In this document: positions 1-34,863 of the stretch, one piece after another
How positions within the stretch are numbered: the stretch's first letter is position 1
Layout of the letters: the number at the start of each line of letters is the position of its first letter
DNA from: a virus
Virus record (IMG/VR): IMGVR_UViG_3300033994_000248
Span: 1 to 34,863 of that record
Strand: one strand, 5' to 3'
Length of the DNA stretch: 34,863 nt
Program-made: the position numbers and the translations under genes
The notes under the pieces: generated by a model
Told to the model about the DNA's origin: nothing
The model's database searches: none
What the model saw: the letters and a program-made list of their open reading frames with translations, nothing else

Positions 1-127
1 AATCGAAAGGGTTAAAAGCCTAATAGATGCCTACGGGTTTTTGGGTGAGATTATTAAAAACGTATTTACAGGTGAATTTGACAAGGCAGCAGAAGCGGCA
101 AAGAACTTTGGTAAAGAGTTGGTGGAT
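1..127. repeat. Terminal direct repeat, left copy (circular contig overlap)
   Basis: Bases 1-127 are identical to 34737-34863. The repeat lies inside the tape measure coding sequence and keeps its reading frame, so joining the ends restores one intact gene. A 127-base exact overlap is what a de Bruijn assembler with k=127 leaves on a circular or circularly permuted molecule. It is therefore more likely an assembly overlap than a physical terminal repeat. Confidence 0.95.
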
Positions 128-1567
128 GTCGCTTTAGGTGTTGACGATGCTTTTGATAAGACTGTGGAGGTTATAGGTAATGCCGCTAACGCTGTTGCAG
201 ATTATACAAAGCAAAATTTAGAAGCATCAAAGGCAGCTGTAAAATTGCGTAATGATGCAAGACTGGCAGCAAGTCAGGCTGAACTTGCAGCGGCAAGATT
301 TAAAAAGGATGCGGAAGAACAAAGGCAAATAAGAGATAATGAGTTTGCAAGTTTACAGGATAGGATTTCTGCAAATCAAAAACTTGGAGTAATTCTAAAT
401 AATCAATTAAAAGCTGAAGAAAGAGCAGCTGAATTAGCGGTATCTGCTGCGCAGTACGAACTAAATAAAAATAAAACGCTTGATAATCAGATAGCACTAA
501 ATCAGGCGTTAGCTGCTTTGGAGGGTAAGCGTGAAGAAATAACCGGACAGCGTTCAGAACAGCTTGTTAATGAAATTGCACTAACAAAGGAACTGCAAGA
601 ACTTAATAAAACAAGGATAGCGGCTGAAAACAAACTTGACATAGATGCACGCAAAGCGGCAGCGGATAGGATTAAAGACGAAAAAGAAAGGCTGGAGGTA
701 AAGCGACAGATTGCGGTTGATGAAGCAGCTATTGAACTTAAAAGGCTTGAAGATAATGTTAACGCTGCAACTGAAGGAACAACGGCAAGGGTAGCGGCTG
801 AAATTGAGTACAAAGAGAAAAAGGCAGCTATTGCAAATGAAATAATCGCAATAGACGAAAACATTAACAAGCTGGCTATTGATAGAGCAATGGCAGCAGC
901 TGAAAGGCAAATAGCTGAAGCGGAAAAGCTAAAAGAGAATACTGAACGTGAATTTGATTTAAAGCGTTCTGCCTATGACCAAGAAGAAGCACTTTTAAAA
1001 CAATCGCTTGATAATAACCTAATCAGTCAGCAGGAATACAACGATAAATACAAGGTATTAAGCGAAGCACGGGTACAAATTGATTTAGACGAGAAACAAG
1101 CCCGAATGGATGCGGCAGCAGCGGCAGCAGATGCGCTCGGCAATCTTGCTAATATAATTGGTGAACAGACAGCAGCAGGAAAAGCGTTAGCTATTGCGAG
1201 TGCAACCATTAACACAATTAACAGCGCAGTTCTTGCATATCAAAGGGGTTTAGAAATTCCTTTTATTGGAACAATACTTGCACCTATAAACGCAGCCATA
1301 GCAGCAGCGGCAGGTATCGCAAACATTAAAAAAATAGCAGCTGTAAAGATACCCGGACAAGGTAGCGCAGGCGCAGCAGTACCTTCTGTAAACACAGGGG
1401 CTGCACCAATCACGCCACAGGCAGCAGCACCAACAGTTACCCAATTAGACAACCAAACGATTAACCGAATGGGGTCTGCAACAAATAGGGCATACGTTTT
1501 AGAATCAGATATTAACAACAATCAGGAAAGACTTATAAGAATAACAAGGGCTGCAAGGCTTGGCTAA
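1..1567 (+). CDS. Tape measure protein, 3' part (gene continues from 34324 across the contig ends)
   Basis: This is the C-terminal 520 residues or so of a protein whose ATG is at 34324; the first complete codon here is at base 2. The joined protein is about 659 residues. Tape measure proteins fill the tail tube and set its length. Visible here are a long Ala/Glu/Lys/Arg-rich helical, coiled-coil-like stretch (about residues 205-505 of the joined protein), a hydrophobic Ala/Ile-rich segment (about 513-584) and a low-complexity Ala/Pro/Thr tail. At roughly 0.15 nm per residue, a tail near 100 nm is inferred. The TTG at base 41 is not a real start, because the frame is open upstream. The protease gene follows 9 bases after the stop. 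Confidence 0.9.
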   Translation, partial: IERVKSLIDAYGFLGEIIKNVFTGEFDKAAEAAKNFGKELVDVALGVDDAFDKTVEVIGNAANAVADYTKQNLEASKAAVKLRNDARLAASQAELAAARFKKDAEEQRQIRDNEFASLQDRISANQKLGVILNNQLKAEERAAELAVSAAQYELNKNKTLDNQIALNQALAALEGKREEITGQRSEQLVNEIALTKELQELNKTRIAAENKLDIDARKAAADRIKDEKERLEVKRQIAVDEAAIELKRLEDNVNAATEGTTARVAAEIEYKEKKAAIANEIIAIDENINKLAIDRAMAAAERQIAEAEKLKENTEREFDLKRSAYDQEEALLKQSLDNNLISQQEYNDKYKVLSEARVQIDLDEKQARMDAAAAAADALGNLANIIGEQTAAGKALAIASATINTINSAVLAYQRGLEIPFIGTILAPINAAIAAAAGIANIKKIAAVKIPGQGSAGAAVPSVNTGAAPITPQAAAPTVTQLDNQTINRMGSATNRAYVLESDINNNQERLIRITRAARLG

Positions 1568-1576
1568 ATTAAAGAC

Positions 1577-2452
1577 ATGGAGAAAGAATTACCGATTTAC
1601 GAATTACAAATAGATGACATAAACGGAAGCGCAGAAGTTGACTTTGTTGCTTTAGTGGACAGACCTGCTGTGCAGCGTAACTTTTTAAAGTTTGCAGAAG
1701 ATAGCTGGAACGATTACCCGGAAGCAGCGGTAAACAATGCAAAGCGTGCTTTAAAGTGGGCAGATGAGAACGGATGGGGAAGCTGTGGTGAGGCTACTGG
1801 AAAGGCAAGGGCTAACCAAATCGCTAACAAAGAAAATCTCACAAGGGAAACGATAGCCCGTATGGCATCCTTCAAAAGGCATCAGCAAAACAAAGATGTA
1901 CCTTATGATGAAGGCTGTGGCGGTCTTATGTGGGATGCGTGGGGTGGCGATGCAGGTATAGAATGGGCAATAAGAAAATTAAAGCAAATTGATAGGCAAC
2001 GCTTCCAAATTGATGACGAAGAACAGCGTATTATTTCAGGCGTTCTTATGTTGGCGGATACTCCTATTTATCGCAATGACGGAGTACAGGAATACTATGT
2101 AGTTTTCACAGCTGAAACGATAGCCGAAATAGTACAAAAGTTTTTTAGTAAAGGATATCAAAACAATGTTAACCTGATGCACGATAGCGGTCAGCAGCTT
2201 GAAGGCATCACCATGTTTGAATCATGGCTAAAGGATAGTAAGCGTGGTGTTAGGGCTTTAAAAGGTTTTGATGACGTGCCTGAAGGTAGCTGGTTTGCTT
2301 CTTACAAAGTTTATGATGATGAAACGTGGGCGAAAGTTAAAAGGGGTGAGGTATTAGGGTTTAGCGTTGAAGGTGATTTTATTTACAAGAAAAAAGTGAG
2401 TAAGGAAGAGCGTATGATGAAAGATATTATCAAAATCCTTCAATCGGTTTAG
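1577..2452 (+). CDS. Prohead maturation protease, XkdF-like, with an inserted Cys/Trp-rich domain
   Basis: 291 residues. The N-terminus (1-43, with VDFVALVDRPAVQRNF) and C-terminal half (about 143-273) resemble the XkdF / Peptidase_S78_2 serine protease family, which trims scaffold and capsid precursors in the prohead. Likely catalytic residues are His202 (in NVNLMHDSG) and Ser263 (in LGFSVEGDF). Residues 44-140 form a separate module, starting DYPEAAVNNAKRALKW and ending DEGCGGLMWDAWGGDAG, which I recall from other phage proteins without a known role. The gene lies between tape measure and scaffold, just before the capsid gene, as expected. An intrinsic terminator follows at 2483. The family call is good; catalytic residues are inferred from motif position. 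Confidence 0.8.
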   Translation: MEKELPIYELQIDDINGSAEVDFVALVDRPAVQRNFLKFAEDSWNDYPEAAVNNAKRALKWADENGWGSCGEATGKARANQIANKENLTRETIARMASFKRHQQNKDVPYDEGCGGLMWDAWGGDAGIEWAIRKLKQIDRQRFQIDDEEQRIISGVLMLADTPIYRNDGVQEYYVVFTAETIAEIVQKFFSKGYQNNVNLMHDSGQQLEGITMFESWLKDSKRGVRALKGFDDVPEGSWFASYKVYDDETWAKVKRGEVLGFSVEGDFIYKKKVSKEERMMKDIIKILQSV

Positions 2453-2482
2453 TCTTTTCTGTTTTGTGTACAGTAGGTTTCC

Positions 2483-2516
2483 CCCTGCCCGTCTCTACGG
2501 GTGGGGTTTCTATTTT
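2483..2516 (+). terminator. Intrinsic terminator after the protease gene
   Basis: A 10-bp stem (2483-2492 with 2497-2506, two G-T wobbles) closes a CTCT tetraloop and is followed by TTTCTATTTT. It separates the transcript arriving from terminase, tail and protease genes from the scaffold and capsid genes. Confidence 0.75.
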
Positions 2517-2546
2517 GCCTATATCCTTACTGCTTACTAATTAGTA
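2513..2546 (+). promoter_or_regulatory. Candidate late promoter upstream of scaffold/capsid
   Basis: TTTTGC at 2513-2518 is followed by TAATTAGTA at 2538-2546; 20 bases separate the G of TTTTG from the second box. The same arrangement with the same spacing occurs at 4742-4775. The second box differs from the Bacteroidota TAnnTTTG by having TAGT, so it may be read by another sigma factor. Only two copies support it. Confidence 0.4.
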
Positions 2547-2559
2547 TAAATATTTATAT

Positions 2560-3144
2560 ATGACAGCTGTTGAAGCACTAAACAAAATTAAAGCCATGTT
2601 TGCCGAAGCAGGCGAACTGCCAGCGGTAGCACCCGGCTTGGCATTGGCTGAATACGTCTTAATGGGCGGAACAAAAGTAAACATAGACAAATTGGAAGTT
2701 GGCGGTAAAGTTGAGGTAATCGGTGAAGATGGCAGCCTTTCCCCTGCACCTGTTGGAGAACATGAGTTAGCTGATGGTAGCAAAATCGTAGTTGATGAGG
2801 CTGGAATCATAACCAGCGTATCTGTACCCGAAGCAGCACCATCCGTTGAAGTGGAAGTGGAAGCAAAGGTTGACGAGGAAAAAGAAATGATGAAGAAAAA
2901 AATAGCCGAAATGGAAGCTGAATTATCAGCTATGAAATCTAAATTTTCAGAGGTTGAAGGTGCAGCAGTTGCACAATCAGCAAAGTTTTCTTCTGCAATC
3001 ACACAGCTTACTGATGTAGTAGTAGGTCTTTGCAATACTCCATCAGTTGACCCATTACCAGCAGCAGACAAGTCTTATAAATTTATCGAATCAAAGCAGA
3101 GCAAGATTGATAAGTTTTTAGACATGGCAAAAAATCTTAAATAG
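2560..3144 (+). CDS. Scaffold-like protein with beta-rich segment and coiled coil
   Basis: 194 residues between the protease and the major capsid protein, the usual place of a scaffold gene. The first half contains a glycine- and valine-rich, probably beta segment (about 54-93, with VGEHELADGSKIVVDEAG), a motif I recall from Bacteroidota phage head proteins. A Glu/Lys/Met-rich coiled coil follows (about 97-133), then a Ser/Thr stretch and a lysine-rich tail, as in proteins that chaperone capsid assembly and are then removed by the protease. The start at 2560 has an AT-rich leader with no Shine-Dalgarno, normal for the phylum. It could alternatively be a decoration protein. Assignment is by position and composition. 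Confidence 0.6.
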   Translation: MTAVEALNKIKAMFAEAGELPAVAPGLALAEYVLMGGTKVNIDKLEVGGKVEVIGEDGSLSPAPVGEHELADGSKIVVDEAGIITSVSVPEAAPSVEVEVEAKVDEEKEMMKKKIAEMEAELSAMKSKFSEVEGAAVAQSAKFSSAITQLTDVVVGLCNTPSVDPLPAADKSYKFIESKQSKIDKFLDMAKNLK

Positions 3145-3181
3145 TAGCATCACTTTTAATAACAAATAAAAATTCATAACA

Positions 3182-4135
3182 ATGGCTTTTGACGTATCAA
3201 CTTTGGCAGCTTATACCAAAGACAACTGGAAAGAACTGGTTACCAGTTCAGTATTAGGTAGCAAGACTGCTAACCTTATCAAATCACAAGGGAATGTTCT
3301 CGTAGGTGTAAAATCTGCTGAAAACATTACCATCATGGACACAGACGCATTTTTCCAATCAGGAACAAACTGCGGATTTAACGCTTCAGGTACAACTACC
3401 TTTACACAGCGTGCAGTAACTGTTGGTAAAATTAAAATCAACGAAGCACTTTGCTTAAAGGACTTGGAAAGCAAGTTTTTGCAAAATGCACTTCCTCAAG
3501 GTTCGATGTACACCGACATGATTTTTGCCGAGCAGTACAGCAATAGAAAAGCTGAAAAAGTTGCCGAGCAAATGGAAATCGCATTGTGGCAAGGTGACAC
3601 AGCTTCTGCGAATGGTAACTTGAACAAGTTTGATGGTTTGCTGAAGTTGATTACTGCTGCATCTACTGCGGTAACTAATGCAAATACATCTACTTACATT
3701 ACAGGCGGACCAATTGCTTCTATCACAGTTACAAACGTAATTAGTGTATTTGATGCAATCTATACTGCAATACCTGCAAAGGTTGTTGCAAAGGATGATA
3801 TAACTATCTTCTGCGGTATGGATACATTCAGATTGTATACAATCGCTTTGAAGAATGCTAACCTGTTTGCTTACAATCTTGATATCAAAGCTGATAGCGA
3901 GTTTTTCCTGCCCGGAACTACTGTGAAGGTGGTAGCTGTTCAAGGTCTGAACGGAACAAACGACCTCGTAGCTGCAAGGATTAGTAACCTGTTTATGGGT
4001 ACTGACTTGTTGAACGAAGAAGAGCGTTTTGAAATCTTCTACGCAAAAGAGGCTGACCAAATTCGTTATGTTAACGAGTTCAAAGCTGGTATAAACTTTG
4101 CCTTCCCTGATGAGATTGTAAAGTTCTTCATCTAA
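3182..4135 (+). CDS. Major capsid protein, HK97-fold type
   Basis: 317 residues. It directly follows the protease and scaffold-like genes and is flanked by terminators, consistent with very high expression. The sequence shows the usual layout of a compact HK97-fold coat protein: N-terminal helical arm, a beta-rich extended-loop region with Gly/Thr (about 60-90), a long helix rich in Glu/Ala/Lys (about 110-140, with NRKAEKVAEQMEIALWQGD), and a C-terminal A-domain-like part ending in hydrophobic strands. It has no long N-terminal delta domain, so the separate scaffold fits. The leader is A-rich (ends CATAACA). No alternative function is likely given position and length. Confidence 0.8.
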   Translation: MAFDVSTLAAYTKDNWKELVTSSVLGSKTANLIKSQGNVLVGVKSAENITIMDTDAFFQSGTNCGFNASGTTTFTQRAVTVGKIKINEALCLKDLESKFLQNALPQGSMYTDMIFAEQYSNRKAEKVAEQMEIALWQGDTASANGNLNKFDGLLKLITAASTAVTNANTSTYITGGPIASITVTNVISVFDAIYTAIPAKVVAKDDITIFCGMDTFRLYTIALKNANLFAYNLDIKADSEFFLPGTTVKVVAVQGLNGTNDLVAARISNLFMGTDLLNEEERFEIFYAKEADQIRYVNEFKAGINFAFPDEIVKFFI

Positions 4136-4143
4136 AGATAAAC

Positions 4144-4173
4144 GGGGGCAGCTAATAACTGCTCCCACTTTTT
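4144..4173 (+). terminator. Intrinsic terminator after the capsid gene
   Basis: An 8-bp stem (4144-4151 with 4159-4166, one G-T wobble) with loop CTAATAA is followed by ACTTTTT. It lies 9 bases after the capsid stop codon and probably limits read-through from the most abundant transcript. Confidence 0.8.
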
Positions 4174-4193
4174 AAAATAATAAATCAAAGAAT

Positions 4194-4694
4194 ATGCCCT
4201 GCGTATTAACTCAAGGATTTACGTTAGATTGCCGGGATAGTATCGGTGGCGTAAAAGCTGTGTGGTTTATCGCTCACGCTAATGTTACAGCAGTAACACA
4301 GGCTTCAGGAGTGGTAACTGCAATCACCGACACGTCTACATGGTACAAGTACAATTTGGTCAAGAATACTGCCAGCCTAACCGAGAATATCACAGGCACA
4401 GTAGAAAACGGGACTGTACAATATGCACCCGAACTGAATATTATCATTAACAAACTGCAAGCAAATACCCGTAACGAAATTTTGCTTCTTGCTCAAAATA
4501 CGCTTATGGCGATTGTGCAAGACCAAAACAATAAGTACTGGTTGCTCGGTTTGCAAAATGGTGTAGACCTTACCACAGGTTCAGCTGCCACAGGTGTTGC
4601 AGGCGGTGACCGTAATGGTTACAGCTTGACCTTCACAGGTACAGAACCTGCACTTGCTCCTGAAGTTCAGGCTTCAGTTGTTACAGGCTTGTAA
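4194..4694 (+). CDS. Structural protein, possible tail tube or head decoration protein
   Basis: 166 residues, mostly predicted beta-strand, rich in Thr, Val, Asn and Gly. It begins CVLTQGFTLDCRDSIGGVK and contains QANTRNEILLLAQNTLMAIVQD and a C-terminal GDRNGYSLTFTGTEPALAPE. I recall this family as a regular neighbour of the capsid gene in Bacteroidota phages, usually unnamed or called structural. The beta-rich make-up and the lack of another obvious tail tube gene make a tail tube protein plausible; a decoration protein is the main alternative. It sits between two terminators (4144 and 4717), so it is insulated like the capsid gene, as expected for an abundant virion protein. Confidence 0.5.
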   Translation: MPCVLTQGFTLDCRDSIGGVKAVWFIAHANVTAVTQASGVVTAITDTSTWYKYNLVKNTASLTENITGTVENGTVQYAPELNIIINKLQANTRNEILLLAQNTLMAIVQDQNNKYWLLGLQNGVDLTTGSAATGVAGGDRNGYSLTFTGTEPALAPEVQASVVTGL

Positions 4695-4716
4695 AAAGCA
4701 ATTCCGTGAAATAGTA

Positions 4717-4746
4717 AGGGCTGCCTAAATCGGGCAGCCTTTTTTG
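4717..4746 (+). terminator. Intrinsic terminator after the 4194 gene
   Basis: A perfect GGCTGCC/GGCAGCC stem (4719-4725 with 4733-4739), extended by G-T and A-T pairs, closes a 7-base loop and runs into TTTTTTG. It is the strongest simple terminator in the head module. Confidence 0.85.
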
Positions 4747-4775
4747 CGTAATTTAGCCCGATACACTATTTAGTA
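4742..4775 (+). promoter_or_regulatory. Candidate late promoter upstream of the portal operon
   Basis: TTTTGC at 4742-4747 and TATTTAGTA at 4767-4775 have exactly the spacing of the 2513-2546 pair. Both second boxes are preceded by AC and both sites overlap the T-run of a terminator. It would restart transcription for 4780 through the fibre and lysis genes. Confidence 0.4.
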
Positions 4776-4779
4776 ATAG

Positions 4780-5160
4780 ATGATAACGATTAAGAAAGGC
4801 AACACAGAAACAATAGTATTAACGCTGACGGAAAAACAAACGTTAGCAAGCCCTAATTATTTGTTTGTATTCAAAAGCAGGATGCCTGAACAGGTTGTAT
4901 CTTTTGTGCTATTGAATGCAGCAGACACGAGCCTTTACAAATATCGTTACAATCAATTCAGCCTTGTAGTAAATAATTATTTCAGCAATAGCCCACAGGG
5001 TGAATGGCGGTACTACATTTACGAGCAGGCAAGTGCAACAAATAAAGATGAGACAAAGACGGGTGGATTATTAGAGGAAGGGATAATGAGGTTAAATGAA
5101 GCAGAGGCGTTCAGTTATGTTAGTTATAACGTAGAAACGGAATTTATCACACATGGATAA
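4780..5160 (+). CDS. Small virion-associated protein of unknown role
   Basis: 126 residues, beta-rich, beginning MITIKKGNTETIVLTLTEK with a later GEWRYYIYEQAS motif. I recall similar proteins near portal and fibre genes in Bacteroidota phages, where they are usually unnamed. The Thr/Val strands and the aromatic middle suggest an Ig-like or baseplate-type fold; this is inference only. The stop overlaps the portal start by 8 bases, so the two are probably translationally coupled. There are no catalytic motifs, signal peptide or membrane segments. Confidence 0.5.
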   Translation: MITIKKGNTETIVLTLTEKQTLASPNYLFVFKSRMPEQVVSFVLLNAADTSLYKYRYNQFSLVVNNYFSNSPQGEWRYYIYEQASATNKDETKTGGLLEEGIMRLNEAEAFSYVSYNVETEFITHG

Positions 5161-7153
5161 TTTATTTATATTAAAATTTGCGGAGGCGAGGCAGCCGGAG
5201 TACCGAGAGAAAAAGGGTACTTATGGCGGTTACATGGAGTTCGGTTATCATAATGACTATCCAAAATACCTGCTTGACCTTTACAATAAATCAGCGAAGC
5301 ACAACGCAATCGTAAAAGGTAAAGTTAACTATATAATTGGCAACGGCTGGAAATCAACCGAGCCTGATGCAGTTGCAGAATCATTCATAAAAAAGCCTAA
5401 TCAGTACGAAAGTTTAGCAGACTTGACAAGAAAGGTAAGCACAGATATTGAGGTATTCGGTGGTGCGTATTTGGAAATTGTATGGAGCGCAGCAGGTGGG
5501 CAGCTTTATTCTGTTGGTCATATTGATTATACTAAAATAAGAACGAATAAAGATAACACGCAGTTTTGGTTCAAAAACGATTGGCAAGATAGAAAAGAAG
5601 AACCTGTTGTTATCAATGCTTTTAATAGTCAATTAAGGCAGGGCAGACAAATCCTTTACATGAAGGAGTACAGACCCGGACTTGAAACTTATAGCCTGCC
5701 GGGTTACATGGGTGCGCTTAATTATATCGAATCTGATATAGAAGTAAGTAAGCACGTTTTAGGTAATGCTCAAACAGGGTTTAGCGCATCAAAGATGGTA
5801 ACGCTTCCAAATGGCGAACCTTCCCCGGATGAAAAACGTAATATCGAAAGAAGATTTACTGATAGGTTTACTGGTGCAGATGGTAAAAAGCTGATTCTTT
5901 CTTTTGTTGATAGGGTAGACCAAAAGCCAATCGTTGACGATTTAGGGCAGAGCGATTTATCAAAAGAAGATTTTGCAAATGTTGATACGCTGATTCAGAC
6001 AAACATATTTGCAGGTCATCAGATTGTCAGCCCAATGTTATTTGGTATCAAGACTGAAGGGCAGCTGGGTGGTACAACGGAATTGCAGGCGGCTTATGAG
6101 ATTTTTAAAAATACATACGCAAACGATAAGCAGCACTTTATTGAATCGGTTTTTAATGAGTTAGCTACCATAAAAGGTGCGACTTCTGAAATAGTTATTA
6201 TACCTGTTGAGCCTATTAGCTTCCAATTAACGGAAGCAGCACTTTTGCAGATTGCACCAAAGGAATACCTTCTTGAAAAAGCTGGAATTGATTTGAGTAA
6301 ATATTCACCTGTTGACAGCAATACAGGCGAATTAGCGGCATCACCTGCAAACGTGAACGAATCCTTAAAGAACTTAACAGGGCGGCAGTATCAACAGCTT
6401 ATGCGTGTTGTAAGGCAATTCAGCCAAGGTAAGATAACAAAGCAACAGGCAAGCGTTATGCTTTCAGGTGGTTTAGGTTTAAGTGAGGCTGAAATTAATA
6501 CCATGTTAGGCGTGGATGATGACCCTGAAACAGAAGACCAATTTAGCGAGCAGGAAAATGAAGCGGTTAAGATATTTGAAGAATACGGAGAGCAACGGGA
6601 GTTTTTTAACATCTTTCGAGACAAGCCAGTATACAGCAGCTTTGAGGCTTTCGTAATTGATAACACCATAGACGGGGCAAGTGACAAAAAGATATTGGAA
6701 CTGATAAAGAAAGACCCGTTAATACCTGCTGTGGTACTTGCAAAGGCTATTGGGAAAGAAGTTGAGTTTGTTTACGATAGGTTACAGCACCTTCAAGATA
6801 TTGGGGCGATTGTTAAGGATGAAGTAACGCAGGCAAGAACGCTGACAAGACCCATTAACGAAATTATTGACGAGCCTTTGCGGACTACTATTGAGGTTCG
6901 TTATTCTTACGAATGGAAAAAGGTAGTACCACAGGGGCAGCGCAATTCAGCTACGCATCCATCACGCCCATTTTGCGCAAGGCTGATGCAGTTGGACAGG
7001 TTATATACAAGGAGAGAAATTGAGGCGATAAGTTCAAGATTAGGCTATTCTGTTTTTGACAGAGGCGGTGGATGGTGGACAAGACCAAGCGGTTATCATA
7101 GCCCATCATGTAGGCACGAATGGAGAGCCAATGTTGTAGTAAAGAAAAAATAA
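5153..7153 (+). CDS. Portal protein with C-terminal minor-head-like extension
   Basis: 666 residues. Residues 1-400 or so match a phage portal: an N-terminal part with HNAIVKGKVNYIIGNGW, a middle with DIEVFGGAYLEIVW, and a section with FANVDTLIQTNIFAGHQI and GQLGGTTELQAAYEIF. The portal is the dodecameric ring through which terminase pumps DNA. The rest is unusual. Residues about 450-570 look like an acidic linker plus a winged-helix-like segment. The last 68 or so residues contain HPSRPFCARLM, FDRGGGWWT and SCRHEWRANVVVKKK, which resemble the C-terminus of Mu gpF-like minor head proteins. The gene thus appears to fuse portal and minor-head functions; no separate minor-head gene was seen. Confidence 0.8.
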   Translation: MDNLFILKFAEARQPEYREKKGTYGGYMEFGYHNDYPKYLLDLYNKSAKHNAIVKGKVNYIIGNGWKSTEPDAVAESFIKKPNQYESLADLTRKVSTDIEVFGGAYLEIVWSAAGGQLYSVGHIDYTKIRTNKDNTQFWFKNDWQDRKEEPVVINAFNSQLRQGRQILYMKEYRPGLETYSLPGYMGALNYIESDIEVSKHVLGNAQTGFSASKMVTLPNGEPSPDEKRNIERRFTDRFTGADGKKLILSFVDRVDQKPIVDDLGQSDLSKEDFANVDTLIQTNIFAGHQIVSPMLFGIKTEGQLGGTTELQAAYEIFKNTYANDKQHFIESVFNELATIKGATSEIVIIPVEPISFQLTEAALLQIAPKEYLLEKAGIDLSKYSPVDSNTGELAASPANVNESLKNLTGRQYQQLMRVVRQFSQGKITKQQASVMLSGGLGLSEAEINTMLGVDDDPETEDQFSEQENEAVKIFEEYGEQREFFNIFRDKPVYSSFEAFVIDNTIDGASDKKILELIKKDPLIPAVVLAKAIGKEVEFVYDRLQHLQDIGAIVKDEVTQARTLTRPINEIIDEPLRTTIEVRYSYEWKKVVPQGQRNSATHPSRPFCARLMQLDRLYTRREIEAISSRLGYSVFDRGGGWWTRPSGYHSPSCRHEWRANVVVKKK

Positions 7154-7157
7154 AGCA

Positions 7158-7757
7158 ATGAGCAGAAACATACTTTTCATATCAGTTGATACAATAAAGG
7201 ACAGAACAGGGCTGCATTTTAATGTTGACCCGAAGCTGGTTTATCCTGACATACTATTTGCGCAGGATGCCTACATTCTGCCAATGCTCGGCACGGCTTT
7301 GTACAATCGTTTGCAGGATGGTATTGATTGCAAAGACCTTGATTGCGATGAAGAAACGCTGTTGAACGAATACATTACGCCTACGCTTGTATATCAAGTT
7401 ATGGCTGAACTTCCAATGGCTTTATCTTATCAATTTTACAATAAAGGCGTAGTAAAGAAATCAGGCGAAGGACAGACAGAACCGAGTGCTTCAGAACTTA
7501 CAGAAGTAGCGCAAAGATATCAGGCAAGGGCTGAATTTTACAGGCAGCGACTGATGAAATATTTAAGGCAAAATGCAAGTCAGAATGTGGTAAGCTGGGC
7601 GCAGCTTTATCAGAATCCGGGCAGCGGCTTTGATACTATTGTACCCGATGCTGAAGCCTATACTATAAGCGTATGGCTCGGTGATGATGATTGCTGTGCA
7701 GGTAAAACTTATGAAGAAAAATATCAGGGAAATTTAAATAGGTGTTGTGGCAAATAA
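7158..7757 (+). CDS. Head-tail connector protein, DUF6712-like
   Basis: 199 residues, mostly helical. The N-terminus contains FISVDTIKDRTGLHFNVDPK and AYILPMLGTALYNRL, the pattern I associate with DUF6712, a family next to portal and capsid genes in Bacteroidota phages and thought to act as a gp6-type adaptor below the portal. A later Gln/Arg-rich helix (AQRYQARAEFYRQRLMKYL) and a Cys-containing tail (DDDCCAGK, NRCCGK) are visible. The Cys pairs could bind a metal or crosslink; nothing here proves that. It starts 4 bases after the portal stop. Connector function is inferred from family and position. Confidence 0.6.
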   Translation: MSRNILFISVDTIKDRTGLHFNVDPKLVYPDILFAQDAYILPMLGTALYNRLQDGIDCKDLDCDEETLLNEYITPTLVYQVMAELPMALSYQFYNKGVVKKSGEGQTEPSASELTEVAQRYQARAEFYRQRLMKYLRQNASQNVVSWAQLYQNPGSGFDTIVPDAEAYTISVWLGDDDCCAGKTYEEKYQGNLNRCCGK

Positions 7758-7816
7758 GACCTTCCATAAAAAAAATCAAGAAAAGCTGAAAATTTATTTA
7801 GCAAAAATCGAAAAGA

Positions 7817-8260
7817 ATGCTAACACTAAACCAATTAGTAAAGAAGATACAGGACATAGGGGAAGCGCACAAACAGATAAAAACGACTTACAACGGCAGC
7901 GTATTTGATTTTTTGAGTAAGGGTAGCGATAATGTTTATCCTGCTTTCATTTACGATGTGTCGCAGGGAAATATTAATGGAACTGTGCTTACTATTGATT
8001 TTTTGCTTTTCTTTTTCGATAGAGTTTTACCGGAGCAGTACAATGAAACGGAGGTGTTAAGTGACCAAGTTCTAATTTGTACGGATATAATTGCGCAGTT
8101 AAGATATCAGCTTTTTGATTTTTATTTGACGGGTAATAACAACATACAATTTTTCAGGGAAGAAACACCTGATTTATTAGCTGGTGTTCGTGCTACTGTT
8201 AGTTTTGAGATTCCTTATGATGCGGATAGGTGTGCAGTACCTACAAGTTTTGAATATTAA
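7817..8260 (+). CDS. Head-tail joining or tail-terminator-like protein
   Basis: 147 residues of mixed alpha/beta character with hydrophobic strands (TVLTIDFLLFFFDRVLP) and a helix (DQVLICTDIIAQLRYQLFDF). It sits directly after the connector, where tail terminator or neck proteins usually lie, and its length fits. I do not recognise a catalytic or binding motif. The 59-base leader is A-rich and contains TATTTAGC near 7795, a weak look-alike of the late-promoter box, but lacks a partner -33 element. The function is a positional inference. Confidence 0.45.
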   Translation: MLTLNQLVKKIQDIGEAHKQIKTTYNGSVFDFLSKGSDNVYPAFIYDVSQGNINGTVLTIDFLLFFFDRVLPEQYNETEVLSDQVLICTDIIAQLRYQLFDFYLTGNNNIQFFREETPDLLAGVRATVSFEIPYDADRCAVPTSFEY

Positions 8261-8277
8261 CTATTTATAATTAAGAT

Positions 8278-8628
8278 ATGGCTTCAGATTTCAGACCCGG
8301 AAAAAATGATGTTCAGATATGGCGCAACGATACATGGCGGCAAACCTTCGTGTTAACGGCTAACAGCGTGGCTATTAACCTAACGGGTGCGGTTATTACT
8401 ATTCAAGTGCGCAAAGGATGCGGTGGTGTGTTAGCATTAACTGCAAGCACTACCGATGGAGCGATTACGATAAGCGGAGCAGGGAATAATGAGATAACTG
8501 TAAATAAGCTGGTGAATATCGAAAAGGGTAAATACTTGTATGATATGAACGTGGCTTTTGCCAGCGGTTATGTTAGGACTTATCTTGAAGGTGATTTTAT
8601 TGTTTACGATGATGTAACTAAGCCATGA
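8278..8628 (+). CDS. Fibre-associated beta-sandwich protein
   Basis: 116 residues. The pattern DVQIWRNDTWRQTFVLTANS, INLTGAVITIQVRKG and a final EGDFIVYDDVTKP is typical of small phage proteins that resemble the N-terminal adaptor of baseplate or receptor-binding proteins. It is likely a structural adaptor between the baseplate and the following fibre. Its stop overlaps the fibre start by 4 bases (ATGA), which indicates translational coupling. No enzyme motif is present. Alternatives are a fibre chaperone or a minor tail protein. Confidence 0.45.
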   Translation: MASDFRPGKNDVQIWRNDTWRQTFVLTANSVAINLTGAVITIQVRKGCGGVLALTASTTDGAITISGAGNNEITVNKLVNIEKGKYLYDMNVAFASGYVRTYLEGDFIVYDDVTKP

Positions 8629-10943
8629 GTGATATAAACGTAATAGTTAACGATGAGATAGTAAACATTGACGTAATAGACGAACCGGTTTTAGTCAATG
8701 TTGTAAATAGTCCCGGTGTACCCGGTGCGCCCGGTCAAGGTGTACCTGTTGGCGGCACTACGGGGCAGGTGTTGGCAAAGAATAGCAATACCAACTATGA
8801 TACAGAATGGGTAGATGTTACAGGTGGTGCTTGGGGTACGATTACAGGCACATTGAGCAATCAGACGGATTTACAGAATGCATTAAATGCTAAAGTACCC
8901 TACACAGGAGCAACGACAAACGTAAACCTTGGGGAATACGAGATTAAGGCAGGTCAGGTAACGCTTGACACATCACCCACGGGAACGGCTGCGGTTGGTA
9001 CTACACGTTGGAATGATACAACTGGTTTGACTGAAACCACTTTAAAAGGAGGTAGCGTTATTCTGAAGAATGGCGTTGACTTGGTTGCAAGGGTGGTGAA
9101 TAAGGTATCACCGAATACGACACTCACGAAAGCAGCATACCAAGCCGTCAGGGTTAGTGGTGCGCAAGGTCAGCGGTTAGCGGTAGCACTTGCTCAAGCT
9201 AATAACGATGCTAATAGTGCGGATACGATTGGTTTGGTAATCGAAACAATCGCAACGAATCAGGAAGGATTTATAATGACCGTTGGTCAGTTAGAGAATA
9301 TAAACACTACGGGTTCGTTACAAGGCGAAACTTGGGTGGATGGTGATGTGCTTTATTTGTCACCAACTACGGCAGGAGCAATTACTAAAGTCAAGCCAAC
9401 GGGGAATGGGCATATTGTGGTGATTGGATATGTGGAGTACGCTCATGCCAACAATGGTAAGATTTATGTGAAGGTCATGAACGGGTGGGAGTTGGATGAA
9501 TTGCATGACGTTGCAATAGTAACTCCACTCAATAACGAGGCGTTAATCTACGAATCGGCTACGGCTTTATGGAAGAATAAAAGCATCGCAACGGCTTTAG
9601 GTTACACCCCTGCAAATGCAGCGACTACTCTCACGATAAACGGGGTTACTTACGATTTGTCTGCTAATCGCACATGGACTATTTCAACGGGTATTACTGG
9701 CAGCGGTGCAGCAGGGCAGGTATCTTATTGGGATGGTACGACATCACAGGCGGGGAGTAATAATTTGTTTTGGGATAATGCGAATGGGAGATTAGGGGTA
9801 AAAAATAACACTCCTGTCTATGAAATTGATTTAGGGGGTGCAACAAAAACTACAAATAGTATCGTAAATGTTGCGTCAGACAGTCCACGAAGGGCAGGAT
9901 TTTCTGTTGATAATGGCTCAGAAATTAGATATTTTGGAGGATACATTGGTTCTACAACTTATAATGAAGCAAGTGGTGAGGTATTAGTAGGAAGTCCAGC
10001 AGGTTATAGAGTTGCTTTTGGAGTGGGTTCTACCGTAAAGGCAAGATTATACAATACGGGTAATCTTGTTCTCCAAAACGGAGGCACATTTACCGATGGC
10101 GGTCAACGCCTACAAGTGCAAGGCACAACCCTTTTAAACGGCAACGTTACATTCAGTTCAGCTACGGGGATGACTTGGGATGCGACTAATAGTCGGCTTG
10201 GGATTGGGACTAATGCGCCTACATACCCATTACACATACGAACAAGTAGCAGGTTTGGATTTGCTTATGAATGTACTGATGATACTGCTAATCAGAATTA
10301 TTTATTCTTATATAGAAATAGTGCAACACCTGCTGCAAATGATGGTATAGGAACTATTCTTTTAGAAGGTAACAATTCAAGTTTAGTCCGCTCTACTTAT
10401 GCTTATTTTGGTGGTAGAATTATAACAAGTACGGCAGGGTCGCATAGTGGTGAATTATATTTTGCAACCACTAACGGTGGAACGGAGGCTGATAAACTTG
10501 TAATAAAGCCAACTGGCAACGTCTTAATCCAAAACGGAGGCACTTTCACCGATTCGGGCGAACGCCTTCAGGTGACGGGGACTATGAAGGTGACGGGGAG
10601 TTCTTCAATAGGTGATAGTTCTGCCGTAGTTACATTCATTACTGGATATAATAACACTATCAGAGAAAATAGAATTAATTTATATCAGACAAATACTAAT
10701 ATAAGAGGCATAAACGCAGGTGGTCAGGGTTGGATACTTTCAAAAGCAACAGGTACATCTGACCTTTATCCTACGGCTTTATTTGCAATAGATTCAACCA
10801 CACAAGGTTTTCTTCCTCCAAGAATGACAACAACACAAAAGAACGCTATTACTTCCCCTGCTGCGGGTTTGGTGGTATATGATACAACTTTGAATAAACT
10901 ATGCGTTTACACTACCGCATGGGAAACAATAACATCAGCTTAA
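8625..10943 (+). CDS. Tail fibre protein 1
   Basis: 772 residues, rich in Gly, Thr, Asn and Ser. A short collagen-like patch (PGVPGAPGQG) and GGTTGQVLAKNS lie near the N-terminus. Then follow beta-strand repeats, including two copies of a QNGGTFTD..(E/Q)RLQV.GT unit, and a C-terminal GFLPPRMTTTQKNAI segment that I recall at the end of many Bacteroidota phage and surface proteins. It presumably forms a trimeric fibre for host attachment. A module with TLTINGVTYDLSANRTWTIS (about residue 335) is shared with the second fibre (11246). No endosialidase-type protease signature or depolymerase catalytic site was recognised. Confidence 0.75.
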   Translation: MSDINVIVNDEIVNIDVIDEPVLVNVVNSPGVPGAPGQGVPVGGTTGQVLAKNSNTNYDTEWVDVTGGAWGTITGTLSNQTDLQNALNAKVPYTGATTNVNLGEYEIKAGQVTLDTSPTGTAAVGTTRWNDTTGLTETTLKGGSVILKNGVDLVARVVNKVSPNTTLTKAAYQAVRVSGAQGQRLAVALAQANNDANSADTIGLVIETIATNQEGFIMTVGQLENINTTGSLQGETWVDGDVLYLSPTTAGAITKVKPTGNGHIVVIGYVEYAHANNGKIYVKVMNGWELDELHDVAIVTPLNNEALIYESATALWKNKSIATALGYTPANAATTLTINGVTYDLSANRTWTISTGITGSGAAGQVSYWDGTTSQAGSNNLFWDNANGRLGVKNNTPVYEIDLGGATKTTNSIVNVASDSPRRAGFSVDNGSEIRYFGGYIGSTTYNEASGEVLVGSPAGYRVAFGVGSTVKARLYNTGNLVLQNGGTFTDGGQRLQVQGTTLLNGNVTFSSATGMTWDATNSRLGIGTNAPTYPLHIRTSSRFGFAYECTDDTANQNYLFLYRNSATPAANDGIGTILLEGNNSSLVRSTYAYFGGRIITSTAGSHSGELYFATTNGGTEADKLVIKPTGNVLIQNGGTFTDSGERLQVTGTMKVTGSSSIGDSSAVVTFITGYNNTIRENRINLYQTNTNIRGINAGGQGWILSKATGTSDLYPTALFAIDSTTQGFLPPRMTTTQKNAITSPAAGLVVYDTTLNKLCVYTTAWETITSA
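10072..10126 (+). repeat. Fibre-gene internal repeat, copy 1
   Basis: A 55-base unit beginning TCCAAAACGGAGGCAC that recurs at 10528-10582. The first 16 bases are identical; the rest diverges at scattered positions while keeping the same protein pattern (QNGGTFTD, RLQV). Confidence 0.85.
10528..10582 (+). repeat. Fibre-gene internal repeat, copy 2
   Basis: Second copy of the unit at 10072-10126, of the same length and in the same reading frame. Confidence 0.85.
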
Positions 10944-10952
10944 AATATAAAT

Positions 10953-11246
10953 ATGAAACAAATAACCCCTTTCGCAGTTTGGCACAATGGTGCTAATGTA
11001 GACGCCGAGTATTTCGCAATGAAATCAATAGACGATAATCTTGAAGACTCTGCACAGTTCTATTGGCAGCTATTCGCTAAAACGCAGGATTCCGAAGGTA
11101 ATGACGTGGTAGGTCAGGCATTGAGTCAAGGTAACTTGACAATGGCTAATCCCGATTATACAGAGTGGGGAGAGCAAGGCGGTTCTGACATTAATAATTG
11201 GGCATACACATGGGCAGCAGGTTTGCTTAACATTACACTTATTTAA
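10953..11246 (+). CDS. Small conserved protein between the fibre genes
   Basis: 97 residues, acidic, Trp-rich near the end (EWGEQGGSDINNWAYTWAAG). No motif of known function is seen. I recall similar small proteins between fibre genes in Bacteroidota phages. It may be a fibre chaperone or a tip component; this is inference from position. The leader AAAATATAAAT is A/T-only. Its stop overlaps the start of the second fibre by one base (TAATG), so the two are likely made together. Confidence 0.55.
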   Translation: MKQITPFAVWHNGANVDAEYFAMKSIDDNLEDSAQFYWQLFAKTQDSEGNDVVGQALSQGNLTMANPDYTEWGEQGGSDINNWAYTWAAGLLNITLI

Positions 11247-14098
11247 TGGCGGTAGGGAATCCGATAACTGAACTAAGCACTACGGGTAATTTTGTACCTG
11301 TAACAAGAACGCTAACAATTAACGGAGTAAGCTATGACCTTTCGGCAGATAGAAGCTGGAGCATAGCCAGCCCCGGTGGCGGTTCGGTTACATCGGTAGC
11401 AATGACTGTACCGACAGGCTTTAGTGTATCGGGTTCACCTATTACATCAGCAGGTACATTAGCTGTAACCTTTGCAAGTGGTTACGCTTTGCCTACAACA
11501 GTAAAGCAATCTAATTGGGATGATGCTTACACCTTTGTATCTAATTTCCCATCCCAAACGGGTAACAACGGCAAGTTTCTTTACACATCAGGCAGCGTTT
11601 TAAGTTGGCAGACGGCTTTACAAAACCCGATGACTGCTTTAGGTGATATGCTTTTTGGCGGTGTATCGGGAGCGGTTACAGTCCTGCCCGGTAATCAATT
11701 CACTACAAGGGCATACCTTCAGCAAGTTGGAACGGGTAGCGGTTCAGCTGCACCAACATGGGGCGGTATTGTTTCAACTGATATAAGCGGTCAAGCAATC
11801 ACAAGGGTTAATGACACTAACGTTACCCTTACACTAACTGGCACGCCCGGAAATAGTGTTTTAAACGCTGTCGGGTTAACGATGGGGTGGACAGGTGAAC
11901 TATCAGCAGGGCGAGGCGGTACAGGTACTTCAGGCGTTAGCGGAATCATGCTTGGTAATTTAACTGCACCTGTTACGGGTATAACGGGCATAGGTGGGCA
12001 GATATTACGGGCTAATCCTTCGACGGGTGTTTATGAGTTTTGGACTCCTAACTATTTAGAATCGCCTTTTACGCAACTTGGACAAATTATTTACAGCGGT
12101 GCAGGCGGTCAGCCTTTAGCATTAAATGCTAACAGCACGGGTAATAATATGTACCTGCGTTCTGTTTCATCAGGTACTCCTGCGTGGGCATCTATACAAG
12201 GCGGTGACATAATAGGTGCAGGGTTAACAAGTACCAATGATACAAACGTTCAAATAACATTAGGGGGTACTCCAAATAATTCCCTTTTGCGTTCAGTTAG
12301 TCTTACAATGGGTTGGACAGGACAGCTTGCTGTACCGAGAGGTGGAACGGGTGTAAGCACTATAACAGGCGTAGTTATCGGTAACGGAACGGGAGTAATG
12401 ACGGGGGTAGCAGGTACAGCTTCACAGCTACTGCGTAGGGATGCAACGAATAGTTTTTATGAGTTTTTCACTCATAATTTTTTGAGCAATCCAATGACCT
12501 CTCTCGGTGATATAATCTACGGAAACGCTTCGGGCGCACCAATACGACTTGCAGCAAATAGCACAGCATCAAATTTATTTTTGCGTAGTGTATCAAGTGG
12601 CGCACCATCTTGGTCTGTTATTGGTGGAACAGATGTAACAGGAGCAGCAATTACAACTGCTAACGATACAAACATTCAGATAACTGCTTCAGGAAATACA
12701 ACGAATGCTTTATTAAGAACGCTAACATTAACGGCAGGTTGGACAGGCGCATTATCTCCGGGTAGGGGCGGTACAGGTGCTTCAACGCTTACAGGTGTTG
12801 TAATTGGTAATGGCATTGGTACAATGGTAGGGGTAGCAGGGACTGCTGACCAATTATTACGGAGAAATTCTGCAAATAGTGCGTATGAATTTTTTACGCC
12901 TACATATTTAAGCAACCCCATGACAACATTGGGGGACATTATTTATGGCAATGCAGCAGGTGCGCCATTAAGGTTAGGGGCGAATGCAACCAGTACAAAT
13001 AAATTCTTGCGCAGCGTTTCAGGTGGTACACCTTCATGGGAAGAAATAACAGGCTTTTTAACGGGTAGTGGTACAACTAATTTTGTGCCACAATGGACAG
13101 GGTCTTCTACGCTTGGGGTTTCTGCTTTATCCTTCGTAAGCGGTGAAGCTAACTTTGGAAGTAACAAATTAGTGGCAGGTAATACATCTGCTCCTAATGG
13201 TTCGATAATGTTGCAGGATAATTACTCAACGGGGCATCTTGGAAATATAGGTACTATGTTTTCAGGTGGTAATCTTATGCTCGGTTATTGTGTTACGCCT
13301 TCAACATCTTCCGCAACTGCATTTCTTTCATCTACGGGGTTAACTGACTTTCCGAGGTCTTCTGTTGTTCTTGGTGAGAATGTAAGCATATACACAGGCG
13401 CAGCACAGACTGTAACAGTAGGCTCATCGGTTACAATGAGTGAAAGGTTAAGGCTACTTAATAGCGGTCAACTAAGGCTTTTAAATTATACTTCAACGGC
13501 ATCCTTTAGCGGTCTTACTGTTGGCTATCTCGGCTTTACATCTACGGGAGCGATAACAACAAATGTAATACCCGGTGGCGTATCAGGAACGCAGGATTAT
13601 CTTGCTAAATTTGACAGCACAGGTTTAGCGGTTACTAATTCACGCTTTATAGATAACGGCACAAACTTCCTGCTTAATGGTGCAAGTGCTTATGTTACCG
13701 GGTTTAATTTGATTGGTGATATTGCAATACAATCGGCTTCAGGGCAAGCATCATCTATACTACAACGCAGCAACCAAACGCCAACAAGCGGAACGTCTTT
13801 CGGTATATTGGATGCTTACGCAATAACCACAGGTTCAACGTATCAAATAGGTGGTGGCATAGAATTTAGAGCATCGCAGAACTGGAACTCAACAAGCGCA
13901 GGAACTAACATCTTTGTTCAGACTGCACCTGATAACACGATTGCTCCTGCTGATATGTTCGTTTTCTTGAATAACGGAGCGGTAAGGTTTATCGGTAGGA
14001 CATCCAACCCATTAAGCCCAGCAGCAGGAACGATGTATTATAATAGTTCTGCAAACAATATGCGTTATTACAACGGCACTACTTGGATAACATTTTAA
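11246..14098 (+). CDS. Tail fibre protein 2 with tandem ~142-residue repeats
   Basis: 950 residues, Gly/Thr/Ser/Asn-rich, with very few charged residues. The N-terminus has NGVSYDLSADRSWSI, shared with fibre 1. Residues about 127-605 are tandem repeats of 142-146 residues, each starting with (N/S)P(M/F)T.LG, then a RGGTG motif and ending in YEF(W/F)(T)...(Y/F)L; three complete units and a fourth, shorter one are visible. The C-terminal third is unrelated beta-rich sequence ending NPLSPAAGTMYYNSSANNMR, a common fibre end. The protein is probably a long, segmented receptor-binding fibre whose length depends on repeat number. Confidence 0.75.
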   Translation: MAVGNPITELSTTGNFVPVTRTLTINGVSYDLSADRSWSIASPGGGSVTSVAMTVPTGFSVSGSPITSAGTLAVTFASGYALPTTVKQSNWDDAYTFVSNFPSQTGNNGKFLYTSGSVLSWQTALQNPMTALGDMLFGGVSGAVTVLPGNQFTTRAYLQQVGTGSGSAAPTWGGIVSTDISGQAITRVNDTNVTLTLTGTPGNSVLNAVGLTMGWTGELSAGRGGTGTSGVSGIMLGNLTAPVTGITGIGGQILRANPSTGVYEFWTPNYLESPFTQLGQIIYSGAGGQPLALNANSTGNNMYLRSVSSGTPAWASIQGGDIIGAGLTSTNDTNVQITLGGTPNNSLLRSVSLTMGWTGQLAVPRGGTGVSTITGVVIGNGTGVMTGVAGTASQLLRRDATNSFYEFFTHNFLSNPMTSLGDIIYGNASGAPIRLAANSTASNLFLRSVSSGAPSWSVIGGTDVTGAAITTANDTNIQITASGNTTNALLRTLTLTAGWTGALSPGRGGTGASTLTGVVIGNGIGTMVGVAGTADQLLRRNSANSAYEFFTPTYLSNPMTTLGDIIYGNAAGAPLRLGANATSTNKFLRSVSGGTPSWEEITGFLTGSGTTNFVPQWTGSSTLGVSALSFVSGEANFGSNKLVAGNTSAPNGSIMLQDNYSTGHLGNIGTMFSGGNLMLGYCVTPSTSSATAFLSSTGLTDFPRSSVVLGENVSIYTGAAQTVTVGSSVTMSERLRLLNSGQLRLLNYTSTASFSGLTVGYLGFTSTGAITTNVIPGGVSGTQDYLAKFDSTGLAVTNSRFIDNGTNFLLNGASAYVTGFNLIGDIAIQSASGQASSILQRSNQTPTSGTSFGILDAYAITTGSTYQIGGGIEFRASQNWNSTSAGTNIFVQTAPDNTIAPADMFVFLNNGAVRFIGRTSNPLSPAAGTMYYNSSANNMRYYNGTTWITF
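11624..13060 (+). repeat. Tandem protein-coding repeats in fibre 2
   Basis: Unit starts are at 11624, 12062, 12488 and 12914, giving periods of 438, 426 and 426 bases, all multiples of three. The last two full units are the closest to each other at protein level. The fourth unit stops after about 50 residues. This looks like repeated in-frame duplication followed by divergence. Confidence 0.85.
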
Positions 14099-14126
14099 TA
14101 TTTAATTTTGCAATAAATAAAAAACC

Positions 14127-14516
14127 ATGACATACAGGGAACTTATCCAAACGATGAACATTATTTCGCAGAACATCGGACAGCAAGAAACTAAAACACA
14201 AAAGAAGCTGTTTAAGATTTATGAGCGACTGAAGAAATACCATGAGGAATATCAGGAGCAGTTTCAAGAAATCAGACTTGATGCCGCTTTAGTAGATGAC
14301 AAAGGGGCTTTGGTGTTAGATGAAAAAGGGGAATATAAATTTACAAAAGACGGGGTAAGACAAGTGGAGAAAGCTGTAAAGGAATTACTTTCAAAAGAAT
14401 TTGCGTATACTAAAATTGAAGTACTTAACGCCAACGGATTAGAGAACCACACTTACTTAAAAGAATGGCTTATTGGTGTTGAATTTATCGGTGAAGAAGA
14501 TGCCGAAATTTTGTAA
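14127..14516 (+). CDS. Helical protein of unknown function
   Basis: 129 residues, strongly charged and helical, with a Gln/Lys/Glu-rich coiled-coil first half (about 14-55) and a central EKGEYKFTKDGVRQVEKAVKEL segment. No signal peptide, membrane segment or catalytic motif is present. It lies between the second fibre and the lysis genes, where some phages carry fibre assembly or small late proteins. I recall similar proteins in Bacteroidota phages but no established role. A fibre chaperone or a lysis accessory protein is possible. Confidence 0.45.
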   Translation: MTYRELIQTMNIISQNIGQQETKTQKKLFKIYERLKKYHEEYQEQFQEIRLDAALVDDKGALVLDEKGEYKFTKDGVRQVEKAVKELLSKEFAYTKIEVLNANGLENHTYLKEWLIGVEFIGEEDAEIL

Positions 14517-14527
14517 TAAATCTATTT

Positions 14528-14722
14528 ATGAATAAGATGGCAGACATACCAACACATAGCATAGATTCCAAAAGTATTTGGCTTTGCATTGGAACTATAT
14601 TTTTAAAATTTATAGCTGATATAAATACTTCTGACTTTGCTAATATCATTGCTGTGATTGCTGGATTAAGTACAATAACTTATAACGTTGTTGCCTTCTA
14701 TAAGAAATTCATTAAAAAATAG
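14528..14722 (+). CDS. Small membrane protein, holin or antiholin candidate
   Basis: 64 residues with two likely membrane segments (about 18-31, LCIGTIFLKFIA; about 39-57, NIIAVIAGLSTITYNVVAF) and a lysine-rich end (YKKFIKK). Small two-segment proteins next to a spanin and an endolysin are typically holins, which perforate the inner membrane at lysis time. A second small membrane gene starts 4 bases after its stop, so the two could form a holin/antiholin pair. The sequence alone does not tell which is which. Confidence 0.5.
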   Translation: MNKMADIPTHSIDSKSIWLCIGTIFLKFIADINTSDFANIIAVIAGLSTITYNVVAFYKKFIKK

Positions 14723-14726
14723 ATAT

Positions 14727-14900
14727 ATGCAAAAGCTACTCGGTTCTAACTGGAAAACTTCTTTAATCGGTTTATTGGGTTCTATTGCTTTGTTGGCGGT
14801 GGAATACATTAATCCCGGTGATATGCAGCTAAAAACATTTGTTGAGGCTGCTGTGCTGTTTTTAGGCGGTCGCATGGCTTCTGATAGCAAAGCACAATAA
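14727..14900 (+). CDS. Small membrane protein, holin candidate
   Basis: 57 residues from the ATG at 14727. The open frame extends to 14688, but that would overlap the upstream gene deeply. It begins QKLLGSNWKTSLIGLLGSIA, a pattern I recall in small phage membrane proteins annotated as holin-like. Hydrophobic segments are about 11-26 and 39-48. It is likely expressed with 14528. A hairpin follows at 14908. Function is inferred from size, topology and position in the lysis cassette. Confidence 0.5.
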   Translation: MQKLLGSNWKTSLIGLLGSIALLAVEYINPGDMQLKTFVEAAVLFLGGRMASDSKAQ

Positions 14901-14907
14901 GTAATGA

Positions 14908-14928
14908 AAGGGGGCTAAATACCCCCTT
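14908..14928 (+). terminator. Hairpin between the holin candidate and spanin genes (weak terminator)
   Basis: A perfect AAGGGGG/CCCCCTT stem (14908-14914 with 14922-14928) with a 7-base loop CTAAATA. The bases that follow are AAAATTTGTTC rather than a T-run, so termination is probably partial at best. It may instead stabilise or separate transcripts, or sit close enough to the 14941 start to affect its translation. Confidence 0.45.
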
Positions 14929-14940
14929 AAAATTTGTTCT

Positions 14941-15387
14941 ATGCGCTATGTATTAATCCTACTGATATTTGTTAGCTGCAACCCTGTTAAGCTGGTTTTA
15001 AAAGACCCTGTGAAGTTTGAGGTTGTGGCAGATGAGATGATTAAACGAGGGTATTGTTTGAATGATACTGTTTATCAGCATAGTTCAGATACGCTTGAAG
15101 TACACGACACGACAACAATGGTACTGGTAGATACGACAGTAATAAACGATACCACTTATCTGTGGGAAACAAAATTTCAGACGATAACCAAAGTAAGGAC
15201 TATCCGGGATAGTATTAAAGCGGTGGTAATAGATTCAGCGCAGGTGCAAGTATTACGGAAACAATTAGCAGCGGCTAATGTTTTAAAGGAGGCAGCGGTT
15301 AAGGATATGAAAGGGCTTCGTAAAATATTACAGATTGGTGCGGCTGCTGCTGCTGTATTTTTCTTATTACTTTTTAAATTGAAATAG
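14941..15387 (+). CDS. Predicted unimolecular spanin (u-spanin)
   Basis: 148 residues. The N-terminus MRYVLILLIFVSCNPVK is a short lipoprotein signal with the lipobox Cys at 13, and the C-terminus (about 130-148, QIGAAAAAVFFLLLFKLK) is a single membrane segment with positive end charges. The middle is Thr/Asp/Val-rich beta sequence followed by a short coiled coil (about 103-128). An outer-membrane lipid anchor plus an inner-membrane C-terminal anchor is the defining topology of unimolecular spanins such as T1 gp11, which fuse the two membranes in the last lysis step. The position between holin candidates and endolysin agrees. A plain lipoprotein of other function is the alternative. Confidence 0.7.
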   Translation: MRYVLILLIFVSCNPVKLVLKDPVKFEVVADEMIKRGYCLNDTVYQHSSDTLEVHDTTTMVLVDTTVINDTTYLWETKFQTITKVRTIRDSIKAVVIDSAQVQVLRKQLAAANVLKEAAVKDMKGLRKILQIGAAAAAVFFLLLFKLK

Positions 15388-15587
15388 TGAATAATAAGGT
15401 ATTTATCATTTTATCTTTTTTAGGCTCGTTTCTTATTATAGGGCTTGCCTTATATATTTTTATCATGCTCATGGAGCGTGAAATGCCTGAGTCAAATCGT
15501 GAATTGTTGATAGCATTTGTTTCTGTTTTGTTCGGGGCTATGGCAGCATCAATGAAAAATATCACAGGTGGAAGAGATGACAACTAA
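15387..15587 (+). CDS. Two-span membrane protein, holin candidate
   Basis: 66 residues beginning with GTG at 15387, which overlaps the spanin stop by one base. Two hydrophobic segments (about 5-28 and 41-58) are joined by a short acidic loop (MEREMPESNRE), and the end is hydrophilic (GGRDDN). Size and topology match class II-type holins. With 14528 and 14727 there are three holin-like genes, so one may be an antiholin or pinholin. The GTG start is supported by translational coupling; no ATG lies nearby in frame. Confidence 0.5.
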   Translation: MNNKVFIILSFLGSFLIIGLALYIFIMLMEREMPESNRELLIAFVSVLFGAMAASMKNITGGRDDN

Positions 15588-15792
15588 TGAAAAACTTGGG
15601 TGGTTTGATTATCTGCTTATTGGTGTGGTGTTTCTTATAGTTGCTGCATCTTTGTTTTTTCTTTTCGGCTTTTATGAATCAGGTGTTCAAGAAGTTAAGA
15701 CGGATAGCCTGCTGATTAAAAAAGTAGAAACGCACGAAATCAGACTGGACAGGATAGATACATTACATTTAAAATACATAAAAGAAAAATAA
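15577..15792 (+). CDS. Single-span membrane protein with periplasmic helical tail
   Basis: 71 residues from the ATG at 15577; an in-frame GTG at 15568 is also possible. One strong membrane segment (about 13-34, LLIGVVFLIVAASLFFLFGF) is followed by a charged helical region (SLLIKKVETHEIRLDRIDTL). This resembles an inner-membrane lysis accessory protein or an antiholin with a coiled-coil domain. It lies between a holin candidate and the endolysin. The specific role is not determined by sequence. Confidence 0.5.
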   Translation: MTTNEKLGWFDYLLIGVVFLIVAASLFFLFGFYESGVQEVKTDSLLIKKVETHEIRLDRIDTLHLKYIKEK

Positions 15793-15795
15793 GAT

Positions 15796-16260
15796 ATGCA
15801 ACTATCAGAACATCTTTCAGTAGGTGAGTACATCAAAAGCGATACAGCAAAAAGAAAAGGAATAACTAATGCCATGACGGCTGCCCATACTGAAAATGCA
15901 AAAGTATTAGCCGCAAAGATATTTGAGCCGATACGAGTCCACTTTGGTAAGCCTATCTTTTTATCTTCAGGTTACAGGAGCGAGGCTTTAAATTCTGCTA
16001 TTGGTGGCAGTTCTACATCGCAGCATTGTTCGGCTGAAGCGATGGACTTAGACCAAGATGACAGAGGAACAGGCGTTAGCAATAGAATGGTTTTTGATTA
16101 CATAAAAGGCAATCTGAACTTTGACCAGCTTATTTGGGAGTTCGGAGATGATGCCAACCCGGACTGGGTTCATGTCAGCTATAAGGTTAATGGCAATCAA
16201 AGAAAGCAAATATTAAAAGCAGTAAAGTCAGGTAATACTACAAGATATGTGCCTTTTTAG
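15796..16260 (+). CDS. Endolysin, M15-family peptidase
   Basis: 154 residues. The fold matches peptidase M15 (D-Ala-D-Ala carboxypeptidase / L-Ala-D-Glu endopeptidase), which cuts peptidoglycan stem peptides. Zinc ligands are His77 (SQHCSAEAMDLD), Asp84 and His126 (DWVHVSY), with the usual SSGYRS motif at 58-62. There is no signal peptide, so export to the cell wall would need a holin, and several holin candidates lie upstream. It is the last gene before a terminator at 16303, completing the late transcript. No cell-wall-binding domain is fused, as is usual for phages of Gram-negative hosts. Confidence 0.88.
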   Translation: MQLSEHLSVGEYIKSDTAKRKGITNAMTAAHTENAKVLAAKIFEPIRVHFGKPIFLSSGYRSEALNSAIGGSSTSQHCSAEAMDLDQDDRGTGVSNRMVFDYIKGNLNFDQLIWEFGDDANPDWVHVSYKVNGNQRKQILKAVKSGNTTRYVPF

Positions 16261-16302
16261 ATTATATTAGCCCTACATTATTGTGTTTGTTTAATTGTGT
16301 TT

Positions 16303-16335
16303 ATCCCGGTGGTGTTTACCTTCGGGATTTTTTTT
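16303..16335 (+). terminator. Intrinsic terminator ending the late transcript
   Basis: An outer ATCCCG/CGGGAT stem (16303-16308 with 16323-16328) and an inner GGT/ACC stem with a GTTT loop, separated by a small internal loop, are followed by TTTTTTT. It separates the lysis cassette from the early promoter at 16356. Confidence 0.8.
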
Positions 16336-16355
16336 AAAAAAAATATATCAAAATA

Positions 16356-16396
16356 TTTGTTGGTTTGATTTATTTGTGTATCTTTGATATATCAAA
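16356..16396 (+). promoter_or_regulatory. Early promoter 1 with palindromic operator
   Basis: TTTG at 16356-16359, a 19-base spacer and TATCTTTG at 16379-16386 match the Bacteroidota housekeeping consensus exactly. The perfect 14-bp palindrome TTTGATATATCAAA (16383-16396) starts inside the -7 box and covers the expected start site, so a bound dimer would block transcription. A half-site (TATATCAAA) lies upstream at 16344-16352. The same promoter-operator arrangement occurs at 21437. The first gene begins 20 bases after the -7 box. Confidence 0.85.
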
Positions 16397-16405
16397 CACA
16401 GAAAC

Positions 16406-16711
16406 ATGAACACACAAAATTTTAGATTAAAAAGTAAAAAAGACATTATCCCAGCTATTAAAGAAGGTCAATCTTGGACACAATGGTTTGAAGAAAATAA
16501 TGGTAATAGGGAGTGCGTATATGGTTGTATTGGTTATAGCGGTACTAAAGTACATAGGTTTGTAGCTTCATACATTAACATAAATGGCGAAAATATTGTA
16601 GTTTCTTTATCAAGCCATTGCGGTTCTCAATCTTATGGAAGTGGTTTGGGAGTAAGTTTTAACTACTCAGAAGAACAAGTTACTTGCCAAAAATGCAAAC
16701 CTAAAAAATAA
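16406..16711 (+). CDS. First early-operon protein, unknown function
   Basis: 101 residues. It is the first gene behind the strong early promoter, a place where phages often keep host-takeover or anti-defence proteins. Visible features are CVYGC (about 38-42) and a final CQKC, which could together bind zinc, and a basic end (KPKK). I recognise no family. The leader is AAACACAGAAAC directly before ATG, the same A/C pattern seen before many genes in this region. Its product is likely made early and abundantly; the role is unknown. Confidence 0.5.
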   Translation: MNTQNFRLKSKKDIIPAIKEGQSWTQWFEENNGNRECVYGCIGYSGTKVHRFVASYININGENIVVSLSSHCGSQSYGSGLGVSFNYSEEQVTCQKCKPKK

Positions 16712-16765
16712 TAAACCAACGGGGAGAGGCATCCTACACCTCATTAACTTTTAAACACAAAAAAT

Positions 16766-16894
16766 ATGTACACAGCACAGCTTATATTTCTTTATCAACG
16801 CTACCACTTCAGTAAGGACATGGGCGATGTAGCAAGGGCAAACTATTGGATGGCAAGAATCAATGAATACAAAAAAGAAAACAACATACAATGA
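16766..16894 (+). CDS. Small early protein (42 residues)
   Basis: A 42-residue open frame (begins MYTAQLIFLYQRYHF, ends KKENNIQ) with leader TTAAACACAAAAAAT before ATG. It is rich in Tyr, Arg and Asn with no recognisable domain. Support for being real: the A/C-rich leader typical of neighbouring genes, and a stop overlapping the next start by 4 bases (ATGA), implying coupling. Function unknown. Confidence 0.5.
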   Translation: MYTAQLIFLYQRYHFSKDMGDVARANYWMARINEYKKENNIQ

Positions 16895-17010
16895 AACACA
16901 AACACACACCTGAAGAAATCGCAAGCGCAAAGAAAAATGCAAAACTTACCCTGCTGATATTGGCATTGGTTATAATAGCCTGCACGGCTGATAATTGGTT
17001 TAACTTTTAA
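16891..17010 (+). CDS. Small membrane or lipoprotein-like peptide (39 residues)
   Basis: A 39-residue open frame overlapping the previous gene by 4 bases. A charged start (KHKHTPEEIASAKKNAK) is followed by one hydrophobic segment (about 18-30, LTLLILALVIIAC) and a short polar tail. It is probably a single-span inner-membrane peptide; the IIAC could also be read as a lipobox. It is too small for family assignment. Confidence 0.45.
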   Translation: MKHKHTPEEIASAKKNAKLTLLILALVIIACTADNWFNF

Positions 17011-17018
17011 CATAAAAC

Positions 17019-17186
17019 ATGAAGGAAACATTAATTAAGTTACGGAAAGAAAAAGGGCTTACACAGGCGCAAGTTAGCTTTATTAGCGGCTTATCCCTGC
17101 CAACTGTGAACAGGGCAGAGAATCGGAATGTAAAGCTGAAAACATACGAAATCCTGTTCACGGCTATAAATAAATATAAAGGTTGA
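17019..17186 (+). CDS. Small Xre/Cro-type HTH regulator (55 residues)
   Basis: A 55-residue protein consisting of little more than a helix-turn-helix: LRKEKGLTQAQVSFISGLSL, then PTVNRAENRN, as in the Xre/Cro/CI family (HTH_3). It is short for the family (usually 65 or more) and lacks a dimerisation region, so it may bind as a weak dimer. It is encoded in the operon behind the palindromic promoter at 16356, making it a candidate for binding TTTGATATATCAAA and setting an autoregulatory loop. The terminator at 17205 follows directly. Confidence 0.65.
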   Translation: MKETLIKLRKEKGLTQAQVSFISGLSLPTVNRAENRNVKLKTYEILFTAINKYKG

Positions 17187-17204
17187 TTGATTAGTGGACA
17201 ATCC

Positions 17205-17233
17205 GCCCGGTATGTCTATGCTGGGCTTTTATT
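17205..17233 (+). terminator. Intrinsic terminator after the HTH gene
   Basis: A 9-bp stem (17205-17213 with 17218-17226, two G-T wobbles) with loop GTCT is followed by TTTTATT. No promoter is recognisable before the next gene at 17258, so termination is probably incomplete or relieved at some stage. Confidence 0.8.
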
Positions 17234-17257
17234 AAACACATTAAAAAAAAACACAAT

Positions 17258-17551
17258 ATGAACATGAACGACATTTTAAGCAAGGCACTTGAAAAGATGC
17301 CTGACTTCTTCAGCAGCAATCAATTTGCGGATGCTGCTATTAGGCTTAACTATCCAAAAATTGCAATAACCAAAGGGATGCTGGGCAGCTACTTACACAA
17401 GCACGCTACGCAATCAAATACCAGCAAAAGAATGTGGCATAAGCGGGTTAACTATCCGCATCAGTTTAACGATATTGATGCAGCTATAGCATTGCTTAAA
17501 TCACATGGATACAGAATATTAAAGCCTGTTAACGATTGGCAAGAAATCTAA
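17258..17551 (+). CDS. Early protein of unknown function
   Basis: 97 residues, basic (LGSYLHKHATQSNTSKRMWHK), with a helical N-terminus and a C-terminal DIDAAIALLKSHGYRILKP that looks like a small alpha/beta or winged unit. I do not recognise the family. The leader AAAAAAAACACAAT precedes ATG. It starts 25 bases after the terminator at 17205, so it depends on read-through or an unseen promoter. DNA binding is possible from composition but is not demonstrated. Confidence 0.5.
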   Translation: MNMNDILSKALEKMPDFFSSNQFADAAIRLNYPKIAITKGMLGSYLHKHATQSNTSKRMWHKRVNYPHQFNDIDAAIALLKSHGYRILKPVNDWQEI

Positions 17552-17572
17552 ACACAATTAAAACACAATAAA

Positions 17573-17860
17573 ATGAAAATTATTACTCAAGTAACAACAC
17601 AAGTAAGCATTCCAAAACATTGGCTTTCAGGCGATTGGGATGAAGATATTATACTGAAAGTTAAGTCAGATGTTTGGAATTTTGAAGGTAAGCATACGCC
17701 AGTTATTAGAGAAATAACCTGCACGGGTTATCAGATGTGGATAGTTAATTCTTTGAATTATTTTGATGTGGTTTATATGTTAGACAAACATATTTTAGAT
17801 GTGTATGCTAACATGAAGCTAAACGAAGCAGATGATAACTTGATGGATTATGCGGAATGA
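17573..17860 (+). CDS. Early protein of unknown function
   Basis: 95 residues, acidic and aromatic, with a beta-rich first half (TQVTTQVSIPKHW, DIILKVKSDVW) and a helical end with acidic residues (NEADDNLMDYAE). No motif of known function. The leader contains two AAACACAA-type runs. It overlaps the next open frame by 11 bases. Confidence 0.5.
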   Translation: MKIITQVTTQVSIPKHWLSGDWDEDIILKVKSDVWNFEGKHTPVIREITCTGYQMWIVNSLNYFDVVYMLDKHILDVYANMKLNEADDNLMDYAE

Positions 17861-18149
17861 TGACCGGGTAATGATGGAACTGGTAGTAAGGGGTGAAGTG
17901 GTTATGGAGGGCAGCTGTAAAATGATAATACGCAACATTAAAGACCTGCATAAAAAATGGTATTATGCTTATGGGCTGGCTTCCAAACATGACTGGGAAA
18001 TATATATAAGGATGCCAAGCAAAATGGATGAAGATAAAAAAACTATCTTTTTTCCGAAGAAAAATGTTATATTTGAAATTCAAAACACAAAACAAAATGA
18101 AAGTACAAACACAACAGACGGACAACTTAGTGAGCCAGCTGATTATTAA
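17850..18149 (+). CDS. Early protein of unknown function
   Basis: Up to 99 residues. The start is uncertain: ATG at 17850 overlaps the previous gene by 11 bases, while the ATG pair at 17871 gives a 92-residue protein. The sequence is basic and aromatic (KDLHKKWYYAYGLASKHDW) with no recognisable domain. Its 3' end overlaps the next gene (start 18097) by 53 bases and contains a promoter/operator-like element at 18068. Such a deep overlap suggests the last residues are under dual constraint. Confidence 0.45.
   Translation: MRNDDRVMMELVVRGEVVMEGSCKMIIRNIKDLHKKWYYAYGLASKHDWEIYIRMPSKMDEDKKTIFFPKKNVIFEIQNTKQNESTNTTDGQLSEPADY
18068..18084 (+). promoter_or_regulatory. Candidate third promoter/operator of the TTTGA-TCAAA type
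   Basis: TATATTTG (18068-18075) matches TAnnTTTG and overlaps the inverted repeat TTTGAA-A-TTCAAA (18072-18084). It closely resembles the elements at 16379 and 21460 and is likewise followed by an ACAC-rich leader, with ATG at 18097. No good -33 element is present at 19-21 bases, and the site lies within an upstream coding region. Confidence 0.45.
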
Positions 18150-18789
18150 CGGGGACTTGGGCAGACTTTCCCCTGCCGAAAAAGTAACGTATTACAATGG
18201 TTACTGCCAAAGATTAGGTCTTGACCCGTTCAGAAAGCCTTTTGACCTGCTACGCTTAAATGGTAGGGAGATTCTTTATTGTACCCGGTCAGGGGCGCAG
18301 CAACTTAACAAGCTGCACAATGTTAGCCATGCAATAACAAGCAGGGAAACTAATGCAGATGCAGGCGTTTACCTTGTAACCAGCAGGGCTTGCTTGCCTG
18401 ATGGAAGATGTACGGAAAGTATCGGGGCTGTAAATATTCAAGGGCTGAAGGGTGAGGCTTATGCAAATGCAATCATGAAAGCTGAAACGAAAGCAAAACG
18501 CAGGGCAACACTTGACCTGTTAGGTTTAGGAGTTTTAGATGAATCAGAGATGGATACGCTGCCAGTAGTAGGCGGCTTTGAGGTACAGGCTGAAGTTATG
18601 AGCGAAGCTGATTTATCTTCCCGTACAACTTACAAAACTGAAGGCGAGGTAGTAGGTGCTTTGGATTTGGTTGAAACAATGGCACACCTTAAAAGTCTTT
18701 ATAAGATGAATAGTGTAATAGTTGATGCTAATCCTGAAATAAAGGAAATGTTTTCTGCACTCAAAAAAGAGTTAACCAATGGAAAATAA
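18097..18789 (+). CDS. Putative single-strand annealing protein (phage recombinase)
   Basis: 230 residues from the ATG at 18097, which has the typical leader CAAAACACAAAACAAA; the frame is open to 18028 but that start would lie deep in another gene. The pattern YCQRLGLDPFRKPFDLLRLN, LYCTRSGAQQLNKLH and ETKAKRRATLDLLGLGVLDE recurs in phage proteins I associate with RecT-like annealing proteins, which anneal complementary strands during phage recombination and replication. The last third is less conserved and acidic. The neighbour at 18779 overlaps by 11 bases and looks like its usual companion. Family call moderate; another replication-linked role is possible. Confidence 0.55.
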   Translation: MKVQTQQTDNLVSQLIINGDLGRLSPAEKVTYYNGYCQRLGLDPFRKPFDLLRLNGREILYCTRSGAQQLNKLHNVSHAITSRETNADAGVYLVTSRACLPDGRCTESIGAVNIQGLKGEAYANAIMKAETKAKRRATLDLLGLGVLDESEMDTLPVVGGFEVQAEVMSEADLSSRTTYKTEGEVVGALDLVETMAHLKSLYKMNSVIVDANPEIKEMFSALKKELTNGK

Positions 18790-19201
18790 CGCACTAATAA
18801 CCCTGCAACAAAACCCGTCTAAAGAAAACATAAATAAGCTGGTGGAATCTTTCCGCCAGCAGATTGACGAGGGCAATATGAACCCTTTATCGGTTGCAGT
18901 AAGTATGGCAGCTTTGGAAACGCTTGTGAAGGAATTACGGGCAGTTATTTCGGGCTATGTAATGGATGAGGTAGCTAAGTATCCTAAAAGCAAAGCAGAC
19001 CATTTAGGGGCATCTGTTAGCCTTGTGGATACAATCAGGCACGACTTCAGCCACATTGAGGCTTGGAGCGATTTAGAAGCGGTAATAGTTGCTGCACGGG
19101 AATCGCAGAAAAGAATAGAAGAAGAAGAAAAGAAATGGAGGCGTGGCGAATTACCAGTTAAAAGTTCATCCAGCACGTTTAAAGTCCAATTACCTAAATA
19201 A
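18779..19201 (+). CDS. Recombination-associated companion protein
   Basis: 140 residues, mostly helical, with KYPKSKADHLGASVSLVDT followed by DFSHIEAWSDLEAVIVAARE and a charged coiled-coil end (KRIEEEEKKWRRGE). I recall this arrangement in proteins encoded beside phage annealing proteins; their biochemical role is unsettled. It overlaps the previous gene by 11 bases (start within AATGGAAAATAA), suggesting coupled synthesis. No catalytic residues are evident. Confidence 0.5.
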   Translation: MENNALITLQQNPSKENINKLVESFRQQIDEGNMNPLSVAVSMAALETLVKELRAVISGYVMDEVAKYPKSKADHLGASVSLVDTIRHDFSHIEAWSDLEAVIVAARESQKRIEEEEKKWRRGELPVKSSSSTFKVQLPK

Positions 19202-19220
19202 AAAAACACAAAACAACACA

Positions 19221-19598
19221 ATGAAAAATAAAAAATTATCTAAACCTGAAGTAAAAGCTATTGCGTACATCTGCGATGTTTATCTAAAATGTATATCTAA
19301 TGAAAAATTTTCTTTGGATAAAATAGCAAGAACACACCATATAGATGCTAACTGGACTACTCAATTAAATGGCAAATATGTAAAAAGCAAAGGACATAAA
19401 TCTATGCTATGGGAATGGGTAGGGGATGCATTAACTTTTGAATTGATAGAAAAAATAATGCAGGATAAATCAGAAGCAAAGGCAGAATACATGAAAAACT
19501 ATTTTGAAAAAATTAAAGAAGTAAATAAACCCAGCGAAGTATCCGATGACGAGTTTAATATGTTTAAACAACTTGCTAAAAAACTATTCGGTATCTGA
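19221..19598 (+). CDS. Protein of unknown function
   Basis: 125 residues from the ATG at 19221, chosen because the leader AAAACACAAAACAACACA matches neighbouring genes; the open frame extends to a GTG at 19143 inside the upstream gene. Lysine-rich and helical (KNKKLSKPEVKAIAYICD, DKIARTHHIDANWTTQLNG), possibly with an HTH-like first half. No confident family. Its stop overlaps the next start (TGATG). Confidence 0.5.
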   Translation: MKNKKLSKPEVKAIAYICDVYLKCISNEKFSLDKIARTHHIDANWTTQLNGKYVKSKGHKSMLWEWVGDALTFELIEKIMQDKSEAKAEYMKNYFEKIKEVNKPSEVSDDEFNMFKQLAKKLFGI

Positions 19599-19825
19599 TG
19601 AACGCACATTTAGAAAACGCAATTTCTTACCTGCTTTATGATTTGTCGCTACCATTAGAAGAAAGACCAGCAAAGGCGGTGTTCTTTAGGACTGGGGCTG
19701 ATGTTGCTTTATTTCTTGGCATAAACGCTACCCGGCTTCCGTATATTAGGATACCCGGAAAAAAAGTAAGGGGTAAGGATGGGAAAATATATGCGGTAAG
19801 AATTGCATCTGATAAGAAAAAATAG
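19598..19825 (+). CDS. Small basic protein of unknown function
   Basis: 75 residues. The first half is helical and acidic (LLYDLSLPLEERPAK). The second contains TGADVALFLGINATRLPYIR and a basic end (KKVRGKDGKIYAVRIASDKKK), which could be a small nucleic-acid-binding unit. No family recognised. It is the last gene before the structured RNA region at 19843-19952 and overlaps the upstream gene by one base. Confidence 0.5.
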   Translation: MNAHLENAISYLLYDLSLPLEERPAKAVFFRTGADVALFLGINATRLPYIRIPGKKVRGKDGKIYAVRIASDKKK

Positions 19826-19827
19826 TT

Positions 19828-19835
19828 TATTTTTG
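19828..19835 (+). promoter_or_regulatory. Weak promoter-like -7 box upstream of the structured RNA
   Basis: TATTTTTG fits TAnnTTTG. The nearest upstream TTG-type element (ATTG, 19802-19805) is 22 bases away, slightly longer than the usual 19-21. If active, transcription would begin near 19841, just at the first hairpin. Confidence 0.3.
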
Positions 19836-19842
19836 TCCTGTA

Positions 19843-19952
19843 ATTGCTGATGCGGGTTAGCGATAATTACAAAACATTTCAAAGCCTGAAGGGGCGATAC
19901 TGTCAATGCAAGAGCGTTGAATCCCGCCAGTATCAATCCTTCAGGTTTTTTT
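19843..19952 (+). ncRNA. Structured RNA/attenuator region before the initiator gene
   Basis: Within the 131-base gap before 19957 two structures are visible. A 6-bp hairpin (19843-19848 with 19859-19864, one G-T) comes first. A long rod follows: outer stem CCTGAAGG/CCTTCAGG (19885-19892 with 19938-19945), middle stem GATACTG/CAGTATC (19896-19902 with 19928-19934) and inner stem TCAATGC/GCGTTGA (19903-19909 with 19914-19920) capped by AAGA, with a 7-base bulge. It ends in TTTTTTT, and the 5' side carries AAAG that can pair with it. It could be a small RNA with its own terminator or an attenuator for the next gene, whose ATG lies 4 bases after the T-run. Confidence 0.6.
19885..19952 (+). terminator. 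Elaborate three-stem intrinsic terminator/attenuator
   Basis: Three stacked helices of 8, 7 and 7 bp are followed by seven Ts. As it lies directly in front of the DUF4373 gene, it would stop transcripts before that gene unless overcome, making it a likely control point. Confidence 0.7.
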
Positions 19953-19956
19953 ATTT

Positions 19957-20772
19957 ATGAAAAAGGATGCTTTTTATTTTCCACACTTTTCTAACGCCAG
20001 CAAGGACAACAAAATAAGAAGGCTGGAAAAGGAATTAGGGCTTGAAGGTTATGCTATTTATTTCAAGTTGTTAGAGGTATTGCGTGAATCTACCGGGTAC
20101 AAATATCCAATGGATGACATTGATTTGTTAGCTGATGACTTTGGGACAAGCGAGCCAAAAGTAAGGGTAGTAATATGCAATTACGGCTTATTTAATGTGG
20201 ATGAGGAAAACAATTTCTTTAGCATTAAGCAGATTTATTACCTGCAACCTTACATTGAAAAGACACAAAGGGCAAGGGTTGCAGCACAAAAAAGGTGGGA
20301 CAGGGTTGAAGGTGATGCAAATGCAATGCAAATGCATAGCAAATGCAATGCTGATGCAATGCAAATAAAGGAAAGTAAAGGAAAGGAAAGTAAAGTAAAA
20401 GAAAGTAAAATAAAGGAAACAAAAGAAGAAAGTCCTTTGGTTTTTATTTCTAATGATTGGCAAGTACTTTGGGAAGGATGGGTTGAGCATAAGCGCAACC
20501 AATTTAGGGATAAGTACAAAACAAAACAATCCGAGCAGATAGCCATTAACCAGCTTGTAGAATTAGCAGGGGGCGAATTAGAAACGGCACAGGAAATTGT
20601 AAAGGCTTCAGTAAGCAACCTTTGGAAAGGATTATTCAAATTAAAAACAAATACCAATGCTACAACTAAATCAGGCAATAAGCCAAGCAATTACGACCTC
20701 TACGAACAAAGAAGACAAGAACTCCACAAATGGGCTGCAGAAATTGACAAGCAGCGAGGATTTGGACAATGA
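19957..20772 (+). CDS. DUF4373-type replication initiator-like protein
   Basis: 271 residues. Residues 1-95 match the DUF4373 (Lin1244/Lin1753-like) N-terminal domain, with MKKDAFYFPHFSNASKDNKI, LGLEGYAIYFKLLEVLRE and a winged-helix-like segment. The family occurs in phage replication modules and is thought to be a replisome organiser. A linker rich in Lys/Glu/Ser repeats (KESKGKESKVKESK, about 138-156) follows, encoded by an iteron-like DNA tract. The C-terminus is helical and basic. The gene is preceded by a terminator-like RNA structure and overlaps the next open frame by up to 116 bases. Initiator function is inferred from family and context; no ATPase motif is present. Confidence 0.65.
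   Translation: MKKDAFYFPHFSNASKDNKIRRLEKELGLEGYAIYFKLLEVLRESTGYKYPMDDIDLLADDFGTSEPKVRVVICNYGLFNVDEENNFFSIKQIYYLQPYIEKTQRARVAAQKRWDRVEGDANAMQMHSKCNADAMQIKESKGKESKVKESKIKETKEESPLVFISNDWQVLWEGWVEHKRNQFRDKYKTKQSEQIAINQLVELAGGELETAQEIVKASVSNLWKGLFKLKTNTNATTKSGNKPSNYDLYEQRRQELHKWAAEIDKQRGFGQ
20315..20432. repeat. Iteron-like repeats and purine-rich tract, candidate replication origin
   Basis: ATGCAA occurs at 20315, 20321, 20326, 20343, 20354 and 20359, with variants ATGCAT at 20332 and ATGCTG at 20348. A nearly pure A/G strand of AAAGG/AAAGT repeats follows (about 20367-20432). Short direct repeats beside a strand-asymmetric tract inside an initiator gene are the pattern of lambda-type origins. 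The tract also encodes a KESK-type linker common in this protein family, so the repeats may simply be protein-driven. Confidence 0.4.
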
Positions 20773-21436
20773 GAAGTTTCAGATAGCAAGAACATCGCTT
20801 TTATTTAGTCAGGTCAGTTTAGGCATGGCAGTTGAAATACTAATGGAAGGAATGTATAAACTTGGGCTTAAAGGCGATAAATTGCCCGGTGAAAAAGAAA
20901 TGGGTCTTCTTTACAAGTCCATAATTGAGGAATACAAAAACATAAAGATTGGTGAAGTGGCTTTAGCTTTTGATTTGGCGAGTAAAGGAAAGTTAGACAT
21001 GGATGCAGAAACCTATCAGAACTTTTCAATGCTTTACCTTCATCGTATTCTGCGAGCATTTGCCCGGTATGGGATAGTAAAGCTGAACGAGATAAAACCT
21101 GTACAAGAGCAGAAATGGAATCCTGAAGTAGTAACGGACAGGGAAAAGCTGGAAATAGCTTGGGATTGTTACAAGAAGTTCAGGAAATGGGACAGCATCG
21201 TTTTCGGGCTTGATGTCTTCAAAATCCTGCACAAAGAAGGAAAGATAATAGTAACACCAGCAGCTACGCTTCAAAAGGTTAAAAGTGCCATGAACGACCA
21301 AATGATTACAGGTAGCAGCAGGAGGAAGGCTGAAATTGCCAGCCTGCTTAATGATGATGATTACATGGAAAACCAATGTAAGCGCATGGCGGTTGCAGAT
21401 TATTTTATTACTTTTTTAAAAAAATCTCAAAAATAA
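20657..21436 (+). CDS. Probable replication protein (helicase-loader-like partner)
   Basis: Up to 259 residues. The start is uncertain: ATG at 20657 overlaps the initiator by 116 bases, while in-frame TTG codons (for example 20762) would give a shorter protein with little overlap. The segment EYKNIKIGEVALAFDLASKG, LDMDAETYQNFSMLYLHRIL is familiar from proteins that follow DUF4373 genes in Bacteroidota phages. The C-terminus is charged and helical. No Walker motif is visible, so it is not an AAA+ loader; a DnaT/DnaD-like accessory role is possible. It is the last gene before the promoter at 21437. Confidence 0.5.
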   Translation: MLQLNQAISQAITTSTNKEDKNSTNGLQKLTSSEDLDNEKFQIARTSLLFSQVSLGMAVEILMEGMYKLGLKGDKLPGEKEMGLLYKSIIEEYKNIKIGEVALAFDLASKGKLDMDAETYQNFSMLYLHRILRAFARYGIVKLNEIKPVQEQKWNPEVVTDREKLEIAWDCYKKFRKWDSIVFGLDVFKILHKEGKIIVTPAATLQKVKSAMNDQMITGSSRRKAEIASLLNDDDYMENQCKRMAVADYFITFLKKSQK

Positions 21437-21477
21437 TTTGGTAAATAAAATAATACCCTTATCTTTGATATATCAAA
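21437..21477 (+). promoter_or_regulatory. Early promoter 2 with palindromic operator
   Basis: TTTG (21437-21440), exactly 19 bases, then TATCTTTG (21460-21467). The palindrome TTTGATATATCAAA at 21464-21477 is identical to that at 16383-16396 and has the same position relative to the -7 box. The spacers differ completely, so the conserved bases are the functional ones. The downstream gene starts at 21493. Confidence 0.85.
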
Positions 21478-21492
21478 CTAAAACACAACACA

Positions 21493-21750
21493 ATGGCTAA
21501 CATCAAAAAATTAAACATTTACGATTGGTACGGTAAAAAATTCACATCAAGAGCGGAATTATTTGAAGCTGGTATCAATAATGTATTAAAAATGGAAAAG
21601 GATATTAAAGATTTTGGAACTTATTATTCCTTTTACAATCTTGGTAAGTTGGTAGCAAAATTTTATCAAGACCATACATTTGGGTTTTGTACACAACCTT
21701 ATGGGGTTGAATTAAATAATACCTATGGTATTGAATCAAATAATATTTAA
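21493..21750 (+). CDS. First protein of the second early operon, unknown function
   Basis: 85 residues with leader AAAACACAACACA before ATG. The sequence is aromatic and lysine-rich (LNIYDWYGKKFTSRAELFE; TYYSFYNLGKLVAKFY) with an Asn-rich end that repeats (Y)G(V/I)E.NN. No family recognised. As the first gene of its operon it is presumably strongly expressed early in infection. Confidence 0.5.
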   Translation: MANIKKLNIYDWYGKKFTSRAELFEAGINNVLKMEKDIKDFGTYYSFYNLGKLVAKFYQDHTFGFCTQPYGVELNNTYGIESNNI

Positions 21751-21800
21751 TGAAAAACAAGGGGCGCAGCATCCGAACAACTGCAATAAAAATAAACACA

Positions 21801-21983
21801 ATGAACACAGAATTAACAGACTACGAAAGGGCATATCTTAGAATGCTGCTAAACAACAAGATTAAGGATTTACAGCTTATGTTGGAAAATAGGCACTTGC
21901 TTGAATTACAGGAGTATATAACCAATGATATAAGCGAACTGATTGTTATGAAAGAAAAGCTGACATTAATTTATTCAAACTAA
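21801..21983 (+). CDS. Small helical protein of unknown function
   Basis: 60 residues from the ATG at 21801, preferred because it has the AAATAAACACA leader; an in-frame ATG at 21750 overlapping the previous stop would add 17 basic residues. The protein is helical and leucine-rich (YLRMLLNNKIKDLQLMLENRH), probably coiled-coil. No known family. The next gene begins 5 bases after the stop. Confidence 0.45.
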   Translation: MNTELTDYERAYLRMLLNNKIKDLQLMLENRHLLELQEYITNDISELIVMKEKLTLIYSN

Positions 21984-21988
21984 ACACA

Positions 21989-22204
21989 ATGAGCGCACAA
22001 GAAAAAGCAGAGCAGATTTATTCCTATATGAATTTTAATTTTGTCGCAGCAGAATCGGCTATCTGCCTGCTTCATCAGGAATCAGAATACAAAATCTTTT
22101 GGGAACAAGTTTGGGAGGCATTGCTTGATACACATGGGGAAAGGTGGCAGCAGATAGAGTTTGAACATCAAAGGGAAGATTACATTAAAGCCTGTCAACT
22201 ATGA
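21989..22204 (+). CDS. Small protein of unknown function
   Basis: 71 residues, acidic, helical, with several Trp and Gln (FWEQVWEALLDTHGERWQQIE). The leader CTAAACACA lies directly before ATG. The stop overlaps the zinc-ribbon gene start by 4 bases (ATGA). No family recognised. Confidence 0.45.
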   Translation: MSAQEKAEQIYSYMNFNFVAAESAICLLHQESEYKIFWEQVWEALLDTHGERWQQIEFEHQREDYIKACQL

Positions 22205-22677
22205 AAACCTGCAAAACCTGTAAGCAACAGAAAGAATTAACCGAGTACAATAAAAACCAGCTGCAAAAAGACGGGCATGATTACATTTGCAAAGATTGCA
22301 GAAACGAGAAAAAAAGAAGTTACAACTTAGTAGGTGGTAAAAAGGTATGTAGTAAATGCCGGAAGACTAAAGAACTAACCGAATACTGCAAAAAAGCATA
22401 TAGCAAAACTGGATACAATAGCCAATGTAAAGAATGCGCTAAATTATATCAGAAATCCAAACGTCCTGAAAAGCCTGTGGTAATACACCCTGAAGGAGAA
22501 AAAGAATGCACGGGCTGTAAGAAGTCTTTACCTTACCCGGCTTTTAATCGCAATAAAGCCAGCAAAGATATGTATATGAGCAAATGTAAAAAATGTGAAA
22601 GCGACATGGCAAAGGCGAGGAAAGCAAAAGAAGATATCAATTACGCAGAGTTTTATTACCCTGTTGCACTTGATTAG
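22201..22677 (+). CDS. Triple zinc-ribbon protein
   Basis: 158 residues built almost wholly from three tandem units, each with CxxC, about 23-25 residues and a second CxxC: CKTC/CKDC, CSKC/CKEC and CTGC/CKKC. The first two share KELTEY after the first pair. Each unit can bind one zinc ion, and the surface is very basic, so nucleic-acid binding is likely. Similar ribbons occur alone in phage endonuclease VII-like and transcription-related proteins, but the catalytic residues of those enzymes are not seen. It could be a transcription factor for middle or late genes. Two palindromes follow its stop codon. Confidence 0.6.
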   Translation: MKTCKTCKQQKELTEYNKNQLQKDGHDYICKDCRNEKKRSYNLVGGKKVCSKCRKTKELTEYCKKAYSKTGYNSQCKECAKLYQKSKRPEKPVVIHPEGEKECTGCKKSLPYPAFNRNKASKDMYMSKCKKCESDMAKARKAKEDINYAEFYYPVALD

Positions 22678-22686
22678 TACCATATT

Positions 22687-22727
22687 GTTGACGTCAACGA
22701 AATGGTCAACTATTCGGAAATTCCGAA
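22687..22727. promoter_or_regulatory. Two adjacent palindromes, possible operator
   Basis: GTTGACGTCAAC (22687-22698) is a perfect 12-bp palindrome, with a further GTCAAC half at 22705-22710. TTCGGAA-A-TTCCGAA (22713-22727) is a second inverted repeat with 7-base arms. Both lie in the 69-base gap between 22677 and 22747. No T-run follows, so they do not look like terminators. Confidence 0.5.
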
Positions 22728-22746
22728 CAATTAAAAAACAAATAAC

Positions 22747-22938
22747 ATGGAACAGACAGCAGTAGACTTTTTGGTTAAAAAATTTCACGATTATGGTACA
22801 TTGTATTATTCAGACATCAGCGAAGCCAAAGAGATAGAACGTGAACAAATGCTTGACATCTGGGAGCAAGGTATGAATGCGATGAATGGGCATAACATTC
22901 GGTTTGATGATTACGTAAAAGATAATTATGGGCTTTAA
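22747..22938 (+). CDS. Small conserved protein of unknown function
   Basis: 63 residues: EQTAVDFLVKKFHDYG, then EAKEIEREQMLDIWEQG. I recall this pattern as a small acidic helical family common in Bacteroidota phages and prophages, without known function. It follows the double palindrome region and overlaps the next open frame by up to 11 bases. It may be a regulator partner; this is speculation. Confidence 0.5.
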   Translation: MEQTAVDFLVKKFHDYGTLYYSDISEAKEIEREQMLDIWEQGMNAMNGHNIRFDDYVKDNYGL

Positions 22939-22948
22939 AACAAATATT

Positions 22949-23158
22949 ATGAAAAAAGTAAAAACGCAGCAAGAACAAATTCAGAAACACCTTGAATCAG
23001 GAAAAAAGTTAACAGCGGCACAGGCTTATGAAAAGTTCGGATGCCTTCGGTTAGCATCCCGGATATTCAACCTAAAGAAAGCAGGGCTGCCAATCATTAC
23101 CGAGATGGTTACAAAAAACGGAAGTACCTTTGCATCGTATCAACTTGTAAAAAAATAG
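22949..23158 (+). CDS. HTH_39-type winged-helix protein
   Basis: 69 residues from the ATG at 22949; an in-frame ATG at 22928 adds 7 residues and overlaps the previous gene. The sequence QIQKHLESGKKLTAAQAYEK, FGCLRLASRIFNLKKAGLPI matches the HTH_39 family, small DNA-binding proteins frequent in phages. It probably acts as a transcription regulator. The nearby palindromes (22687-22727), about 220 bases upstream, are one possible target. Confidence 0.65.
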   Translation: MKKVKTQQEQIQKHLESGKKLTAAQAYEKFGCLRLASRIFNLKKAGLPIITEMVTKNGSTFASYQLVKK

Positions 23159-23160
23159 CC

Positions 23161-23469
23161 ATGTATAATTACAAAGCAGTTGTTAACCGGGTCGTGGATG
23201 GTGATACAGTCAACCTGCAAATAGATTTGGGGTTTAGGTTATCATACACAGCAAATTGTAGGATGGCTGGTATAAACGCACCTGAAATGTCAGAAGATGC
23301 AGGTAGGCAGTCAAAGGTTGCATTAATGGAACATTTACAAGTAGGTCAGGTAGTAGACATAGTAAGCACAGGTTTAGACAAATACGGAAGACCTTTGGTG
23401 ATTGTAAAAGCAAACGGAACTGACATAAACATTAAAATGATAACACAGGGCTTTGCAGTCAAAATGTAA
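23161..23469 (+). CDS. Staphylococcal-nuclease-like (SNc) protein with altered active site
   Basis: 102 residues from the ATG at 23161; an open frame to 23041 is an overlap artefact. The SNc domain covers the whole protein: VVDGDTVNLQ (11-20), CRMAGINAPE (33-42) and DKYGRPLV (73-80). Relative to staphylococcal nuclease, Asp21, Arg35, Glu43 and Arg87 correspond to Asp15, Arg34, Glu42 and Arg77, but the calcium ligand Asp40 is Asn39. Activity may be reduced, shifted or absent. There is no signal peptide, so it acts in the cytoplasm, perhaps in DNA processing next to the VRR-NUC nuclease 3 bases downstream. Confidence 0.75.
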   Translation: MYNYKAVVNRVVDGDTVNLQIDLGFRLSYTANCRMAGINAPEMSEDAGRQSKVALMEHLQVGQVVDIVSTGLDKYGRPLVIVKANGTDINIKMITQGFAVKM

Positions 23470-23472
23470 TCA

Positions 23473-23793
23473 ATGGCAGACCTTACAGCTTCACAGATAA
23501 CAAAACACGCTTTGGAAGTACTGAACGCATGGGGTTACTATGTTTGGCGTAACAATAATTTATCTGTTCCCGGTCGCAAGTTTATTGGGGAAAAAGGCGT
23601 GAGCGACATAATAGGATACCATAAGCAAACGGGCAAGGCTGTGTATTGTGAAGTTAAAACAATTAACGACAAGTTCAGCGAATCGCAAATGCTATTTATG
23701 AGTAAGGCGAAGCAGGCAGGGTGCATTTGTTTAGTGGCACATCAAGTTAACAAGCAAATAAAGCTGGACTATTGGACAGACGAGATGAAATAA
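23473..23793 (+). CDS. VRR-NUC domain nuclease
   Basis: 106 residues forming a single VRR-NUC (PD-(D/E)XK-like) domain: the core GVSDIIGY (Asp45), then YCEVKT (Glu60, Lys62) and SESQMLFMSKA (Gln72). Stand-alone VRR-NUC proteins in phages are thought to cut branched or structured DNA during recombination or replication. The position beside an SNc-like protein and the annealing protein module fits. Its end overlaps the sigma-like gene by 22 bases, suggesting coupling. The catalytic set appears intact. Confidence 0.75.
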   Translation: MADLTASQITKHALEVLNAWGYYVWRNNNLSVPGRKFIGEKGVSDIIGYHKQTGKAVYCEVKTINDKFSESQMLFMSKAKQAGCICLVAHQVNKQIKLDYWTDEMK

Positions 23794-24278
23794 TCACAAG
23801 GCTTTACAATGATGCAGACATATCTGATGCAATAGGGAAAATGCGACCATTAGAGTTACAGGATGACCTGCGGAGTGAAATGTTTATGGTTCTTTGCCAA
23901 ATGGATGCAGCCCGGCTTATAGACCTACACGAAAGAAAGATATTAAAGTTTTATTTGGTTGGTACCATGTTAAACATGATAAAATCAGACCGAAGCACCT
24001 TTTTTAAAGTTTACAGGCGATATTTAGATGAACTACCTGAAGGCTTTACGGAAATGCAGGATAAGCAAGAAAGTAATGAAGAAGCGTTTGCACGGGTTGA
24101 ACAGGCAATGGATGGACTGCATTGGTACGAAAAAAGTGTTATGGAACAATTTGCTGAACTGAAAAATATCAGCGAATTAAGCAGGCGTACCAAAATACCA
24201 TACAGGAGTTTAAGCAAGACAATTAGCGATGCCCGAAAGAAAATAAAGACAGAGATTAAAAGCAATATAAAAGAATAA
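23772..24278 (+). CDS. Sigma-70-like transcription factor
   Basis: 168 residues starting at a TTG (23772), since no ATG lies near in frame and the start overlaps the upstream gene. Residues about 30-82 resemble sigma region 2 (DDLRSEMFMVLCQMD, FYLVGTMLNMIKSDRSTFFK) and about 116-160 resemble region 4 with an HTH (YEKSVMEQFAELKNISELSR, IPYRSLSKTISDARKKIK). Phage sigma-like proteins of this sort direct host RNA polymerase to middle or late promoters. It is placed late in the second early operon, upstream of modification and packaging genes. The candidate promoter type at 2513 and 4742 could be its target. Confidence 0.65.
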   Translation: MDRRDEIITRLYNDADISDAIGKMRPLELQDDLRSEMFMVLCQMDAARLIDLHERKILKFYLVGTMLNMIKSDRSTFFKVYRRYLDELPEGFTEMQDKQESNEEAFARVEQAMDGLHWYEKSVMEQFAELKNISELSRRTKIPYRSLSKTISDARKKIKTEIKSNIKE

Positions 24279-24303
24279 TGTTAAATTTGTTAAAACCTAC
24301 GCA

Positions 24304-24567
24304 ATGCAAGAATTAATCCACCAGCTTCAGATATTATTTGCGGCTATTTTAGCAGCTGTTTACTTTATAGAGATGGCAAGGATGCACAAGGCTCTACGGC
24401 TCGATTTTAAGCCTTTTAATTGCTTGATGTGTTTATCTACGTGGTTAGCTTTAGGCTTCCAATTTGTGCCTTCCTTTGCGCTTACATTCATAATTGTTTC
24501 CTGCCTTGCTGGAGCATTAGTTAACCCAATCAAAAACTTTATTCAAAATATTAATTTAAAGCAATGA
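24304..24567 (+). CDS. Membrane protein with Cys pair
   Basis: 87 residues with probably three hydrophobic segments (about 9-23, 40-55 and 57-72) and the motif FKPFNCLMCLSTW between the first and second. The Cys-x-x-Cys and following Trp are a pattern I recall in small Bacteroidota phage membrane proteins of unknown role. It could sit in the inner membrane and alter it, for example in superinfection exclusion; this is a guess. A weak TAAATTTG box lies at 24282 without a -33 partner. The next gene overlaps by 4 bases. Confidence 0.5.
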   Translation: MQELIHQLQILFAAILAAVYFIEMARMHKALRLDFKPFNCLMCLSTWLALGFQFVPSFALTFIIVSCLAGALVNPIKNFIQNINLKQ

Positions 24568-24881
24568 CACAAAAAGAAATAGACTTCTGTCAGGAACACA
24601 TAATAAACTTTGAATCTGTAAAGTTGGGATTCACTCGTAACATTCCGCATGGGGTATTGGCTGAATACGAAAAGCTGTACCAAACTTACCTTGACCCACA
24701 CTTTGCGTTAACATACTATTGTTCTTCCTGCGTTTTTGATATGCTTATCAGATTAGGTAACCACTTCGATAATCAGAAAGCAAAGGCTTTTGTCTTCCCG
24801 GATGACTTGGACACAATACAACCCGACCCGAATGCGCAGCCTGTTGAATTAAAGAAAAGAGGAAGAAAGCCAAAGCAATGA
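24564..24881 (+). CDS. Protein with Cys pair and AT-hook-like tail
   Basis: 105 residues. A central YYCSSCVFDMLIRL with CxxC is followed by an acidic linker (PDDLDTIQPDPN) and a basic end KKRGRKPKQ, which resembles an AT-hook that binds the minor groove of AT-rich DNA. No enzymatic motif is visible. The gene overlaps both neighbours by 4 bases (ATGA), so it belongs tightly to this operon. DNA binding is inferred from the tail only. Confidence 0.5.
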   Translation: MTQKEIDFCQEHIINFESVKLGFTRNIPHGVLAEYEKLYQTYLDPHFALTYYCSSCVFDMLIRLGNHFDNQKAKAFVFPDDLDTIQPDPNAQPVELKKRGRKPKQ

Positions 24882-25432
24882 CAATAACACCTGCCGAGTT
24901 TTTAAAGTTAGAGTTAGAGATGGGCATTAGTGCTGATAACCCAGCCTTTAGGGAATTAGCACGCAAGACGGCTGAATGTATTACCGAACCATATACTAAC
25001 GTTTTCGATTTTGGTGCAGGTACCGGGCTTTACAGCAATGCCTTCCATGAATTAGGAAAGCCAGTTTTTGCATTCGAAATATGGGAAGAACACAGGCGGT
25101 ATATGTTCGAAAAGTTTCCGCACCTTGTTCAAACACAAACAATATTTACAACAGACCTGTTGTTAATGATTGAGGTTGCAGAACACATGACGGAAGCAGA
25201 ATTGCGATACTTCTTTAGCCGGGTAACACCGAGGCTGATATTATTCAGCAGTACGCCTTACAGCAACCCTGAATTTGATGCAATGTGGGGGCATATACAT
25301 ATTTTGCCTCCTGAAGAATGGGTATTCTTCTTCAAGGGTTTAGGGTATCAAGTTAAGCGGATGCCCGGACTTCCTACACCATGGGCTATGTTATTAGAAA
25401 GAACACAAAACACAAACAAATATGAAAGGTAG
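24878..25432 (+). CDS. SAM-dependent methyltransferase-like protein
   Basis: 184 residues with a class I methyltransferase core: motif I NVFDFGAGTGLYS (41-53), an acidic strand end at FAFEIWEE, the motif LLMIEVAEHM, and FSSTPYSNPEFDAMWGHIH. It lacks a DNA methyltransferase DPPY or PC motif, so small-molecule, sugar or protein substrates are more likely. It lies in one operon with a glycosyltransferase (25772), separated by one small gene; together they may build or modify a sugar on DNA, virion or host surface. The product itself cannot be deduced. Confidence 0.6.
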   Translation: MTITPAEFLKLELEMGISADNPAFRELARKTAECITEPYTNVFDFGAGTGLYSNAFHELGKPVFAFEIWEEHRRYMFEKFPHLVQTQTIFTTDLLLMIEVAEHMTEAELRYFFSRVTPRLILFSSTPYSNPEFDAMWGHIHILPPEEWVFFFKGLGYQVKRMPGLPTPWAMLLERTQNTNKYER

Positions 25433-25781
25433 CGTAATGTCAGCCATCCATCATTTACGGGCAGCTATTGAATACATGGATGATTTTGTAAGGGAATCAA
25501 ACAGAAAGCATGGCGGCTCACGTGGAGCAGCAAAGTTCGGTGAGTACAGTAAAAAGATGAAGTGGATATTAACGGACATGAGAACCTACCCACATTTTTG
25601 TGATGAAGTACGGGATGGGTTTAGAAAGGAAATGCAAAGCGATGTCTTTGCTTATGTTTCAATAGCTGAAAAATGCAGCCTGTTAGAACCACAGCAAAGG
25701 GAAATGTTAGACGATGTATTGGATAGAATTTTGGCAGGGGAAACAATAGAAGTACAATTAAAAGCTGAACCATGCGAATAA
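25422..25781 (+). CDS. Protein of unknown function between methyltransferase and glycosyltransferase
   Basis: 119 residues. The ATG at 25422 is preferred over 25437 because AACACAAAACACAAACAAAT precedes it. Helical and charged: RAAIEYMDDFVRESNRKHGG, SRGAAKFGEYSKKMKWILTD, and EMLDDVLDRILAGETIEV. I recall similar proteins near glycosyltransferases in related phages but no function. It overlaps both neighbours by about 10 bases, which points to a joint role with them. Confidence 0.5.
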   Translation: MKGSVMSAIHHLRAAIEYMDDFVRESNRKHGGSRGAAKFGEYSKKMKWILTDMRTYPHFCDEVRDGFRKEMQSDVFAYVSIAEKCSLLEPQQREMLDDVLDRILAGETIEVQLKAEPCE

Positions 25782-26806
25782 TGGCGGTAGGGGATAGGTT
25801 CAGCGGTGTAAGTTACCACAGGCTATTTTTGCCGATAGCTTTCCTGAAGCGTGAAAAGGCTTTCTTTTCAGATACGCTTTACGAAAAAGAACTGGAGCAG
25901 GGGTATGATGTTGTCCTTATTAATCGCTGCATATTCGAAGAAAACAAGGTAAAGCCTGTGCATGAAGTAATGGAAACAAAGGCGAAGTACGGGTTTAAGC
26001 TGGTGGTTGATATAGATGATTATTGGCACCTTGACCAATGGCATATCTTAAAAAACGGATATCCTACGCAGCAGATTATGGACTATATCATGGCAGCAGA
26101 TATGGTAACGACTACCAACGAAAAGCTACGGGATAGGATTTTAACCCTTAACAAGAACGTTTATGTAGTGCCGAACGCTTTGCCTTTCGGGCAAGACCAG
26201 TTTATTGCAGATGTAATGCCAACCGAAGGAATAGAAGGGAGGTGTCGCTTTGTTTATGCTGGAGGCGTTACACATCAGCGTGACCTTGACATACTGCATA
26301 ACCCGATGAAAAGGGTAGCAACGGATACAGAACTTAACAAGCTAACCCATTTTACTATCTGTGGCTATGACGGAAGCAATGCGAGAAGCAAAGATATTTG
26401 GGATAGGATGGTACACAATTACACAGCAGGTCTAAAAGTTAGCTGCCATGTAAAATCTGCACTACCAGTTGCACAATACATGAATTTTTATGCCGAAGCC
26501 GATGCAGCATTAGTGCCATTATTAGGTTCTGATTTTAACAGCATGAAGTCCAACCTAAAAGTATTAGAAGCAGCTTGTAAAAAGATTCCGGTAATTGCTT
26601 CGGATGTTTCACCCTATGCCGAATGTCCGCACGTTTTAAAAGTATCAAAGCAAGGTGATTGGTATAAACATATTAAAACATTAGCCAAATCTGAATCACT
26701 AAGAAAAACAATCGGAACAGCTAATTATGAATGGGCAACAGAGAACCATAATCTGCACAAGTGGAACGAGGTTAGGGCGGAATTATTTAACAGCTTAATA
26801 AATTAA
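25772..26806 (+). CDS. Glycosyltransferase, GT-B fold (GT4-like)
   Basis: 344 residues. GT-B landmarks: an N-terminal Rossmann start (MRIMAVGDRFSGVSYHRLFL), VVDIDDYWH (78-86), VVPNAL (132-137), a second-domain start FVYAGGVTHQRDL (160-172), and the donor-binding loop SNLKVLEAACKKIPVIASD (260-278) with Lys263 and Glu266. It should transfer a sugar from a nucleotide donor; the acceptor may be DNA, a virion protein or host glycan. It is the largest gene of the modification cluster. Phage glycosyltransferases often shield DNA from restriction, but no hydroxymethyl-pyrimidine synthesis gene is present, so a DNA target is uncertain. Confidence 0.75.
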   Translation: MRIMAVGDRFSGVSYHRLFLPIAFLKREKAFFSDTLYEKELEQGYDVVLINRCIFEENKVKPVHEVMETKAKYGFKLVVDIDDYWHLDQWHILKNGYPTQQIMDYIMAADMVTTTNEKLRDRILTLNKNVYVVPNALPFGQDQFIADVMPTEGIEGRCRFVYAGGVTHQRDLDILHNPMKRVATDTELNKLTHFTICGYDGSNARSKDIWDRMVHNYTAGLKVSCHVKSALPVAQYMNFYAEADAALVPLLGSDFNSMKSNLKVLEAACKKIPVIASDVSPYAECPHVLKVSKQGDWYKHIKTLAKSESLRKTIGTANYEWATENHNLHKWNEVRAELFNSLIN

Positions 26807-26808
26807 GT

Positions 26809-27003
26809 ATGCCAGTAGTTAAATGTAGCAACGGAAAATGGAGAATAGGTAACGGCTTATGCGTTTACGATACCAAAGAAAAAGCGACAGAAGTTTGGCA
26901 AGCTATATTAGCAACGGGTAAATACAAAACAGATGAACACACAGAAAGTAAAAATCAGCGAGGTAAAAGCGAATCCGAACAACCCAAGACTGATAAAAGA
27001 TGA
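26809..27003 (+). CDS. Small protein with MPVVKCSNGKWRIG motif
   Basis: 64 residues. MPVVKCSNGKWRIGNGLCVY and the following helix (EKATEVWQAIL) match a short domain I recall as a stand-alone protein or as a fused module in phage packaging and protease genes; its role is unknown. The last 24 or so residues are charged and disordered and overlap the next gene by 71 bases in another frame. Starts 3 bases after the glycosyltransferase stop. Confidence 0.5.
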   Translation: MPVVKCSNGKWRIGNGLCVYDTKEKATEVWQAILATGKYKTDEHTESKNQRGKSESEQPKTDKR

Positions 27004-28129
27004 CAAGTTTAAAAAGCTGGTAAAGTCCATTCAGGAGTTTCCGGAGATGTTAAGCCTTCGCCCAATAGTAGTCAATGCGGATATGGTAGTCTTGGGTGGT
27101 AACATGAGGCTGAAGGCTTGTAAAGAAGCAGGACTGAAAGAGGTGGATATAATCAAAGCCGATGACCTAACCGAAGAACAACAGAAGCAGTTTATCATAA
27201 AGGATAACGTCGGCTTTGGTGAATGGGATTGGGAAGACCTTGCAAATAATTGGGATGCAGAACAGCTAACTGATTGGGGGTTGGATATACCCGACTTTAA
27301 AACAGAAGTGCTTGAAGCAGAGGAAGATGACTACGAAATACCTGAAGAACTAAAAACGGATATTGTACTTGGTGATTTATTTGAGATAGGTGAGCATCGT
27401 TTGCTTTGTGGGGATTCAACAGATAGCGACCAAGTTGCAAAGCTAATGAACGGACAGAAGGCAGATATGGTGTTTACTGACCCCCCTTATGGAGTAAGTT
27501 ATGAAGGGGGACACAATAAAAAGAAAAGAAAAGGTATTGAAAATGATACTCTTGAAGGGCAAGATTTAACAGACTTGTTTTATGAATCCTTAATGAATGC
27601 AGATTTGTTTTCACACGAACATTCAGCATTTTATATTTGGTATAGCACAAATAAATCTGTTGAAACATTTAATTCATTTGCCAATTTGAATCTGCAAGTA
27701 AGGGCAGTCTTATGCTGGTATAAGGTGAAAAGTGGGTTAGGTGCATTTATGGCACAATACATACCAAACTTTGAACCTTTTATTTATGCATTTAAGAAAG
27801 GCAAAAGTCCGCAATGGTTTGGGGCAAGTGATGAGAAAAGTGTATGGGAACTGAAAAAGGATAGCAATAATGACTACCACCCAACACAAAAACCAGTTGA
27901 ACTACCTGAAAGAGCGATGAAGAATAGTAGCAAAGTAAATGATATTATTCTTGATGTATTCGGTGGAAGCGGTAGCACAATGGTTGCAGCGGAGCAACTG
28001 AAAAGGAAAGCAAGACTTATGGAACTTGACCCAAAATATTGTCAGGTAATAGTTGACAGGATGATGAAACTTGACCCGAGTTTGGAGGTCAAAAGGAACG
28101 GGGTAAAATATATCAAAACATCGGAATAA
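26933..28129 (+). CDS. ParB-like domain fused to a beta-class DNA methyltransferase
   Basis: 398 residues. The N-terminal ParB/Srx-like nuclease-fold domain (about 1-120) includes NPNNPRLIKDDKFKKLVKSI and VLGGNMRLKACKEAGL. The C-terminal half is an N6-adenine/N4-cytosine methyltransferase with motif IV DPPYG (183-187) before motif I LDVFGGSGST (340-349), the beta-class order. This fusion is widespread in phages and probably methylates phage DNA against host restriction. It lies just upstream of terminase, so modified DNA would be packaged next. No matching restriction enzyme is nearby. Confidence 0.8.
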   Translation: MNTQKVKISEVKANPNNPRLIKDDKFKKLVKSIQEFPEMLSLRPIVVNADMVVLGGNMRLKACKEAGLKEVDIIKADDLTEEQQKQFIIKDNVGFGEWDWEDLANNWDAEQLTDWGLDIPDFKTEVLEAEEDDYEIPEELKTDIVLGDLFEIGEHRLLCGDSTDSDQVAKLMNGQKADMVFTDPPYGVSYEGGHNKKKRKGIENDTLEGQDLTDLFYESLMNADLFSHEHSAFYIWYSTNKSVETFNSFANLNLQVRAVLCWYKVKSGLGAFMAQYIPNFEPFIYAFKKGKSPQWFGASDEKSVWELKKDSNNDYHPTQKPVELPERAMKNSSKVNDIILDVFGGSGSTMVAAEQLKRKARLMELDPKYCQVIVDRMMKLDPSLEVKRNGVKYIKTSE

Positions 28130-28136
28130 CATCGGA

Positions 28137-28517
28137 ATGGCAAAGCAGATAAAACAAGAACACGGGGGGAGTTTAACAAGACCCGAGAAGGGAGAAACGA
28201 TGAATCCAAACGGAAGACCGAGGAAGTACGTTAGCCTTCTGAAAGATGCAGGGTATAAATTATCCGAGATAAATGATACTATTCAGACGATGATGGCAAT
28301 GGATATACAGGAACTCAAAGGCGTTTATGAAAATCCACAGGCTACCATATTGGAAAAGACCATAGCAAGTGCGATGCGGAAAAGTTTAGAGAAAGGTAGC
28401 CTGTACTCATTGGAAACGCTTTTAACGAGGGTTTACGGGAAACCAAAGGAAACGGCAGAAGTAACCAATGATGGGAAGATAGAAGTGGTCTTTGTAAATG
28501 GCAAGACTATATTATGA
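28137..28517 (+). CDS. Small terminase subunit-like protein
   Basis: 126 residues directly upstream of the large terminase and overlapping it by 4 bases. A basic N-terminus (NPNGRPRKYVSLLKDAGYKL) probably contacts DNA; a helical core follows (QELKGVYENPQATILEKTIA, then GSLYSLETLLTRVYGKPKET), the pattern of Bacteroidota phage small terminases. The short beta tail (KIEVVFVNGKTI) could contact the portal or large subunit. It is expected to form a ring that recognises the packaging start. Confidence 0.65.
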   Translation: MAKQIKQEHGGSLTRPEKGETMNPNGRPRKYVSLLKDAGYKLSEINDTIQTMMAMDIQELKGVYENPQATILEKTIASAMRKSLEKGSLYSLETLLTRVYGKPKETAEVTNDGKIEVVFVNGKTIL

Positions 28518-29665
28518 GGATAGAACTGCCTGAACCACATATTAACCAGCTTCCTATCCTGCAATCACCTGCAAGGTTTAGGGTGGTTATGTGCGGCAGA
28601 AGGTTCGGTAAATCAGAACTATCACAAATCGAAATCATAACCGAATCGCTCAAAGGGCATCAGGTCGCATACATTACGCCAACGTATAACCTTGCAAAGA
28701 CTTTTTTCGATAAACTTGCAAAGGCTGTACCTTTCCCGGCAAACAGGTCAGAATTAACCATCAGCCTACCCACAAAGGGAAGCATTCAATTTTTTACAGG
28801 TGAGCGACTTGATAACCTACGGGGTAGAAAATTCCATTTAGTTGTAGTAGATGAGGCTTCTTTTATACCGAATCTTGAAGACGGCTGGCTAAATTCGATA
28901 AGACCAACCCTAACCGATTATATCGGTCGGGCTTTATTCTTGTCAACGCCAAAAGGGAAAAACTATTTTTATAGCCTATTCATGAAAGGAGGTGAGCAAG
29001 ACTGGGAGGCTTTCAGGTTTACTACTTACGATAACCCACACATAAACAAAACCGAGATAGACGATGCAAGGACACAGCTTCCCGAAGCGGTATTTGAACA
29101 AGAATACATGGCTAACCCGATGGAAAATGCGGCTAATCCTTTCGGTAGTGCTTTTATTCAGCAATGCACCTACCCGATTAGTACGGCATCCCCGGCAGTA
29201 TACGGAATAGACCTTGCCAAATCTACGGACTGGACAGTTATTATAGGCATGGATAGAATGGGTGCAGTCTGTTACTTTGACCGATTCCAAAACGATTGGC
29301 GCACCACAAAGCAGAAGATTAAGCTACTGCCGAAAGCACCCATCTTGATAGATTCGACAGGTGTAGGTGACCCGATAACTGAAGAATTGCAGCACGATGG
29401 TATGGAGGTAACAGGGTTTAAGTTCAGCCAAACGAGCAAGCAACAACTAATGGAAGGACTGCAAGCTGCTATTCATCAGCGGAAAATAACCTTCCCTTCC
29501 GGGATTATAACGCAGGAGTTAGAAATATTTGAATACCAATACTACAGCGGAGGCGTTAGGTATTCTGCACCTTCAGGCTTTCATGATGACTGCGTAATGG
29601 CTTTGGCTTTAGCAAATCAGCACGTTAATCAATATAGAAACAAAGGAAAATATTCATTTGCATGA
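28514..29665 (+). CDS. terL: Terminase large subunit
   Basis: 383 residues, short but complete. ATPase: Walker A GRRFGKSE (28-35), Walker B LVVVDEAS (109-116), coupling motif STPKG (144-148). RNase H-like nuclease: Asp233 (YGIDLAKSTDW), Asp280 (PILIDSTG) and Asp358/Asp359 (GFHDDCVMAL). It cuts concatemeric DNA and drives packaging through the portal at 5153. It overlaps the small subunit and the next gene by 4 bases each. The compact N-terminus suggests a small ATPase domain. Packaging type cannot be told from sequence; the circularly assembled contig is compatible with headful or with cohesive-end packaging. Confidence 0.9.
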   Translation: MRIELPEPHINQLPILQSPARFRVVMCGRRFGKSELSQIEIITESLKGHQVAYITPTYNLAKTFFDKLAKAVPFPANRSELTISLPTKGSIQFFTGERLDNLRGRKFHLVVVDEASFIPNLEDGWLNSIRPTLTDYIGRALFLSTPKGKNYFYSLFMKGGEQDWEAFRFTTYDNPHINKTEIDDARTQLPEAVFEQEYMANPMENAANPFGSAFIQQCTYPISTASPAVYGIDLAKSTDWTVIIGMDRMGAVCYFDRFQNDWRTTKQKIKLLPKAPILIDSTGVGDPITEELQHDGMEVTGFKFSQTSKQQLMEGLQAAIHQRKITFPSGIITQELEIFEYQYYSGGVRYSAPSGFHDDCVMALALANQHVNQYRNKGKYSFA

Positions 29666-30270
29666 AATGGAGTGATGTAACAGTAGGACAATATCAGCAG
29701 CTTGCCGAAATAGGTAAAATGGGGTTAAGCGATTTAGAAGCAACACAGGAAACGATTGCCATACTTTTTAAGCTAACAATTAATCAGGTGCGGCAACTAA
29801 AGCCAACAAAATTGGCAGCCTATGTGGAGCAGATAGGTTTTCTTAAAACGGAAATAATCCCAAGGCGCAGAACAATTCTTTATTGCAAGGGTTATTTCGC
29901 TGGGGTAGACTATACCTTTACCGATTTCCAAACCAGCAAGTACATTGAATCAAAATACTTCATGCAGGACTTTGTAGGCAATATGCATAACCTGTTGGCG
30001 GTATATACCCATGAGTTGAAATATGGGTTGATAAAAAAGAAAGCTAAAGTATCCGATTTTGAAAAGGATGCCGAAAGGTTAAAAGCTGCAAATATTGAAG
30101 AAGCAATGGGAGTGCTGGTTTTTTTTTATCCAACATTCGACAACTTGATGAAAATTATTCGACCTTATTCGGAATTGAGCAAGAAGACGGAGAAAGTGAG
30201 TCAACTGATAGAGAAGGCACTCACCCTTTCCTTGAACAATACGGATGGATATATCAGGCACACCTTGTAA
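29662..30270 (+). CDS. Tail assembly chaperone, zero-frame product (gpG-like)
   Basis: 202 residues, beginning KWSDVTVGQYQQLAEIGKMG, with a helical body. This is the pattern I associate with gpG-like tail assembly chaperones of Bacteroidota phages; they coat the tape measure protein while the tail tube assembles. The next open frame has no usable start of its own but continues in the -1 frame from a slippery run at 30119-30127. A 249-residue frameshift product is therefore likely, as with lambda gpG/gpGT. The gene lies upstream of the tape measure gene with three genes in between. Overlaps terL by 4 bases. Confidence 0.7.
   Translation: MKWSDVTVGQYQQLAEIGKMGLSDLEATQETIAILFKLTINQVRQLKPTKLAAYVEQIGFLKTEIIPRRRTILYCKGYFAGVDYTFTDFQTSKYIESKYFMQDFVGNMHNLLAVYTHELKYGLIKKKAKVSDFEKDAERLKAANIEEAMGVLVFFYPTFDNLMKIIRPYSELSKKTEKVSQLIEKALTLSLNNTDGYIRHTL
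30119..30127 (+). promoter_or_regulatory. Slippery sequence for programmed -1 frameshift
   Basis: Nine consecutive Ts read GTT TTT TTT TAT in the zero frame, so T-TTT-TTT (30120-30126) meets the X-XXY-YYZ rule. The -1 frame has its last upstream stop at 30096 and stays open to the TAG at 30408. GGGAG lies 7 bases upstream, a possible stimulator. No strong downstream hairpin was found by eye. Confidence 0.75.
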
Positions 30271-30410
30271 GCGAATTTGAACGGGTTTCTTTGGATGATG
30301 TATACAAGATGAGTGCTATACACTTCTTAAACGATTTGGCTTACCTAAAGGCTAAAAATGCCCATGATGACTATTTAAATAAAAAAGCCCGTGGCGCAAA
30401 AATCTCTTAG
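30126..30410 (+). CDS. -1 frameshift extension of the tail assembly chaperone (gpT-like)
   Basis: 94 residues in the -1 frame from 30126 to the TAG at 30408-30410, fused to the first 155 residues of the 29662 product for a total of about 249. The extension is acidic at first (IEQEDGESESTDREG), then well composed (HPFLEQYGWIYQAHLVSEFE; LNDLAYLKAKNAHDDYLNKK). It has balanced amino-acid use and no stop over 103 codons of that frame, unlike shadow frames. In other phages the T domain binds tail tube subunits. It also fills the otherwise empty 120 bases before 30391. Confidence 0.7.
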   Translation, partial: LSNIRQLDENYSTLFGIEQEDGESESTDREGTHPFLEQYGWIYQAHLVSEFERVSLDDVYKMSAIHFLNDLAYLKAKNAHDDYLNKKARGAKIS

Positions 30411-31098
30411 GCAATTACAGCAGGAAGCACTTAACGAGGGCTTTCTTGATGACCTCGGCAATGACAAAACTAACTACGCAGATAAAAGAAAAGCACCTGT
30501 AACGGAGCAGCTACTTATTGAGGTAGTAGGTAACTTTCTCCTTCAGGTGCAGGAGAATCTAAACAAGGCAAATAAAGTAGATACAGGCACGCTTTCAGAA
30601 TCTGTTAGCGCAGGCGACTTGATTAGTAATAAAGGCGTTTATTCAATAGAAGCAGGCTACCCACTAAACAGCGAAGCTGCCAATTATGCACCTTTTGTTA
30701 ATCAAGGTGTTAAGGGTTTTTTATCCGGTGAGCCTTCTGATTCACCTTTCAGCTTTAAGTCAGCCCGACCAAAGTATGATGGGGTTATGGTGGATGCCAT
30801 GCTTCAATGGGTAAAGCGTAACGGCATAAGCAGCAGAAGCGAAGACCAACGAACTAATTTAAGCCAACTGCAAACAAGAAGGCAATCTGTCGGGAATGTT
30901 GATGTACAAAGACAAACTGCTTACCAAATAGCTACGGCAATAAAGAAACGAGGTCTACCCAAAACGGACTTTTTTACTTCCGCTGTACGTCAGTACTTTG
31001 GGGATGAGTTCGTGGCGGCTGTGGGTTCGGCTTTTCTTTCCGATGTACGGGTATACATAAAGCAGGCGAATCAGCTAATTAATAAAGAGAATCAGTAA
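30391..31098 (+). CDS. HK97-gp10-like tail/head completion protein
   Basis: 235 residues starting at GTG (30391); the in-frame stop just upstream leaves no ATG alternative. The core KVDTGTLSESVSAG, NYAPFVNQGVKGF and a C-terminal AYQIATAIKKRGLPKTDFFT correspond to the HK97-gp10 type of tail completion proteins. It overlaps the frameshift product by 20 bases. It should act at the head-tail joint or at tail completion. Between the two halves there is a basic, Gln/Arg-rich insert (about 150-172). Confidence 0.6.
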   Translation: MAQKSLRQLQQEALNEGFLDDLGNDKTNYADKRKAPVTEQLLIEVVGNFLLQVQENLNKANKVDTGTLSESVSAGDLISNKGVYSIEAGYPLNSEAANYAPFVNQGVKGFLSGEPSDSPFSFKSARPKYDGVMVDAMLQWVKRNGISSRSEDQRTNLSQLQTRRQSVGNVDVQRQTAYQIATAIKKRGLPKTDFFTSAVRQYFGDEFVAAVGSAFLSDVRVYIKQANQLINKENQ

Positions 31099-31100
31099 TT

Positions 31101-32282
31101 ATGGCGATAACAGTAAATAGTACACCTGAAGCATATCCTTCGGCTCACGATGACCTTTGGTTTGTTACAACAAGCACAAACATTGCACAGGCTAATTTTA
31201 AATTCGTTTACGATGTTTATATAAATTCCGTATTGATTGCACGGGTGAAGCAATTCCCTGACCCTGCGACATCCAAAGGCGTTTTTAATGCGGCTGGTAT
31301 CGTTCGCAGTTATTTATCTTCAGGCTTTAAACCTAACGCAACATCTACCCTGTTTTCATATAATGGTGCAGATATTTACGTTAGCTATCAAATCCAATAC
31401 GGAGAAGAGTACGGAGGTACAACGTACACAAACTTAACTAATGCAACATATCAGGCATACAACTTTTATGCGCCTATCTTTCGTGACCCATCGGCATCTT
31501 ATTTTACAAGCAGGTTATCTAATTGGATAACCTTTCGGGATATTACAAAGGTTGAATGTGGTTTTACTGACCCTTTATTTATTTCATGGGCTAATCCTTT
31601 CGGGGCAAATATTAATATGACTGCCACAGTTAGGGTGATAAATGAAGCAGGTGCAACAGTAGGCAGCGCATCCACTACGACAACGCAATCAATAGGCAAC
31701 TTTTTATTATTAGATATTTCACCGGGAGCAATTAACACCCACTTTGGAAGTACGATAATAAACGCCAATGCTTACGGCTACGGAATCAAATTAAACTACG
31801 CATCTACAAGCAGCAACGAAATTATTGTGACTTTGGCTTGCGGTGCTAAATTCACGCCTTCCATCTTAACCTTTCAGAATAGCTTGGGCGGTTACGAATC
31901 ATTCGGTTTTAGATTAGTCAATAAAGAAGTACGCAATTATGAGCGACAAGAATATTCTTTGGACAAATATCAATACGTTTCCTCCGCTTTGGCTATGCGT
32001 CAGTACGACAGCTTCAAGCGTTACAATCCGGGTAGCGTATCATTTTACACCAAACAAGACGTATTATTTCAGTTGAGGTCAGCAATGCTGAACGTGCAGA
32101 ATTACAACTGGCTCAAAGACTTAATCGGTAGCCCGGAAATATACCTAACGAATGGTGGCTACCATTACCCGGTAGTGGTAACAAGTGGAAATTTTGTTTC
32201 CAAAGTTCAGTACGCTGATAAGGCAAACTTTATGGAGTTGGAGGTTAAGTATGCTAATGCTGTAAATTCGCAGTACAGATGA
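31101..32282 (+). CDS. Tail protein, beta-rich, possibly tail tip or tube
   Basis: 393 residues, beta-rich. It begins AITVNSTPEAYPSAHDDLWF and contains KFVYDVYINSVLIARVKQFP, then PDPATSKGVFNAAGIVRSYL, a pattern I recall in virion proteins encoded before the tape measure gene in Bacteroidota phages. The C-terminal part has NYERQEYSLDKYQYV and a long aromatic tail. It may be a tail tip (Dit-like) or tube-associated protein. The next gene overlaps by 4 bases. No enzymatic site was seen. Confidence 0.5.
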   Translation: MAITVNSTPEAYPSAHDDLWFVTTSTNIAQANFKFVYDVYINSVLIARVKQFPDPATSKGVFNAAGIVRSYLSSGFKPNATSTLFSYNGADIYVSYQIQYGEEYGGTTYTNLTNATYQAYNFYAPIFRDPSASYFTSRLSNWITFRDITKVECGFTDPLFISWANPFGANINMTATVRVINEAGATVGSASTTTTQSIGNFLLLDISPGAINTHFGSTIINANAYGYGIKLNYASTSSNEIIVTLACGAKFTPSILTFQNSLGGYESFGFRLVNKEVRNYERQEYSLDKYQYVSSALAMRQYDSFKRYNPGSVSFYTKQDVLFQLRSAMLNVQNYNWLKDLIGSPEIYLTNGGYHYPVVVTSGNFVSKVQYADKANFMELEVKYANAVNSQYR

Positions 32283-34324
32283 GAACCGAAATTTACATAG
32301 AAGACCAGCGGCTTGATTTAACGCAGGACATCAGCGCAGAACTAACCTACTCAATAGATGAGATACAAGACTTCGGAACTCGTAACACATCATTCAGTAA
32401 AACCATTATCCTTCCCGGTAATGCGAACAATAACAAAATATTCGGTCACGTTTTTGATTTCAACAGGTCAACACCTTACGACCCTGAAGAGCAGAACTAT
32501 GGCTATAATTTTAATCCTGCTGCGACTGCCCGGTGTGTTATTCTTATAGATAAGATTCAAGTCTTTAAAGGCGTTTTAAGGCTATTAGAAATCGTTATAG
32601 ACAATCAGCTAATAGAATACGAATGTGCGGTATTTGGGGAACTTGGCGGCTTTGTGTCAGCATTGGGTAACAATAGGTTGGAGAACCTTGATTTTTCATC
32701 TTACAATATTGCGTGGAACTTTACCAATATCCAAAACAGCTGGAATAATGTAACGGGTGGAGGTGTTTACTTTCCTTTGATTGATTACGGAGGTCTTTCC
32801 GGTAACAAGGTGGATTTTGACTTCAAAGCCTTCCGACCTGCTTTTTATGTTCGTGAGATACTGAACAAGATTATAACGGCTTCAGGTTATACATGGGATT
32901 TTCCTTTATTGTCTACGGCTTTATTTGATAGGCTGGTAATACCTAACAATCAGTTAAGGCTTAACAGCTTGACTACGCAGGTTTTTGATGCCGACTTTAC
33001 TATTGCAACATACAGCAACCCTACTTATATTCCTATGACTGTGGTAACGGCTGGTTCGTTTACGGGAACTAATCCTATAACCTACACAGCGACAGAACCA
33101 TTAAACCTTAATATAACTTGCCGACCGATTGGGCAGGTAAACACATTGACAAGCACACCGGGTACAGTTACTTTTAGGCTAAAGAAGAACGGAGCAGTCC
33201 TGCGTGAAGAAAGCCGCTTTGTGCCGACATCAAACTTTTATGTAAACTTCAACCTTGATGTTGCAGGCGTTAACGTGGTGCAGTCTGATATTATTTCTGT
33301 TGAGGTAAGTAGTAATATTGTTTCTTACCAGTCATTCGGTGGACAATTTACCCTTGATAGTTCTGTACCTGTTGAAGTACCGATAGCGTACAACGATGTA
33401 ATACAGATAAACGATTGTTTACCAAAGGGAATCTTCCAGCGTGACTTTTTTAGCAGTATTGTGAAGATGTTTAATCTTTATGTGGTAGAAGATAAGTTTG
33501 TAGACAAGAAGCTGGTAATAAAACCTTTTGTTGATTTTTACAGCTATACAGCTTCAGCACAATATGATTGGACTAATAAAATGGACAGGGCAAAGCCTAT
33601 AAGGTTAAAGCCCATGTCTGAAGTTAACGCAAGGTACTATCAGTTCGCATACAAAGCTGACAGCGATTATTACGGGGACAATTACAGGAAAAAGTACAAT
33701 CAGGGCTATGGTGATTTTATAGAAGATACGGAAAGCGAATTTGTGAAGGAGACGGAAAAGGTTGAAGTAATATTTGCAGGCACGGCACTTTACCAATATT
33801 TAGGTACTGATAAAATCTATTCCGCAATATATAAGCTATCCAATACAAAGCAAAGTGAAGACCCGATGGACAGCGTGATACGCATTTTGCAGGCGCAGAA
33901 GATAACTAACCGGGTAAGCTGGAATATGTTAAACGGAGGCACTACACTTGCAACTTATAATGATTACGGCTATGCTGGGCATTTGTTTTTTGATTCTGCA
34001 AGTTTTACAGCTACTAACCTAAACCCTACATCAGATATAAATTTCGGTGCGCCTGCTGAAATATATTTCAGGGTACAGCAGTACACTTCAGCTAACCTAT
34101 TTAATAGTTATTGGAGCGAATACATAGCAGAGATAACCGATAAGGATAGTAAGCTGTTGACGGCACAAATAAAGCTGAATGATGTAGATATATATAATCT
34201 TGATTTCGGGAAGTTGCTATATATAGACGGAAGCCTTTGGCGATTGAATCGGATTTTAGATTATAACCCGATAGCGATGCAGACAACTAAATGTGAATTT
34301 CTTAAAGTAATTGAATTAATATAA
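32279..34324 (+). CDS. Large tail-tip/baseplate-like structural protein
   Basis: 681 residues. The start MRTEIYIEDQRLDLTQDISA and the RNTSFSKTIILPGNANNNKI motif are typical of a virion protein family found beside tape measure genes in Bacteroidota phages, probably Tal- or baseplate-hub-like. The middle is Thr/Val/Ser-rich beta sequence; the end again resembles a hub domain (LYIDGSLWRLNRILDYNPIA). Its stop overlaps the tape measure start by one base (TAATG). It may host the receptor-proximal end of the tail. No lysozyme or peptidase motif is visible. Confidence 0.55.
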   Translation: MRTEIYIEDQRLDLTQDISAELTYSIDEIQDFGTRNTSFSKTIILPGNANNNKIFGHVFDFNRSTPYDPEEQNYGYNFNPAATARCVILIDKIQVFKGVLRLLEIVIDNQLIEYECAVFGELGGFVSALGNNRLENLDFSSYNIAWNFTNIQNSWNNVTGGGVYFPLIDYGGLSGNKVDFDFKAFRPAFYVREILNKIITASGYTWDFPLLSTALFDRLVIPNNQLRLNSLTTQVFDADFTIATYSNPTYIPMTVVTAGSFTGTNPITYTATEPLNLNITCRPIGQVNTLTSTPGTVTFRLKKNGAVLREESRFVPTSNFYVNFNLDVAGVNVVQSDIISVEVSSNIVSYQSFGGQFTLDSSVPVEVPIAYNDVIQINDCLPKGIFQRDFFSSIVKMFNLYVVEDKFVDKKLVIKPFVDFYSYTASAQYDWTNKMDRAKPIRLKPMSEVNARYYQFAYKADSDYYGDNYRKKYNQGYGDFIEDTESEFVKETEKVEVIFAGTALYQYLGTDKIYSAIYKLSNTKQSEDPMDSVIRILQAQKITNRVSWNMLNGGTTLATYNDYGYAGHLFFDSASFTATNLNPTSDINFGAPAEIYFRVQQYTSANLFNSYWSEYIAEITDKDSKLLTAQIKLNDVDIYNLDFGKLLYIDGSLWRLNRILDYNPIAMQTTKCEFLKVIELI

Positions 34325-34863
34325 TGGCGCAGCAAGAAGCAATAAACATAAAAGTAACCGTTGACAGCAAAGATGCGCAACAAGGGGTTGACAAGCTGCA
34401 AGAAGGTGTAAAGCAAACGGGTGATGCTGCAAAGAAAGCGGAAGCAGGTGCAAAGAAGGCGGCTGGTGCTTTTTCTACTATCGGCAACGCTTTAAAATCT
34501 TTAGGCATTATTTCGTTGGTTGTTCGTGGTTTTGAGTTCTTGCAGGAAGTGCTAATGAAGAATCAAAAGGTGGCTGATGCTTTTGCAGTTGCTGGTGAGT
34601 TCATCAGCAGGGTGCTTTCTGATTTGGTAGAGTTTGTGGTAAATAATTTCGGAAAGGTTGTTGACCTATTTACGAAGGTCTTTAACGACCCGATGAAATA
34701 TGTTAAGGAATTAGGCGAGGCGATAAAGAACAACCTAATCGAAAGGGTTAAAAGCCTAATAGATGCCTACGGGTTTTTGGGTGAGATTATTAAAAACGTA
34801 TTTACAGGTGAATTTGACAAGGCAGCAGAAGCGGCAAAGAACTTTGGTAAAGAGTTGGTGGAT
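34324..34863 (+). CDS. Tape measure protein, 5' part (continues at base 1)
   Basis: The first 180 codons of the gene whose remainder is at 1-1567; the last 127 bases duplicate the start of the window. It begins AQQEAINIKVTVDSKDAQQG, a start common in tape measure proteins, followed by a Lys/Ala-rich helical stretch and a hydrophobic segment (about 53-78, GNALKSLGIISLVVRGFEFL) that may later insert into the host membrane. The ATG overlaps the stop of the upstream tail gene (TAATG). Together the two parts encode about 659 residues. Confidence 0.9.
   Translation, partial: MAQQEAINIKVTVDSKDAQQGVDKLQEGVKQTGDAAKKAEAGAKKAAGAFSTIGNALKSLGIISLVVRGFEFLQEVLMKNQKVADAFAVAGEFISRVLSDLVEFVVNNFGKVVDLFTKVFNDPMKYVKELGEAIKNNLIERVKSLIDAYGFLGEIIKNVFTGEFDKAAEAAKNFGKELVD
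34737..34863. repeat. Terminal direct repeat, right copy
   Basis: Exact copy of bases 1-127, in the same reading frame of the tape measure gene. Removing one copy gives a circle of 34,736 bp. Confidence 0.95.

Follow-up and report, generated by a model that had tools for sequence, protein, structure and literature searches.

Two places in the window (the whole 34,863-nucleotide stretch of phage DNA analyzed, IMG/VR record IMGVR_UViG_3300033994_000248) carry the same promoter-like unit overlapped by the same palindrome, which raises the question of whether they are jointly repressed and which protein would read them. The sequence-only reading proposed a Bacteroidota sigma site combined with a dimeric operator, coordinating two early operons, with a 55-residue Xre/Cro-like protein from the first operon as the candidate regulator. 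The coordinates confirm two identical units, each composed of TTTG, exactly 19 bases, TATCTTTG, and the perfect 14-base palindrome TTTGATATATCAAA (Table 1). Both the exact palindrome and the exact 18-mer occur in the window at these two sites only, and base composition alone predicts 5e-6 copies of the 18-mer in 34.9 kb. Start-site mapping in flavobacteria places TAnnTTTG at −12 to −5 (PMC9723704). Predicted starts placed on this basis, 5 bases after TTTG, fall at 16391 and 21472, so that the palindrome covers −8 to +6 and lies over the −7 box and start site, as had been claimed.

Table 1. Positions of the predicted promoters, operators and associated features in the window
Feature	Coordinates	Strand	Comment
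Terminator-like hairpin, CCCGGTGGTGTTTACCTTCGGG then T-run	16305..16334	+	Between endolysin gene and promoter 1; read directly
Promoter 1: −33 TTTG 16356-16359, spacer 16360-16378 (19 bases), −7 TATCTTTG 16379-16386	16356..16386	+	Bacteroidota consensus (PMC9723704)
Operator 1 (predicted): palindrome TTTGATATATCAAA	16383..16396	.	−8 to +6 of predicted start 16391
First gene of promoter 1, 101-aa orphan	16406..16711	+	Unrelated 67-aa gene instead in L072; absent in L272
55-aa Xre/Cro-type HTH	17019..17186	+	Pfam HTH_3, E 2.3e-6; family early operon; not tied to palindrome
Rad52-like annealing protein	18028..18789	+	Phage family marker gene; promoter 1 gene run
Replication initiation protein	19957..20772	+	PHROG 2562; promoter 1 gene run
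Promoter 2: −33 TTTG 21437-21440, spacer 21441-21459 (19 bases), −7 TATCTTTG 21460-21467	21437..21467	+	
Operator 2 (predicted): palindrome TTTGATATATCAAA	21464..21477	.	−8 to +6 of predicted start 21472
First gene of promoter 2, 85-aa orphan	21493..21750	+	Slot filled by unrelated genes in L072, L003

Both units show what is expected of a Bacteroidota main-sigma promoter: TTTG, a gap of about 19 bases, TAnnTTTG, and a gene start close 3'. The −33 and −7 elements and the 19-base spacing are exactly those of such promoters, but ordinary Bacteroidota promoters have no palindrome over −7/+1. The two spacers differ, in line with the description of them as unrelated, but the 40 bases above the spacers (T-run, A-run, AAAATAnTTTG) are weakly alike, with z values of 2.5 in the window, 4.8 in L072, and 3.8 in L272. 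This weak likeness raises the possibility that promoter 2 arose long ago by copying of promoter 1.

The main genes of the window are all on the plus strand. Upstream of site 1 are the endolysin gene and a terminator-like hairpin; downstream of it are the HTH, Rad52-like, and replication-initiation genes. The hairpin is kept in L072 and was not among the matches of a pattern scan. Elsewhere in the window, a 168-aa protein without a Pfam match (23772-24278), encoded between nuclease and terminase genes in the position of the sigma-70 region 2 protein of Nonlabens phage P12024S, looks like a phage sigma-type factor. Another region (22201-22677) has three repeated Cys4-type motifs that match endonuclease VII and Lar-like restriction-alleviation PHROGs.

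Comparison with close family members showed that the palindrome is retained while its neighbors turn over. In L072, the HTH (98%) and its surroundings are kept, spacers and first genes differ at both promoters, and the palindrome arms are intact at both, with centers TC and TT. In L272, promoter 1 has a third spacer, no first gene, and intact arms, and promoter 2 is degenerate. In L003, an unchanged promoter 2 is followed by a different first gene; promoter 1 lies outside the sequence compared. Constant arms with a varying center and varying bases on either side are the pattern of a dimer site. Two early operons of this kind are therefore present in the window, L072, and probably L003, but not throughout the family, since promoter 2 is degenerate in L272, absent from the other family members tested, and confined to the window subclade. 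That the two units are repressed we infer from sequence. The first-gene slots (16406-16711 and 21493-21750 in the window, and their counterparts in L072, L272, and L003) are hypervariable, holding unrelated small orphans in near-identical surroundings. These genes are candidates for host-takeover or anti-defense functions; for 88 first genes, PADLOC gave no match, and Pfam and PHROG gave none that was informative.

The same element recurs in many other phage contigs. More than 100 different ones contain the module TAnnTTTGAT-nn-ATCAAA, with one or two copies in nearly every record, usually with a −33 TTTG at 17 to 21 bases and a small orphan gene 5 to 35 bases 3'. The exact 18-mer is present in 69 viral stretches, mostly in the same promoter frame and many of them on contigs with genes in common with the window, and TTTG-N18-20-TAnnTTTGATnnATCAAA (freed form TTTGN18-20TAnnTTTGATnnATCAAA) is present in at least 119. 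At distinct phage sites, TTTG lies 17 to 21 bases upstream in 141 of 171, and 108 also have an ATG open reading frame close downstream; the 108 first genes behind palindrome promoters fall into 92 clusters. Centers at sites with an open reading frame 3' were AT (32), TT (30), TC (11), GT (6), CT (5), and others, counts in which AT is favored by the way the first set was chosen. Scans of whole records, which had been picked for holding the site, gave one or two sites each, and the reversed-pattern control gave no match.

Promoters found without requiring the palindrome gave a different picture: of 112 strong matches in phages, only 2 carried it, so the palindrome is not a general promoter trait. 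In 31 palindrome phages, the genes up to 1.7 kb 3' of the promoter include those for annealing proteins of the ERF (6) and Rad52 (4) types and for HTH_3 proteins (8), which marks it as typically an early-operon promoter. Matches from genome scans of Clostridia, Borrelia, and similar genomes were set aside as not promoter-like; those in Clostridia have one conserved flanking sequence in common and look like coding-sequence coincidence. The only cultured relatives found were Nonlabens phage P12024S/L (portal 25% identity); an exact TTTGATnnATCAAA is missing there, and the single one-mismatch copy, at 7053, falls within an annotated coding gene. One contig (G067, 12707-12728) has a palindrome, TTTGATTAATCAAA, with TAnn on both strands that could act at a pair of divergent promoters simultaneously. 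Under selection and heading two plus-strand gene runs in the window, the site supports the proposed sigma site with a dimer-type site over −7/+1; the element is a real, selected promoter-operator module of Bacteroidota phages, its operator role being putative.

The regulator named by the sequence-only reading fared less well. On that account, the 55-aa Xre/Cro-like protein, a product of promoter 1, would bind both palindromes and shut both early promoters by Cro- or Aca-like autoregulation. A HTH gene of Xre/Cro type does lie within the regulated run, all seven palindrome phages carrying the HTH cluster have the gene 0.3 to 1.3 kb 3' of the palindrome promoter, and the window subclade retains both the HTH and the promoter 1 arms. 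As in acr-aca operons and lambda Cro/CI, a promoter with an inverted repeat is followed by one or more small variable first genes and a small HTH gene. Unlike in those systems, the phage HTH does not track the inverted repeat, and the first genes examined match no known anti-defense or defense model, although orphans among them may still have such functions. Only 7 of 32 palindrome phages carry the HTH cluster. Among 80 loci drawn by the Rad52-like protein with the palindrome disregarded, the small HTH was present in nearly all that had enough upstream DNA, and the operator was not conserved along with it. The homologous promoter reads TATCTTTGatatatcaaa in L290 and TAnATTTGctaaacaatcac in L292, L334, and L337, whose HTH proteins are letter identical; further identical-HTH pairs with and without the palindrome are L342 versus L322 and L307 (one mismatch) versus L341. 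The palindrome-less loci had no TTGATnnATCAA anywhere in the DNA fetched. Some HTH-keeping relatives thus lack the palindrome at matching promoters, the outcome named beforehand as refuting, and neither element is needed where the other is. A search for HTH homologs yielded a single close relative; the other matches were generic Xre proteins, distant in sequence, at loci without the palindrome. The diverged HTH of the window subclade possibly reads the palindrome, but as a general account this protein is an unlikely reader. Two of the loci, L281 and L299, are the two ends of one contig (IMGVR_UViG_3300032093_000416) with HTH and Rad52-like genes on both, which suggests end overlap or terminal redundancy.

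A cellular reader is suggested by bacterial chromosomes. In Flavobacterium, a gene of the MarR family (Pfam MarR) is preceded by the module, with one TTTGATATATCAAA over −7 and another over −33; one Flavobacterium MarR-type protein, at locus L092, has 145 residues. The 12-bp core TTGATnnATCAA lies within 180 bases upstream of 16 of 42 chromosomal MarR-family homologs in sampled Bacteroidota; with 3 occurrences in 135 kb of flanks as background, this is an enrichment of about 90 times. Five genomes with the palindrome were checked: four (G092, G095, G096, and G164) had TTTGATATATCAAA at the MarR promoter only, and the fifth (G163) had it there and in two other places. Autoregulated MarR-family promoters thus share with the phage module the core and, in Flavobacterium, its register over −7, but they front the regulator gene and often have a second copy over −33, whereas the phage module is present as a single copy and has no MarR gene with it. 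No MarR homolog was found in palindrome phages, and together with the core at MarR promoters this points to a cellular MarR-type reader. To judge from these sequences, the reader is probably a bacterial repressor and not the phage's own small DNA-binding protein.

Several observations count against a MarR-type protein in particular. The close MarR subfamily is far from general, being present in no more than about 10% of the Bacteroidia genomes sampled. In about 20 Chitinophagaceae metagenome-assembled genomes, the palindrome lies at a promoter of non-coding-RNA-like character; the genomes searched had only remote MarR homologs, which were rejected as carriers of the site because sampled flanks lacked the core. 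Furthermore, a palindrome overlapping TTTG must begin with TTTG and end with CAAA, so the shared core could partly reflect convergence. We therefore hold only tentatively, at somewhat less than even chances, that the early phage promoter is gated by a cellular repressor, most likely of MarR type, with binding, repression, and the identity of the reader all read from sequence patterns. We regard as doubtful the broader proposition that convergence has given many Bacteroidota phages, otherwise unrelated, a single cellular MarR-type operator that gates the promoter of their most variable early gene.

The palindrome-bearing cellular loci have features of their own. L096, L116, L134, and about 17 other Chitinophagaceae loci share a strongly conserved stretch of about 200 to 250 nt with no obvious open reading frame, beginning about 65 bases after TAGTTTTGATATATCAAA and ending with a T-arm-like GGAGGTTCGAGCCCTCC, paired CTGTRGGG/CCCTACAG, and a terminator. 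ARAGORN found no tRNA or tmRNA in it, and there was no credible Rfam match; it is possibly an undescribed noncoding RNA. At L090 (Psychroserpens) and L105 (Muricauda), the palindrome is in a gene promoter beside another inverted repeat (TTACACTAAA...TTTAGTGTAA), and the gene is presumably an IS1595-like transposase from its look.

Other readers would account for part of this evidence. The Chitinophagaceae promoter requires a reader outside the MarR subfamily, which would suit another cellular factor, such as a metal-dependent repressor of the DtxR/TroR/MntR type. A literature search for the palindrome had as its sole match a paper on the TroR operator: TroR of Treponema denticola binds an operator containing TTTTGATATATCAAAA, and TTTTGATGCATCAAAG is part of the operator in T. 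pallidum, so that a regulator of another family uses identical arms, TTTGAT-nn-ATCAAA, around a free center (PMC2628430). Treponema TroR operators, of the DtxR family, also share the promoter-region overlap with the phage module, but they belong to another phylum, to a metal-transport operon, and to an experimentally known reader. Treponema is not a Bacteroidota, and at the loci examined the site was not seen linked to a metal-regulator or metal-transport gene, leaving such a factor quite improbable. An FNR-type site requires TTGAT-N4-ATCAA and was rejected, as the arms here are separated by N2.

That the phage encodes some other reader, apart from the 55-aa HTH, is very unlikely. The one or two sites in most records are what a phage-specific switch predicts, and the two centers match in five two-site records (window, G057, G073, G079, and G089), although they differ in L072, L224, and G007. 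Against this, the palindrome phages have no protein cluster that all of them share, the best reaching 20 of 32; in a gene-content test near the promoter, only first-gene linkage separated palindrome from non-palindrome members; and phage repressor sites normally diverge among phages, which the palindrome does not. Given the least weight here is the view that no repressor is involved and that the palindrome is a promoter part, an initially transcribed sequence, or a shared homology block for first-gene exchange. First-gene turnover behind the palindrome and its presence at unrelated host promoters (transposase-like and non-coding-RNA-like) fit this view, but its rarity among strong phage promoters and the dimer-site pattern of kept arms speak against it.

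Under gating by a cellular MarR-type repressor, the tentatively preferred reading, the host main sigma factor would drive each early phage promoter, and the operator (arms TTTGAT/ATCAAA with a free 2-bp center) would cover both the −7 box and start site, where a dimer, once bound, would close the promoter by occlusion. The module would drive a fast-changing first gene and then the recombination and replication genes behind it. The most likely reader would be a cellular winged-helix repressor of MarR type whose own promoter contains the same site.

Even if no reader is named, the motif and its persistence through turnover can be tested directly. If the proposal is true, one short, searchable module marks an early promoter and a variable first gene in many uncultured Bacteroidota phages, which would help in the search for host-takeover or anti-defense genes. 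It would also mean that early phage transcription listens to a host regulator, and if convergence on a MarR operator is true, phage takeover would be coupled to a host sensor of stress or of a ligand.

Follow-up and report, generated by a model that had tools for sequence, protein, structure and literature searches.

A covarying kissing helix in a leader RNA that precedes replication genes in Bacteroidota phages

The element upstream of the replication initiator gene

In the window, by which we mean the whole stretch of 34,863 nucleotides analysed here, the replication initiator gene is preceded by a two-hairpin RNA element. Structure and covariation together show that the loop of its 5' hairpin (H1) and a bulge in the rod that follows (H2) form a predicted kissing helix within one transcript. 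Placed before initiator genes, the element points to an undescribed RNA switch that would time the start of viral DNA replication. The window is a tailed-phage record with matches to portal, terminase, tape measure and endolysin in profile annotation. The features of the element and of the gene downstream are listed below, where A3 denotes an alignment of the window's subfamily (8 sequences) and A2 an alignment of another subfamily, sub-B (36 sequences).

19828..19835, + strand: predicted promoter -7 box TATTTTTG, of the TAnnTTTG type; such a box occurs in 38 of 38 sub-B elements
about 19840..19870, + strand: H1, the 5' hairpin, which presents loop K1 and starts at the predicted +1; from folding, with compensatory changes in the stem in sub-B
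19852..19856, + strand: K1, the H1 loop GCGGG and first half of the kissing helix; complementary to K2, with covariation of the corresponding columns in A3
19871..19880, + strand: A/U-rich linker AAAACATTTC between H1 and H2, from the sequence
19881..19949, + strand: H2, the rod or terminator hairpin, consisting of lower stem, upper stem and P3; from folding and A3 covariation
19885-19892 with 19938-19945, + strand: H2 lower stem of 8 bp, CCTGAAGG with CCTTCAGG; weak pairs could extend it
19896-19902 with 19928-19934, + strand: H2 upper stem of 7 bp, GATACTG with CAGTATC; one compensated pair in A3
19903..19920, + strand: P3, an inserted hairpin of 7 bp, TCAATGC (19903-19909) with GCGTTGA (19914-19920); covaries in the window's subfamily
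19910-19913, + strand: P3 cap AAGA, from the sequence
19921..19927, + strand: K2, the 7-nt bulge ATCCCGC, of which CCCGC (19923-19927) pairs with K1
19946..19952, + strand: U-tract of seven Ts, predicted 3' end of a short RNA, from the sequence
19957..20772, + strand: replication initiator gene, with a Lin1244/Lin1753-like N-terminus (Pfam PF14297, E 1.5e-15; phrog_2562, replication initiation protein, E 9e-22)

The positions given in the preliminary description for the rod, its AAGA cap, the 7-nt bulge, the seven Ts and the ATG were confirmed from the sequence, and the hairpin that it placed further upstream is real. Four bases separate the end of the U-tract from the initiator ATG at 19957. 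The fold of 19828-19957 has a predicted energy of -46.7 kcal/mol, compared with -26.5 ± 3.4 for 200 dinucleotide shuffles, none of which is as low (z -5.9). The rod is absent from the list produced by a simple terminator scan because this allows neither bulges nor loops over 8 nt. The linker measures 10-16 nt in the window, depending on the start chosen for H2, and mostly 14-17 nt in relatives.

The H1 loop GCGGG is the exact complement of CCCGC in the rod bulge. This complementarity is the key feature of the element and was missed in the first reading, in which the bulge was suggested to pair with another RNA; the bulge does have a partner, but this is the H1 loop of the same transcript. A match of 5 bp would by itself be weak evidence, and it is the relatives that decide.

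What had been described as a promoter-like box can be named more precisely as a Bacteroidota -7 box, and hence a predicted promoter. In Flavobacterium the TAnnTTTG box spans -12 to -5 (PMC9723704), which would place the +1 at about G19840, where pairing in H1 begins. The spacing between box and H1 in the relatives is 3-9 nt, commonly 4-5. A search for this promoter type on the opposite strand of the window element and of 29 representatives found no box, and antisense copy control in the plasmid sense, one of the roles proposed earlier, is therefore unsupported. In Flavobacterium phages the interval from H2 to the gene showed no promoter box, and a terminator-like hairpin lies upstream of the element's promoter.

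Several other features of the window were observed. Inside the initiator gene (20315-20419) the 11-nt sequence ATGCAAATGCA is directly repeated four to five times, ahead of purine-rich AAAGGAAAGT repeats. These are a candidate phage origin, by analogy with the lambda origin and its iterons in gene O. Purine repeats resembling those of the window are also found in some relatives. Different parts of a single 398-aa protein (26933-28129) match ParB-like families and DNA methyltransferase families, and a small protein (22201-22677) has up to three stretches matching endonuclease VII or Lar-like zinc-finger families.

Relatives and subfamilies

Relatives were gathered in IMG/VR by searching with the initiator protein and with the scaffold pattern. 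A recurring layout was observed upstream of their initiators, consisting of the box, H1, linker, H2, T-tract and ATG, and their H1 loop is complementary to the H2 loop or bulge although the loop sequences vary. A descriptor search recovered approximately two dozen distinct elements that combine this layout with complementary loops. With sub-B elements set aside, a stricter scan of 1.15 Mb of further contigs, which demanded the promoter box and the ATG, returned only three elements, all belonging to the window's subfamily. The reversed-sequence control of an earlier, looser descriptor, which had neither the box nor the ATG filter, gave 30 matches, all with words of 6-7 nt.

The subfamilies differ in the location of K2, which is either the terminal loop of H2, in which case P3 is absent, or a bulge next to that inserted hairpin. 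Four additional elements (L029, L025, L078 and L160; E 1e-12 to 0.02) are recovered with a covariance model of sub-B. Since this model does not reach the window element, the common descent of all subfamilies, which we infer, is based on layout. All 20 carrier records tested with the sub-B model contain the element. It is single-copy in 19 of them, and the remaining record has two matches, one at each end. The same model, run with stricter filters, gave no match in 395 sampled Bacteroidota genomes. Two elements, L003 (~4317) and L029 (~2187), have the same H2 scaffold with the kissing words swapped (ATGCGAC/GTCGCAT and GTCGCAT/ATGCGAC respectively).

Neither the window nor 17 relative loci match an Rfam 15 family at the gathering score, and relaxed thresholds gave nothing relevant. 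A blastn search of window positions 19000-21000 against cultured phages returned no matches, and no convincing element was found in the cultured Bacteroidota phages phi46:1, P12024L, lotta8-1, phi12:1 and FPSV-S1; one match in FPSV-S1 has no promoter box. We encountered no description of the element in the literature searched, which largely excluded subscription journals.

Covariation and geometry of the kissing helix

Six of the eight columns of the kissing helix in A3 show compensatory changes on both sides among the 8 sequences, a result equalled in none of 500 shuffles and by no slid register. As regards the other helices of A3, four of five pairs are compensated in P3 and one of six in the upper stem, and the lower stem is invariant. 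Overall, 95.8% of cells are paired, compared with 33-41% for slid registers and 87.4 ± 1.1% for shuffles. The window forms five of the A3 kissing pairs, the outer pairs of other members being missing, and the helix extends to as many as 10 bp in L221 and L229. The sub-B alignment A2 has 863 of 864 cells paired; all 7 kissing pairs are kept in 36 of 36 sequences, with two compensated columns, and further compensated columns are located in H1 (two) and in the apical stem (four).

Cultured Flavobacterium phages also carry the element. Their kissing words are GTGGAAC/GTTCCAC in snusmum and mumin, GTGAGAC/GTCTCAC in hattifnatt, lillamy and filifjonk, and GTGAGAA/TTCTCAC in morran; matched double changes separate near-identical phages of this group. 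Across 27 elements the mean loop pairing energy is -12.3 kcal/mol for cognate and -3.8 kcal/mol for non-cognate combinations, and in 23 of them no other combination surpasses the cognate pair. Compensatory change among relatives, chosen beforehand as the test of the preliminary description, thus proves to be abundant (A3, A2 and the cultured phages), and the conserved structure bears out its view that this is more than a plain terminator.

Elements with a longer H1 tend to have a shorter H2 (rho -0.53, p 0.004), and the two lengths add up to a near-constant 24.2 ± 3.4 (SD 2.2 without three outliers; permutation p 0.0025). For these statistics the H1 lengths were measured manually on the folds and some H2 ends were placed manually; the elements are not fully independent. 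Linker length does not track stem length (rho -0.31, p 0.11). The length compensation fits a closed intramolecular fold of fixed overall length.

K words are wholly different between elements of near-identical scaffold. In the window's subfamily and the Flavobacterium phages this is suggestive of faster diversification of the K words than of the scaffold, in a comparison where 16 of the 36 scaffold bases had been fixed by the subfamily search itself. As a general claim it was dropped because sub-B conserves K.

Genomic context

The start codon is usually located 5-17 nt after H2. Adjacency of the two is not obligatory, since the ATG of the hattifnatt-type Flavobacterium phages stands about 50 nt past H2. 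The genes that follow the element are mostly replication genes, of unrelated kinds; among them are helicases, Lin1244 initiators, DUF1376-like and other initiators with C-terminal stretches in common, an HNH endonuclease and unknowns. T6+ tracts just before an ATG occur in only 10 of 506 ORFs of these phages, the window's initiator included, and the U-tract is therefore not a general translation signal. The sub-B initiators L234-L336 have unrelated N-terminal domains, together with common C-terminal stretches and the same leader RNA. Because the upstream ORF in sub-B mostly ends at the promoter box, ending upstream transcription may be part of the role of H2 in this subfamily.

In the Flavobacterium phages, where blast matches of the element are 86.6-98.5% identical, it is retained while the replication module that follows is exchanged, as if the element marked a module border in these cultured phages. 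Exchange for an unrelated module directly past the element was observed in L214 (14560-15062), NC_048832, NC_048836, NC_048831 and MN812212. A tyrosine integrase was found in none of 36 carrier records, several of which are fragments, and a prophage immunity RNA was set aside as a candidate on this ground.

Possible function of the element

Of an attenuator, antisense copy control and a small RNA, the three roles raised in the preliminary description, the attenuator is best supported. We put at about even the chances that the element is a conditional terminator (attenuator) of the replication genes, with the kissing helix setting read-through. A leader RNA of ~113 nt (about 19840-19952) would start at its own promoter and fold H1 first and then H2, with the intramolecular K1:K2 helix locking both. 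H2 and the U-tract would constitute an intrinsic terminator, passed before the initiator ATG. K1:K2 would form once K2 has been transcribed, at a point when the 3' arm of H2 has yet to be made, and would set how often the terminator closes. Terminated transcripts would yield a compact, stable sRNA as a by-product, and read-through would permit synthesis of the replication initiator. Three parts of this scheme are inferred: termination at H2, read-through as the limiting step, and tuning of that step by the kissing helix.

The order promoter, H1, H2, U-tract and ATG, which is that of an attenuator, is found at many loci, and because the terminator lies between promoter and start codon, every transcript that reaches the initiator has to cross H2. 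For transcripts ending at K2, the fold predicted contains K1:K2 in 17 of 21 representatives, so that K1:K2 can precede terminator closure, which favours a conditional terminator set by kissing. In the window, where the kissing helix is short, the nested fold of the K2-truncated transcript does not contain K1:K2. No classical antiterminator helix that would compete with H2 was detected. Kissing is compatible with a closed terminator, which counts against the proposal, as it offers no evident route to altered termination.

The complete anatomy, with its own promoter, paired 5' end and terminator, would also suit a free-standing phage sRNA whose conserved shape targets a protein or host factor in trans, the next gene being expressed by leaky read-through. 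The strong conservation of scaffold bases inside subfamilies and the retention of the element where the downstream replication module is exchanged are in keeping with such an RNA. We nevertheless regard it as unlikely: the start codon is nearly always 5-17 nt from H2 and usually belongs to a replication gene, neither of which a trans-acting RNA needs, and the long K1/K2 words have no recurring second site in the available phage DNA. It is rather improbable that the terminated RNA senses dosage by pairing in trans, through K1/K2, with nascent leaders of the same phage, so that rising copies shut the replication genes, a scheme modelled on P4 CI RNA or plasmid antisense RNA. The location before replication genes, the completely different K words on near-identical scaffolds and the K words that do not cross-pair in three of four two-copy genomes all speak for it. 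However, both halves are present in one RNA and cis pairing should win, the near-constant length of H1+H2 agrees with a fold closed in cis, sub-B keeps K well conserved, and one genome holds two cross-compatible copies; the carriers, moreover, have neither a tyrosine integrase (0 of 36 records) nor an antisense promoter box.

An improbable alternative is a put-like antiterminator, a two-hairpin RNA that would bind host RNA polymerase and cause terminators, its own included, to be ignored. A pair of hairpins immediately following a phage promoter does reproduce the layout of HK022 put (PMC9378689), and the element precedes many unrelated genes, but put itself has no U-tract terminator and touches the polymerase by defined bases, whereas the loops here vary freely, and there is no Rfam match. 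The predicted paired 5' end and the U-rich stretch beside the AUG might also indicate a 5' cap-like stabiliser of the mRNA or a translation leader, with the U-tract serving as a ribosome (S1) site and not as a terminator; given the rarity of T6+ before the ATG of other genes (10 of 506) and the distance of roughly 50 nt in hattifnatt-type phages, this is very improbable. That the element is an ordinary terminator of the upstream operon, elaborate by chance, would account for the stop codons of upstream ORFs that abut it in sub-B, but is scarcely credible, since the promoter lies before the terminator and not after it, and a plain terminator needs neither H1 nor a conserved kissing helix.

Replication timing in tailed Bacteroidota phages is little known, and we found no RNA control of replication described for them in the same, largely non-subscription, literature. 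Tentatively, these elements may be ring-closing kissing-loop leader RNAs of a class not described before, confined to Bacteroidota phages and acting as a common replication switch, in which exchangeable loop words on a near-constant length would give each phage a private lock; they may also read genome dosage or form oligomers. The element is widespread and stands before replication genes of unrelated origin. In it, interchangeable kissing pairs are naturally available on near-constant scaffolds, and its presence in cultured phages with cultured hosts makes mutate-and-compensate tests feasible.

Comparison with known systems

The loops of ColE1 RNAI and RNAII, which kiss intermolecularly, are 7 nt long and fully complementary; those of sub-B are likewise 7 nt and wholly paired, whereas kissing here is intramolecular. 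The repZ pseudoknot acts on translation, and an antisense RNA blocks the pseudoknot. The IncI-alpha, IncB and IncL/M rep leader pseudoknot (repZ), cited in PMC10724649, resembles the element in that both are leader RNAs before a replication initiator in which a hairpin loop pairs with a downstream segment. In contrast to repZ, the pairing partner here is part of a terminator hairpin with a U-tract, and the antisense RNA characteristic of an IncI-type rep leader was sought without success, no promoter box being seen on the opposite strand.

P4 CI and the prophage immunity RNAs, as well as IsrK of Gifsy-1, are likewise leaders of phage genes that end in, or control, premature termination, IsrK occurring both in a short, terminated form and as a read-through product (PMC4825925). 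P4 CI acts in lysogens as a processed antisense RNA, whereas the carriers here are without a tyrosine integrase and the pairing partners are contained within one short structured RNA; a separate complementary target of the P4 CI or c4 type was not apparent, the long K words having no recurring second site in available DNA. HK022 put, a short two-hairpin RNA adjoining a phage promoter (PMC9378689), is without the U-tract terminator that the element has at H2, and no kissing covariation is known between its loops. Attenuators based on intrinsic terminators (trp, riboswitches and pT181) have the same order of promoter, structured leader, terminator and gene. The element differs from these in that neither a leader peptide nor a classical antiterminator helix was found, and in its extra component, the kissing tertiary helix. 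In its working it would be most like either an attenuator or the IncI-type rep leader pseudoknot.

Follow-up and report, generated by a model that had tools for sequence, protein, structure and literature searches.

The window analyzed here is a stretch of 34,863 nucleotides that makes up the whole of the virus record IMGVR_UViG_3300033994_000248. It carries an exact direct terminal repeat of 127 bases (positions 1–127 equal 34737–34863), which marks the record as a complete genome, circular or terminally redundant. The tape measure gene, which matches tape-measure PHROGs, spans the record break (34324–34863, continuing at 2–1567). The gene under study adjoins terL, and three genes separate it from the tape measure gene. 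The features of the locus are the following:

28514–29665, plus strand: terL, the terminase large subunit gene (phrog_2, E 2.4e-46), directly upstream of the recoded gene.
29662–30270, plus strand: zero-frame ORF of 202 amino acids, the short (G-like) product, with residues 1–155 common to the long product.
30119–30127, plus strand: T9 homopolymer, the slip site, exactly nine T, with zero-frame codons GTT TTT TTT TAT.
30120–30126, plus strand: T-TTT-TTT heptamer in zero-frame register, which a ribosomal -1 shift, if any, would use.
30120–30410, plus strand: the -1 extension from slip site to TAG, adding 94 residues after the shared V-F-F.
30127–30267, plus strand: doubly coded stretch, formed by the zero-frame tail of 47 codons and the -1 frame.
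30222–30356, plus strand: conserved helical domain of the extension, HPFLEQYGWIYQAHLVSEFERVSLDDVYKMSAIHFLNDLAYLKAK, delimited from alignments.
30391–31098, plus strand: downstream gene with weak neck/tail-completion resemblance (phrog_5, E 0.049), a conserved neighbour.

The zero-frame ORF overlaps the end of terL, starting inside an ATGA, and an AlphaFold2 model of its product had a mean pLDDT of 82. The slip-site codons are codons 153–156 of the 202-codon ORF. The -1 frame is open for 103 codons (30099–30407) up to the TAG at 30408–30410, and a fusion of the two frames comprises 155 + 94 = 249 residues. A gap of 120 bases (30271–30390) lies between the zero-frame ORF and the downstream gene, and a GGGAG (30108–30112) precedes the T run. 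A first-pass annotation had described this arrangement as a programmed -1 ribosomal frameshift in a tail assembly chaperone; on rechecking the sequence, all of its coordinates (ORF, T9, heptamer register, -1 frame, gap, fusion and GGGAG) were reproduced.

That the -1 frame is coding, as the annotation had supposed, is borne out by its protein relatives, by low dN/dS and by the occurrence of the same fusion in single-frame relatives. Protein searches with the extension alone retrieved relatives at 38–97% identity. Among the eight closest relatives, the window included, dN/dS was 0.10 for the shared N part; for the -1 frame it was 0.22 where the frames overlap and 0.155 beyond the stop of the zero frame, values that indicate purifying selection, and for the zero frame in the overlap it was 0.99. 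Judged from these substitutions, the overlap in the window's clade is constrained in the -1 frame only. A clade of the type of Nonlabens phage P12024S shows a near-complete overlap of the two frames, with 25 of 252 overlap sites varying and dN/dS values of 0.25 (-1 frame), 0.62 (zero frame) and 2.6 (+1 frame). Apparent synonymous divergence there was 0.04–0.065 in the overlap versus 0.38 upstream, and in this clade change in the overlap is depressed by both frames.

The conservation of the slip site was followed across relatives. Two-frame loci were found in at least 311 locus records, including those of the cultured Nonlabens phages P12024S and P12024L, and these records form 67 clusters at 80% nucleotide identity; clusters give the fair count because certain contigs appear under two or more locus identifiers. 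Peptide-pattern searches covered the best 80 loci each, the larger group exceeding 570 confirmed relatives, and the window's own group contributed at least 87 two-frame loci. Proteins sharing the slip site fall to about 16% identity in a structural match. In all two-frame loci listed the direction of the shift is -1 and T-TTT-TTT stands in zero-frame register, as an in-frame X-XXY-YYZ slippery heptamer. An uninterrupted run of at least nine T is present in 67 of 67 clusters listed (T9 in 53, T10 in 13, T11 in one, none shorter), a conserved-length A/T run of the kind (at least 8–9) used to recognize transcriptional slippage. In 352 kb of neighbouring genes, an exact T9 occurred 65 times at the slip site and once elsewhere, at a doubtful ORF start, and its presence at the slip site is far beyond chance. 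All 20 clusters encoding V-F-F at this point do so with GTT TTT TTT, for which the chance is about 5e-17 given the genes' own codon usage and ignoring relatedness. The surroundings are also kept: of the 165 loci listed with enough flank, 149 have a terL relative upstream, and a relative of the downstream gene is present in 161 of 164 loci listed. Retention of the slip site by homologues, which the first-pass annotation had suggested as a check, was observed in every intact two-frame relative. The sole broken junction, with T5, a nearby deletion and both frames broken, is in a single contig (L060/L151, IMGVR_UViG_3300045125_000006), probably a misassembly or a decayed copy.

Since homopolymers are error-prone and single-frame relatives exist, the two frames could in principle reflect a sequencing or assembly error in a gene that is truly one continuous frame. 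This is extremely improbable, given that the same frame relation and at least nine T recur in the 67 clusters listed, from many assemblies and from cultured P12024S and P12024L, and that the overlap shows dual-coding constraint. A second explanation would treat the extension as a gene in its own right, having a separate start codon or being translated by re-initiation near the zero-frame stop. In its favour, TTG is the only candidate start before the conserved domain in 56 of the 115 distinct contexts listed, in some of them at the junction itself, and the end of the -1 ORF of P12024S is annotated as a separate gene of 55 amino acids. However, 54 of the 115 contexts contain no ATG, GTG or TTG before the domain, and an ATG or GTG is found in only five. 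No start codon is conserved, the in-register T run would have no explanation, and the fusion also occurs in single-frame relatives. The independent-start reading, which the first-pass annotation had named among the findings that would overturn its proposal, is already largely refuted, and we consider it very unlikely.

The single-frame relatives comprise 28 locus records (24 + 4) in which the N-domain and the extension are joined in one frame and no T run is present at the junction; a quick tree placed them in two groups. The helical domain of the extension is present in frame in these natural fusions. In a tree from a short search, with moderate supports, one single-frame clade (L043/L044/L050) falls within the two-frame relatives, and loss of the slip by fusion of the frames in some lineages is therefore the simplest reading of the phylogeny. 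A second copy of the N-domain was sought in six of the phages with single-frame fusions and each had one copy, in records that may be incomplete. The codon preceding TTT TTT in two-frame genes specifies V, L, I or F, with T as second base, except in one clade with AGT; the single-frame fusions mostly have S, T, R or M at that position, a comparison that is not statistically independent because only two clades are involved. These fusions raise the question of how such phages manage without the short form.

Combined, the coding character of the -1 frame, the single-frame fusions and the T runs of at least nine in all two-frame clusters listed make it nearly certain that programmed -1 recoding occurs and that the long product is used. 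Normal reading would yield the 202-residue protein; in a minority of readings, the run would gain one U, or a one-base step back would be made there, to give the 249-residue protein. The proposal of a programmed -1 ribosomal frameshift is thus upheld as regards programmed -1 recoding with a conserved 94-residue extension, the ribosome being one of two candidates for the slipping agent. We lean modestly towards slippage by RNA polymerase as the slipping step, in which some of the transcripts would have U10 in place of U9, or a different net +1 change. Polymerase slippage is preferred here over ribosomal frameshifting, and both could act together.

Codon register cannot separate polymerase from ribosome, because every T9 includes an in-frame T-TTT-TTT. 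The pattern of variation at the site favours a requirement for run length rather than for T-TTT-TTT alone. Runs shorter than nine are absent among the 67 clusters listed, though the heptamer would need no more than T7 or T8. Where TTC, TTG or TTA shortens the run at its 3' end, an ATT or GTT codon invariably stands before the run and brings it back to T10, and in the only clade with AGT before the run (L357–L359) the run is lengthened at its opposite end to T10. An uninterrupted run of nine or more T is a classic signal for RNA-polymerase slippage. E. coli RNA polymerase slips on T7 and T8 reporters by insertion or deletion (PMC6260861), and nine T's or A's cause efficient slippage in vivo (PMC5009743). 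Some observations weigh on the other side. The flanking T's can be explained in part by hydrophobic residues at those positions, and a need for hydrophobic residues in the short form could look like a run-length rule. A9 or A10 runs are tolerated in neighbouring genes, which counts against polymerase slippage, as does the fact that, to our knowledge, all experimentally studied G/GT frameshifts are ribosomal. Stops in the +1 frame and avoidance of T runs in other genes were uninformative on this point.

The competing mechanism, a programmed -1 ribosomal frameshift at T-TTT-TTT in which two tRNA-Phe slip back together, would generate the same two proteins and deserves serious consideration, though we do not expect it to be the answer. 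It accounts for the zero-frame register of the heptamer in all two-frame loci listed and for the observation that TTT within the heptamer is never swapped for TTC, and it is how lambda-type G/GT pairs are made (PMC5009743). It does not account as readily for the fact that only runs of nine or more T were found among the clusters listed, with T7, T8 and other slippery heptamers all absent; in the SEA-PHAGES set, by contrast, frameshift sites of tail chaperones use diverse motifs (PMC10885494). Moreover, E. coli ribosomes shift only weakly on U_UUU_UUU, far less than on A_AAA_AAG (PMC5009743), and an in-frame T-TTT-TTT within a run of eight is tolerated inside terL of two relatives (L140 and L143). 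No stimulator was found either: fold z-scores just after the run were about -0.1 (23 clusters), with no conserved downstream RNA structure, and no conserved Shine-Dalgarno-like motif was detected upstream. A role for the GGGAG, singled out in the first-pass annotation, was not supported, since this motif is confined to the window's own clade. Known cases of frameshifting do not all need a stimulator.

Two further homopolymer occurrences were recorded in these genomes. The run in terL of L140 and L143 reads GTT TTT TTT G, in frame, at about position 1026 in each, inside an essential gene. A9 runs in the same codon register lie inside the downstream gene of L026, L027, L050 and L059; they could be due to chance or constitute a second slip site.

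A link to cultured phages came first from a fold search, tblastn with the proteins of the window itself having given nothing useful among cultured phages. The query was a structure predicted for one of the natural fusions (mean pLDDT 88), and it matched the Nonlabens phage P12024S protein P12024S_38. Independently of fold, phrog_32199, the family of P12024S_38, is matched by five of the aligned sequences (best E 1.9e-4). This family, of unknown function, is the same as the one described here by fold, sequence, post-terL position and T9 -1 arrangement: in P12024S, the gene follows terL, the slip site reads CTT TTT TTT TAT and the -1 frame is open. The P12024S record annotates two unrelated hypothetical proteins and does not note the frame transition. 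The annotated 55-amino-acid genes P12024S_39 (L098, 23663–23830) and P12024L_41 (L257, 1528–1695) correspond to the 3' part of the -1 extension only. Recognition of the arrangement would also improve annotation, the -1 extension being missed or split in current records. Two scans of bacterial genomes gave no confirmed match, hence no host could be assigned in that way.

A weaker fold resemblance, through the protein R9VW65 of Flavobacterium phage 6H, was found to a gene of about 293–301 amino acids of the Duneviridae (phrog_25418; Flavobacterium phage 2A, Cellulophaga phage Ingeline). That gene differs in being one continuous ORF that has no slip run and precedes the tail genes, and homology is tentative. 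Phage 6H was considered as a second type of slip site (T-TTT-TTC) and rejected, its gene being a locally altered copy of the single-frame gene of phage 2A: relative to the 293-amino-acid gene of 2A (L180, 1501–2382), that of 6H (L099, 10352–10927) has a short divergent stretch and a 2-base length change near TTTTTTC. The interruption in 6H is either a natural lesion or a sequencing error.

The possession of two length forms with a common N-domain is the hallmark of G/GT-type tail assembly chaperones, and lambda-type chaperones are the textbook example of ribosomal frameshifting in phages. As in the lambda gpG/gpGT system (Levin 1993; Xu, Hendrix and Duda 2004, as cited in PMC5009743), a single gene of the phage structural region gives a short and a -1-extended product sharing a helical N-domain. 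No match to lambda G/GT was obtained in sequence or fold; the gene here comes straight after terL, whereas that of lambda immediately precedes the tape measure gene, and the slip site is an invariant poly-T of nine or more instead of a GGGAAAG-type heptamer. In this last respect the locus resembles the transcriptional slippage at T9/A9 of Shigella mxiE and Thermus dnaX, where an uninterrupted homopolymer of about nine or more gives two protein forms with no need for structure or a Shine-Dalgarno-like element (PMC5009743, PMC4256274, PMC3711429); it differs from these in being a phage structural gene, in which slippage is proposed from sequence.

With regard to function, the two length forms with a common N-domain, a tape-measure-like protein in the genome and the lack of any other such gene pair make it probable, by analogy, that the proteins work like G/GT, as putative members of that group. 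The short form would coat the tape measure in many copies, and a small number of long copies would recruit the tail tube protein. The name tail assembly chaperone and the lambda parallel given at first pass are good guesses by analogy, not backed by family or fold matches and with a different gene position. Searches of Pfam, PHROG and PDB gave nothing above chance that would tie the gene to a known chaperone family; the fold search gave no PDB match with E below 1, and in BFVD it matched uncharacterized phage proteins, with a named chaperone only at E 0.55. The gene has terL on one side and a neck-like gene on the other, with three genes between it and the tape measure gene; this location, together with the absence of a match to known chaperones, would also fit a recoded head-completion or packaging accessory. 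We regard this as less likely, because paired length forms with a shared N-domain typify G/GT chaperones and the structural genes of the window genome offer no other overlapping-frame candidate.

The arrangement is ordinary in its logic but unusual in the uniformity of its poly-T slip site, in where it lies and in the evidence of selection on run length. One slip site has been kept across a wide and mostly unannotated family of environmental phages, and the length of the homopolymer looks like what is kept. It is nearly as easy to believe as to doubt the full scenario, in which a large family of tailed phages would make a G/GT-like pair by polymerase slippage on a length-selected poly-T (9–11), some lineages having fused the frames. 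If true, phage tail assembly would depend on transcriptional infidelity, and any part played by polymerase is directly testable with existing isolates, the Nonlabens phages P12024S and P12024L. Elsewhere in the window, positions 4194–4694 encode a protein of 166 amino acids that matches phrog_19091 (unknown function, E 2.2e-26). Its gene follows the likely capsid gene, far from the tape measure gene, and may code for the tail tube protein.
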